This document shows positions 1-64,000 of a DNA stretch of 64,000 nt, piece after piece. Every line of letters begins with the position of its first letter. Positions within the stretch are counted from its first letter, which is position 1. Both the position numbers and the translations under genes were made by a program. Under the pieces are notes generated by a model. That model saw nothing but the letters and a program-made list of their open reading frames with translations, was not told the DNA's origin and ran no database searches. The stretch covers positions 41,694,458-41,758,457 of the forward strand of contig NC_088300.1 of NCBI RefSeq assembly GCF_032854445.1, read 5' to 3'. The DNA comes from Liolophura sinensis (Eukaryota; Mollusca; Polyplacophora; Chitonida; Chitonidae).

Positions 1-305
1 TTTTCAGTCTCTTGCAAAGAAAGAAAAGACTTTGAAAAGAATATTCTAAATATTCTTTGATGTGGCGTTCAGCCATAATCATTTATTCATTATAATATTT
101 GGCTCAGCCTAGACTATAGATTAGGTTTGCTCATTATACATTCATCATGGTTCCCGACTGTTGCCAAAACGTTAGGATGCTGTTCACAGACTTACATGTA
201 TGTAGCATGGCCGCAGATCATTCTACCGCAGGACCCAAATAATCTTCAGTTCTTCTTATCACTGCCTATACTTCACTTTTAGCGAGTTTTATCGAATTAG
301 ATTTA

Positions 306-540
306 ATTGTTTATTCCTTTGGTGTTTTACGCCGTACTCAAGAATATTTCACTTATACGACGGCGACTAGCATCATGGTGGGGAGAAATCGAGCAGAGCC
401 TGGGGAAAAGCCATGACCGCTGGCAGACCTTTCCACGTACGGCCGGTGAGGAAGCCAGCATGAGCTGGACTTGAACTCACAGCGACCGCATTGGTGAGAG
501 GCTCCTGAGCGCAGGCGTGTTAACCACCTCGGCCCTTATC
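306..540 (-). mobile_element. tRNA-derived SINE, family A, near full length
   Basis: On the minus strand the element starts with a tRNA-like head: 'ggccgaggtggttaacacg' matches a pol III A box and 'gagttcaagtcc' a B box. A conserved body follows ('ctcatgctggcttcctc', 'tctgctcgatttctcccc'), and it ends in the tail 'gagtacggcgtaaaacacc'. The same family recurs at least seven more times in the window. It is non-coding and would depend on a LINE partner for mobility. It matches my memory of mollusc V-type SINEs, but the exact family name is unverified. Confidence 0.85.
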
Positions 541-1128
541 GAATTAAAGACTGATTTACTAGAAGACCATTACACCAGGCAAAAAGTCTGCCTAAATCAT
601 CTCTTTTTTTATAATGTATAGAATAAATTCTAGAAACCTTTATTTGTTGCTCGCCGTTCTCATATCCAAGACTTTTACGCTTTCTGCTAGCCTAGCATAT
701 AAGGCACAATAAGGGCTTGAAGGGATCTAGCAGTAGCTATGATGTACGATTAAAGAAACCGATTATTTTTTAGATAATATCATTACCCAAGATGTGCTTC
801 TGTTCGAAAAAGCACACACCAAGCAGTACAAAATGACAAAAAGGCTTATTTAACCATGCATGTAATCGAAAAGCTTACGATCAGCAAAAGAGTTTGTGGG
901 AGCTGAGTGCATTATTTAGAATTTGTTCTTACAGCTCTAAAAGGAAGCCAGAAGCATTTGTGTGGTTGTGTGGAAGCTGTTACATTCTCAGAGCAGACTC
1001 GACCAAAAAAAAGCTATGTTCAGACAGAGATTACCTTCTGGCATACAGTGTATGGATGGAAAGCTCCGGTACAATCCCCGGATTCTTGAAGCAGAGACAG
1101 TTGTGTTAGAACGCCTCGACTTGTTGTA

Positions 1129-1182
1129 AGCCCCCTTTGCGGGGATACTCTCTCCCCGCAAGATACTCTCTCCCCGCATGGC
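1129..1182. repeat. Hairpin and short direct repeat 'gatactctctccccgca'
   Basis: The stretch 'tgcgggg-atactct-ctccccgca' is a near-perfect short hairpin, and 'gatactctctccccgca' then repeats once in tandem. It lies at the end of duplication block AE; copy 2 has only 'cttcgggatactcgctgg' at this place, so the expansion is specific to copy 1. Confidence 0.6.
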
Positions 1183-1282
1183 GTCGAATGGAAGCCGACT
1201 AGTTGTTAACCAAAGAGGTCGCGTGTTCAAATCTATTTTTCATTGGCTGTGTGGTTCTGTAAGATGTGAATCATTCGTAAGA

Positions 1283-1445
1283 TGCGACATTCGTATACCA
1301 GCCGTCAGCCAACATTGATTTTCCAGGTCAATGATCGCAAGGCCAATCCCGTAAAACGACGTCTTACACAAACCACCAAAGAACATAGAAAGTATATAAA
1401 GTACGAAATTGGGACCGAATCATTACCAATCTGCCTATATACAGT
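1283..1445 (-). mobile_element. Retroelement 3' tail fragment (RT-tail family)
   Basis: Read on the minus strand this matches the tail that follows the decayed RT copies further right: 'ggtttgtgt', then 'ggccttgcgatcattgacc', then 'ggctgacggctggtatacg', then 'aatgtcgcat'. The closest copy is the other minus-strand fragment at 44,065. No coding sequence survives. Confidence 0.6.
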
Positions 1446-1639
1446 GAAAAAAAAAACCATTCTGTTTTTTGAAGTCTTTCAGAGAAATGGCTTCTGTAAT
1501 CAAACAGCACTGGGTAAGCTTTTACACTTTACCAGACCCTTGCTGCAAAAGTTTATTGCACATGTAGTAGATTACTTGATACATTTACTTGAACAGTTTC
1601 CTGTTCGATTACTGAAGAATTGCTGAGGACTGTTTACGT

Positions 1640-2170
1640 AATAGTTGTGGTGTGTCACACACCCATTACAGGGACAGTGCTCTTAAAACACCAATCATCA
1701 TGTGACAGGGGTAATTTTTTTTATCACACGACTTCCTGTCAACAAATCAAAAAAGTCACAGAATCAACACGGTCGTTTACACAGAATGGGGAATTATACT
1801 TAGTGCCTTGACCTACCCAGAGAGCGCAATAAACTAGTCGATGAAGTCGGAAAAACAAATTTACCGACGAGAATTACTTACTATCCGGTTTTGACATATT
1901 ACCGCCTGTTTCTAACGTTCTATTTCTGAACATTTTGAACGAATGAATGAATCATCATGCTGAAAAGTCATGTCGAAATTTCAGCCATCATGGGTCTCTG
2001 AGCACTTTGAACAGGAAAGGTTACTAGCGGAATGATTATTTTTGAAACTGAAATGATTGTCTGTTGTTCGCGAATATTCTTGTATGATCGACCAAAGATA
2101 TGATCGTTCCATCTATATTTCATGTCAAGTGCATATGATGACAAAAATGAATTTTGTCGAAGGTAATTAT
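1640..2170 (+). repeat. Duplication block B, copy 1
   Basis: Matches 13,000-13,570 in order: 'cggtcgtttacacagaa', 'aatttaccgacgagaattac', 'tctgttgttcgc' and 'ggccaagtca'. It is diverged, with many small indels. Nothing coding is recognised. Confidence 0.5.
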
Positions 2171-2225
2171 CGGCCAAGTCATAATAGCCAACTATATTAA
2201 AAGAAAACTTCTGTTCACAGGTAAA

Positions 2226-2272
2226 TTGATCAATCAATCTATCAATCAATCCGTTAGTCAATCAATCAAACT
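2226..2272 (+). repeat. (TCAA)n microsatellite
   Basis: Imperfect tetranucleotide run 'tcaatcaatctatcaatc' and continuation. Confidence 0.8.
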
Positions 2273-2839
2273 ATTCCCCGCTCTCAATGTTCATGGCGCG
2301 TTGGAGACAATCAATGGTCAACGGCGGACATGGAATGGTATGGTCAATCGTATGTACTTTGGAAACCACATGACTCCCACCAATACGACGAGTAAATTAT
2401 AAGTCACGCGTGCCTGGGGAAGCTTTTCATTTACTTTCCAGGGGTCAGCGATCCCATTTCTTTCCTTCCATAAGACTCATCGCCATGTTATAAGTGAAAA
2501 ATTCTTTTAGGTGACGTTAAGTAACAATCCAAGAAAGTAAATAAATACAATATATACAATATATAACTGTATTATACAAGTTAGTTATAGAGTATAGTTA
2601 TGCAACAGTTCACTTCTACACAACTTCATGTACTACAGCCGTATACGTTGTTGAGCCAATGAAAATAGTGTTAAGAATCAAACCAGTGAATATTGTCGAA
2701 AACATATATGGTGAACGACTGTTATAAACATGTTGAACACCTAATGATATTCTTTAACGACTCGCCAGGACCAAAATTACAGTATCAATAGCGGCGCGGA
2801 ATAAATTGTCCGATTACTGAATACAAGGTTGTGCTACGT

Positions 2840-3125
2840 CAGGCGAAGATCTAATTTAGTCCTGTAGCATGGGTTTATGATATACTAAATGTATAAGTTA
2901 TTTTTGTTACATCGCCAATTTGTTCCTTGCTGGGTGAGCCCGGATTGGAGGACACCATAAAACTGATATATTATTCATCAATCGAAATCAGATTAAGATT
3001 TACGATTACAGAAGCTGATTATCCTTAATTGCGAAAATATTACCAGATCTGAGCTAGTGTTTCGACATGTTTACTTGCAATTACACACACAAGATATTAT
3101 ACGGGATTATAAATGACACAACTTA
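2840..3125 (+). repeat. Duplication block P, copy 1
   Basis: Shares 'gtcaggcgaagatctaattt', 'ccggattggagg', 'acagaagctgattatcctt' and 'gagctagtgtttcgacatg' with 14,330-14,580 and 22,520-22,830. A weaker relative lies inside each AE block (around 600, 10,250 and 20,860), so the unit itself contains an older internal duplication. Non-coding as far as I can see. Confidence 0.6.
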
Positions 3126-3339
3126 TATATGTACGCTGAATTTTATCAAGGTATTTGTTATTATCCTTTATTTCGCTGGCCTCGCGTACTGCGCCCACAA
3201 AATGACACCCGTTTCCAGGTTCTGTGGATGATGAATGAAGACCAGAGCTCTTGGTTCGGTCATTAGACATGATTGGCGGTGACATCTCCAAGTGTCATCG
3301 GTATGATGATATACCGAAGGTTCTCTTGCACTGTGAACA

Positions 3340-3500
3340 CCCAACAATGTAAGCTCAAAGCATGATGTCCGGCTGCTCAGAAGCCGACTTTATGTAAGGA
3401 GGTTGTCAGGTACGATGGTAGGGGTGTGTGTTTCCCTGGTCACCCTAAAGCCAGTGAATATTTGTGAGAACGGCGTTAAATCTCAATCAAATAAATAAAT
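3340..3500 (+). mobile_element. Old SINE remnant shared by all four duplicated units
   Basis: Ends in 'gagaacggcgttaaatctc' plus an 'aataaataaa' run. Matching remnants sit at the same place in the other units (about 11,270-11,450, 15,110-15,315 and 23,215-23,385), so the insertion came before the duplications. The units at 15,120 and 23,246 keep a B-box-like stretch. Confidence 0.55.
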
Positions 3501-4139
3501 TACAAAATGAGCTGCACGTCTGTCAAAGCGGAAAACCAGTTTCGCATATTCGCCACAAGCTTTGGATTCATTTGCCACCTCTGATAATTGTTGTATATGG
3601 TTTTATGCCAAATGTTTTCAGATTAGAAAAGATTAGATTTTTTAGAAGATATATTCAAGAGGTCCGTATGAATGGAAGAAATGCTGCTGAAAGGTTTATT
3701 TATGGTCTCTGGTATTGCTTCCATACAAGATACCTGGCACTAAATATATTCTCCGTCTATCACAATTTTCCAGGTTCTTTGTGATTGTTCATCCTTCACC
3801 ATGGTCTAAAATGTCTACTTAACGGACTTATCAGTGACAACGTGAGTATAGACGAGGAACTCGTACCTTGCCAAGTGAGGCATGTCTAATCATCAGTCAC
3901 GCTGTAAAGACGAGGTACTCCTGGCTTACCCACAGGGGCTAGTCTCTATCACCATCATTAATAAAAGCAGTAACTGATGAGCATATCATACATAATACTA
4001 ATGTAGAGCGACTTGTCGAGGTGTCCAATGAGTTTAAACTAAACTATCCGTGGTGGAGGTGGACAGCCAAATTGAAGCTGCTGATGGATGGTGACAGCGA
4101 CTTTTAAGGACGTCAGATATCGGAGATTGATCGTTACAC

Positions 4140-4500
4140 GTTTTAAGTCATTCTTTTCAGGAATTCTGTCATATACACGTAATTATCCTGGAGATACCCT
4201 ATCGGGGACAGTTGAGTACAGATCTTAGGTGATTCAGATATCCTGTCATGTACACGTAAGGAAAGATCTTAAGTGACTATCCTCAGATATCCTGTCATGT
4301 ACACGTAAGGACAGATCTTAAGTGATTATCCTCAGATATCGTGTCATGTACACGTAAGGACAGATATTAAGTCTTTTCAGGAATCCCGTCATGTACACGT
4401 AAGGAGATCTTAAGTGACTATCTTATAGAGATACCCTATCGGAGACAGGTGAGGACAAGTTATTACCCTCAGATATCCTGTCGGGATCAGGTGAGGAGAA
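4140..4500 (+). repeat. D minisatellite, about 48-50 bp unit, copy 1
   Basis: At least five imperfect repeats of 'cagatatcctgtcatgtaca' followed by 'cgtaaggacagatcttaagt'. The same array, at different copy number, lies at 12,240-12,370, 16,195-16,320 and 24,220-24,460, always just upstream of the G exon remnant. Confidence 0.85.
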
Positions 4501-4627
4501 ATTTTAATGCAAACATCATGACAGATGTTTGCCTAGGTCAAGTAATAGCAAGTAGTTACCCAAATTACCTCATACCCCTGGGTCTGGTAGACCAGGGGTA
4601 CGGCACTTTGAAACCAATGCCCTCGGA

Positions 4628-4885
4628 ATGAGTGTCTCTATCATCAAGCTGTTGTAGTGCTGGCGACTTTATTTGTTGGTAACGCGTTTAGGCAATAAGC
4701 ACAGGTCTTTCTGGTGCAAAGGTAGTTTCTATAGTCAACACTGTATCACGAGCAGTCATTTCACACGTGGACAGCTATTCGATGAAAGCGACCACGGTCG
4801 CAGTAAACTGCTTGGTCAGTTCCACGGAACTCGGTCCGCCTGGTACATGGTAATGCTTATCGATTGTAGTGGACCAGTCTGTGTA
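4628..4885 (+). pseudogene. Remnant of secreted Cys-containing peptide exon (G copy 1)
   Basis: An ATG matching the start of the copy at 16,401 opens a frame that meets a TAG about ten codons in, inside what is the hydrophobic signal region elsewhere. Beyond the stop the same frame reads through RSFWCKG, QHCIT and later cysteines to a good splice donor, gtaagt, near 4,881. Wherever the signal region survives, the peptide shows the 'RSFWC/RSFCC' motif directly after it. I do not recognise the family. The paralogues at 12,450, 16,401 and 24,538 make a real ancestral exon plausible, but no copy here is intact. It could also be a conserved non-coding stretch with chance frames. Confidence 0.35.
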
Positions 4886-4904
4886 AGTAAATATGTACTA
4901 CTTA

Positions 4905-5070
4905 AAAAACGTTTACCTCATCCGACTGGGGAAGCCGGCTAATCCCTCCCATTCGGCTAAGCTATTGCCAGGGGTATATTGTATATTTGGGATGTCAGTA
5001 AATAGCGTCAGTCAGTTCTTGATTTCTCGGTCTAACTTTTCCACCCGAAGATTTCGTTAATTCACAAGGC
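4905..5070 (+). repeat. H segment of the duplicated unit, copy 1
   Basis: 'cgtttacctcatccgactgg' through 'tatatttgggatg' recurs at 16,556-16,680 and 25,322-25,480. In the 16-kb copy it ends at a perfect donor 'ggtaagtag'; here the equivalent site reads 'cagtaaatag'. It may be a second exon of the peptide gene or conserved intron sequence. No common reading frame survives in all three. Confidence 0.4.
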
Positions 5071-5159
5071 GTATGTTCCAATTTAGCCCATAAATATGTC
5101 CCAGGACACGGAATAAAGTGGGTGGGATAAATACCGTATCCCACCTTTCGTCAACAATG

Positions 5160-5260
5160 TTGAGAGAGCTACTTGATTGGCTCACAGAAGTTCATTCAAG
5201 CAATTAGCCAATCAAAAACTACGCACGGACCGGCTACTTTTTTTGACTACGTCATTTTGT
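5160..5260. promoter_or_regulatory. CCAAT/inverted-CCAAT pair with CRE-like site
   Basis: 'gattggct' at about 5,175 and 'agccaatca' at about 5,205 form an inverted CCAAT pair, followed by the CRE-like 'ctacgtcatttt' at about 5,248. This arrangement is typical of animal promoters. It belongs to a stretch (about 5,100-7,140) present in copy 1 only. No start codon or TATA box nearby ties it to a gene, so it is a weak call. Confidence 0.2.
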
Positions 5261-5556
5261 CGTCTGTACATTTGGGACAAAATCATGCTGGAACGACTGA
5301 AAATCTGAGATTCTGTCTCCACAGACAAGGAATATACTAAATATTCTCTACTAAAAACAAGTGAGAGTGTCTGGTGGTAATTATATAGCTGAACTTTCAC
5401 CAGCGTTACCATACACGTGCGCCACTGCAGGTACACTGTAAATAGTAACGATGTAAATTTACAGTAAAATTTGCTGGCAATTTTCGGACCAGCGAATTTT
5501 ACTGTATTTTTACATCACCACAGTAAAGAATTTTGCAAAAACTATCTATTATTCTT

Positions 5557-5645
5557 TCTGAGGGTTTCGAACCAGCGACCTCAGAGTCAGACCCAAACCC
5601 TCACCAATACATGTCCACCGTCTATTCCACTCGACCAACAGGCCC
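5557..5645 (-). other. tRNA-like sequence in left arm of foldback element
   Basis: Read on the minus strand, 'tggtcgagtgg' fits an A box and 'ggttcgaaacc' is a perfect B box, about 60 nt apart, as expected for a pol III internal promoter. The flanks do not form a convincing acceptor stem, so this is a tRNA-derived or tRNA-like sequence rather than a functional tRNA gene. Confidence 0.6.
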
Positions 5646-5888
5646 TCCACAAATATAGACGATAGCTGACCGGCACAGTTTACAGCGAACATGCATTACC
5701 CCTCTGATGATCACAAATAACGCCACTCCCTTAGGTGAATATATCAGATATATACAGATATCAGACATAGACAGATATATATTGTCTGATATACTCACCT
5801 AAGAGAGTGGCGTCAGTTGTGATCATCAGAGGGGTAATGCAAGTTCGCTGTAAAGTGTATCGGTCAGCTACCTTCTATGTTTGTGGAA

Positions 5889-5973
5889 GGCCTGTTGGTC
5901 GAGTGGTCTAGACGGTTGACATGCATTACTGACGAGGCTTTGGCTTCTGACACTGAGATCGCTGTTTTTTTTA
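5889..5973 (+). other. tRNA-like sequence in right arm of foldback element
   Basis: Mirror image of the left-arm copy. The A box 'tggtcgagtgg' is kept, but the B box is lost: after 'gagatcgctg' the sequence runs into a stretch of eight T. Only the left arm therefore retains both internal promoter boxes. Confidence 0.55.
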
Positions 5974-6187
5974 ACTGTAAATTTACATCTGTGGTTTTCA
6001 TAAAATTCTTTACTGTGGTGATGTAGAAATAGAAATTTACAATAAAATTTGCTGGCTATTTTCGGACCAGCGAATTTTACTGTAAATTTACATCGGTACT
6101 ATTTACAGTGTACAATACTCATAAACATACAACGTACGGGAAATTGTCTACTATACTATTTTGCCTTAAATACGTCCAAAATTTTAG

Positions 6188-6478
6188 CGATCACAATGTA
6201 CCCCCAACACAAATCATGCAAATAACTGGAACAAAAACGTACAGTCTGTCAACAATGATAGCTCACTTTCGGAAAGCCAGCACCGCGAAATATCCAACAT
6301 TCTCAGCTCTAATGACAGTTGCTCCCACCCTCGTCCGTTTACTGCAGCAAACAACACTGATCAAAATTTTGCCTGTACTAGTTCAACTTCATGCACTGAA
6401 CACAGGTCAAGTGCACCAATCTTCGGGGAGCCGATCTCTGGTGGAGTCTTCAGCATCTCGTATCCACCACCACAATAA
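6188..6478 (+). other. Possible terminal coding exon, Ser/Asn/Thr-rich
   Basis: A frame of 96 codons without a start runs from an AG at 6,186-6,187 (after 'ccaaaattttag') to a TAA at 6,476. The predicted peptide is rich in Ser, Asn and Thr and ends in ISYPPPQ, which resembles a disordered C-terminus of a regulatory protein. Against it, two other frames are open across the same region for about 150 codons, the polypyrimidine tract is poor, and no upstream exon is recognised. It lies in the 2-kb stretch unique to unit copy 1. It may be a fragment of a captured or broken gene, or chance. Confidence 0.2.
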
Positions 6479-6479
6479 A

Positions 6480-7140
6480 AACGACGAATATCCATGCGCT
6501 AAAATACTGTCGTCTCAGGGTAATCCAGTGCTCACAATTACCGAAGAAATGTAGATCGTAGCCATATATGCATTGGAAATGATGTTCTTTGTCAGTACGT
6601 GTAGGCGCATAAAATATCAACCGCGCGCTCAAACACTTGCACGTGCTGCCGGCCTCCTGACTGTTTTTCCCGCGACTTTTCAGTCTTTCCTTGACGGACA
6701 AGTTCGTAAACTGTTTAAAAACAATTGTTTGCTGCTGTGTTTTAATGTGTATAGATGGTAAAGGCCATTCTGTGTTGAACTCCTTAGTGTGGTGCATATT
6801 TGATCTTGGGTATAAATGTTGTGTTTTGGTCAGAGGACGAATGACTGACATACTTAAATTCCTCCGCACTGCTTCGTGTGCTTGTGTAAGCAGAGAATCA
6901 AGACAAAACATTCGCACTGATTTGAGGCATAATTTTGTACTTTTTTTTCAATTTTCCTTTTATGGGATAACCGGTATCTCGAGCTCGTGACCCTGTAGTA
7001 TCAAATTTATTAAACTCCAGTCAAAAATTTCTTTTGTTTTTCACCAGAGGTTCGAAACAAACGAAATTTTTAACTCTCGTTTTATACATTTCGTGCTACT
7101 CGTTGGAGATCCTCTATTTATCGTCTTAGACGAAATTAGT
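6480..7140. other. Unassigned sequence unique to unit copy 1
   Basis: Rest of the inserted stretch with no match in the other duplicated units. A long minus-strand open frame (6,450-6,917) shows no recognisable domain. I see no repeat or RNA gene. Confidence 0.4.
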
Positions 7141-8440
7141 TTGTGTGTTGTCATTTCTGACGTTTTTTGACTGCTAAAAATCTTGTGAATTCTTTAAATA
7201 ATCCTTTAGAGAGAGGATTGACAGATATCTATTGACTTCCCAGCTCCCGTTATTTGAACTGTCTGTTTTTGGTGTTATCTTATTTTAATCTGCTACGATG
7301 TCTTATGTCTGTATGTCTTAAATTCTAGTTCTCAACAGCTCGCCCATGACTTGAAACGATATTTCATAAAAGCTGCCATCAACGGCGCGTCGATAACGCG
7401 ACATTTTGGTGTGGGGTTATTGAATGAATGAGTGAATGAATGAATCTGGCAATATTACATGATATCGTGGCAATGGAGTTACTGAAGTTAAGAATCTAAT
7501 TATGATCGCAAGGTATGTCAATATATATGTTGAGAATGATATTAAACGTACACTTAACGTCGTTTAACCGGTATAGCTGCTCAGTTAAGAGTTCACAGCT
7601 ATACCTTCATTTATAACTATGCAGCCAAACACTACAAAATTTCCTATGATATTCACTTTCATTTATTTCGATCCTGTTTAATCCCGAATAACTGTTCAAT
7701 GAAATCATTGACCCCCCAGCGGGCCCTATGAATTATAGTCAAGTTGAGGAACATTGACATTTGTATTATACCAAAAATATTATTATAAAATAATTCGACT
7801 TGAATAGTTACCATGAATAGTTTTATCTTTCTGACACATTTTTGTCTATTATTACGATGGATTATGCGGAGACGTCCGGCTCTTTACTATTAGTTTTATT
7901 TTCTGGAGAACCTGTAGCCATTCCATCAACGCAGGTTTCATGATCTGTAGAGGAGTTCATTTATTCAATTAAACCAGTGGAGTCTTGTTCAGCTAAGGTC
8001 ATTTAGGAATAAATAGCTGATTACTGTTTTCTACAAATACTGTAATGTCAGTAGTTGTCCATATTTTTATCGCAATCAGTTTTATTTACGTGGTTATTAA
8101 GACATCTGTCGTTGATCTCGGAGCTTCCACTGATTAAATTAAAACCTGCTTCTATGAATGGGATAGGCCTTGTCCAAAATTCTACCACATAACCACTAAC
8201 CTCGAGGAGAGAGTGAACTGTCGTTATTGATATCAACATTCTGAATTTATTTGTAGAGTTCTGGTCAAATGTGAACGCTAGTGGTCCTGGGTTTCAATGC
8301 CAATGCCGTGACACTGTAAGAAAGCTGTAAATCATCAGCGACTGTTGGAAGGGCCTGTCCAATTTAGATCAGGTAGAGAACAGCATGTGGCAGAACTGTG
8401 ATGTAGGTAAGATACTCCGAAAAACTGAGATGGTCCTGTT
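7140..8440 (+). repeat. Duplication block I-J-K, copy 1
   Basis: Landmarks: 'cctgtttaatcccg', 'gaattatagtcaagttgag', 'ttatgcggagacgtc' and 'atcatcagcgactgttgg'. Same order at 16,740-18,160 and 25,490-27,090. No coding sequence is recognised on either strand. Confidence 0.7.
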
Positions 8441-9300
8441 CATTAAAGAAAAATATTTTTTTTACATGGAAGAGGTCACTAAAACGTTAAGAGCTTGGTG
8501 TTCATTCCTTTATGTGGTTTCACTTACATGACGAAGGGCAGGTTTAACGTTGGAGAAAATCTGGCATGGCCGGAGTAAAACCACAGCCTCGCGGCAGGTA
8601 TTAGGCCTCTACGTGGAAAACCCTCCGACATAAAGCTGTAGTTGTAGCATACAGAGACTAGAAGACTGAAACCTGCGATCTCATGGATTGAGAGCAAAAC
8701 TTTAGCTGATTGAGGGAACAAACTATCCCCAATAGCTGTGTAAGAAATAAGGCAAGTGAAATGTACATGCTTTGTGCGATTTGTGTTCAGTATTGACTGA
8801 AAACAGGCATTTTCTTGCCAGCTGTAAATAACGCTGGAGGTCGTCAAATGTCAGTGTAATTTACAGCAATTGGCCTTGACACGAAAAGCGTGACAATACT
8901 GGACACCTGCAAATTAAGATACTGGACCAGTTACTATGGTAATTAAGGTGAACTGTGTTTCTTAAACTAAGACGATGGTAAATCTCTCTGTCTGACAGAA
9001 AGCATGTCTCTGTCTCCAAGGAAATAGGCTTCTGTTATCAGACTACTGAAGCTTCACTAAGGACAAGACAAGTCTGTATTCTTTATTCCACGACTGATGC
9101 GTCGTACCTTTCCCTGTAAAGATGTAACCATAAAACATATTGCAAATGATTTCTTTTATAAGCTGCACGTGACAGGGACTATTTCTTACTAAAATATCAT
9201 GCGGTTTAAACTGTGAATTTTCCTGAACTGAGTAGTGATACTTTTCTGTCTGTAAATAACGTTGGAGGTCGTCAAATGTCATTGTAATTTACAGCGACTG
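8440..9300 (+). repeat. Duplication block L, copy 1
   Basis: Matches 19,600-20,160: 'actaaaacgttaagagctt', 'atttgtgttcagtattgac', 'ggaccagttactatggtaat' and 'ccacgactgatgcgtcg'. The third unit ends before this block, which marks the right border of the array. Confidence 0.65.
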
Positions 9301-9304
9301 GCTT
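8818..9304 (+). repeat. 57-bp direct repeat pair, 427 bp apart
   Basis: 'agctgtaaataacgctgg' through 'gtaatttacagc' at 8,818-8,877 recurs at 9,245-9,304 with few changes. Each copy also folds as a hairpin through 'ctgtaaat'/'atttacag'. This fits a local duplication inside block L of copy 1. Confidence 0.7.
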
Positions 9305-11060
9305 GGCTAATAAACAGCATCTCTACTTTGAAAAGAATTCTCTAAATATACACGCGACTTGTAATAGGCCTTTAGTTGTCATGGCGGAGACTATAGATTA
9401 GGTTCCCTGATTATACATTGATCATGGGTTCCCGACTGTGCCAGAGGTGCCAAATTTTCCAGAACTGGTCAAGGCATGCAGTAAGCATACTCTACAGTCT
9501 GTTGAAATAAACATCATTTCTTCTATGAGAAGAATACTTCTCGCTCTGTATTTGGCTCAGCCCTAGACTATATATTGAGTTCGCATATTATACATTGATC
9601 ATGGGTCCCCAATCTGTGCCAGAGTTGACAAAAACGCTGTGATACTTATCTGTCACTGGATACTGTCTGTGGCATTGTTTACAGACTTACATGTATATAG
9701 CATGGCCGCAGATAACTCTACCACAGAATCCAAAATCGTGTACCTATGGAGTGAGAGAGTGAGTGCTTGAGGTTTAACGTCGTATTTAACAATTTTTCAG
9801 TCATATGACGACGAAGGAGTTCTTGAGTGCCCGTACCTGCAATGTTCCTCCTTGTTGCAGGAAGGATTTCCACCGCTCTTTTATCTAGTGCTGCTTCACT
9901 GAGACGACTTACCAAAGGCAAGTAATCCGCTCGCCCACCCGAGCCCTCATACTGATACGGGTCAACCAGTCGTTGCACTACCCCCTTTACTGCTGAAGCT
10001 CAAATTACAAATTGCTCTTTTTTAAGATCTTAGGTGTGACCCGACACAGGATTGACCCTGGAACTACCGCCCCCGAAGCGGACGCTCTACCAATTGTGCT
10101 ATCGGGACCGTGTGTACCCATAGAGATTTTCTTGACTTCTCCTGAATGACTGGGACAGATGTACATCACTTTTAGCTCGTGTTATCGAATTAGATACTGA
10201 TTTGCTAGAAATCTGTTACAGCAGGCAAAAAGTCTGCCTAAGTCATCTCTTTTGATAGTGTATAGAATAAATTCAAGAAACTTCCACCTGATGCTTGCTG
10301 TACATGCCGCCAAGGTTTTCCTGGTTCTGTCAGCCCAGAATACAAGGCACAATAAGAGTTTGATGTATGGTCCAGAGGTAGCTATCAACTTAAATTATTG
10401 AATCTGATTATGTTTCTTAGATAATACTAGCCGAACTGTGCTTGTGTTTCAAATAACACGCATAAGGCAGTATAAACTGTCAAAAAAGTTTATTTTATCG
10501 TGCTAGCTACCGTGTAATCGGAAAGCTTATGGTTGTCAACAGAATTGGTACATTGAAGCTCTATATAACATTCAGAATTTGCACTGACAAGTTTGAGTAA
10601 CGTATGATAGAAGCCAGGGCAGAAACATTTATCTAAGTGTAGAAGCAATAACATTCTTAGAACAGACTCTATCTGCAGGCAGAGATTTACTTCAGACATA
10701 CTGATGCAGAGCGCTGGTACAATCCCAGGATCCCTGATCGGCGTCTGGATGCCGGAGTCACTGAGAATCCATACATGGATAAGCGGTATCGTCCGTGCTA
10801 CTTCAGCCTGATCGATTCGGTATGTACAGGGAAGTCAAACATAGATACAGTAGTGATGCCAGACTGTGTCAGGAAGTTCCAGTGGTTGAAGCAGAGATAA
10901 TTGTGCTAGAGCGCCTAGCCTTGTTGTGACTCCCTCTTCGGGATACTCGCTGGTCAAGTCGCATAATGATATGTCGAGGAAGACGACTAGTCGTTGGCCA
11001 AGGAGGTGGCTTGTTTGAATATACTGGTTCTGTGGCGGTTGTAAGATGCCAGGCATCTGC
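9305..11060 (+). repeat. Segmental-duplication block AE, copy 2
   Basis: Second AE copy, broken by a full-length minus-strand SINE (9,745-10,120). It contains the 152-bp segment (10,733-10,885) missing from copy 1. That segment is about 95% identical to copy 3 by eye, clearly more than its flanks. Relative to copy 3 it has a one-base deletion ('caggaagttcc' against 'caagacggttcc'). Confidence 0.75.
9745..10120 (-). mobile_element. tRNA-derived SINE, family B, full length
   Basis: On the minus strand it starts with a tRNA-like head: 'gatagcacaattggtagagc' contains the A box and 'agggtcaatcctgtgtcggg' the B-box region. A core follows ('cgactggttgacccgtatca'), and it ends in 'tgactgaaaaattgttaaat' plus 'acgacgttaaacc'. 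About 375 bp. The head could be mistaken for a tRNA gene, but its anticodon-arm and acceptor pairing are imperfect and it is continuous with the SINE body. Family relatives lie at 13,720 and 60,165. The core resembles Meta/Deu-type SINE cores from memory; this is not verified. Confidence 0.85.
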
Positions 11061-11129
11061 AAGGTGGAATTGTCTCTTGAGTATTGCGTGAGATAGCTGT
11101 CAAAAACTTAAAATATGACAAATTCCCTT

Positions 11130-12650
11130 TGCGTTATACCTGTAGATTGGGGATATATCCTTACATCTCTGCCGGCATTTATGAAAATCTATCATGATTT
11201 ATAATTTAGCAGAGACTAGGACGAAACACGAAAAATAGTTTGTGTTCTCATGAAAAGATATTGAAAACTGAAGGTCCTCATACACTCCAGAGGACCAGGT
11301 GTGAGTTGAAAGCTGGTGTTATCCGGCAGGTTACAAGGTGGCTTTATGTAATGAGCTTTGTCAGGTATCTTGACTATAAGGGTATGTGCTTCTCTGGTCA
11401 CCATCATGCGAGTGAATGTTTGCAAGACTGGCGTTGAATCTCAGTCACAAAAAAACTGTGGCACCTATGCCGAATCTGAAAGCCATGCAGAATTGCGGTT
11501 CTTGTGGTAAAGGTAACCATCTCTGTTAATCTTTGACTTTTGACTTTTGGTAAATGGATTGCAATTATTTACTTTGTAACAGTTGACGAAGTATTGATAT
11601 TGCATTAAAATATGTTAGTCTGGACATAAAACCGCGATGACATAAAATACTGCATTTTTTATAAGTTTCTTCTATGATTATTTTATGATCGTTCAGGAAT
11701 ATCCTGTAATGGCTTTCAACTGATGAGAACTGTTGTGATTGGTGTCGTTCCGAATGTTTTTAGATTAGAAGAGAATGGAAGAAAAGAGAATGGAAGTAAA
11801 ATATGTTGAAGAAGTGAGTGTGAGTTGACGAAATCGTGGTGAAAGATGGAGAGGAAGACTGACCTATGGTCACGGCAACTGTTTTCACTGGTGAGATTTT
11901 TCATCGTTCATATGCTCAAAATTGTCTACTGCCAAGACTTATCAAAAATAACGTGTGTACAGGCGAGGCACTCGCACTTGTTTTCAATCAAAATGCTTGC
12001 TTAAACACTTTACACTCAGTTCCGATCATCATTACCCATAAAATCAGCAAGCGATGAACATATAGTTCACGTGGTACTACTGTGGTGGGAGTTGTCGAGG
12101 TGTCAAATGCTTTTGGACGTAAACAAAAGGTATCCTTGGTGATGGTGGACAGCCAAATTCCTGATGGTGGAAAACTGTTGTTGAATTGTGACAGTGACTT
12201 TTAGGGAACCCTGATATGGGAAACAAATGCGTACCTCAAGTCATTCTGTTCAGAAATCCAGACAAGTACACGTAAGAACAGATCTTAGGTGATTATCCTC
12301 AAATATCCTGCCGGACACGTAAGAACAGATCTGAAGGTATTATCCTCAAGTTCACGTAAAGACAACCTCAGCCAAGTTGTAATAGCGAAGAGAAATCCAA
12401 ATTATCTGGGTAGACTCGAGACACGGTACTTTAAAACCATCCTATAGGAATGAGTCTCCATCAGCAGACTGGCTTGTTTCTGGTGAACTTATTGTTGGTA
12501 ACACGTTTAGGCAATAAGCACAGGTCGTTCTGTTGCAAAGGTAATTTCCATAGCCAAAATCCTTTATCACAATAAGTCTGTTCTCATGACGACATCCATT
12601 CGCTTAAGCGACCAAGGCCGTAATGGACTGCTGGGTCAATTCCAGGGGAC
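11130..12650 (+). repeat. Duplication block C-F-D-G, copy 2
   Basis: Carries the shared old SINE remnant (11,270-11,450), F ('gttgaagaagtgagtgtga', 'atggagaggaagactg'), a short D array (12,240-12,370) and a G exon remnant. The C start and H are missing, and the unit runs into the 32-bp minisatellite instead. Confidence 0.7.
12450..12565 (+). pseudogene. Remnant of secreted Cys-containing peptide exon (G copy 2)
   Basis: The ATG lies in the context 'ggaatgagtctcc', shared with the copy at 16,401. The frame encodes a hydrophobic stretch (GLFLVNLLLV) like a signal peptide, then RSFCCKGNF, and stops after about 38 codons. The first Trp of the FWC motif is changed to Cys. The intact-looking start and signal core with an early stop fit a decayed paralogue. 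Family unknown. Confidence 0.35.
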
Positions 12651-12654
12651 ATAT

Positions 12655-12915
12655 ACACCTACATCTTCACTAAAAGTTATCATCGGACATGTACACCTAC
12701 ACTATAAGTTATCATCGGACATGTGCACCTAACACTAAAAGTTATCATCGGACATGTACACCTACACACACACAATAAAACTTGCCATCGGGTATGCACA
12801 CTAGAACTTATCATCGGACGTGTACACCTACATGTACACCTACACTGGAGAAGATCATCGCATTTGTTCTCATCTACACTAGACGGTACCATCGCTCGTG
12901 TTCACATACAATTAC
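12655..12915 (+). repeat. 32-bp minisatellite, diverged block
   Basis: About eight imperfect units of 'atcatcggacatgtacacct' plus 'acactaaaagtt'. Related to the large array at 18,265-19,455, but with 'cggacatg' where that one has 'cgcacatg'. Open frames over it come from the repeat. Confidence 0.85.
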
Positions 12916-12999
12916 CATTGACTTTAAGACGTTAATGTCCTCGGCTAAAACTTATATAATTATAATCCTGAGACGGAAGTTTTATTGAGAACAAGACAA

Positions 13000-13570
13000 A
13001 CCATTATTCTTTACCACCTCTGTCGCGTCACACCTGCCATCATCACTACAGTGAAGTCTGATCACACGATCTACTGCCCCAAACGTCAGAAAAGTGAAGG
13101 AATCAGCTGGGTCGTTTATACAGAAAGGGAATTTATACTTACTGTCTTGGAATACATGCAGATCGTAATAAATTTTACTCGATCAATGATGTCATCTTGA
13201 ATTGGTGATATTTACATCAGACCATACAAAGGTAGGAAATTCTTTTGAATTTGCTAACATAAATTTACCGACAATAATTACTTACGAACAAATATATAAT
13301 GCTTTACGAAGCCTCTGTTTCTGATCATTTTGAATGAAAAAATGATTACTGGTGAAACTGAAGTGATTATCTCTTGTTCGCTGAGCATGATTGGTAATAT
13401 TCTCATTTGACCGATTAAGTGATGATGATCAGTGATTGGAAGGAGGCTTATATCCCTATTTGATTGGCCAAGTTATGATCGTTAAACATTGTAAGAAGAC
13501 TAGTGATCTTTTCTGATTGGCCAAATAGTCAAACATTGTCGATTGTTCGCCGGAGACAATAATTGCTCAT
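13000..13570 (+). repeat. Duplication block B, copy 2
   Basis: Counterpart of 1,640-2,170: 'gggtcgtttatacagaaagg', 'aatttaccgacaataattac', then 'tgattggccaa' twice (about 13,460 and 13,518). Non-coding as far as I can see. Confidence 0.5.
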
Positions 13571-13719
13571 GGAGCCGTGTGCCCAATCTCACTTTCGTTG
13601 AAGATGGCCTATTTTCCGCTAATGTAATGTGGATATCTGTTCACAACACATTTGAAAATTTGTCTTGTAATTAATTTTCTTCCTCCTGTAAAACTGACCG
13701 ACATCTTATTAATGAAAAA

Positions 13720-14125
13720 GAACCGCTTCGGTGGTCTAATGGTTAGAGCCTCCGCTTCGAAGTCGGGGACACAACCCCAGATCAAATCCAGGTCGAGTCA
13801 TAAAGTCTTTATGACTTTTTGGCTTTTTAATCAAGATTTTAAAAATAGTGCTTGTCGCTGCCTCGCTTTGCACTGAGCGCTGAAGGGTTAGAACAAGGAA
13901 ACAGGTCTGGTTGACTCAGTGTAAATATAATGTGACTTGGTGGAGTGTTATGTCTGATGTCTTCGGCATGATACTTCAGTGGCGGCTGCACTTCGGCTTC
14001 ATGGACTCACCTTGGCACAAGAAGACACAATATATGTACACACATCTATTGACTCCTCGTAGTCGTATGACTGTAACATTGTTAAGTACGACGTTAAACC
14101 CTAAGCATGCATACATATAAATGGA
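13720..14125 (+). mobile_element. tRNA-derived SINE, family B
   Basis: The tRNA-like head 'ggtggtctaatggttagagc' holds the A box and 'gatcaaatcca' the B box. The core includes 'gatacttcagtggcgg' and the tail 'gtacgacgttaaaccctaag'. The core and tail match the copy at 60,165 closely and the tail matches the copy at 9,745, but the heads differ, so head exchange within the family is likely. Confidence 0.85.
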
Positions 14126-14329
14126 AAGTAATAATCTTAAAAAAAAAATAAATATATAAATAAATATCTGGAATACATAAATGTTTTGCAGACGTATGTT
14201 ATACAATACATTGTTTGCTCTTAGCTATCGTGATGTTCACACACTTTGTACTAGGATGATACGTTGTTGAGCTTCTGAAACAATGTTGGAAACACAAGTA
14301 CGGATATGCTTGACTATGTAAACAGTGGG

Positions 14330-14580
14330 CGACTGCCAAAGACATGGTGTTTTATCATGTACTGTATGAATTCTATAAACCGTAAGTTACGTTTGTTCAT
14401 TTTCTGGTGCCCGGATTAGAAGCCAAAGTAAGACTATGATATATTATTCAAGAGTAGCTATCAATATCGATTACAGAAACCGAATTTCTTTAATTTTGAG
14501 AATATTAGTAAAAGGAGCTTTTGTTCGACATGTTTCCTTGTAATTACACGCACAGTGTAATATACAAACTGACACAACAA
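14330..14580 (+). repeat. Duplication block P, copy 2
   Basis: 'tgtactgtatgaattctata', 'cccggattagaagcc' and 'ttccttgtaattacacgc' match 2,840 and 22,520. Confidence 0.6.
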
Positions 14581-14979
14581 ATACACGTACGGTGATTTTC
14601 AAAAAGCTATCTTTTGCTATTCTTTTGTCTCGCCGGCCTAGCAAATAACGTTCACAAAATGACACCCGTTTCCAGGTTCTGTGGAATGGGAAAAAGCCTC
14701 AGAAAAAACCTGTAGCTGTGCGGTGATGAATGAAGCCCAGAGCTCTGGGTTCGCTCATTAAGCATGACTGGCGGAGGTGACATCCCCGAGTGGCATTTTA
14801 GCAGCTGAAAAAAGGAGGATATATCAATAAATCTCTGCCTGCATTGGGCATTTATGGAAATCTGTCATACTTTATAGTTTATCAGAGGCTATGAAAAAAC
14901 ATGAAAACTAATTGGCGCTCTCCTGAACAGATATCAAAAGACTGGCAAAATGATGACATGTCAAATGTCCTCATACACA

Positions 14980-15108
14980 AAAGACACTACCAGTGCGGTC
15001 GTTGCGAGTTCAAGTCCAGCCCATGCTGGCTTCCTCTCCGATCGTACGTATGAGTGAAATATTCTTGAGTACGGTGTGAAACAACAATCATATAAATAAA
15101 TCACAACA
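14980..15108 (+). mobile_element. SINE family A, internally deleted, with likely target-site duplication
   Basis: The head-to-body part 'gcgagttcaagtccagccca' joins directly to the tail 'gaaatattcttgagtacggt'. Flanks 'acaaaagaca' and 'acaacagaca' look like a 10-bp target-site duplication with one change. The other units lack it at this place. Confidence 0.75.
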
Positions 15109-15205
15109 GACATTCCAAGGTGTGATTTCAAAACGTAAGGTCCCGCTAGTTGGCAGGCGACTGGTTTGTAAGGTACCAAGACTGTTTCTGGAGGCTTTGG
15201 AGGGC

Positions 15206-15232
15206 GGGGGGGGGGGGGGGGGGGGGGGGGGG
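15206..15232 (+). repeat. Poly-G run of 27
   Basis: An uninterrupted G homopolymer within the shared SINE remnant of this unit only. Its length is likely unreliable in any assembly, and the transcript strand could form a G-quadruplex. Confidence 0.9.
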
Positions 15233-16400
15233 AGCTAGTTTCTAGTGAACTTCAAGTCAATGAACAATTGTGAAAACGGATTTAAACGTCAATCAAATAA
15301 ATAAGTAAGTAAATCACAAAACTGGCGGCACATCTGCCCAAGCTAAAAACCAGTTTCGCGCGTTGGCAGAATAGATGCCGTAAAGGTAACCAGAGGATTT
15401 ATTCTTTGATTTTTTACTTGTAGGTTGATAAGGCTAAGTTGTTCTGTGGGCGCTGAAAAATTTAAGCGGCAAACAATCCCTTTATGCTTTATTAAAAATG
15501 TCTTAAAGTCTGTCGAAAAAACCTCGATGACATAAACTGCTGCAGTTGTTAAAAATTTCTTCTGCTTTTACGTGATTGTTTAGAAAATTCCAGTAGTGGT
15601 TTTCCACTGGGATGAACTGTTTGGTTATCTTTGGTGTCATAGTGAACATTTTAGGATTAGAAGAGAGTGGAAATATTAAAAGTGAGATATGTTGAAGAAG
15701 TGCGTGTGAATTGAAGAAATCGTGGTGAAAGATGGAGAGGAAGGCTGGCCTTTGGTCAAGGTAACTTTTGTCACTGGTATTGCTTCCATGAAAGGTGATT
15801 ATTCATCATGCTCGAAAATGCCAACTGCCGTAACTTATCAATGATAACGTGTATATAAACGAGGAACTCGTACCTTGCCCAGTAAGGTTTGTCTGGTGAG
15901 TAGTCATCGCTGTAAAGACGAGGGAATTGAACATTGACCACAGAGATAAATTATGCTCTCAAGGAAGACCCATCCTTAAAATGTTTTACATTCAACTCTC
16001 GATCAAACATCAAGAATAAGAGCAACAACTGATGAGCATATGATTCATGTGGTACAAGTGTGGTGCGAGTCGTGAAACAAAAGTATCCTTGGTGACGATG
16101 GACAATAAAATTTCAGATCCTAGAAGACTGCCGGTGGATTTTGCCAGTAACTGTTAGGGACCCATGATATCTGAAATTGATCTGGGCGTACCTCTGGTCA
16201 TTCTTTTCAGGAATCCTGTCAAGAACAAGTAAGGGCAGATGTTAGGTGATTATCCTCAGATATCGTGTCGACATGTATAAGGTGAGGACCAAAGTGATTG
16301 TCCTCAAGTACACAACCTCAATCAAGTTGTAATCGCAAAGCGGTACCCAAGTTAGCTCGGTAGACTAGGGGCCCGGGATTTTAACACCATACCTGTAGGA

Positions 16401-16628
16401 ATGAGTCTCCCTCTGTCAACTGGTGCGTTCCTGGTGAGCTTATTGTTGTTAGCATGTTTAGGCAAAGAGTATAGGTCGTTCTGGTGCAATGTTAATTTCC
16501 AATGCCAACCGTGTATCAATAAAGTCACCACTCACGTGGACAGCCATTCCGTCCGAGGAAGCTGGCTAAGCCCTCCCAGTCAGCTACGCCAGGTCTGGGT
16601 TACTGTTGTATATTTGGGATGCGGGTAA
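16401..16628 (+). pseudogene. Secreted Cys-containing peptide exon (G copy 3, best signal peptide)
   Basis: ATG in 'aggaatgagtctccc' opens a 75-codon frame. Residues 1-20 are a convincing signal peptide with core LVSLLLLACLG; then come RSFWC, QCQPC and a basic/polar stretch. After about residue 48 the frame enters the H segment because the sequence between was deleted, so the last third is not original. Cysteines lie at about 19, 29, 35 and 38 and near the C-terminus. If any copy is still expressed this is the best candidate: start and signal are clean. H ends at 'gggtaagtag', a good donor. Family not recognised; a small secreted defence or signalling peptide is conceivable but not shown. Confidence 0.35.
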
Positions 16629-16739
16629 GTAGCGTCAGTCACTCTTTACACTCTTTCTCGGTGTAGCTGTTTCTATCGACATTGTGGATAATTTATAAGG
16701 AGTATTTTCCAACATATTCTGAGCTGTATTCAACCAAAT

Positions 16740-18160
16740 AAAAATTTTGTTATATCATTTCTGAGATTTCCCTAGTACTAAATATCTGGTATGATTGATT
16801 TCAATTAAGGTTAAGACAGAGAAATGGCATAATTATCTTGCCCCCTCTGATGCTGTCGTTCGGTGTTTGAAACGCTCAAGACTTTTTATCTCAATTTGCT
16901 TCAATGATATGAACGGGTTGAGGATAACGCGTCTGTTTGATAATAACACCAGATTTGATTATAAATGTTTTACTATACAGGGATAGGGTTATTGCGTTAT
17001 GATCTGAACTGTGATAAATATCATGACTTGACGCGTGCCTCTTCACAATCTGTCAATATCTGTGCTGGTCTTGGCGTTTAAGCACCTTTTCCGTACCTGT
17101 ATAAATTCGCCAAGGCAGAGGTTCGGGAGTCTGGCTAGAGCATAGTGTCACAAGAGTGCCTTCCGTATTTAGCACAATTGCAGTTTCGCTCTCCAATGGT
17201 ATTTACTTTCATTGTATTTTAATTCTATTTAATGCCGGGTGGGGGTTGAGTGTAGCCCCGTGAGTTATAGTCAAGTTGAGCAACATTGTTATTGCATTAT
17301 ATCATAAATATTAGTATAAAATAATTTGCTTTCTACCTGAATAGTTTAAATTGATGATTTTTTAAGGTATTTTTGTCGGTGAATATTACAGATGTTGTGG
17401 AGAGAGCTGAATGTACCCGTTTTTTTGTTAGAACGTTTTACCACTTTAAATGCAGGCTACCTGACCTCTAGAAGAATTTATGGTTCTGTTAGATACATGG
17501 GGCCTTGTTTACCTGATGTCGTTTAAATGTATGAGTAAAAACATGGTTAACGTTCTCTAAGAGTACCGCACGATGTCTGCAGTCGTTTCTACTCTCGGAA
17601 AACTTCCTGAAACCTGCTAAAAGATTTTGATTGTTTCGAAGCATACTTGGTTGTCACTAATGCATTTGCATAGTTATCAGGACGCCTGTCCTTCAACTCA
17701 TATATTTACTATCTACGCAAATTAAATCAAAATCAAATTGAACTCGTTTCTATGAAACAGGCAACTCACAAGGGGAGTGAACTTCTGTTAGTGATATCAA
17801 CAATCAAAGTTGATTAGGAAAGTTCAGTTATGTACTCTAGGTATTAGGTTGTCCCAAACACGTCCTGTGTCTTAAGGGAAATGGAAACTTCTCCGTCTCA
17901 TGTAGACGAGAATGGTCCTGATTTTCAATGCCACTGTCTTGACACTGCAACAAAGCTGTAACTCACCAGCGATAGTCAGTAGAGGGAAATCCAATTTAAA
18001 GCTGGAATGAGAGAGAACAACAGAAGTGCGCCGTAGGCCATATTCACTGGCCACGAAAGTTGACGAAGACGTCAATCATTCGGTCAGATAGGCGACTTTT
18101 GGGAAAGTTTTCAGCACAAAGCAAATCCGATACACACGGGTTGGTCATCTTCATTAAACG
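16740..18160 (+). repeat. Duplication block I-J-K, copy 2
   Basis: 'tttaatgccgggtgggggtt', 'gagttatagtcaagttgagc' and 'tcctgattttcaatgccact' match copies 1 and 3. K is close to copy 3 ('gagggaaatccaattta'). No gene recognised. Confidence 0.7.
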
Positions 18161-18264
18161 GTCGTTATCAAAGACTAACAATATTCAATGAGTCATCTCC
18201 AAGGTGGTTATAATCTCACAAACACTCCTAAATAAAAACATTACATTGTTAATTGCCTCTAAAA

Positions 18265-19455
18265 CGGATCTTCGCACATGTACACTTACAGTGGCACGAT
18301 TCATCGCACATGTACACCTACACTAGCCCGGTTCATCGCACATGTACACCTACACCAACTCGGTTCATCGCACTTGTACACGTACACTAGCAAGGTTCAT
18401 CGCACATGTACATCTACACTAGCCCGGTTCATCGCACATGTACACCTACACCAACTCGGTTCATCGCACTTGTACACGTACACTAGCAACGTTCATCTCA
18501 CAGGTACATCTACACTAACACGTTTCATCGCACATGTACACCTACACTAGCCAGGTTCAACATACATGTCCAGTTCACTAGCATGTTTCATCGCACATGT
18601 ACACTTACACTAGCATGGTTCATCCCACATGTACACCTACACTAGCACGGATCATCGCACATGTACACCTACACTAGAAAGGTTTATCGCACATGTACAC
18701 CTACACTACCGCGGATCATCGCACATGTACACCTACTCTTGCACGGCTCATCGCACACATACACCTACACTAGCACGGTTCATCTTACACATACACCTAC
18801 ACTAGCAACGTTCACCGAACCTGTACACCTGCACTATCACGGTTAATCACACATATACACCTAAACTGGAAAAGATCATCGCACGTGTACACCTACACTA
18901 GCATGGTTCATCGCACACATACTCCTACACTAGCACGATTAATCGCACATGTACACCTAAACTGGAACAGATCACCGCTTATGTACACATAGACTAGCAC
19001 GGTTCATTGCACAGGTACACGTGTACTAACACGATTCATCCCACATGTACACCTACACTAATATGACTCATTGCACATGTACACCTACATACACTAACAC
19101 GGTTCATAGCACATGTACACGTGCACTAACACGGTTCATCGCACATGTAAACCGACACTAGCACGGTTCATTGCTCATGTACACGTACAGTAACACAGTT
19201 CAACGCATATGAACACGTACACTAACACGGTTCATCGCACATGTACACCGACACTAGCACGATTCATTGCTCATTTACAGGTACAGTAACACGGTTCAAC
19301 GCACATGTACACTTACACTAACACGGTTCATCGCACATTTACACGTACACTAACACGGTTCATAACACGTGTTATTCTACACTAGAACAGATTTTCGCTC
19401 ATGTACACCCACGTTAGAACAGATCATTGCACATGTACGCTTACACTAGATTGAA
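18265..19455 (+). repeat. 32-bp minisatellite, about 37 units, with 96-bp higher-order repeat
   Basis: Consensus unit 'tagcacggttcatcgcacat' plus 'gtacacctacac' (32 bp). Near 18,311-18,500 a block of three variant units (96 bp) repeats as a whole. Units diverge toward the right. Because 32 is not a multiple of 3, open frames across it cycle through all three phases and encode nothing meaningful. There are no unique spacers, so this is not CRISPR. Confidence 0.95.
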
Positions 19456-19599
19456 CCACACATGTGTGCCGTATCGGTTATCTGCAACGAACCATTGCAC
19501 ATTTTGAATCATGAAAAATATATCGAAAGAAGAAGAGAAGATTTAGAAGAGAAGAAAGTCGAAGTTTAGAGGCCGTACAAACAGAAATCCCTCACGCAT

Positions 19600-20160
19600 A
19601 TTGATAATACTTTTTAACTTAGAAAAGGATACAAAAACGTTAGCTGTCTTGTGCTTATTTCTTGATGTGATTATCATTGAACTGTGTTGTTGTGAACATT
19701 ACATTTTTGTGACGACGGACAGGTTTATGACTGAAGCCTCATCGGTGGAAAATGAAGCTTTAGCGGTTTGAGCGAGCGAGCTATCCCTATATCGGTGAAA
19801 GTTCAACCAAAAGGTACAAGGTGGGCGTGGTTTGTGTTGAGTAGTGAGTGAATACTGGCCACTTGGTAACACTGAAACCTTTCAAATGTCATTACAAGTT
19901 ACGAGATCTCAACGATTGGTCTTGACACCAAGAGCATAACGATACTGGACATATTAAGATACGAGACCAGTTACTATGATAATTAAAGTCGACTATGTTT
20001 ATTACACAAAGACGGTGACGGTAAACCTGTCTAATCAGGCACAGAAACCATATCTGTGTCTCTAAGGGAACAAGTTTTCCTTAACCACGACTGATACGTC
20101 ACGCATCTCTTATAAAGATACAACTGTAAAAAAGTTGGAAATAAGCTATATTGTTGTAAG
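19600..20160 (+). repeat. Duplication block L, copy 2
   Basis: 'acaaaaacgttagctgtctt', 'gagaccagttactatgataa' and 'ccacgactgatacgtcacgc' match copy 1 at 8,440-9,180. Confidence 0.65.
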
Positions 20161-20162
20161 CT

Positions 20163-20347
20163 ACATATACATTTTATTTATTTGCTTACTTCGTTGTTGT
20201 TTTACGGCGTACCTAAGAATATTGCACTCATACGACGGCGGGCAGCATTATGGTGGGAGGAAACTGTGCAGAAACCGGGTGAAATGCACGGCAGGTTGCT
20301 GACAGACCCTTCCACGTTCGGCGAGGAAGGCTGCATGAGCTAGACAC
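20163..20347 (-). mobile_element. SINE family A fragment
   Basis: Minus-strand tail and body: complements of 'gttttacggcgtacctaag', 'cattatggtgggaggaaac' and 'gcgaggaaggctgcatgagc'. The tRNA head is missing. Confidence 0.75.
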
Positions 20348-20449
20348 AGCGTTGTTAGCTACAAGTACAATGATAATGTATATAAATGTAAATTGGCGGT
20401 TTATCGTGCACCGTACAATGGAGAACTGATCAGGACATTCAATAAGCAA

Positions 20450-21620
20450 ACATTTCAGTCTCTTGTAATAGATAACATCTCTAATTTGAGGAGAATACCC
20501 TAAACATACAGGCGCAGTGTAGGTCTAATTAGCTTAGCGCAGACTATAAATTATGTTGACTCATTATACATTGACCATGCATACCAACTGTGCCAGAGAT
20601 ACCAAAACATTTAGAATACCTATTTGCCACAACTATTGTCTGTGGCATGTTTTTCAGATTTACATAAATCTAGCATGGACACGTGACCTATTATTCTATC
20701 GCAGAATCCAAAATCGTGTACATCTGGAGATCTCCCTAGGAATTTGTGCTAAATGGCTTGGACCAGATATGACTCACATTTAGCTCGTGTTATCGAATTA
20801 GATAGTGATTTGCTGGCAGTCTATTCCAGCAGGCACAAAGCGTGCTTAGGTCATCCTTTTATAATGTATAGAATAAATTCAAATGAGAAACCTACAGTTG
20901 TTGATTGCTGTGCATGTCGCCAAGGTTTTCCTCGTTCTGCCAGCTAAGAATACACAATAGGGCATTGGTATAGGGTCCAGCGGTAGCTATATACGAAGTA
21001 CGATAATAGAAACCAAATATTTTTTCACTCAATATTACCCGAGCTGTGCTTCTGTTTCACATAAAAGGCAGTATAAATTGGCAAAAAAGTTTATTTTATC
21101 GTGCAAGCTACCTTGTAATCAGATTGCTTGTGGCGGTCAACGCAATGGGTACATGCAAGCTCTATGTGACATTTGTACTGACAAATATGAGTAAAGTATG
21201 TTAGAAGCCAGGCCAGAAGCATTTATCTAAGTGTGGAAGCAATAACATTCTTTGAACAGACTCGTCGTAAAAAGCTATCTGCAGGCAGAGATTAACTTCA
21301 GACATACTGATGCAGAGCGCTGGTACAATCCCAGGATCCCTGATCGGCGTCTGGAGGCCGGAGTCACTGGGAATCCATATATGGATAAGCGGTATCGTCC
21401 GTGCTACTTCAGCCTGATGGATTCGTTATGTACAGGGAAGTCAAACATAGATACAGTAGTGATGCCAGAATGTGTCAAGACGGTTCCAGTGGTTGAAGCA
21501 GAGATAATTGTGCTAGAGCTCTTCGCCTTGTTGTGAACCCTTTTCTCCCGGTCAAGCAGACTTTTGAGAGATCGTATGTTCGAATCTAACTTTTTACTGA
21601 CCCCAAGGCGGCTTTAAGAT
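20450..21620 (+). repeat. Segmental-duplication block AE, copy 3
   Basis: Matches copies 1 and 2 ('tttcagtctcttg', 'tctgtggcatgt', 'ataatgtatagaataaattc'). It contains the 152-bp segment at 21,340-21,491. An open frame over 21,252-21,536 has no known domain, and most differences from copy 2 change the amino acid, so it does not look like a constrained exon. Confidence 0.75.
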
Positions 21621-22520
21621 TGAAGCTTGGTCAGGTATGTGCAATATGCGGTCATCTCCTGAGCAATGGAACATCTTACGAATAGATTTACTATAATATA
21701 TTTAAGCTTATCTGACATATAGCTTGACAAAATACCAAGAAATATGAAAATAGAATTTCCTCATTTCACCGGCTGCATTAACTCTCTTTGATGAGCACTA
21801 AGAAAACATGTGCAATGATAGGAATCGATCTCGTGGTCTTTTTCGACAGAGGTATTTGTATTTCATATTCAAGTAAGTTGATGCACATCTCACCTGTGCA
21901 TCGAAGTGGGATGATTTAATATCTAGTTGCAAGGGGTGCTTTTTGTGTTACACCCGTAGCTCTGTAAGTCTTTCCACATTGCCTGTGATCAGACGGATAG
22001 CCTTCTTATAGGTTCTAGTAAGTGGTAATACCAGTTTTTTGAAATAAATGAAGATGACGTCATATGAAACATAACCAAAGATTATTTCTGCAACAGACTG
22101 GATAACTAGTATGTGTATATTGTTTGCAAAGTGAGTCCAATGTTCCTTGGAAATTCACTTCACCTGTAAACAGTACGGAAATATTGTTGTGAGTGGTAAT
22201 GGGAAATATTAATGGGACACGCCAACTCTTTGTTCTTTTCTCTAATACGTTACTCTGTTTCTGAACAATTGTGCACGTTAAGTAATAAGTAACTGGCAAT
22301 GAATGCAAGCTTCCATGGTGTGTTTTTACTCACACTGATTTGTGTACGAGACATATGTTTCCGATTAAAGTTGTAACTCCAAGACTTTTATCAATCTGCC
22401 TAGTATGTAGAGTGAAGAAAAAAATTATGTTTTCTGAAGTCTCATGTGATATTCAACTAGCGTCAGACTGCGCAAACGATCGCATGTTGGAAGAAATTCT
22501 CTGATCATTGAATAAAAGGT
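21620..22520. other. Unassigned sequence inside the duplicated array
   Basis: No match with other units that I can align, no repeat and no convincing coding frame. Confidence 0.35.
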
Positions 22521-22830
22521 TGCGTCAGGCGAAGATCTAATTTAGTTCCCTTGAGGGGGAGTTATGATGTACTGAATAAATTCTATAAAGCGCAAGCTGT
22601 TTTTGTTCGGTGTTATATCCTCAATGCGTTTTTTTGTTTGTTTGGTGCACTCGAATTAGAAGACATCATTAAACTGTCATGTGCTATTCAACAATCGCCA
22701 TCAATTAAGATTACAGAAACCGATTATCTTTTATTGCCCGAATATTACTAGATCTGAGCTTGTGTTTCGATATCTTTCCATGTAATTACACGCTAACGAT
22801 ATTATAGGGAACTATAGGTGACACTAATTA
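22520..22830 (+). repeat. Duplication block P, copy 3
   Basis: 'cgtcaggcgaagatctaatt', 'tattcaacaatcgccatc' and 'gagcttgtgtttcgatatc' match 2,840 and 14,330. Confidence 0.6.
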
Positions 22831-22889
22831 TACACTGAATGTTACAAAGCTATCTGATACTATCCTTTGTCTCACTGGCTTCGCGGACA

Positions 22890-24740
22890 GCGTCTCACAA
22901 AATGACACCCGTTTCCAGGTTCTGTGGATGGGAGAAAGTCTAAGGAAAACCTGTAGCTGTTCGATGATGAATGAAGACCAGAGCTCTGTGTTCGCCCATT
23001 AGGCATGACTGGCTGAGGTGACATCCCCGAGTGGCATTTTAGCAGCTGAAAAACAGGGGAAATATCAATAAATCTCTGCCTACATCGGACATTTATGGAA
23101 ATCTATCATACTTTATAGTTATCAGAGACTTGGAAAGACTGGAAAGAAAACACGAAAAATAGTCAGTGCTCTCATGGAAAGATTTTTAAGACTAGCAAAA
23201 TTATGATCGTTCAAAGGTCTTCAAACACTCCAGTCACCCAAAGGTCTGAGTTCAAAAAGTGAGGTCCATCTAGTTAGAAGCCAACTTTATGTAAGGAAGC
23301 TAGGTACCTAGACTGTGTGCTACTATGTTCCCCATCAAGCCACTGAATATTAAATCTCGGTCAACTAAATAAATATATTACAAAATGTACACAAGGTCTG
23401 TCGAAGCTACAAACCAGTTTCGTACAATGGCAGAATTCGTGTGGTAAAGGTAACCATCGAATTTTTACTCATGCTAATTTGATAATTTGATTACACTAAT
23501 TTGTTTTGTAGATGCTGAACAATTTAAGCGGGGAGCGAAATCTTTATATTGCATTAAACGGTCTTCAGGTCTGGCACAAAACCACTATAGCATACACTGC
23601 TGCAGTTCTTAAAAATTTCTACTATTTTTTCTGGTGTCCTGCAGTGATTTTCCACTGATAAGAACTGTTTAGCGTCAGGGCGAATGTTTTGATATTAGAA
23701 GAGAGTGGAAATATTAAAAGTAAGATATGTTAAAGAGATGCATGTGGGTTGAAGAAATCGTGGTGAAAGATGGAGAGGAGTGAGTGAGTGCTTGGGGTTG
23801 AAAGATGGAGAGGAAGACTTTTATCAATAGTATTGACATCAGAGAATATACCTAGCACTGGATATATTCTCTGTCATTATCACAATTTTCCGGGTTCCGT
23901 GTGATTGTTCATCATTCACCGTGGTCTAAAATGTCTACTGCTGGGACTTCTCAATGATAACATGTGTATAGACGAGGAACTCGTACCTTGTCCAGTGAGG
24001 CACGCTGTATAGACGCGGTAATCGCACATTACATCAAGAGGCAAGCCTTGTTTTCAATCTAGACGTTTGCTTGAAATTCTTTACACTCATTTTAAACGAG
24101 AGTATCATTGTTGATGGCGAATGGTTAAATTTCAGATTGTGGAAATCTGCTGGTGGATTATGACAGTGACTTTTAAGGGCCTCAGTCTGAAACTCAGATT
24201 TCGAGAATTCATATGTCATTCCATTCAAGAATCCTGTCATGTACACGTAAGGACACGTGAGTAGAGTAGTCTTCTAACGTCCTGTCAGCGACACGTAAGG
24301 ACACGTGAGTAGAGTAGTCTTCTAACGTCCTGTCAGCGACACGTAAGGACAAATCTTAGGTCATTCTCCTCTAACATACCGTCTGGTATACGTAAGGAGA
24401 GGTCTTAAGTGATTATCCTCGAGTAAGTAAGTATACGTAAGGACAGATCTTATTTTCTCGGCAAAGGTGTAATAGCGAACAGGTACCCAAATTAGCGCGC
24501 TAGATCCGAGGCACGACATTTTAAAATCATTCTTCTACAAATGGATGTTCTGGTGCAAAAGGCAATTTCCATGGCCAGCCCTGTATCACAATAAATCGGT
24601 TCTCATGTGGAGAGCCATTCGATGAAGCGACTACGGCCGTAATGAACTGGAGGCCAATTCCAGGGAGCTGGCTCCTTCTGTTACATTGTACCGCTAATCG
24701 GCCACAGGAGCGGATCTGCTATTGTAAGTATTTATGTTTT
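22890..24740 (+). repeat. Duplication block C-F-D-G, copy 4
   Basis: C ('acccgtttccaggttctgtg'), old SINE remnant (23,215-23,385), F, D (24,220-24,460) and G. Its D array contains an exact 48-bp tandem duplication (24,245-24,292 and 24,293-24,340), so this minisatellite is still changing. H is displaced to 25,322 by an insertion. Confidence 0.75.
24538..24728 (+). pseudogene. Remnant of secreted Cys-containing peptide exon (G copy 4)
   Basis: The start and signal region are deleted: sequence joins from 'cattcttctacaaatgg' directly to 'atgttctggtgcaaaagg'. One extra A in the run after 'tggtgc' shifts the frame relative to the other copies. Past that point the original frame stays open for about 55 codons to a donor-like 'ttgtaagtat' and encodes six cysteines in the pattern C-x8-C-x7-C-x25-C-x10-C-x-C. 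This copy gives the best view of the ancestral mature peptide. It is not translatable as it stands. Confidence 0.35.
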
Positions 24741-24759
24741 ACTTAAAGGATACTTGAAA

Positions 24760-25320
24760 CGCTTTGGTTTTATTTCTTAATATGCAGATTATCATGTGCA
24801 ATAACAAATTAAGCTTGGGGGATAAAATTGGCTTCAAAGAACAGTTTTTTAAGGCTTCAGAAGGCATTATGGAACTTAAGCAGCTTGCAGCGGGGACGTC
24901 AACGATGATCACTGCTTAAAAAGAACTCTGTCAGGGACATATCGCAGGGGTCTGGCCGAGTGAGAGCGGGGGTGTGGGGAACAGGCTGAATGGGGCGGGC
25001 GTCCCTATGCGGAGGAGGCGCTAACCTGGCCCGAAGAAGCCATGCAGTATTTGTGTACATGTCATCTTGCCCACGACACGGTTCACCGGGCTCGAAGCAC
25101 TTCGGTGGTGTTCACCGAGTTTGGAGTAAGATCAACGATAACGTAATTTTTGAAAAAAATCCGACCGTTGACGGAAAATATGCATAATATAGAGGGGGTA
25201 ATTAGCAGGTCTAAAATTACCTGCAAAATGATTTTTTTTTTACAAAAATGCCGCGGCATAATTTTCTTCATTTGGCATAGAAACAATCTTTGTTTTATAG
25301 TTCATTTTCATATAACATTT
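24760..25320. other. 560-bp insertion in unit copy 4
   Basis: In unit 1 the G exon runs on through 'gtaagtaaatatg' to 'acttaaaaaacgtttacc' within about 30 bp. Here the same two landmarks are about 590 bp apart. The insert has a GC-rich middle ('gggcgggcgtccctatgcgg') unlike its AT-rich surroundings. No terminal repeat, tRNA head or coding domain is recognised. Confidence 0.45.
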
Positions 25321-25489
25321 TTAAAAAAACGTTTACCTAATCCGACTAGAAGTCCGCTAAGCTCTCCCATTCAGGGCCAGGGTTACCTCGTAAATTAGGG
25401 ATTCGTGTAAGTAGAGTGAACCAATCCCCCTTTCTCGATCTTTTCCTATCGACGCAATCGTCAATTTATAAGGTGTATTTTCCAATTTT

Positions 25490-27090
25490 TGTCGCCTGAC
25501 GAAATCAAATTTTATTTTGTCAATTTTGACATTTCTTTAGTAGTAAATATTTTGTACGAATCCTTTAAAGAGCTGTTAAGAGAGGGGACTGGCACAATTC
25601 TATTGCCTTTCATATCGTTGTCATTTACTATTTGAGACGCCCCTGACTTTTCATCTCAACAACTACGACTACTGAAGCGCCAACAACTTAAAGTTGAGAT
25701 ATCAACAGATCGGCCATGACAAGAATCAATGCAGCGATGAATGGGATGATGATTAGGCGTTTGTTTGCCGATAAAGCCAAATCTGATAATAAATGTTTTA
25801 TTATACGGGGATAGGGTTATTGAGTTATCGATGACGTGTGCCTCTTCAGAATTTCTCAATATCTATGTTGGTAGTGGCATTGTCCCTTAATAAACCCTCT
25901 TTCTTACCTGTATAGGTTCGCCGAGGCAGAGGTTCTCAATACTCCACATGGTTTCACACAAGTGCACAGGAATGCCTTCAGTATTTAACAACATTCCTGC
26001 CAAATAGCAGACACTTTCCAACTTCTATTTATTTTAATCCTATTTAATCCCGGAGTGAAGCCGTGGATCTCCCAGTGGGCCCCGGGAATTATAGTTAAGT
26101 TAAGCAGCATTGCCATTTGTATTACAGAAGGTTAAAATCAGCCTTTTGAGTTTCTTTTATCTATGTCAAACTGTTATAATGTTTATTATTACAAAACACT
26201 TTGCTCTTGCACATTGCAGCTGGAAATGTATTTAACGTATTCTTTTTGTTAATATCATGAATTATGTGGAGGCATCTGATTATATTAGATTTTCGGTAGA
26301 TACTTCTGTCACCCCATCACCTCTAGAGTAATCTGTTATTCTGTTAAATAAATGGGTTTTTGTTTAGCCGAGGTCACATAATGTATAAATAAGAATTTGA
26401 TTAGCTGTCTGTAAGAGTTTTGCAGTGTTTGCAGACGTCCGTTTCCTTAGGTAGATTTCATAAAGCTTTCGCTAAGAACATTATTTAACTAGAACCTGCG
26501 ATAGGATTTTTATTCTTTCGAAGCATGTTTGGTTGTCATCAGTGTATTTGCGTGGTGATCCAGGGGGTATATTCTTGAACTCGGGGCTTTCATTGACAAA
26601 ATTTCGTTAAATCAAAATATTATATTATATCTAAAGGGTTAGACTTTTTCGTCATTTCCACCAAATAAGCTATGCGCACTGCACAAAGACATTGCACTTC
26701 TGTTACTGATATTAACGTTTAAAGTTCATTTGAAGAGTTCTAGCCAGTAATCCAGGTATCTGTCTCGACTTTGTTGTGCCATAGGGGTGATGTAAACGTT
26801 GTCTTGAAGATCTCCGTCTCCGGTTGTGATATAACTCTGTGTGGACGCGAATGGTCCTGATTTTCAATGCCACTGTCTTGACACTATAACAAAGCTATAA
26901 CTCATCAGCGACTGTCAGTGGAGGGAAATCCAATTTAGATGAGGAATGACTGAGAAGCACATGTGGCAGCACTGCGCTGTAGGATATATTCAATGCCCAC
27001 ACGGGTTGACGAAGATGTCAGCCATTCGACCATGTAGACGACTTTTGGGAAAGCTTACAACACAAAGCTAGTCCGAAAGCTACACGGATT
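25490..27090 (+). repeat. Duplication block I-J-K, copy 3
   Basis: 'atcctatttaatcccgg', 'ggaattatagttaagttaag' and 'ggtcctgattttcaatgcca' match copies 1 and 2. Similarity ends near 27,080, the right edge of the duplicated array, about 1 kb upstream of the GPCR start codon. Confidence 0.7.
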
Positions 27091-27994
27091 CATACAGTTT
27101 GAACAGCGTTTTTTTTTCTCGTTTGTACTCAAATAAACCTAAAAAAAATATTACAGTCAATCCTTAAATAAATGCACACATATGTAAATTCCAATGTTCA
27201 GGCATCTATAATCAAAGAGTCCAAACTCGCGGAAGTCATTATCGATGACCCCTCTATCCACCACGTGAAATCCCTGTTCAGTAGTTAATACATGTATGTC
27301 AAGTTTTATCGTATAGATCGGCCGCTTTGGGTAAAACATGCATATCGTAACAATGTGTTCTGTATGCAGTAGCCAAGTTTATCTGTGTTTGTGAATAATT
27401 TTGATAATGAAGATGAATCCTCGTGTTTTTTTGCCCCAAACGTTATTATTGCTTTCTTATCAGACAACCCATGTCACTCGTACATTGAATTGGTAATATC
27501 CCTACTGCACTGGGACTTCGATCATGGGGAGAGCGTATGCACTGACTTGTCTTTGGCTCAAAATCGCTATACTTGTAGATCCGAGACCACAGTTTCACTG
27601 AGAGGATACAGTTGGGACTCAATGTGTTCTTTCCGTGCATTCATAAAGGAACTGTTAATTATGTCGAAACGTGTGTCTTTGCGACTACGCCACCCAGTCT
27701 GCAGAACTGGTGAAGTCCCAGCTGGAACCATTATTGTCACATTGAGCCAAAGATGATGTGACTTTTCACTGACAGTATCAGTCTTTACACCCCAGGGTAT
27801 AGGCCTACATTTTAAACAGCATCCAGTCACTACATTGGACAGTTTCAAGTGACAATCAGTTGATTCAGTTGATTTGTAAGGTAGTAAAACCTTCACCCAG
27901 TGTTCTATCATCGCAGAGGTACGCGGCTGGTTGACGCTCAGACTGCGAGACACTCATACTGAGTACATATTAACGTTACCCTCGTATTTTTGCA
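27091..27994. other. Upstream region of the GPCR gene, nothing recognised
   Basis: Overlapping open frames occur on both strands (27,385-27,756 + and 27,567-27,953 -), neither with a recognisable domain. An acceptor-like 'gtatttttgcag' ends at 27,995, so part of this may be a 5' intron of the GPCR gene. Confidence 0.35.
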
Positions 27995-28072
27995 GCTGGA
28001 TGTATAACTGTGGCGTTCTGGTTCAGTGAGACTGTCTAGCTGTGGGACGGAAGCAGACGGACACACCAAATC

Positions 28073-28448
28073 ATGGAGCCTGCTGATAACTTGTATGAGT
28101 TGGGGTACGACAACCATACATGGAGCCTGCTCCAGGACGCGAACCCTTCATCCATGGTTAACCTGTCACACCCACAGACGACCCTGCCAACCGCCAGGGA
28201 TACTCCACACCCACCTCTCTACATCCTCGTCATCACGACGGTGGTATGTGTCTTCGAATTCGTCATTGGGATTATCGGTAACTTGTTAGTGGCCGTGGTG
28301 ATTTGGAAAAACAAAGACATGAGAAACTCGACAAATTTTTTTCTCCTGAACTTGAGTGTGGCGGATCTGCTGGTGATAGTCGTGTGTATGCCTTCTGCTG
28401 TCATGGAATTACATGCCCGTGATTACTGGTACCTCGGCGAATTTATGT
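28073..28448 (+). CDS. Peptide-type class A GPCR, exon 1 (N-terminus to start of TM3)
   Basis: Codes for residues 1-125 plus the first base of codon 126. ATG in a good context (atcATGG) follows an in-frame TAG at 28,037, which fixes the start. The extracellular N-terminus (1-48) has glycosylation sites at N14 and N30. TM1 (about 49-76) carries the GN motif (N70) and TM2 (about 87-112) carries LSVAD (D98), the conserved sodium-site Asp. The donor is gtaagt at 28,449, phase 1. The matching exon is at 51,172. Class A receptors of this type bind neuropeptides at the cell surface and signal through G proteins. Overall it looks most like invertebrate TRH/ghrelin (GHSR)-like or CNMamide-like receptors; that subfamily call is from memory and the ligand is unknown. 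Confidence 0.9.
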
Positions 28449-31400
28449 GTAAGTAATCTCCTAATCTCATATGCCATATACCTTGAAACAGTCTGGTCCA
28501 GCTTTTCTGCATACATTAACAACTGTAATAGCGGAGAAAAATAAGTCTTCTGTCTGTGAGAAGAAACAAATTTCCTTTCTCTCTTTAACATGTAATAAGG
28601 AACGGATAAAACGTTCTATTTAAAACACGGTTTAGTATAAATCAACTATTTTTTTCATATCCAATCTTTCTGACCACATTCTGTACTTTTTATTGCATTT
28701 GTAAATTTTAAGGATAGTCTCGTAAACGAAACAGTATACCATACACCAAATAGGTCGTACGGTTTGGTTTCTCACAAGAGTAGTGCCTAAAGGCTGCAGT
28801 ACATTTGTATATAACTAATTATAACCCTCATGACATGTACAAAATTGCTATTACTTTTTTTTTAAGACAACTACAATTTTACATCTTTTTCAAGTCACTT
28901 GATGTAAACTGCATTCACCCTAAATTGTCTTTTTTTCTTCATCATTTTTAATAGCTTTCTTAATTTCTGCATGTAAACTATTTGTTTCCTGTCGCGATAC
29001 AAACTTTCTCACAATGCTGGACACCACTAAATGGATACTGGCACTATGGCAAACAGTTTTATAATAAACACTTCTGTTCTCAAGGAGAGTTCTTTACCGA
29101 ATCGCGGTTGAGGTAGGAGTAAGGTATATTATATATCAAGCGATGGGGAAAGTGAATAATTGGATCTATTCATTTATTTATGGGGAACAGTTTTATGGGT
29201 TGTCTAAAGATACGACTGCATATGGAATCAGTGAATGTGACTTAACGTCAAAAAAGCACTTGCTGTAGAGAATTTAGTCTAGTGATTATTTGGACATATT
29301 ACTTCCTTCGATCATTCCTCCGCCCCAGTCTCTTCAATCCTCTCATTATATACCCTCTTAGGGCTGTAATACGTCTCGCTTTATACTTGTCACGCAACCT
29401 ACTCATTCCGAGGTGCGAGTTCTTTTATCCTAACCAGTTCGACACCTTTAGTAATGATGTCCAGTGTATCTCAAAACAGTCGATTTCAGGTCAAGCGAAT
29501 TGTCTGAAATGGTTTTGGCAAGATGCGCTTTTTGTTTGGCTCTAATTCCACAGCGGCGTCTTTTGGTGAGACACAACACTACCTACAAATTACTCGAATC
29601 GCAGTGTGTGGTTCCAAGTGACTTCGAATTACATCCACAAAGAAGCCTACATGTGCTATCTCATCTGAGTACCAAAGGGTTTTATGTATGATAAGATTGT
29701 AGCTTGCAAGATTGCAAAAATGTACCCCTGATACCACGGCGAAAATTTGTTACAATATCTATCCAGCGATTTGACATCTTATCATTTAACACATGCCAAA
29801 GTTACTCAGTCGTTGTTGCCAAGTGTTAGGAACTCACCATAATTTGTATGATGAATGTTACCTCTTAAAGCGCTGAAAGAAATGTTGGATTATCTTGACG
29901 GCAACTCCCCTTCGGGTTCTATCAGCTGAACTTCAGATCTAACATGAACATTTTTCAGATGTCTCGCCCGAATGTTTATTCCATGCAGGGTATCTGAGCT
30001 CATTATAATGGCATTTAATCACTCTTTCGATTAAATTTTAAGTTGGGATTGTTTGATTAAATGTTTCGCGTCCAGCTTTTCGTGCTGAGAACGTTTCATG
30101 TTGCAGATTATCTTGACATGCGCTTAATTATTTACGGAAGTTGTGCCTGGAAAAGGGGCTTACAGTAACGTAGCTGTGATCTGGTGGGCTTATCTTGTGT
30201 GTGAAAAATGTATGGCTTTCTCTGTGTCCAGTTGTTTGCAGATAGCCCTATCGACTATCTACAAGACAAGTTGGGACGATGGACCACAACGCTTTATTGT
30301 CAAAATGAAATCAATGTGTAGGAGAGGATAGCCACCGGTTGTTGGTGTAATTTTAAATTTTATGTGATTTTTATAAATTATTATTCATCAGAGTGTGTTA
30401 TACTTGTGAATAGCCTATAAATAGGAATAATGACATTATTCCGGTGGGAATTCCGGTTCTATCCCTAACAATTAAGTCTTACATTTCCCACTGACGTATG
30501 AAAAAAGCATAACATATTTCTTTCCAATAATGTTTAAATTCTTGTATGACGATATTAACGATGTGATTTTCATGTCGCATGAGAAACCGTTCATACACTC
30601 ATGTCTCTTGATTAAAGCTGTCTGTACCGAAGAAAAAGTTAATTTTCAACAAAGAGAGATAGTCGTTCTGTGGAAGGAAGTTTGAACTGCTGTCGCTAAT
30701 GTGTCCTCCAAAATGCGGCTTTTGTACACGGCTGTCCACTGTTACGTTTGTTTCACGTATTTCCATGTACTGTGATGTAAATTACGGATATTTATAGCCA
30801 GGAGGATTGGGAAAAAAGTTAACAATGACCTAGAAATAATCGTTTTCTGGGTGTTTATATCAATATGTAAATAAGTTTTCTAATCCGTGCCTTTTTTTTC
30901 CAAGAAAATTTTTTTTAAGCTGTTGTATATGTGTGGTGATGCGGGTGTGGTCTTGGAGGATGTACAAACTCCAGTCCACTGATATAACAAGCTAGGTCTT
31001 AATGTCTTACACTTGCTCATGTTTAAGTCAGATTCGATACTAGTGTCACAAAAAGGGCAACAATTATAAATATTTGCTGGTGGACTAAGCACACCGCCAC
31101 CCACCCTTCCCGATTCCGGGGCCCTATGCATTGATTTCATATTATTGATTATTAAAAGTGATAGCAACGCAGCATTTTGAATAATTCTAGCTTACTGGTG
31201 TTTACCAAGTTGACAAGTTGAATTCACTGTATTTTTTCTACTGGCTCTGCTTAAGCCATGGTGCTAGTTGGCGCTTAGTTTGCTACTATTTAAGCATTTA
31301 CCTGAACAGTTGGAACAAATCTCCAACTGGCTGAGGCTATATTTTACTGGTAACGTATAAACATTGACCAACTACCACACAATCCTCGCTGCTCTGGCTT

Positions 31401-31600
31401 TACTCTTTAAGCTTTAGTCTTTATATTACTTACCTTTGGCATCTTCATTACCTGGCGGCAGACAAGTGGTCATCAACGAACGTTCTGCTGCGCAAACAGT
31501 TACACGAGCATCGCAATCCGCTTACTGTCACCAATTGCGGATGTCCAAGGCCGAGAATGAACCCGTCCCTAGTTTAAACGCCATTTGCATTAGGTTACAG
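28449..31600. other. GPCR intron, left part, nothing recognised
   Basis: AT-rich intron sequence. Several chance frames (for example 29,282-29,545) show no domain, and I find no repeat family member here. Confidence 0.5.
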
Positions 31601-31604
31601 TACG

Positions 31605-31695
31605 TAGGAAGGTCTGTATGCAATCTGCGGATGGTCGTGGGTTTCCCCCGGGCTCTGCCCAGTTTCCTCTGGCCAAACAATTAAATCAAACAAAT
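31605..31695 (+). mobile_element. SINE family A fragment (body only)
   Basis: 'ggaaggtctgtatgcaatct', 'gatggtcgtgggtttccccc' and 'gggctctgcccagtttcctc', then a jump to 'aattaaatcaaacaaat'. Head and most of the tail are missing. Confidence 0.75.
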
Positions 31696-31844
31696 ATTAG
31701 GCTACCAAAGGTCATTTTACCTTTCCACATTAGGGGACAATTTTATATATAAGCAGTGGCATTTGTATCATGTGACCTGAGCTATACAGTGAGTGGATCG
31801 TTATGCATTATTTTGGTGCAGATATGCATGCTGTAGGTAAAGGT

Positions 31845-32400
31845 ACATTGTCACCACCGTATTGCTCGTGTGCATCTGTCCTGTTAGTATGTTGTCACCA
31901 CCGCATTGATCCTGTTGATACATTGTCACCACCGAATTGCTCGTGCATATGTCCTGTTAGTATGTTGTCACCACCGTATTGCTCATGTGCATGTGTCCCG
32001 TTAGTATGTTGTTACCACCGTATGGCTTGGGCGCATCTGTCCTGTTGGTATATGGTCATCACCGTATGACACATCTATCCTGTTGATACATTGTCGCCAT
32101 CGTATTGCTCGTGTGTATATGTCCTGCTGGTACATTGCTGGTGTGCATCTGTCCTGTTGGTACATTGTCACCACCGTATTGCTCATGTGCATGTGTCCCG
32201 TTAGTATGTTGTTACCACCGTATGGCTTGGACGCATCTGTCCTGTGGGTATATGGTCATCACCGGATGACACATCTATCCTGTTGATACATTGTCGCCAT
32301 CGTATTGCTCGTGTGTATATGTCCTGCTGGTACATTGGGATATTATCGTCTTTGTATTGTTCATTTGCATCCATTTATCATAGTATCATGCCGCCACCGT
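31845..32400 (+). repeat. 44-bp minisatellite, block 1, with 200-bp higher-order copy
   Basis: Unit 'ttgtcaccaccgtattgctc' plus about 24 bp containing 'gtcctgttagtatg'. About 12 units. The segment 31,965-32,137 recurs at 32,165-32,337 with only a few changes, so multi-unit duplication was recent. Open frames across it on both strands are repeat artefacts. Confidence 0.9.
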
Positions 32401-32539
32401 ATTGCTTTTTTGCATCTCAATATTCTGAAGGAATTATTTTAAAATGTTATTTCTTTCTCAAAGCAAGAAATTATCTGTACCTTTCTGCGATGATGCGGGT
32501 TTATTCTCTTTTACAAAATACAATTATTATGGAAAAAGT

Positions 32540-33600
32540 ACTGTATGTGTACTGTCAACTGCATGTGGATTCATATGAACTCAAAACGTCTCATTGAAGA
32601 ACTAAACGCTGAATTACACATAACGTATAAGGACTCTTCACTTGGGTTGTCAACTCTCTATAATATTATTCATCACAAAAACTTGGTTGATAATTGTTTA
32701 TTTAACTGAATTTTATCATTAATTGTTTCCGTCATCGCTACATTAACGTTAAGACAATAAAGCCGTCTTCAGCGCCACTACACGCATTCATGGGATGTCT
32801 TTGTTCAATGGGTTGCATGAATTTCTCATCAGTGACATCTGTGTGAAAGGGGAAACCATATATCAAAAGAGTATTGGTATTCCAATCGGTACACTCCCAA
32901 AAACTCGCTTAGGCAAGTTAAAACTTTACCTGTTCTCGTAAGAATACGTCTATATGCGGATGTTGGTCAAGAATAATCTTTATGAAACTCGATCATTTTG
33001 CTTATCTGCCAGCTTTGAACAACATGTATATTGGAAACGCTTTTGGAGATACATAAACAACTTTGCTGGTGTTAAAAGAATCTCCAGATTCTCTAGACGT
33101 TTCCCTGTCACCCCGACTTTACGACTGAGGGATAGTTTCGATTTTGAGGATGTGAATTATGCTTATACTTAGATAACAGTAATGAAGGGTCTTGAATATA
33201 TCTAGATTTACAGCATTTGTTAGATCCTGTTTTTGTGGGGGCGAATTCAATGTCACAATTCATTACTGCAGACACTAGTTTGAGAATATTCCATCAAACG
33301 CCTTCACTCTAGATCTCTTCAACTTTACAATGAGTACGGTTCTCTTGCTGGAAGTGTACCTGAAAACTATGAAATTTACAGTTGTATTTCTTGTTTAATA
33401 AATTACAAACGAGCATAGTCACGATCTGCATATGGGTTTAGTTCATTTAGCTAGACCATTCCTTGCGTCTTTCCATTATTGTTGAAAACTGCTGTCTGCT
33501 TCTCTTTGCATGAATCCGTCTTAATTTCTTACATTATACACTTTCCTAGTTACAGTCTTTTGGAATTGGTTAACGGCTCATATAAAAGTGTTTGTTTCGA
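32540..33600 (+). pseudogene. Decayed reverse transcriptase, Penelope-like (copy 1)
   Basis: Aligns with the RT copy at 41,800-42,720: 'gtcaactgcatgtg', 'gtattggtattccaatcggt' (GIPIG, the RT fingers/palm motif) and 'gacgtttccctgtcaccccg'. It then shares the 3' region 'tttgttagatcctgttttt' and 'caacttttacaatgagta'-type text. Many stops and frameshifts; the YxDD box is lost. It separates two blocks of the same minisatellite, so it probably inserted into that array. It ends with the common RT tail (33,450-33,600). Confidence 0.6.
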
Positions 33601-33619
33601 CTTCCCGGTTCTCGTCTGT

Positions 33620-33860
33620 TGACATATTCTGTCCGCCGTATTGCTTAGACGCGTTTGTTCTGTTCGTATATTGTCACCGTCTTTTTTTTTGGCGCATTTA
33701 TCTTGTTTGTATATTGTCACCACCGTGACAATATGGCTTGGGCATATGGCCTGTTGGTATACTGTCACCACCGTATGGCTTGAGCGCATATGTCCTGTTG
33801 GTATACTATCACCACTGCATGGCTTGTGTCCTGTAGGGATACTGTTACCAGATACACATT
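33620..33860 (+). repeat. 44-bp minisatellite, block 2
   Basis: Same unit family as block 1 ('tattgtcaccaccgt', 'atggcttgagcgcatatgtc', 'ctgttggtatac'). About six units. Confidence 0.85.
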
Positions 33861-33949
33861 TTATTATCGACGATTTGCACAAAAATGAGACGGCTACTAC
33901 CACAGTACACAACTTGAATACGGATTTCAGTCATTTGCCTAAAACATAC

Positions 33950-34150
33950 CTTGCGCTTTCACAACATCATTGAAATCTGTGGACTGCTTATCTTTGCACG
34001 ATTCAGTCCTAATTTCGTACTTTATATACTTTATTAGTTCTTTGGATGTTTGTGATAGACCTCGATTTGGGAAATGGCGTTGAGATTATTGATCTGGAAC
34101 GTCCATATTTGTTGGCGGCTGATATACGAATGTTTGCTTCCAAGCATAGA
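33950..34150 (+). mobile_element. Retroelement 3' tail (RT-tail family)
   Basis: 'cagtcctaatttcgtacttt', then 'ggaaatggcgttgagattat', then 'tgatatacgaatgtttgc'. Same tail as after RT copy 1, here following minisatellite block 2. Confidence 0.65.
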
Positions 34151-34821
34151 TCCGTCAGACAGGTGACAAATGCTTTTCAAAAAGACTGACATTGTTTTGT
34201 CGTCATGAAAGCATAGACATAAATATTTCTTACGGAACTAACATTCGTCTTACTTTGTTAGAACGTATAAGAATATAAAGCCCATCCATCTTGATGGTCA
34301 ACTGTAAATTTTTTGTGTTCTTCATCATACAGATGACATATACCCTTGCAGACAGAATGACAGTCTTCGCTAATCAATAAGATCAATGTTTAATAAAGAA
34401 ATAATATTTATATTAATATTCTGATTTCTTCAGAAAGTGCAAAATGTCAGCCCAAGCTATCACAATTTTCCACTGTAATCATTTCTTCTAAGACTAAACC
34501 CAGCTGGCCTATCCTGAAGCCTCGGTTAGCACTTCTGAGCAACATAAGTCAATCTTCTTTCTAATGCCATATCTTTACCTCTGGTTGTACCCGACATCAA
34601 ACGACTTTGACAAAAACAGTCTGCTGATATTAGCTAATTCGCTGATATTTTTAAGAGCTATTGAAAATGATAACCGCAAGCGCGAGGGGTGTTAAGAGGG
34701 AGGGGGCCATCTTAAAATATCCAAAAAAACATAGATGATCAATTAGATTTTGTGTTTGCCGATAAATTTATAGCCAGAAGTTGTCTCTCTATCATTGATC
34801 AGAAGAAGAAAGGATGATAAC

Positions 34822-34862
34822 TTTGAAGTACGGCGTTAAACCCCAAGCAATCACAATCAATC
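34822..34862 (+). mobile_element. SINE family B tail fragment
   Basis: 'gaagtacggcgttaaacccc' plus 'aagcaatcacaatcaatcg', the 3' end of a family-B type SINE. Confidence 0.55.
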
Positions 34863-34939
34863 GAACTTGAATAAAGACTTTAAGACACTTTAATGATTTT
34901 TCAGAATTTTGTAATTTTAGGATTTCTTTGTGATATATT

Positions 34940-35065
34940 CAGGCTGCAGGTGGTCGTGGGTTTCCCCCGGGCTCTGCCCGATTTCCTCCCATCGTAATGC
35001 TGGCTGCCATCGAATAAGTGAAAATGGCGTAAAAGACCAATCAAATCAATAAGTAATACATTCGG
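34940..35065 (+). mobile_element. SINE family A, 5' truncated
   Basis: 'ggtggtcgtgggtttccccc', 'gggctctgcccgatttcctc', 'taatgctggctgccatcgaa' and the tail 'aatggcgtaaaagaccaatc'. Confidence 0.8.
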
Positions 35066-35910
35066 GCCTGGCAGATTCCCTTATAATAAACTGACGGCCA
35101 AAAGAAACTTTACGACTCCGTGAGCTAAAGAAGAAATTTAAATATCATTCAACTACCACTGAAAAGAGTATGCTTTTCCTTGCAGGTGCATGCCATAAAA
35201 AATTCTAATATGTACTTCAAATTGATAAATTATAATTGAAGTCAGGGCCAAAATCCGCTGTGGGCGACTCCATTTTGCCCAAGAACCTCTGTGTTAGGAG
35301 GAGAATTGCCGTCGGAAACCGCCGAAGTGCAGTTCGTACACCAGAACTCTTCTTCCCAGAAGGTAAGGAACAGTACGGTTGGTTTACCGCTTGACGATCG
35401 GGAAACCGGAATGTTGGACGTAGGTTCCGAGTTTACACGAACAAGCCGGCAGTTTTAACGACTCTCATTGGCTGAGAGGCAACACACCCCCAGCATAAAT
35501 TACAGGGTATTAAGATGGAGGAGGCGATGGAGGAGGCGATTTATGCCAGCTTTGCCGTTTTTAGGCTTTACGTGTTTGGCGAGGAAAAATGGCAAAATTA
35601 TGCAGCAGGCACCACCAGATACAAAAAGTGTGCTCATTTCAGTCTATAGTGTCATGTTTTTAGGTTTTTCTTCTCCTTTAAATTTAACCAGCCTTTTCAG
35701 CAAATTAATACCAAATTATTGCAGGAAAACATTGTGGAAACTTATTCCCATGTGCGACAAGTGTCATATACGTCCACACGAATTTGTTTTGAGACAACGA
35801 AGAAAGTTGAAAAATCACGTGACCCATGGATGGCCGCAACTGCACATGTAATAAGTGTACAAAAACCTTACACACAGTGTGTTGGACTTGCACACTGACT
35901 AAAAACCAAG
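35066..35910. other. GPCR intron, probable left flank of the Tc1 element
   Basis: No recognised gene. The part nearest 35,910 probably includes the 5' flank of the transposon, but I could not identify its terminal inverted repeats. Confidence 0.35.
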
Positions 35911-35912
35911 TA

Positions 35913-36885
35913 GTGCCTCGATTGACTCTAGAACAATGCGAGAGGGCCCTGGGTATTGTATCAATGGGAGCCACCCATTCCCAAATTGCAAAGACCTGTT
36001 TAACTGTGTCAAACTTAACAGACAGACAGGGCAGACATCGGACAGGCCAAGAAAATGCAGGCCTTGGGTAACTACGCCCAGAGAAGACGGCTACCTGCGC
36101 ACCTTAAACCCGAGGAACCGCTTCCTGACAGTGACGTCATCGTCAATCAATGCCTTAGGTCATCGGGTTAGTCGGCAGACCGTGTCCAGGAGACTCAGTG
36201 CTCACGGAATTAGGGCCTATCGACCATTCAGAGGGCAGTTGTTGACAATCGAACATCGTCCGCGAGAGGTTTCGATGGGCTCGAATTGTACGCCGTTGGC
36301 AGCGACGTGTTGTTTTCACGGATGACAGCCGCTTCTGCCTGTTCCGGTCCGATGGCAGACAGCGAGTTTACCGTCGAAGAGGCGAACGAACGGCTGCATC
36401 ATGCGTCCAGGAGGTGGTTTGGTGGCGGCAGCGTGATGGTGTGGGATGGGATTTGTGGAGAGGAACGGACACCACTGGTCCTCATCTACGGGAACCTAAC
36501 AGCTCAACGTTACGAGGATCAAATTCCACGTCCTGTTGTCCTGCCATTCCTTCAACAGCAGCCACGTGGTGTCCTGTACCAGCATGACAACGCCAGACCC
36601 CATACACCTCGAATTGTGCAGAACTTCCTGAACGCCAACGACGTCAACGTTTTCTCGTGGCCTGCACGTTCCCCAGATATGTCTCCCATAGAACACCTTT
36701 GGTATGTCATGGGTCATCGAGTAAGACAACGGCCACACCTTGCAGCCAACCGACAAGAACTGACGTTCGCTCTCCAAGATGAATGACAACGAATCCCACG
36801 TCATGTCATCAGACGACTGACTTTTTCTATGCGTCGGAGAGTTTTTGCATGCATTGAAGCAAGGTGTGGCCACACACGATATTGG
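35913..36885 (+). pseudogene. Decayed Tc1/mariner-type transposase (DD34E)
   Basis: Starts as PRLTLEQ (ATG changed to GTG), with the helix-turn-helix region interrupted by a deletion near 35,990. The second DNA-binding part RVSRQTVSRRL follows in another frame; then FTDDSRF (first Asp), with further frameshifts near 36,262 and 36,412. The rest is open: GGGSVMVWDGICG, QHDNARPH (second Asp) and SPDMSPIEHLW (Glu), with exactly 34 residues between the last two catalytic residues. It ends near GHTRY. The catalytic core is largely intact in sequence but spread over three frames, so no active enzyme is made. It lies in the sense orientation inside the GPCR intron. Confidence 0.9.
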
Positions 36886-37860
36886 TTGGTTTTGATATTG
36901 ACTGATTTTAAAAATAATCAACCTTTTGTGTCACTCTGCCCAATGTTAACCAAGATGGAATGGCTATTTTCTACACCTTGTTCTGTTTGTTCACTTAAAA
37001 ATGATTTGAGGGCTTATTTGTCTGTTCTTACTCAAGACTTTCAATATCTAAAGTCATTGGTCTTTTCAATATATTAAACTTCAGTCATCCTGTTTTTTGC
37101 TTTGGAAAAATAAATTGATTTGAAGTCTTTGTAAAGTTTCTTTTGGACGTCAGTTTAGTTCAGTACGTTGACGATCTGCATTTGACAGATGTCAAACTAG
37201 TACTGCTCTATTTGACTTGTGACATTTTAGATGAGTTATTTTAATTTGTGGTTTGTTTGACCTGTACAAAGGATGTAATCGAGCAAAATATAAACAGAAT
37301 TTAAAGAAGATTTTTCTTTGTATACCTACCTTTATCTTGGTATTTGTGACCTTTTGAGCAAAACACGATTATTATATGAAAACGGATACGAAATAGTGAT
37401 GTACCTTTTAAGAGAAGAAACTCCATTACTGCTATTGTTTTTAGGGCTTTGGTGGCAATAATGGGCCTACAGCTCTCATGTGAACCTTTGGGTCGTCTTA
37501 CATGAAATTCGCTCTAAAATCGCTTGGCATCCGGAAATATATAATACACATTCAGCATGGTTTTCAGGTGAAAATCTGGTTCACATGTGTGAAACGTCGT
37601 CAGGTGTTTGCCAAATCCAGACAGTTTATTTCATTCATGAACCTAAACGTATAAGTGAAAATATTCTTAAAAAGGTGTTAAACCTCACCATTCAAGCCGT
37701 ATATTATGCAAGGCTCAGAGAATTGGAACTTTCCAAGTTTTCGTGAACATTGAACGTCATTTAAATCTGACCAGATATGAAAACAAAATAATCCGCAATA
37801 TAAAGTTTGACTCGCTCGAAATCATCCCCGCTCGCTCTCAAGTCCCCTGACTGTTTAAAG
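36886..37860. other. GPCR intron, nothing recognised
   Basis: AT-rich sequence with no domain-bearing frame. Confidence 0.4.
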
Positions 37861-37862
37861 GT

Positions 37863-37972
37863 TTATTCTTATCCTCAAAAGGAACTATTCTTATCCTCAA
37901 AATATAATTCTTATCCTCAAAGGCAACTATTCTTATCCTCAAAAGCAACTATTCTTATCCTCAAAACATGAA
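37863..37972 (+). repeat. 22-bp tandem repeat, five units
   Basis: 'tattcttatcctcaaaagca' plus 'ac' repeated five times with small changes. Confidence 0.9.
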
Positions 37973-40900
37973 TTGCAAAATGATTCAGAAAATACTGGAA
38001 CATGGATGATTATCACAAAACCCTAAACCATCATCCCCCAAGTGTGTCAATACTCACACGCATGAAGAACGTGTTTTTGTTCAAGGCCAGAAGTAGACTT
38101 CTGCACTGGGGGAATAGTTTTGGGGTATTTTCTTGAAGAAACTGGGTGACTCATCTAGAAGCCGGAAACAAACTGGATGTGAAAGTCCAGGTGTACTCAG
38201 CAATATTATACAATAACGAGCGAAGCCTGTTGATAAAATGTATGTAAATCTTTATTAATGTTATATTATAGGTTTTGGATTGCTGCCGAACAGTGCAGGT
38301 GTCCAACTGAAAGGCAGTCTTGTAGATTCCTACTCGTTCGCCGAAAGTAAGATTATTCAACCGAAAGAAAAAATAGGTGCAAGAGAAAAAACTTTGCATC
38401 ATCTATCTTTTATTTTGAGGTTTTCGATTCATCACCCCAAATGCATGTTGGCGATTGTCACTTTAGCTGTCAGTGTTAACTGATGCACCAGATCTTACCC
38501 GACTGATGATCCCTTCTGAACAGACCTCGCCTGTGTAAAAAACAAAACAACAACTAGCTGGAGGTCTCGCAGTGAAATTAGCAGTTGTCCTCCATTCTTA
38601 ATATGGGATGGTTGTTGCAATGCCGCGAGCCCACCGTCTTCTCTACAGGAGGCAGTGAAGGTTTTTAGGACTTGATTGTGATAAAAGAGCTTGTCATGGA
38701 TGTCAATCGATTCAACAATTCAATGGAACGCCCCCCATTAGAAAAAAAATTCAAGACGATGCCACGTTGACCGATGTCATTTAACTCCATGAATGAGGTC
38801 CGATCTATCTTGGTATCTGGTACTGTTTTTGACGTTAGATTTACTCAAAGTATGAATTTACCTCTTGCATCGAGTAAAGACTGAATATCAGACATTTCGG
38901 TATAGACTGTAGCAATAAAACGAAGCAATGGAATTTGGTTCAGCTGTCATGTTACCCAAACCAATGCACGCAATACACAGAGTTGGGCGTGAAGGACAGG
39001 ACTTTTCTTGAAGACATGTCCTGCTCATCCTGTTACTGTACACTTTAGCACTGTACTCTGTGGAACTGGTCTCTTCGAATGTACTGAATGGTACTGTAGT
39101 TAAACGTAACTAATGTAAGACATTAAGAATAGTTTCCAATAAATTACCTGAATTCAGACTTAGTGGCGAGGCTGGGTGAAGTTAACGTTTGTGATATTGC
39201 GTGTCAAACAACAGTTTGAAGCTCTGACAGAAATGCAAATAAATCCCATGGATTGTCACAATGTGGTAGATAATTTGGTTCAAGGTGTAAGTTTTCAGAA
39301 AGAAAGCGTGTTGATAACTGAAAGCAAGGAAAATGCTGCCATTTTTTACATCTAAAACTATTGTCTTTGATTCCAACTGACAGAGACAGTAACTTGAACG
39401 TATTTTACCGCCACCCTCAGTTTCTTTCAGATTGAGATCTATGGCGTGTAAGTGGAAATGAAGGCAAGGTGTTTGAAGTTGTAACTTCTCGGAATTCATC
39501 GTAAATCTGTCCAGTATCACCCGCTAGTGACAGTTATACAGTGTGATGTAACACCGAGGACATAAGGTCCTTGCCGGATTTGAGTTGTACTGTTGTCTAA
39601 TCTGCTGACAAGCCTAACAGTTTTTTTGACCGTCTCACACAGCACCATATTTTTATCGTCCTCTCTGTCCAGTTAAATTTTTGTCAATGCTGTATTCAAA
39701 AATAGACAAACTTTGATTAGATGGTTAAGGTTAAGGCAAGGTTTTTAATTTAATTTGCCGTTGCCGACTAAACCTTAATGAAGCCTCGCACGTTGTTAAT
39801 GACATTGTTTTCACGGCTGCAGATGTTAACAAGATTTTCGATGCTCTGTACTCATCGTTTGTCTTCATTAAGGTTCACTACCTTTTGCAGCCTTGGATGT
39901 AAATCTAATATTTTCCGATAGAAACTGTTGTGTTGACGTTGGCCATGATAGTGTGAATGCGGGAGTACCGGACACCTGCTACATGTATCTACCTTCCTTG
40001 AACACTTCGTACGCAAAAGTGGAGACCAGCAGACATGGTAGAGGGACTTCAAACCAAACAAAGAAATTCAGCTATACTCGCCTTTCACAGTCGATGTTCA
40101 GTTAACAAAAGCTTTCAACATTACTTTCTGACAATATTACCAAGGCATAGCCATTTAAAGATTCTAAAGCATGACGACCAAAATAATTTGTATGTAATTA
40201 CGATATGGCACAGGATTTATTTTCTTATTTGATTGTTGTTGAACGCCACAATTATACCTAACAACTTAGGAGTGCATGTACATATCCAATAAATAGGGCT
40301 AAGGATGAGAATATAGGCACATGTTCACAGCGCGGGTCATTGAATGAATCCGTTACACTAAGATTCATTTCAATATATATGCCGAATTTATTTCATCAAA
40401 TAAAACAGGAAATCTCTACCAAATCTTGAAATATTTAGCCAAACCGTGTGACAATTCTGATATCTATTATTTTCTATTTTCAAGTGTGGATTAAGGAGTG
40501 CCATTACTTGGCAAATCCAACACCTTTACCTCTTCACTGACAGGTAAAATTTGTGTTCATTCTTAATGCTCCTCTTCTAATTACAGTTATTTGATAACGT
40601 GCAAGAATTGTGGCCAACAGCATGTTCTACGTGTGAATTGGTCCAGAAAATCCATTGGACAGAAATATTTAGGCATTTTTTCAATCTCCAGCCATGATTG
40701 GGATCATTTCAGCATTTAGATGATAGAATTAGTATTTCATCTGAAAATGAAACAGAGGTGGATTTTGAACCTCAAAATTCGTGGCCGTGAACTATACTAG
40801 GTGGTGGTGCTGGGTTTAGTCTTTCCATATAATACTGTGATGGTAACATCAAGCCATCCACACAATTGCGGTACAACTAATCTATTAAAATGCCTTAAAC

Positions 40901-41790
40901 ACAGAACTCGTAACCACAGAAAGGGGAATTTAATAGACATAACTGTTAGCTACAATTGCCAACAATAGCCAACATAAAATATGCACTGCATTTGAAATTC
41001 CTGAAGCAAGCAGTTACAAACGTATCAAGTGACATTCCTAAATGAAATGCTCCACCCTGTGCTGTGCGTCTGTCTCACGATGTAGCATATCTTCGGCTGT
41101 ATTGTCTTGTTAATACAATTGGAACCTAACCCGAGGCCTTGATTTAATTAGCCTACCAATTTTCAATGAACCAGAGTTTCGTAGCGCTGTACCCAATTAT
41201 TTTAACATTCAACAGCCAGCATGCATATTCTATGAAAATATTAAACCTGTCCCTACAAAATTACTCCCATGCTATTAAGGAGGTCGATTCGCCCACATGT
41301 ACTGCCGGTGGCTACAGTCGTGGATCATCGGTTTTTACGTATGACAAATGTAAACATGAATCATGACCTAAAGAATCTCTTTATGTGAGACCCTAAGCAT
41401 AAAGAGCAGAGAATTGTTCTATATTGGATCGAACAAAAAATCGAAATTTCGGCGGTGCAAAGGGTACTTGTTAAGCTGCAGAGACAGTATGTCATTGTCC
41501 CATGTTCCCGAGGACAAAACTCCTGATATTGACAAAACTCTTGATATTGACATCCTCATCTGAAAGAACTATCACTTTTAAACTCTTGTACAGAGTTAAA
41601 TATGTCTACAGCAACATCTGCGTATTCTGCTAGTATATACATTTTGGAAGAACTGTTTAGCAAAGTTATCTTAGGAATGACACTTAAATATTGTTTTTCG
41701 CCACACTGATATAGGACAGCTTTATTGTATTACTGAAATACACAATATATATAAGCGTCATGTACGACGGTTTCAAGAAGTTGTACAACC
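37973..41790. other. GPCR intron, nothing recognised
   Basis: No clear repeat family member or gene. A minus-strand frame at 39,182-39,520 (112 codons) has no recognisable domain. Confidence 0.4.
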
Positions 41791-41796
41791 ATTCGT

Positions 41797-42720
41797 TTGT
41801 TGACCACATTGCTTAGAGTTTTACAAAGAGCGTTGAGAATTAGTTCTATAATGCTATTACAAACAATTCCGGTGTCAACTGCATGTGTATCCAGGCGTCA
41901 ACTCTACTTTAAAACTCAGCATCTCACTGAAGCACTAGACGCTCTAATACACGTGCCGTATAAGGACATACTTACTTGAGATTTCTCTATTCTCTATACT
42001 GCTATTCCTCACACGGATTTAATAGATAGAATTTCATCACAAATTGTTACGGTGTTTATTAAAACCGGTCACCGCTATATTAACGCCAAAGGCAACACAG
42101 CCTTCTTCAGTTTCACTACATACAGGGGTTCCCATTCATCGGATGTGTGGATGTTCATTGAATTGCTTGAATTTCTAATTACTAACATCTATGTGATATT
42201 CGAGGAAACCATACATTAGCAGTGTTTTGGTATTCCGATGGGTACAAACTGTGCTCCCCTTTTGGCGGATCTGTACCTGTTCTTATATAAATACGACTAT
42301 ATGCAGAAACTATTAAGGAGTAATCCTCACCAGGCCCGATTTTTCTCATTCATTAAACGATATATTGATGATCTGCTAGCTTTAAACAATCCATATATAG
42401 CAAAAGCTGTGAAAGATATTTACCCAGCTTCGCTGGACTGAAAGGAAACCATGGACTCTTCAAATGGCGCATCTTATCCGGACCTGTATTTATAAACATA
42501 CTAAAACGGTTTCCTCTCCCCCGGACTTTACAAGACGGATGGTTTCAATTTTGGCGTTGTAAATTATAAAAGCTTGGACAGTAATACACCGAATAACGTC
42601 ACATGTTATTACTGTAAAAACCAAGTGTGTCAAGGGTATTTCATCAAACGGCTTCACTTAAAGTTTCTTAATTTTTACAATGAGTATAATTTTCTTGTAA
42701 TTAGATGTGGACAGGGCGTC
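41797..42720 (+). pseudogene. Decayed reverse transcriptase, Penelope-like (copy 2)
   Basis: Reads as an RT palm domain with few breaks: a 'DFSILYTAIPH' segment follows a TGA (about 41,978), then ITNIYVIFEE, a TAG, then GIPMGTNCAPLLADLYL. The catalytic box RYIDDLLALNN lies near 42,360, then KDIYPASLD and a stop. Further on, 'YKTDGFNFG' and the shared 3' sequence appear. The pattern GxPMGT..APxxADL plus YIDD is typical of Penelope-like and related RTs; that assignment is from memory. At least three in-frame stops show it is dead. Confidence 0.75.
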
Positions 42721-42929
42721 CAGAACCTCTGGCGCTCTGCTTGATGACAGTGTCTTATCCCGCTAGGGGCTGCATAAGCATGCATGATTTTCACTTTGAT
42801 TGTGCATTTATTAGCAGTTGTAAGCAAAGCCCGACTGTAATACCTTTATTTGTATTCGACTTGGATTATCCACGGAGTACCAGTTGAAATTTGAATTCAA
42901 ATGAAATGCCTACAGAATAACGGTTGTCT

Positions 42930-43090
42930 TCCATGGATCACTGATCGCTTATCTGTAACAAGTTACCAGCTTTATTGGTTGTTTATATATTATTCCTTAC
43001 ATATTCGTCCAGGAAATGGTGTTTTGTTTGGAAAGGAGCCTGGCGATTATCAACTAGGAACGCTCATTTAGGGTTTGCGGAATTTGACGC
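42930..43090 (+). mobile_element. Retroelement 3' tail (after RT copy 2)
   Basis: 'tcttccatggatcactgatc', 'atattattccttacatattc' and 'gcgattatcaactaggaacg' match the RT tail family. Confidence 0.5.
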
Positions 43091-43769
43091 TTAGACACTC
43101 AAAAATTGAATCCACTTATGTCATGGCGGTCTGTTGCATGCCTTGCCAGAGGTCAACCATCGACTTTTGACAAGTAACTGATGAGTTTTCCCTCATACTG
43201 GCAAATGATCCAATAACGACGTGGACCCTTTATTGTCACCAAGGCCCCTGAGAAAATAGAGTAGGAAAGTCAGAGATACTGCAGGACTGACACGTTCCAT
43301 TGCAATTAAGTGACATCTGTTATCTGAAAGTGACAGAATTCTTTACAACCAGGTTGCATGGTCTGTTTACATTGTTTTTATTTAATTTATTTATAAATGT
43401 GATGACAACACATGAATTTCATTGCATTTCTTAATCATAAGCTAGAGTGCTAAGTGTCATGTAGGCTGCTGCTTGATGGCACATATTCTTTTTCCTTGAA
43501 ATTGCAGATCTCTTCTTAAAAAATCTTTTTAAGAAAGGTAGTCTTGCACATTTCCTAGAAAACAGTCGTGTTTTGTTAACCTGTGATAATCTGGCTAGAC
43601 ATGTGCTTGCCACTTGCACTCGCTATCTGCAATGATTGACGCTGACAACTGAAAACGGTCATCGTGACATTCACTACTTAACAGATGAGGACTACCAGCC
43701 GGCTGTTTACGATGATGGGGATGCATTTAGAGTCAGTATTTCTTTTACAGTGTTCTATTCTGAATAAGC

Positions 43770-44000
43770 GGCGCAAAGGTTCACGAGAACCACACCACTG
43801 CGTGTTCAAGTTCAGCTCATGCTGGCTTCCTTTCTTGCCGTTTGCGGAAGGTCTGTCAACAACCTGCGTATGGTCGTAGTTTTAGCTCGGGCTCTGCCCG
43901 GTTTTCTACCACCATAATGCTGGCCGCTGTCGTGTAAGTGAAATATTCTTGAGTATGGCGTATAACATTTATTAAATAAATAAATTAATAAATAAACAAC
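43770..44000 (+). mobile_element. SINE family A, near full length
   Basis: 'gcgtgttcaagttcagctca' (B box), 'tgctggcttcctttcttgcc', 'gggctctgcccggttttcta' and 'gaaatattcttgagtatggc', then an (aaat)n tail. Confidence 0.85.
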
Positions 44001-44064
44001 TAACTAACTAAATAAATAAATATATTGACTAATATAGTATTTACTTTGATAGCAATAACCGATA

Positions 44065-44220
44065 GACGACAAAGCAGACATTCGTATTCCAGCCGTCAGC
44101 CAATATGCACTTTTCTGGTCAATAATCGCAGGGCCATTTTCCACAACAACGTTCAACACAAACCACCAAAAAAACCACAAAAGTTTATAAAGTAGGAAAT
44201 TTAGGGCGGCGTCATGCAAA
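44065..44220 (-). mobile_element. Retroelement 3' tail, minus orientation
   Basis: Closest to the fragment at 1,283. On the minus strand: 'gtttgtgttgaacgttgttg', 'ccctgcgattattgacc' and 'ggctgacggctggaatacg'. Confidence 0.65.
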
Positions 44221-44429
44221 GAAAAACTTCTAACAGTTTCATTGATATGGACACAACGAATTTCTTGCAGAATGAAATAAATCCTTATCCAAATCGTGTA
44301 CGATGTCAGCTTATATTAAAAATATGTACCTCTGTGCCAAATTTATGGCAACTATTCATATATCCAACGTGGCGATCTAGTTTAACACGATGAATATACA
44401 TCCCCGAGCCGGCCAAAGTTTCCGCATGT

Positions 44430-44860
44430 GGAATGTGCACAGTTGTAAATGCAGCATTTGTTAGACCCTACTTATTCTGTGTGACGATTTGAATTCACAC
44501 GCTATAACTAAAAAACTAGTGTGTCAAGGATTTTCCATAAAACACGTTTCAACCCTTCAATTATTGTGAGTAAGTCTGAACAATGTCCAGAATCTCTGGC
44601 GCTCTGTTTCATATATGGCTTATAATTTGGATACTGATTACAAATAGGAGCCTAGAATATTCCTTGTGTCTCCCTGAATTTTGAAGACCGGTGATTGCTT
44701 GTTTTTAGTACACAATGAGTCCTAATTTGTTACTTTATGTACGTTTTTAGTTGTTTGGTAGTTTGCGTTCGAGGTTGTTTGGGAAATTATCCTTACGATG
44801 ATTAGATGGAACGGCATTACCACTCACCATTGGTATGCCAATGTCAATAACAACGCCTAG
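44430..44860 (+). mobile_element. RT element 3' fragment (copy 3) with tail
   Basis: 'gcagcatttgttagacccta' and 'ccagaatctctggcgctctg' match RT copies 1 and 2; 'gagtcctaatttgttacttt' and 'ggaaattatccttacgatga' are the common tail. It is 5' truncated, as expected for target-primed retrotransposition. Confidence 0.65.
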
Positions 44861-46335
44861 ATATAATGAATCTTAAGCAAAATGGCTCATTATTCTCTGC
44901 TTGTGATATATATTATAGGGTAAACTTAATCTGCTCTATAGGATGAGCTTTGTATAGTTCTCAAATCAAAGGCAGGAATACAGATTCATGCCTCAGCCAC
45001 ACGCTCTCTTGCACGTTCCGACTCAATTTGTCAGTAAACTTTGGCGATTGCTGATGGTATGAGGAAGAATATGGGTACGTGTGCGTTTGTGTCATTATGT
45101 GTGTGACTACACACGTTTCTGATACAGTTCGACCTGAGAATTGGGAAATAGGGGGCTGTTTCTTAACATAGTAATAACGTTTCCCAAGATTTAAATATAA
45201 CAGCTACGATCACCTTAATTTGGCCAGGGACTTTTGCCACTTTTAGATACAGCTTCCTTGGACAAATTTGATTTGTTCTCATCAGCTAGTTTCTGGCTGA
45301 TTGACGTACATGTACATAATAACCACTGGCCCAAGGAGGACAACTGATGACGTTGTTCTCGAGTTATCTAAAAGTTTTAAAACGTGGAAAAACCAATGTT
45401 CGATAATTTGAATGTTCGATAATTTTAATAATGTTTTTTGATTGTCGTAGTATTGTTAGTCCTTTTACTTGGTGTTTCCTTGTGGAAGACATCTTGGAGA
45501 TTTTGTTACACAAATTTGAGTTTCCCTTGTTCTCGGAAACTAAGGGAATGGATTTATGAGGTGTAAACCGAATACTCAGACAGACACCATTTCATACATA
45601 TACACGAAAAGCAATCGATCGCTTCGCAGGCTTGATACTACGACTGCTGACTACTAGCTCTCGGGCAATGTTTTCGAGTACATTTCAAAGGCAGTGGGCA
45701 TTTGTGCATACATATAACAATTCTTGTGTAACTCATTCAACATTAAAATTGCGAGAATTATCACATTTTGGTGTGATTAAGTCGGATGAAGGGGCTTAAA
45801 AGTAATGAAAACTATTCTGATAGGTAACAAGGCCTTCTTCTGCTTATGTGTATTTATAATAGCATTTTCTTGTCATTTCAGTTAAAAATCCCGAGGTTGG
45901 GAATATCTCGGAGCATTTCGTTATACCACCGTTGCTCTTGGATTCAGATTATCAAAGCAATATGTGGCCTGTTAATACATATTGACCTGATTGACCTTTT
46001 CGTGTGTCTATCGATTGGCAAAGATCAGGGAATCCCTAACCACAAACATGTCTGACATAAGGGGCCGTTACTCTAAGGCGGTTTGCTTAAGGTTTACTGC
46101 TATCCACGTGCTGTCTTGTCGCCTTTAAAGAGATTTCCTAAAATTTTTAATATGACAGTAACCATAATTGCATCTGGAATTGCATAATTACATCGAATAA
46201 TTAATGTCTAATTGCGCATAAACCGTAGCTATACTTATCGTGTTGAACAAGATCGCCACGTTGGGCATATGAACAGTTGTTACCAATGAAATACATATTT
46301 TCATTAACGATATGATTTTAACTAGCATGGTATTC
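44861..46335. other. GPCR intron, nothing recognised
   Basis: No convincing gene, RNA or repeat. Confidence 0.4.
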
Positions 46336-46500
46336 GGTTCGGATACTGGTCATTTTTCCGTCATCATTGAAAATTGTTGACTGCTTCTTGTGTAAATCCG
46401 TCCTAATTGTTTTTTACTGTCTATGCTTTCTTATTTCTTTTGGTGGTTTGTGTTGAACGTCGATAAGTCTGATATTCCAATACTCAAATACAACAAATTG
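46336..46500 (+). mobile_element. Retroelement 3' tail fragment
   Basis: 'catcattgaaaattgttgac', 'aaatccgtcctaattg' and 'ggtttgtgttgaacgtcgat'. Confidence 0.6.
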
Positions 46501-46884
46501 TACGATTTTGCAGCGCAAAAGTATTCACAAGGCGAGCAACTCACTTTGTAGGTTTACTGTTGTGGGTGAAACGTCGGCAGACGAAATGAGGCCAGTGAGA
46601 AAATTGAATTTCTTATTTAAACCTGATATGGTTGACAGCCGTTTTGAATTCATATTCATTTTTTTTTTACAGAGGTACGTTTTTTTCCAAAAAATTCATA
46701 CTCCACAAAACTTTATTTTAATAAAATACTGGTAGTGGAAGCTTACATGTAATATAGTTAACCAAAACAGGACTTCATCGTCAAGAGATTACGCCTCAGC
46801 TGAGAATACTGCTTGTGGCGTATACTTTGTATAGGCGTATGTCATCATTCAGATAGATGAATGAAACTCCGAATCAAGTAAATC

Positions 46885-47070
46885 CACTGCTTGGTTAGGG
46901 ATTCCGTCCTAATTTCGTGCTTTTTGGTGTTATTAACTATTCGGTATTATGTGTTAAACGTCTTTTTGGGAATTGACCATGCGATTATTGACTCGTAACG
47001 TCTATTTCGGTTGAAGGCTAGTATATGAATGTCAGTTTGGACGCATAGACTTAATCGTGAAACCCACTGT
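46885..47070 (+). mobile_element. Retroelement 3' tail fragment
   Basis: 'ttccgtcctaatttcgtgct', 'ttgggaattgaccatgcgat' and 'tattgactcgtaacgtctat'. Confidence 0.65.
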
Positions 47071-49300
47071 ATACAGTAGATAGGCTTTGCTAAGTACTCG
47101 GGGGATGCCTCTCTATACAATTGGTCAGGGTACTTATTCACAACGCATAAATGACGCTCTACCAAAGACATAAATGAGTGGTCTCACGATGTCCTGCGGC
47201 CTATTTGTATATGTATATAGCAGGACCTGATGAACCTAGTCAGTAAATGTGTCCATCAATAACCGACCTTCTCCATCCGGGCTGACCTATTCGCATCAGA
47301 GACAAGTAAGCCAAGTCGTTGCCACAGTCTATTGTCTGTCCTAATCCATCCTGATTCCCCAATGGCATTTCCAAGTGGCCACCATTCATCTATAAACCCC
47401 TGAAAGTCGGGCCGCCTGGAGGAGACAGCTTCATAAACACCCAGTATGGGTTAAATCGGGTCAGGGCTAATGTTGCTTAACGCTGTACCAGAGTAAGTTC
47501 CTAGAACTTACAGACTTATCTAGCGTCGCTTGTAATTGGTTAGCGGAATTAGTTTTTTCTTGCTCGATTGGTGCTTTTGTCTTAGCACAAGTGCTGGCCG
47601 GTTAAATTACTCTCTTTGGCCCCGTATGATATTATCGGTTAACCTCGTAGCTTGGAACAACTGATGAACATGTCACATGGCAAAAGTCATTACAATGTTC
47701 GCTAAAATGCATTTGAAATATTAAAGTGAGTTCCAAATTCCCTGTCTGTAGTAAACGCTTTTAGGGTATGCTCAAACCATAGCGTCGTGTTGATTGCTGG
47801 TAATTGGTGCATAATGAGCTTTACTGTCCCTGAAGTATACATAGTGCCACAGAAACAAAAAGTTCCGAAGAAAACATAAGAGCTGCTGGTAGATTCTACA
47901 CTGTTTGGCAGGATGGCAAGCTGATAAAAAACAGTTAACCATAATTATTTACCTCTTACTCGGCGCCAGGCCAATTTAAAAATCATGTATGCTTGGAAAT
48001 AGAAATGACTTAATAACACAAAATTACTTTTGGTCATTTTTTCTCTGTTTTTTCCTTTTTTTTTGTTTTTGTTTTTTCTTGGTTTGCAAGAATGTCTGTG
48101 TTTGGTTTCCTGTTTGACAAAAGCTGTCTTACCATATCGCGTGACTTGAACATTAAGCTCCAAGTCGACTCGAGGTCATCTTGCAAAATTTAGACTCTAA
48201 GTGGGTATACGTATTTGGGTACAGCAAAGCATTAAGACAGAAAGCCATTTCCTTTTGAAAAGATAATAGTGTAATTTCATCTAGAGGCAGATTGTTAATG
48301 AGACTTTCTAAGTGCCACGCCGGACTGGACTGACCGGATGAGGGAATACACGGCGACACTGGATCAGATAGCTCTGGTAGTCGCCACGGCTTATCGCCAA
48401 TCTCTTTTGTTCTCCCTTTCCTCCCATGTCGGAACTGGTAACCAATCTTTTACATTTGTTACGACTAATTTTACACAAAAGAGAGGATATGACTGAAAAC
48501 CAAATTGGGCCACAAACATGAAGATTACAAATTTGCTCGTGTTTCCGACTTCAGGGGAACGTGAGAATTCCGGATTAGTACAGTCACTCGAGCGATTTGA
48601 TTCCAATGCTGTTCAGACATGCCGGCACCCCAAAACATGTCACGGTAAAGAAACCCACTAACAGTAAAAGTTATCCCGTGGGCCAACTACCAGTTAGCAA
48701 TTCATATTCATTAGTTGATGTATTGAGGCTTCGCGTTGCTTTGATAAGGTTTTGGCTAATCTTGGATCAACAGACAGGACGATCCATCTACGAACAGCTT
48801 TCAACTGTTAATGATACAACTAGACAGTAGTCTTTATTAACCAGACGGATTTTATTGACTGATTTTACTAATACCCTTCATTGGGGCGTATTGTTGCCAT
48901 ATGCCCAATACACAGTTTCTCCATCAGACCACATCTCGCTTTATGCTACTGTATGTTGCTTCTAATACATATCTCTGTTGTTTGGAAATATACGATAGTA
49001 CCTTCTCATGTGCCTGCTTGGGAAGTTTGGCAAGATCCTTTAAGTATATTTTATGTACCTCTGTTGAAACCTCTGTCACCGATCTAGAAGAACGATACAT
49101 TTATTTCGCCAGTCAACCAGATGTACCCAATCAATGTATTCTTTTACATGTGTATATTTATTGTATATTTAACTTTGATCTCAAGAATGTTTCACTAATA
49201 TGACGCAGTCGAACAAACCAATCAGAGCCGGAAAGATACCAAGATATGTCAATAGCTATCCTCAGAACCCCCCACATTGCTGAGCAGGGGGAATGGGTTC
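47071..49300. other. GPCR intron, nothing recognised
   Basis: AT-rich with a T-rich tract near 48,045-48,080. Short frames show no domain. Confidence 0.4.
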
Positions 49301-49304
49301 GACC

Positions 49305-49720
49305 TCACGACCTCATCAGTGAAGATCTAGTTGACTGTAGCAAATGGAATTTTTCACCGCACAACATCATTAGTGAAGATCTAGTGTAACTACTCTTATT
49401 TTTCAACATATCACCTCATCATTGAAGATGTGAGTTCAACTCCAGCTCATGCTGGCTTCCTCTCCGGCTGTACGTGGGAAGGTCTGCCAGCAACCTGCTG
49501 ATGGTCGTGGGTTTCTCCCGGACTCTGCCCGGTTTGCTCCCACAATAATGCTGGCCAACGTCATGTAAGTGAAATATTCTTGAGTACGGCGAAGAACACC
49601 AATCAAATAAATAAATAAATAAATCAACACACGACCTCATTCTTGAAGATCTACCTGGCTGTAGATACTCAGATTTTTCAACAAGCGACCTCAATGGTGA
49701 AGATCTGGTTGTTCTGTAGC
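49305..49720 (+). repeat. About 56-bp minisatellite split by a SINE
   Basis: Five units around 'cgacctcatcagtgaagatc' with a 'tttttca' end: at 49,305, 49,362, 49,412, 49,627 and 49,683. Units 3 and 4 are separated by the SINE at 49,428-49,626. Confidence 0.8.
49428..49626 (+). mobile_element. SINE family A inserted in the minisatellite
   Basis: 'gtgagttcaactccagctca' (B box), 'ggaaggtctgccagcaacct', 'gactctgcccggtttgctcc' and 'gaaatattcttgagtacggc', then (aaat)n. The A-box part of the head is missing. Confidence 0.85.
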
Positions 49721-51171
49721 TATTAAGACGCCAGGAACACTCAGCCAAAGATATACCTTTTTTCCAAATATGAAATATAGTCCAATGATTGTATGTAGTT
49801 TAATGTGCCATCGGCTTGATACAGACAAGAACTGCGTGTTTAGTTCAGAACAAGATGACAAGTTGAACACCTTTACTTAATTGTTATTTCTCAGTACATA
49901 ACGTGTAGGTATTTTATGGCTTTGAGGTGACCATCCAACTGGTAGTGTCGTAAATAGGTCTATGGCCTAATGTAATAACAGTCGTTCGCTCTAGGAGTGG
50001 CAAAAATCGCATGTTAATAAAACCTATTACAAGAAGCCCATTGAAAGCAAACACAAATAAATACATAATTCTTCCAGTTTAGAACTTACATAGATCTTCC
50101 ATTTTCATCAGAAAAGGTTTTTTTCTTGTTATTAGTACATTAAAATTTGTGTGAGGTGATGCTTTCTGACATAGAGTACAGGCATTGAACCAATACATCA
50201 CAGACCAGATGCGACTTACAAATATATACATCAGAGCCATTACATTATATGCAGCAAATACAAAAGTTTTTATAGTTTGTGGTAACGGTTGGACAATTCG
50301 GTGTTATTCAGCCTGGAGGCTTTGTGCATATTTTGTTAGGCTTGTGAGACTGTGTTCGGGCTGGGCATGGATGGAAAGATACGTGTGACCAGGACACAAA
50401 ACTGCACTCAGCCTTTAGCCACTTGCTTTAGAATGTCAGTACCAACACAAATTGAATAATTTCGAGGACTTGGTAAACATATTAAATGACATCTAGTGGT
50501 GTAAACTTGTTGTGTAAAAGTCGTAAACTTGGTCACCCCAATGTCCGAATTAAAATGGCGAACGATTGCTTCAAGTTCGCTAAAAAGGTAAAATGAAATA
50601 CATGCCGCTCGGAACTTAAACCAATGTTGTTATCGTGTTCTATACCCTATTATTTTGTGAGATGAATAGAGAGCCAAGAACACAACACATTAAAAAGACC
50701 GCTTCGCCTTTTAAAAGGTGTATATGTCTTGCAGCCTTGTTGTTGTTTGTTGAGGAAGGATTGCATCATCTAGTTAGGTGTTGCAAGACAATTGCATATT
50801 AATTTTTTTAATGAAGTTTTAAGTGAATTGAGCATCTGGTGTCATTCAGTCTTTATTGAGAAGAATAATACCGGGCTTAAGTTTTGAACTGTATTTTGAA
50901 CTGTCTTACGTACAGTTTGCTATTCTACAGAAAAATGCCCATTCTAATAATCGCTGTAAAATAACATTATCATCAGGGATTTAAGCTGTATATGTATTTA
51001 TACACATTAACTAGTCTCAGAATTTCTCAGAATTATTGGTCAATTAATCTCACTGGAGTTACCTCCCATTCCCTTGCCAGAGGTCACGTTTCCATTTCCG
51101 CTCAATACGATTCTTATTTATTTTCTCATGATTATGTCCACTTATCATACTTTGTAATTATGATTTTTCAG
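49721..51171. other. GPCR intron, right end
   Basis: No repeat recognised. Ends in the acceptor 'tgatttttcag' at 51,171. Confidence 0.5.
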
Positions 51172-52121
51172 GTAAACTGGTGCCTTTCTTGGAACATTCC
51201 GTGGCACACGCTTCCGCCTTGACAATCCTGGTGATCAGCTACGAGCGCTACTTCGCCATTTGTCAGCCTCTGAAGGCCCAGTACATCTGCACGGTATCCC
51301 GGACTCTGAAGCTGATTGCCGCAGTCTGGCTCATCTCACTGAGCGCCTCCGTGCCCTTCTTCACAATTGCTCTGTTCAAGGATTCTCAGTACATGAATGG
51401 CACCCCAATTAAGGTCTGTCGGCAGCCCCTTCAAACCCCTATTCGCCGGGCTTTCATCCTTATTCTGATGGTCATCTTCTTCATCATTCCCGTCGTCGTT
51501 CTGGCCGCCCTCTATGCGCTTATCAGCAAGAAGCTATTCCGGGAAGCGATCTGCCCCGAGATGCGGATGGATAAGCGGGCCATGGCCACCCTGATGGGTC
51601 GTCGTCAGGTCGTCGTCTTGCTCCTCACCGTCGTAGTACTCTTCCTCATATGTTCCCTTCCGTGGAGAGTGCTTACCACCTGGCTCGCCTTCGCCCAAAA
51701 CTCCGACGTCGAAAAGCTTGGCTTCGAGGGCTACCTGGCTTTAGTGTATTTTGCCCGTGTCATGTTTTACTTTAATAGTTGTGTGAATCCTATCATCTAC
51801 AACATGGTATCCACCAAGTTTAGGCGAGCCTTTAAGATGGTCCTCATGTGCCAAAAGAGAACATTACAACGTCAGGACACAGTTACCTTCTCTACTGTGA
51901 CGTCATTGTCACGTCATCATTCCAGTATCCACAGCAGCTTCAGCAATTCGTCGCTGAGAACTCAAGAGGTACACGACTCGGTGAACATGTATTATGAGGT
52001 TCCTGTGCGTGTGACTTCAGGCACGAACAGCCACACAACGCAGAGAAGGGTTGATAGTGACACGGACTTCCCTGTCACACGAACACTCATGGCCATTCCG
52101 GATGAAATCGAAACGTCTTAG
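51172..52121 (+). CDS. Peptide-type class A GPCR, exon 2 (TM3 to C-terminus)
   Basis: Begins after 'atgatttttcag'; the first two bases complete a Cys codon (C126, the TM3 disulfide Cys). The whole protein is 441 residues. TM3 ends in ERY (150-152); W178 marks TM4; the second extracellular loop has C208, partner of C126; TM5 spans about 218-243; TM6 has CSLP with P289; TM7 has NPIIY (331-335); a possible palmitoylated Cys follows at 352. The Ser/Thr-rich tail suits kinase/arrestin control. Oddity: the usual TM6 'toggle' Trp (6.48) is Ser here. This exon is more GC-rich than its surroundings, as expected for constrained coding sequence. Candidate poly(A) signals: attaaa near 52,320 and aataaa near 52,846. 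Confidence 0.95.
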
Positions 52122-55100
52122 ACAGGTGGCTATGTGAAATTCTTTCATCATACCTATTTAGACTCGTGTTTCAAGATGAAATGTACACTGTAGCTGAGTA
52201 TATTTTCACATTTATTACAAAAGCTGTACACAAGCTGTACATAATGGTAATACATGCCAAATTCCAAGCCACTTCCTTCGAAACTCTGTGTCAAAGCTTG
52301 ACTCATAATAGTATAGTGAATTAAATAATGAATATTACTGTATCAGTCCTTTAAGCCATGAAGATACAAAGGTGATCATCCATTATTTTCAAATATTCTT
52401 TTTCAGTTCAATTTCAGTATGGTGTATTCATGAAGCTGCTTTCCTTCCTGTGGCGAAATATTCAGCTGCGTTACATAAGTCAATCTGCTTTGCGCGTACT
52501 ATATTGATTGGTAACAATGTTATAGTCTCTTTGTTTCAACTTGTCGCCTAATTTCAGCTATCTATGAAATCTATAAAATCCGTCATACTGGCTACCAAAG
52601 TTGTCTTTCGTCAGTGATATGTAACACCACCTTTCCAAATGATGACTTCATTGCCAAGGATGAAGTCATAATTATTCACAAGCAAGCCGCAAAATGGGCC
52701 AGTTTTATATCCGCATCCCAAGCGGTTGGACCAAACTCCACGCAGTAACGATGCCTACACTGTAGTCTCGCGTAATAGAGTATTCTTTTTTTTTATATAG
52801 CCGAATGTCCCAACTACCGTGAGATTATGTAGCTGAAAGAGGTAAAATAAATTTCATTTACTAAGGTTGTATTATACTAAATCTCGAAGATGATTTCACA
52901 AATGGCCGTGTCAGAAACAGGGTTTAAATTTAAGTCGATCAGAGGTTAGGTACAAGTAACTGGTGTCGCTTCTCTTCAAAGCATACTGGACTCCACAAAC
53001 TGTCCAGCATGCCTTCGTTTTTTCCATAATTATGGCGTCACTGGAGGCAATGAGTTCTTTGGAGTCGAAACCAAGCGTATGAGAGCATGTGTATAGAAAA
53101 CCATTCCATTTCTTCTCCTGTTTTTTTGACTGTAAGAAATTTGTTTATTTTGACTGTAAGAAATTTATTTTATTATGGTCGTCAGAAATAATGTTCCTGC
53201 TATGGGTGTCTAGTGGCAGTTTTATAGTCAATAAAGTGGACTAGATTAAAAAATTTCAGGTCTCAGTCTACGCCTTCAACCTAATATAATGACTATTTCT
53301 ATTTATGTAATCGAACGAGCCTGTTGCACGCACACCAAAGGGAGTAAAACATGAGATTTATAGTCTTTGGTCGTCTTCTTTATATGTAATACCAAAACGG
53401 TGGAGGGTTATAGAATCACCGATTTATCTTCCCAGTAACGCGAACATACAACAACGCCATTGGTCATGTTCTAAAAACAGTCGTCAGTGTATTTCGTCAA
53501 ATGTGAAGAATATATTTTATCCTGTGTGACATACACGTAACGTTTCCAGATTCCACTCGCCATTTTTTGGCTAAAATATTGCTTGTGTAGTGTTAAACCA
53601 GTCACTGATTCTCAGAAGGCAATTGATATACGAGTTCTCACTTTTCGCCTAGATTCCCATGTCTACTTAAGGTCAGACCCCTCTAACTTTAAACAACCAA
53701 TCTCAACGCAACCTTTGTCAGAAGCATTCCTGTGGGTGCCATTACAAGGCATAGAACGACATTCGTTGGCTGGAAAGAAAATCAATTACCACATTTGAAT
53801 AAACCAGTACCCAACCGTCTATGCGCTGATTGTCTCTTTCAGTTACTGGGAGGCATTATTCTGAAAGATAACTAAAACTACTGGCAAAAATTCCGGACAT
53901 TATGACATTAATCACTGAAAACACTGTAGTGGTTGGCTTATGTTGTCTCAAAGCTGATAGCTGAAAACGTGTTTCCCGCTTTCAGAGAGGGTCAATAATG
54001 GTAGCAATATAATGTCTCTTTTCAAACAGAGCAAAAGAACGAAGTCCAATGCTTTCATGTCTTCACGCTAAACAGTGTAAGATTGTCCTGGGCAAACATT
54101 ACAAACAAGTAAGATCATTTGTTTGGTGGACTTGGCAATTTGTAAACAGATACATTTGTGAAGTTAACTCAAAACTGTGCTAATTTCTATGCCACAATTA
54201 TTTGATTTCTTTGTCAACTCTCTTACAAATGTCCTAAATTATATTATAAACTTTTTATTATGGCTTAACGCTAGTCAATAAAAAGAAAAGGTTGACTAAT
54301 AACACCATACCAGGTATAAAAGAAAGGTGGCTATAAAAGTAAGGCAAGTTCTACCGTTTTCCCCAGCAGTGGAAAAGCAAACTTGATCCCATGTGTTCTC
54401 GAAGGGTCAAGGTAACATTTACATCCATACTAGTAAGCTTTCAATGTTTGATAAATAGAATTTAAATACAATTTTATAATAGTCAAAGTAATCTATTTAA
54501 GTGTACATAAAATACCGTGCAACGCTTTAAAACATGATAACCTTACATGAAGGGAAATTCAATTCCAGATAGTAACAATTACCTCCTGCTATGATTAATG
54601 CACGATTAGTGCATTTCTTGGATTTGCTCAGGCCTTAAACTGGCGAAATCTGCCTTTGCCTTGACGTTTGCCGATAAGAGAAAAAACACGACACTCCAAT
54701 TTTTCACCGAACTCTTATATAGTAATTGTACATTAGAACACTACTATATATGTACCTGTGCTGTATATATACAGCACATTACATGGTCGGGAACAAAGTT
54801 TTACCGATTTTAGAGATAAAGAAGTTATTGACGGAGAAATGCTTTATTTCTAAAACCGGTGAAACTTTTGAACGATACAAGTGCACTTGCCATCGGGAGA
54901 CGATTTCAATCTAGTTGCTAGGTGTCCTTTGTATTGCATGATATAACCAACTATGGATTTTTATGGTAGCTACATTGTTTTGTGGTGTATACGACAAGGT
55001 TTCAGTTCATGGTTTGAGCTTACCAAATAGCGACATTATGATGTGAACCTGGTTGATAATTGACTTGAATCATGATAATTTAGGTGGGAAAGGCTTATTG

Positions 55101-55205
55101 TTGCCAAGACCCGACCACACAGTTGGGGGTGTGTTGGGGATGGCGGAGTTAGGGGGAGGGTGTTATTGTCGCCAAGGTCCCACAGTGTAGTGAGGTGGGG
55201 GGGGG
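52122..55205. other. 3' UTR of the GPCR gene and intergenic sequence
   Basis: Candidate poly(A) signals lie near 52,320 (attaaa) and 52,846 (aataaa). Beyond these, no gene or repeat is recognised. Confidence 0.4.
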
Positions 55206-55207
55206 GA

Positions 55208-55292
55208 TACCTTCCAAGGCCCGGTTTGAACCCTTACTGATGTGATTGAAAGGTAAGCACCTTTAACCACTAGACCAAGGCCCTCTCCCAGC
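55208..55292 (-). mobile_element. tRNA-derived SINE head or tRNA pseudogene
   Basis: On the minus strand 'cttggtctagtggttaaagg' contains an A box and 'agggttcaaaccgggcc' a B box. The flanks do not close an acceptor stem, and the sequence continues into a G/T-rich body, so a SINE head is more likely than a tRNA gene. Confidence 0.6.
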
Positions 55293-56027
55293 GGACCGAA
55301 ACATGTAATATAACCGACAAGCATTGGTACAAATATATACTGCCGTCCTTGAAAATATGACGCTAGCTTGGAAGGTTGTCAGAAACTCAGTCTGGAACAA
55401 ATTTAAGGGTCATTTGAGAGAGACTAGCTAGACGTAATAAAATCACTTGTCTAACAGATTCGACTACCGAGCTACCCGGGTAAGATCCGGTAACAAACTC
55501 AACTCTGGTCTCACTCAGGTAATTTACTGCAGGTCACATTTCTCAACGTTCATTAACTATTCTTTTGCTCATCCAGCTGTCATTCCCACGTGAGCACTCC
55601 CATTTGGACGAAGAAAGGGCACTATATGTGACAACGTGAGAATTGCCAGACACGTTAAGTCATAAATACTGGTACTCTGGCACTCTGCATCACATGGTCT
55701 GGGGACCCTGGGCGTTGTAGGAAGGCATTTAGGAAGTATGACAGAGATATGTATATCATAAATAGGTATCAGTGACATAATCTGTGGAAACAAAGGCAGT
55801 AGTGGAATATCTCATTTGGTCTAGATCAATGGAGCTTACTGGGAATCCAGGACCGACCCAGACTGTATGTTGTTTACACTGGTTTTCCATTTCCCGAGAA
55901 TATTTCAGTGGCATATATATCAGCGGATAAGGTCGAATGATAAAAAAAAACTGACGTTCCACCTATGCACAGTTGATGACCATTGTACATTTGGGAGCAT
56001 TGGAGCTAGGTGTATAGAGCATTATTT
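55293..56027. other. Intergenic, nothing recognised
   Basis: No gene or repeat identified. Confidence 0.4.
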
Positions 56028-56118
56028 ATTTTTTTGATTGGTGTTTTACGCCGTACTTAAGAATATTTCACTTACACGACGTCGGTCAACATTAGGGTGG
56101 GAAGCAATCAGGTTAATT
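56028..56118 (-). mobile_element. SINE family A, 3' end fragment
   Basis: 'gattggtgttttacgccgta', 'cttaagaatatttcacttac' and 'acattagggtggga' are the complement of the family-A tail and body. Confidence 0.75.
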
Positions 56119-58335
56119 ATCTCAGTCATGCAAGCTATATACACCACACCCTTGCGAAGGAGTATTAATTCGCGTACTACAGCTAACTAAGACGAACACA
56201 CAGGCATGGGACATTACTCATCAACGCTTAAGTCATTATATTCCGTGGGATTGTACACAGGTTTAGGCAAGTCGACGAGACATTATATCGTACAAGCATT
56301 CAATGCACGTGTGAAGACACGTGGACGTAAACAAGCGTTTAATATGCCGGGGAAAAGTTTTCTCGGGAGACTGATGCCATTTCGCTCACGTGCACGTAGC
56401 ATGACTTTCATGCATTGTCTGTGTGCTCGTCACGTACACTCTTCCGCTGTTGTTTCTTTTTTTTATTGATACTGGAAGTTGCATATGAACTCAATGAATA
56501 GTCTGCGAATATCCGCCAGGGGAAAATGTGGCCACGGTTTCTTACATCGGCCGTTGCATTAGGGTTGTTAGGATATGCACAATGTGGATTCTTTGTCATT
56601 TTGTTGTAAGATCAGTTAGCTTAGCGTCTGTAGCTAACGCCAAATCACTCTTCTTATTCCACTTAAAGAAATATACGATTTGCTATAAATTGTCTCTGAT
56701 GTGTCCGTTAGGTCATATCTAGACGGGACATTTTTTTGTACTTCATTTGATTAGGAGATGAGTCAATCATCAGCCTTAAACACATAGATGACAGAGCACG
56801 ACGTGAGACTTTGGCAAACCACATTCCATGTCGAATAACAAGACAAAATCGCACGCAAAAGTGACAAAAATAGTGCCGCCAGCGAAGGGAGGTGGCGTGC
56901 AGGAAGAATGTTGTCCGTAGGTTTCTATCAGATTCCAACATGGGACAAAGGCCATGTTTTATTCTTAGTGTCCTTCGTCAATTAAAAATGAGATACAAAC
57001 GTATGCTTCATTAGGTTATTTTTGAAGTGTGCATACCTTTAAACTCGTGTTATAACACGTGTTGTATGTACAACGTGAGGCTTACAAAATAAAGACCCTA
57101 GTTTCATTAATTCTGATCATATATATTGTCATATGGTTATATACTTATGTTCGGTTTTCATGTTTGCTAAACAAGGTTGGTGCTTGTTGCAAGTTTTTAA
57201 AAATAAAAGTTCAGCGTACTTCGTAAACAAGTATTTTAAGTGCTCTCTTCTTAAAGTGCTTTGTACGTAAATTTTTTTCATGTTCCAAAATATAATTTAC
57301 CATACTAATATGACAGATGATTACCACGGTAAGTTGACAATATGGCTGTCAGTGGGGTAGCAGAATCACACTGTCGTCGCTGCTCTACTTTGCTGTATTC
57401 TTTAATCATATATCCTTGCATAAACCAGGATTCTGATGGCAGACTAAGAGTTGCGAGGCCTAATTGAAACCTACGGACAAGCTATTGCATTGTTTGCATG
57501 TTATTGTTTGTTAATGTGCCAAGGACTCAGCATTTTGAATAATTCTAAACCAGTGACGTCTAATAAGTCATCAACGACGTAAAAGGGTAACTGAAATGTA
57601 AGGCAGATCAACTGTAGCAGGGAACTCAGTGATGGACTGCAGTGTTTAAACCGCTAGATTTAAAACATGCAATGGCAGTTCCATTGTATGAAGAAAAAAT
57701 TGACCTACTCGGTCTACAAAAGATTAGGTTAGATTATAATGCCCGACGACATAAAAACGGGAACGTAAACGTTTTACGAATATGATAGTTAATACGCTAA
57801 TCATAGCAATTAATAATCTCTAGGGATATAAAACATCCTGCAAATGAAATGTTGCATCAAATTTTAGATAGCATTAGATTTGCTTTTCTATTTACGTCAG
57901 ACATGATTGTTTCTTTTTCGCAATGAACTTATTTCCCTGAATTGTTTGCCTCTATTATTGACCGACATTTCTAGTGCTAACTGATTATAGCGTAAACGGT
58001 GTAACAATAATAAGTATTTAATACGGACGTTAAGGACAGGACATTTGTAGAGGTTCAAATCGGAAATCGGGAGTGTTGAAAGAAAAAGTATTCTTCAGAA
58101 CATAATCTGTTGACACACGCTCTCAACTTCAAAGGGTCTAGATCGAAAGTTAACGACTTTACATGATTAAGGCAAGGCGTCTAATTTAGTGTCTCCTTAT
58201 CATTAGTCTCATTCCAATGATCGAATATTTCCATTTATCGAACGATCGCGAACTTGTCAAGATATAAGTTTCCATAGAAACCTGATTGTTATCCTACTTT
58301 TTGATTTGATGAGGACTGCTCAAGGAGATGGAAAG
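56119..58335. other. Intergenic, nothing recognised
   Basis: A frame at 56,206-56,469 has no recognisable domain. No repeat family member is seen. Confidence 0.4.
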
Positions 58336-58339
58336 GTGA

Positions 58340-58347
58340 TATAAAAA
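58340..58347 (+). promoter_or_regulatory. TATA box of the secreted-protein gene
   Basis: 'tataaaaa' lies 75 bp upstream of the ATG at 58,415, a position that would put the transcription start near 58,370 and leave a short 5' leader. Confidence 0.65.
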
Positions 58348-58414
58348 GGGCCGCACCCGAGAATTTTCCAGGAAGTGTACTCGCGGGAACCTTATACCTC
58401 ATACAGAACACACC

Positions 58415-59213
58415 ATGAGGAACATGGGCATTCTGGTGAGGATACTTTTTCTTTTCTGTTTGCATGGGATTGTTTTATCGGAAACCAATTCTACCCACGA
58501 AAAAACGACTCAAACAACAACTATGGACAAGCACAGGTCATTTTCTGAGCCTTTTTCAACTGATCCGGGGCCAACACAGACGGCTACAGGTCCACAGGAA
58601 CCCTCTTCTAACTATGCAGACACCGCAACAGACAGTTCTCTATGTTTCGAAGAAGAAGACACTGTGATAGAGTTTGGGCATCAATTACAAGATGAATTTA
58701 AAAGTTTGTCTGCCTTGAAAGCTTCACTGCTCTGCTTTTCAGCAAACATACTGTCTCTGAGAATGGCTTTGGAAAGCACATTGCAATGCTGTTTGAACGG
58801 AAATGAACAAATTTCGGAGTGGAAAGACACAGATTCCATTTGCACGGTTTCAGAAAAAGCAGAAGAAACCGCCAAGAAAGGCAGATCCTGCTGGGACATC
58901 CTGGACGTTGCTGAAGACAGCGTGATACCTATACCCTCGGGTATGTCCTCGATCTGTAATAATTCAACAGCTGCCGATGGGAATAACGACGACCCTGTCG
59001 CTATCCTGTTGGAGGCGATTAATTCTCGACTACAAAGCGGACTGGAGCTTCAGTCCAACATAAGCCAGGCTCCGACGATCCAACGGACGTCCTCCTGTCT
59101 CCAAACTGTAACACTTCAGCGGGCTGTAAGGGAAATGATCCGTATCAACAAAGCGATCCATGATGTGACGCGTGTATATCTTAGCTGGGGAGCAAAGACC
59201 TCCGACACCAAAG
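58415..59213 (+). CDS. Secreted or membrane-anchored protein with IPT-like domain, exon 1
   Basis: Codes for 266 residues plus one base. The ATG is in a good context (caccATGA) and begins a signal peptide (1-22, core ILFLFCLHGIVLS). Residues 23-75 are rich in Ser/Thr/Pro, like a mucin-type linker. Residues 76-266 contain eight Cys (77, 107, 125, 126, 143, 159, 181, 228), an even number suggesting disulfides, and predicted helices, with possible N-glycosylation at N25, N183 and N215. I do not recognise this N-terminal domain. The exon ends at 'ccaaag|gtaatt', phase 1. The frame reads only three codons past the donor before a stop, which supports splicing here. Confidence 0.85.
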
Positions 59214-59675
59214 GTAATTAATATATTCATTAAATTAAATTAAAAAAAGGGTTGACTTTTTGATAAAATAACACCGAAGCCAATGCTGTATTGACTGCAG
59301 GACGTATTAAGTTGGTGTGGTGTGTAGGTTGTTGGACAAGGCCAAACCAAAGTTTTGCTTAGTTTTCAATTTATTCTATTTGTGCCAAGGTGAGTATAAC
59401 TTGATACTATGTAAGCATTTGCAGCGCAGTAAGAATAAAACCCTAACTGAGGTAATTAGACAAAAGCCCGGATTTCACTAGGATTTTAAGTGTGACCATT
59501 TGCCAACTACCACATTCTCGTTGTTGCCCTCGTTTTACTCTCTCTGCCGTAAGTATGGGGCGGTCTAATCGTCGCGTCGATTTAGATTTAGATCTCTACG
59601 TTGGACATAAGAACAGAGACACAGACTTGGATTACTGACAACATGTATGCTAGCAAGTGACACGATTTGGATACT
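59214..59675. other. Intron 1, left part, nothing recognised
   Basis: No repeat or coding frame recognised. Confidence 0.4.
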
Positions 59676-59679
59676 GACT

Positions 59680-59875
59680 ACATTCATTCGCACAGAACCT
59701 TCCTTATCATTAAAAACTTTTGACTGCTGCTTTTTGCACAATTCTGTCCTCATGTTGTACTTTACATACTTTCTCTAGTTCTTTGTTGATTTGTGTTGAG
59801 AGTTCTTTTGGGAAATGACCTTGCTATCGACTCGAAACGTCCATTTTGGTTAACAGATGGTATGTTTCAACGCAT
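59680..59875 (+). mobile_element. Retroelement 3' tail fragment in intron 1
   Basis: 'tcattaaaaacttttgactg', 'ttctgtcctcatgttgtact', 'gggaaatgaccttgctatcg' and 'actcgaaacgtccattttgg'. Confidence 0.7.
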
Positions 59876-60164
59876 TTATTATATCATTTATTAAATTTAA
59901 TATTATATTTAGTCTTTTCTTTTTAACAGGACTTGTCTGTGCTGACAGTCTTATTTCATTGAGCGGGCCAGGTTTATGGGTGGACATGGTGTGGGGGTGG
60001 CTGTGGTTGTAGGGTAAATTTTACATGTTCCAAGACGCTTAAAACAACGCATAAATGAAAACGCAATTATTCTGCATTTAACTTTATGTGCGATTTCCTT
60101 AGGGAAAGAATATAGAAATGAATTTAGACTTGGGTTTTCATGGCAACTGCTCATTGTGGCCACA

Positions 60165-60485
60165 TTGGAAAACCACGGGCTCAAACCCGGATCGCGTCAT
60201 ACCAAAGACTTAAAAAATGGTACTTGTTGCTGCTTCACTTGGCGCTCAGCACTGAGAGGTTAGAGCAAGGAAACAGGGCTGTTTGGCCCGGTATCAGTAT
60301 AATGTAACTGCATAAGGTGTCATGTCTGGTGTCTTCGGCTTGATACTTCAGTGGCGGCAGCACATTGGCGGCATGGACGCAATAAAACACAGTATACATG
60401 TATACACACATCTGATGCCTACTCTTCGTCATGTGACTGAAAAATTGTTCGGTACTACGTTGAACCCCAAGCATACATACGGACA
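60165..60485 (+). mobile_element. SINE family B, 5' truncated, in intron 1
   Basis: Begins in the tRNA head at the B box 'gggctcaaacccgg'. The core 'gatacttcagtggcggcagc' and the tail 'actacgttgaaccccaagca' match the copy at 13,720. Confidence 0.85.
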
Positions 60486-62095
60486 TGGTGGCTAGATGAG
60501 AACCAACGCGAAATCCCCATTTAGTATGAATTGCAGTGAAAATCAAAGTCTGTAATCATCTGAGTATGGATTACTCTGCGCGTTACATCACTAGATGCCT
60601 ATTAAGGTAATAACTGCAGCGTAGATGAGCCTTCGTAAGAGTTAAAGACCAGGTAGTTGACCTGGGCGAAGATTTAGCTCGCCCAGCTCGGCCGATGATC
60701 AGCCCAAATCGAGGTTCGTTGTAAGCTCTGATGAGATAATTGTCACTTCTTATGACTTGCTCTAGAGACAAGGTTCTTCCGTGCAACTTACACTCGCACT
60801 GATTATAACATTGATCTTCATTAAATCGGTAAATTAATCAATAATGTTATGCCTTTAATCAGTGAAGCGGGTATAATTAAAATCCCAGCCATACGCACAG
60901 CAACTTTTCTGTCAATACCGCCGATAAAAATCAGAACAGCGGCGCTGCGGTTGTCTTCCACGGTTCTTTTATGTTGGGCGTTTCTGTACAAACCGACCAG
61001 CCATTACTAGAGATATCATCGCCTATGCTTATCGAGTTATATACAGCTTCCACCACTACTGATATTCCACCACTACTGATTTTCCATCAGTCTCGTTAAA
61101 CTATTCAGTAATCTATTCATAACCACACCACAAAGCAAAACAATAAATAGACAGTGGTATAATGAAGGCGTTGGACTAGATTTCCTTTAAGAGGAATTAT
61201 TACCGAAAACAGAAGTCTGATATTTCTTTGCTTCAGCCGCAACCAAAAGTAACAATTTACTGGTAGAAAGTATATCAGTCCACCGCTAGCCATCTGTAGT
61301 ACTTAGCACTTTTCTATAACCTATACCCCTTTTTGTAGCTTTTACCGCGTCTGTTGTTCCGGTCCTGTCGTTCAGTTTTATCCCATTTGGGCCTCTTAAT
61401 GCATACGACTTTTATTGATCTCTATAAGAAAGATATACTTGCATGTCTATAGAGGGTACATGGCGACCTTTGTCAGTTGGTATTTGTTAGACTGTTTGTC
61501 TTACCATCAGCATTAGTCCTGTATCCACACTAAACTGTTTGTGCGGTGTCGTCAGTCAATATCTCCCAGTATGACTTCAGTGCTTCTCCCTCACAGTTTT
61601 GCGTTCTTCTTCCTCATTATTAAAAGTTTTTATATTAGTGAAATATAACAGTGTGCTCTACAGACTGAGGAGATTTACCCTGTGTAACGGAAACTTTTGC
61701 TTCCAAGGCCTTGGTCGTCATAGAATGTATGATCAGAAAACATCCGTCGATATTTCCTTACCCCAAGCAAGCAACATTACAAGAATTCGATATGTTTGAA
61801 TCGCAGAAAGGGTATAAAAAATCATATTGTTCAATCAGTCACTGGATTAACTCCAGGCTAGCGAAGCACCTTTCTTTTGCCAGGGATTTTTGGGGAGAAT
61901 GTTTCATGATAACTGGAGCTGACTGGGGCTAGGGGCAGTAAAGGCAGCCATGCTCATTACATCTGAATGAGGCCTTTATGAACAGTTGCAATCAAAGCGC
62001 GACTGAGATGCCTTTTTTAATTGTTATTTGACCTGGAACTCATTCATGAACTACGAATTTGAACTTTGATATGGAATTCATGCCTGGAATATCCA
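60486..62095. other. Intron 1, nothing recognised
   Basis: No repeat family member or domain-bearing frame found. Confidence 0.4.
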
Positions 62096-62099
62096 CTGT

Positions 62100-62345
62100 C
62101 TGCCCGGCATCATTGATAACTGATGACCGCTTCTCTCCTGTGTGTTACCGGCTTTATTTCCTATTTGTATAATTTCTTACATACCTTTGTCTTTGGGAGT
62201 TAGTGTTAAGCGTTGTTTTGAGAATGGACCTTGCGATTATCGACTTGGGACGCCCTTTACGGACTACGAATGGTATACTAATGTCGGACACGACGCTTAT
62301 ATTTCAAATTCTCCGTGTGGTGAATAAGGCCTTCGTCAGTTTATG
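62100..62345 (+). mobile_element. Retroelement 3' tail fragment in intron 1
   Basis: 'ttagtgttaagcgttgtttt', 'gagaatggaccttgcgatta' and 'tacgaatggtatactaatgt'. Confidence 0.6.
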
Positions 62346-63187
62346 AGAACACTCATAAATCGATACAACATGTTTGCTAAATGTTCTCTTCTTTGACGAG
62401 AGGGCACTCGTACCTTCATTGATCATCACTTTATCGTCACATCTCGTATGCAGACAACGTATTTGACAATTGTTTTTCCTCATTATCTATATATAGGTGA
62501 GATATCAGCATTGCTAGAATCTTCGGTCTTTGTCTTGATTTCCATACAAGGAAAATCTTATTTAGGTCATTCACACTGGCAAAAAACACAACCTGTTTTA
62601 ATTCTGTCTTTAACCATCATCCTCTTTTCTAGTCACAGTTGTTATTTATTTGTGTTGTAAATGAGGGTTTATGATTGCCTTACCGTAAGACATCTTTACA
62701 ACCCTTCGTCAATATATTCACATTCGCAATAAGGCGCTTGATTTGCTGCTACCACTTTCACAAAAATTCCTAAGTCACATTTCTGATAACTTTTTTCGTA
62801 AAAGACGTTGTCTAGGTTATAGCCGACGTCATTAACGTGGAAAGTTACGAAAAACTGAATCACGAAGTTTTGTGAAAGTGGCTTTTGACAAACGAAAAGC
62901 ATGGCAAAAAACATTCCTGTTAAGTACAGTGACTAGTACATAGATTTGACACACAGTGAGGAAGGACACAAAGAAAGGCTGAATTAACTATTTGATTAAA
63001 TTGAATCATAGGTTTGCAACTGCGAATTGTGACTTGAAGACAGACATTGGACAGAATTCAAAGCTCTGTCGAAAATCAGTATTATTAATTTTTTTAAGCT
63101 AAACACCTAGGGGTGGAAGAGGCTAAAATAACTTCAGACAGTGTGATCTAGATGTTCTAGGTGTGTTGTATTTCTTCTATCAAATAG
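62346..63187. other. Intron 1, right end
   Basis: Contains the imperfect inverted repeat 'gctaccactttcacaaaa' (near 62,748) against 'ttttgtgaaagtggct' (near 62,868). No coding sequence before the acceptor at 63,187. Confidence 0.4.
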
Positions 63188-63307
63188 AGATAGATGTGAG
63201 TAACTTCGTCCCTGAGACCGTCACCTTGTCGCAGGTACAGACAACAGAGTTTCAGTTTCGAGGCAGCGGTTTTCTAACCAGAGACAACATCAACTGTGTC
63301 TTTTCAG
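63188..63307 (+). CDS. Same gene, exon 2: first half of an IPT/TIG-like domain
   Basis: A 120-bp exon between 'ttctatcaaatag' and 'gtgagc', phase 1 at both ends; its first two bases complete the codon left open at 59,213. The 40 residues read VTLSQVQ, EFQFRGSGF and NINCVFSG. The GSGF turn followed by a C-x-F strand is the hallmark of the first half of IPT/TIG beta-sandwich domains. Another phase-1 exon could lie unseen in the 4-kb intron before it. Confidence 0.75.
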
Positions 63308-63509
63308 GTGAGCCTTTTATAAAGCATATTACTCGAGTCTTTATCAAACTGCCGAAGGGCAAAACTCGTTCTGAAAATCTATATCACAGTGAAATTGTTT
63401 AAATTTCAATGTTTTATTACTAATTTGGAGATTGGAGGGTTTTTTAGCTGTTTTTCATAGCCAAAAAATGTATCTTTGGGAGTAACCATTCCTCGTATGT
63501 TTGCAACAG

Positions 63510-63734
63510 GCAGTTGTTTCTCAGAGAAAGAATCGGAAGTTGTGACCGTGGCTGAGATTCGGTCCGACTCTCTGTTGACTTGTGTCCTCGACACACCCTC
63601 TGCGTCCTGTCACCTGTCAGTGTCCTTGTCAGCTGGTAGGAGGGGAATCGCCCTAAATGAGGCTCTAAGCCACGCCTACAACAGCACGGTGTACGCCCCG
63701 GCACCAAAACCTACCATAAGATTTTCTAATACAG
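63510..63734 (+). CDS. Same gene, exon 3: second half of an IPT/TIG-like domain
   Basis: A 225-bp exon between 'gtttgcaacag' and 'gttggt', phase 1 at both ends. It reads ...AEIRSDSLLTCVLDTP... LSVSLSAGRR... ALSHAYNSTV, the expected second half of an IPT/TIG domain: a T.L.C..P strand, a V.L strand, then a closing Y. Its LLTC Cys could pair with the NINC Cys of exon 2. The last residues (PKPTIRFSNTG) look like the lead-in to a further domain, so more exons should follow beyond the window. Confidence 0.75.
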
Positions 63735-64000
63735 GTTGGTAGAAGAGATAAATTCAAACGCCTTTAAAAGTTGTTGCTAATATTTCGGACTTTGGCTTGA
63801 GTATTGTTTCCGTAAACATGAATAGAACTTTGCTTCCCATAGTAGAAATCGAATCTAAATAGCAAGTGTTTTCTAATTTTAGCAAGTAAACAGTAAAGAT
63901 GATAGTTACAAAGTGGCAAAATATACACGATGTACCAACCTGCAAAATACTATATAATTCACGAATTTAGGATTTCAGTTGATGGTCACGTTTGACAGAG
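63735..64000. other. Intron 3, cut by the window edge
   Basis: Begins at the donor 'gttggt'. No further exon is seen before the end of the window. Confidence 0.5.

Follow-up and report, generated by a model that had tools for sequence, protein, structure and literature searches.

A putative foldback DNA element with tRNA-like segments in both arms from the mollusc Liolophura sinensis

An inverted repeat of 683 bp in the genome of the mollusc Liolophura sinensis is probably a foldback (MITE-like) DNA element, non-coding and decayed, that captured a tRNA-derived segment, and it is most likely now inert. The repeat occupies positions 5431-6113 of the window, by which we mean the whole 64-kb stretch of DNA analysed here (64,000 nucleotides; assembly GCF_032854445.1, contig NC_088300.1, positions 41,694,458 to 41,758,457 of the forward strand), and all coordinates below are those of the window. 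Compared with its own reverse complement using BLAST, the element is 78.6% identical over 709 columns. Among the 12 close inverted pairs listed in the window it scores 509 bits, against 78 for the runner-up, and 2 of the 12 are nested hairpins of the element itself. The first-pass annotation had described a near-perfect palindrome; an inverted repeat does lie at exactly these coordinates, but 'near-perfect' is too strong for arms that are about 78% identical with gaps. The arms are approximately 320-340 nt long, their innermost parts are 36 nt apart and together they make up nearly the whole element, as in foldback elements. The features discussed below are as follows.

5431 to 6113, no strand: whole foldback element (inverted repeat), 683 bp
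5431 to 5447, plus strand: left terminal inverted repeat, 17 bp, including GTAC (TA or GTAC being the possible target duplication)
5450 to 5516, plus strand: left outer hairpin, with 28-nt stems that are 89% complementary and an 11-nt loop
5537 to 5541, minus strand: T5 run, candidate Pol III stop, beginning 21 bases past the left B box
5563 to 5573, minus strand: left B box, exact match to the presumed consensus GGTTCGANNCC
5627 to 5637, minus strand: left A box, exact match to the presumed consensus TRGYNNARNGG
5651 to 5748, plus strand: left central arm, upstream of the A box, with 87 of 98 positions matching the right arm
5749 to 5784, no strand: AT-rich centre (loop) of the palindrome
5896 to 5906, plus strand: right A box, with no B box after it
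5965 to 5989, plus strand: T8 run (5965-5972), then the tip motif for a third time (ACTGTAAATTTACATC, 5974-5989), at the position expected for a right B box
6033 to 6094, plus strand: right outer hairpin, in the orientation of the left one and hence inverted relative to the rest of its arm
6097 to 6113, minus strand: right terminal inverted repeat, 17 bp, identical to the left one

Counting aligned positions without gap columns, the arms match at 45 of 47 positions in the tips (96%), at 48 of 54 in the inner stem (8 gap columns) and at 67 of 78 in the tRNA-like segment outside its B-box part (4 gap columns), so that inner stem, remaining tRNA-like segment and central arm are each 86-89% identical. 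The B-box segment stands at only 13 of 25 (13 matches against 12 mismatches, about 52%; 9 gap columns). In the loop of the outer hairpin, 4 of 5 positions match and 12 columns are gaps, a poor alignment that arises because the loop is reversed between the arms. The tips did not differ significantly in divergence from the other arm parts (2 mismatches in 47 positions versus 28 in 230; Fisher P = 0.13; the counts exclude gap columns, the two loops and the B-box segment).

The element has terminal inverted repeats, as MITEs do. They are perfect over 17 bp, and complementarity is 96% across the outermost 47 nt. The 17-bp terminus does not occur again in the 64-kb window at up to three mismatches. 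Next to the tips lie nested palindromes, as first reported for this element, and one of them has changed direction: the part of the left hairpin at 5455-5516 is directly repeated at 6033-6094, with 58 of 62 positions matching in direct orientation compared with 45 of 69 columns in inverted orientation. The better direct match indicates that one copy of the outer hairpin was flipped relative to its arm. The candidate target duplication is TA or GTAC, and trimming the ends differently also yields 2-bp direct repeats; as GTAC is self-complementary, a duplication of this kind is indistinguishable from the final bases of the inverted repeat. A TA duplication with CACTG tips would presumably resemble Tc1/mariner elements.

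Within each arm lies a segment with Pol III promoter boxes, defined here by A-box and B-box consensus patterns. In the left arm the exact A and B boxes are 53 bases apart, a tRNA-like spacing of the kind seen in SINEs, and they form the only exact pair at a separation of 25-70 bases in the window. No such pair arose in 200 dinucleotide-preserving shuffles, in which exact B boxes appeared at a rate of 0.22 per shuffle over both strands; the plus strand of the entire 64-kb window holds no exact B box. With one mismatch tolerated per box, pairs also appear at two other places (near 50181-50247 and 55141-55233), which leaves the exact match as the only distinctive one. In the right arm the A box stands alone, in keeping with the first-pass annotation that only the left arm keeps both boxes. 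The same annotation called the segments tRNA-like in both arms and opposite in orientation, which holds for the box patterns but not for a tRNA fold: the Rfam tRNA covariance model (RF00005) matched neither arm at E values up to 10, and 'tRNA-like' therefore refers to the boxes. The arm segments may at best be decayed pieces resembling a SINE head. ARAGORN found no tRNA in a default run, and with a lowered threshold it returned 107 candidates across the window, which made that run uninformative. A separate tRNA match at 10037-10108 on the minus strand (32.3 bits; Rfam threshold, 29) was likewise unreported by ARAGORN at its default settings.

The element appears to be non-coding, as MITEs are. 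None of the three frames tested (6033-6551, 6453-6947 and 5215-5514) matched Pfam at E values up to 0.01; these frames overlap the element or lie within 350 bases of it, and a minus-strand frame at 5871-6098 (76 amino acids) falls outside the set. The window contains no second copy. Pattern scans of two contig collections in which the host is not expected gave no match for any of six patterns in viral_contigs and, for one pattern in genome_contigs, two matches in bacterial MAGs. We judged the latter to be chance, because in neither did the second hairpin stem extend further than the five bases that the pattern required.

The element sits in the first 27 kb of the window, which are partly related in three copies (approximately 0-8.4 kb, 9-18 kb and 20-27 kb). 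Parts of a stretch of 8-10 kb occur three times in diverged form (for example, at 536-1089, 10182-10737 and 20790-21343), and the triplicated stretch at 1-27000 is an old tandem duplication. Around the element, approximately 2 kb (about 5085-7110) are unmatched in both related copies of the locus. Because this gap is longer than the 683-bp element, the related copies provide no clean empty site. The unmatched stretch fits an insertion-rich region; the other two copies resemble each other more closely (62% over 1,830 columns) and could share a loss.

Other repeats and genes in the window are noted here for context. A Tc1-like element at 35087-37157 has 27-nt inverted repeats (35087-35113 and 37131-37157) and a frame at 36214-36783 (190 amino acids) that matches DDE_3 (E = 2e-9); we set it aside as a partner of the foldback element because its terminal inverted repeats, compared by eye, are unlike the 17-bp tips. 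A dispersed repeat of approximately 200 bp, with the 3' half in common, occurs at 49429-49629, 43799-43998, 301-481, 20173-20383, 56022-56112 and 34944-35056. It may be akin to molluscan V-type SINEs; a literature text search with part of its sequence returned no hits. Small palindromes at 62752-62881, 6995-7099 and 54795-54868 are 72-76% self-complementary and are possibly other MITE-like elements. At 18264-19449 a 32-bp unit is repeated about 37 times in an array. Two rhodopsin-family receptor fragments (7tm_1), as would fit an animal genome, lie at 51132-52118 and 28040-28453; the match to the family has an E value of 3.4e-32, and neurotensin and ghrelin receptors are the closest among solved structures. 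The fragments cover profile positions 59-260 and 1-59, respectively, and given this complementary coverage a single neuropeptide-receptor-like gene may have them as exons.

Several observations point to a foldback or MITE-like origin. Perfect tips of 17 bp bound an inverted repeat of 683 bp, and the homology between the arms spans tips, tRNA-like segment and central arm alike. The exact box pair absent from all shuffles, the flipped outer hairpin, the lack of Pfam matches in the three frames tested, the possible TA or GTAC duplication and the approximately 2 kb missing from the related locus copies point the same way, and the MITE MER6 offers a precedent (PMC6887750). Weighing against this origin are the single copy in the window, the ambiguous target duplication, the lack of a clean empty site, the absent tRNA covariance match and contig-collection scans that gave nothing but two chance bacterial matches.

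On this reading, a small element with terminal inverted repeats would have captured a tRNA-derived (SINE-head-like) segment, and an inverted duplication would then have produced two arms with such a segment in each. A transposase acting at the 17-bp tips may have mobilized the unit as DNA. After the doubling, exchange or template switching within the nested palindromes might have flipped one outer hairpin, and the same process could have written a further tip motif over the right B box. In this history the capture before doubling, the mobility, the transposase family and the mechanism of flipping are inferences.

A different history, in which a stretch containing a tRNA-derived repeat and MITE tips underwent a one-off local inverted duplication, by template switching or break repair, and the palindrome was never mobile, is somewhat unlikely in our estimation. 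It would accommodate the single copy in the 64-kb window, the ambiguous target duplication and the diverged, internally rearranged arms, but it leaves aside the perfect 17-bp tips adjoining nested palindromes, an arrangement seen in DNA elements. The position of the tRNA-like segments bears on a further explanation, which corresponds to the inverted dimer of the first-pass annotation. They are oppositely oriented with their 5' sides facing the centre, as would result from two SINE copies inserted head to head, with tips or mobilization by a transposase acquired later. A SINE begins at its RNA-related head, whereas the inverted homology here extends some 110 bases beyond the A box on its upstream side, as far as the centre, and outward to the tips; together with the missing tRNA covariance match, this makes a head-to-head insertion quite unlikely. 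The inverted dimer of a tRNA-derived element suggested at first pass is only partly right. The segments are indeed found in both arms, and a mobile inverted dimer is a possible reading, but homology extending about 110 bases past the A box means that a tRNA-derived element is smaller than the unit repeated here, and homology reaching centre and tips makes the tRNA-like part look like a passenger within the arms and not the unit that was dimerized.

It would also be conceivable that the locus is retained for small RNAs, as a long-hairpin RNA or miRNA-like gene. Its predicted RNA fold is very stable (-401 and -423 kcal/mol for the two strands, compared with a mean of -162, s.d. of 16 and lowest value of -194 kcal/mol for n = 39 other plus-strand windows), and Rfam miRNA models give matches, of which the best is MIR810. 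Those listed all fall below their gathering scores (92.3 bits versus 170 for MIR810) and are spread over both strands and many unrelated families, as might be expected of any long hairpin, and we rejected these matches for this reason. The numerous mismatches and indels between the arms also count against a retained hairpin, as does the direction of the left promoter, which, as predicted from its boxes, faces outwards, away from the centre, and meets the T5 run early. Pol III starting from this promoter should therefore yield a short arm RNA and not the hairpin, stopping before the tip; a long dsRNA would have to come from transcripts that start at a different promoter and read through. The earlier proposal that the arms form a long dsRNA hairpin if transcribed thus fits the predicted fold but not the promoter, and we consider conservation for small RNAs very improbable. 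Palindromes of this kind can also arise as assembly or amplification artefacts, when one strand gives a false palindrome. Near-identical arms would then be expected, whereas the observed identity is about 78%, with indels and one flipped hairpin. The divergence of the arms argues against the assembly artefact that the first-pass annotation had named as a possible refutation, and we give an artefact a negligible chance.

Foldback elements such as FB of Drosophila and TU of sea urchins consist mostly of inverted arms with repeated internal motifs and little unique centre. The element from L. sinensis has the same arm-dominated layout; unlike these foldbacks, which are not known to do so, it holds a tRNA-like segment in its arms, and it is present as one copy in the window. 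With tRNA-derived SINEs (class II, with a Ser/Leu-type head) it shares the exact, suitably spaced boxes of its left arm. It differs from them in the missing covariance match, the homology upstream of the head and the lack of a SINE tail recognizable by eye. As described by Luchetti et al. (2019, PMC6887750), MER6/MER6A is a Tc1/mariner-type MITE with an inserted V-SINE, 865 bp in length, with a TA target duplication and 24-bp terminal inverted repeats. Like MER6, the foldback element is non-coding, is bounded by terminal inverted repeats and contains a putative SINE-derived piece that would thereby have spread as DNA. MER6 carries, in the same account, one SINE piece comprising body and tail without the tRNA-related head, whereas here a tRNA-head-like segment is found in both arms, the inverted repeat is nearly full length and a single copy is known from the 64-kb window. 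A MITE that carries a SINE is thus already known; the layout of the element is unusual and its kind is known. In a survey of bivalve transposons (PMC10294476), MITEs take up a considerable share of genomes, and TcMariner and hAT are among the richest groups of DNA elements. We found no description of a foldback with a tRNA-like segment in each arm in the titles and abstract openings of the open-licence papers that our searches listed or in the passages of that survey.

A bolder extension of the preferred foldback reading, which we consider unlikely, is a family with one outward Pol III promoter per arm, in which transposase would move the DNA, Pol III would make short arm RNAs and the tip hairpins would flip. 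As a single decayed copy, the element is mainly a curiosity. If it belongs to a multicopy family, that family would have a tRNA-derived promoter in both foldback arms, a step beyond a MITE with one SINE piece, and would hold a record of how a palindrome rearranges itself, in the form of a flipped hairpin and a tip motif that replaced a promoter box.
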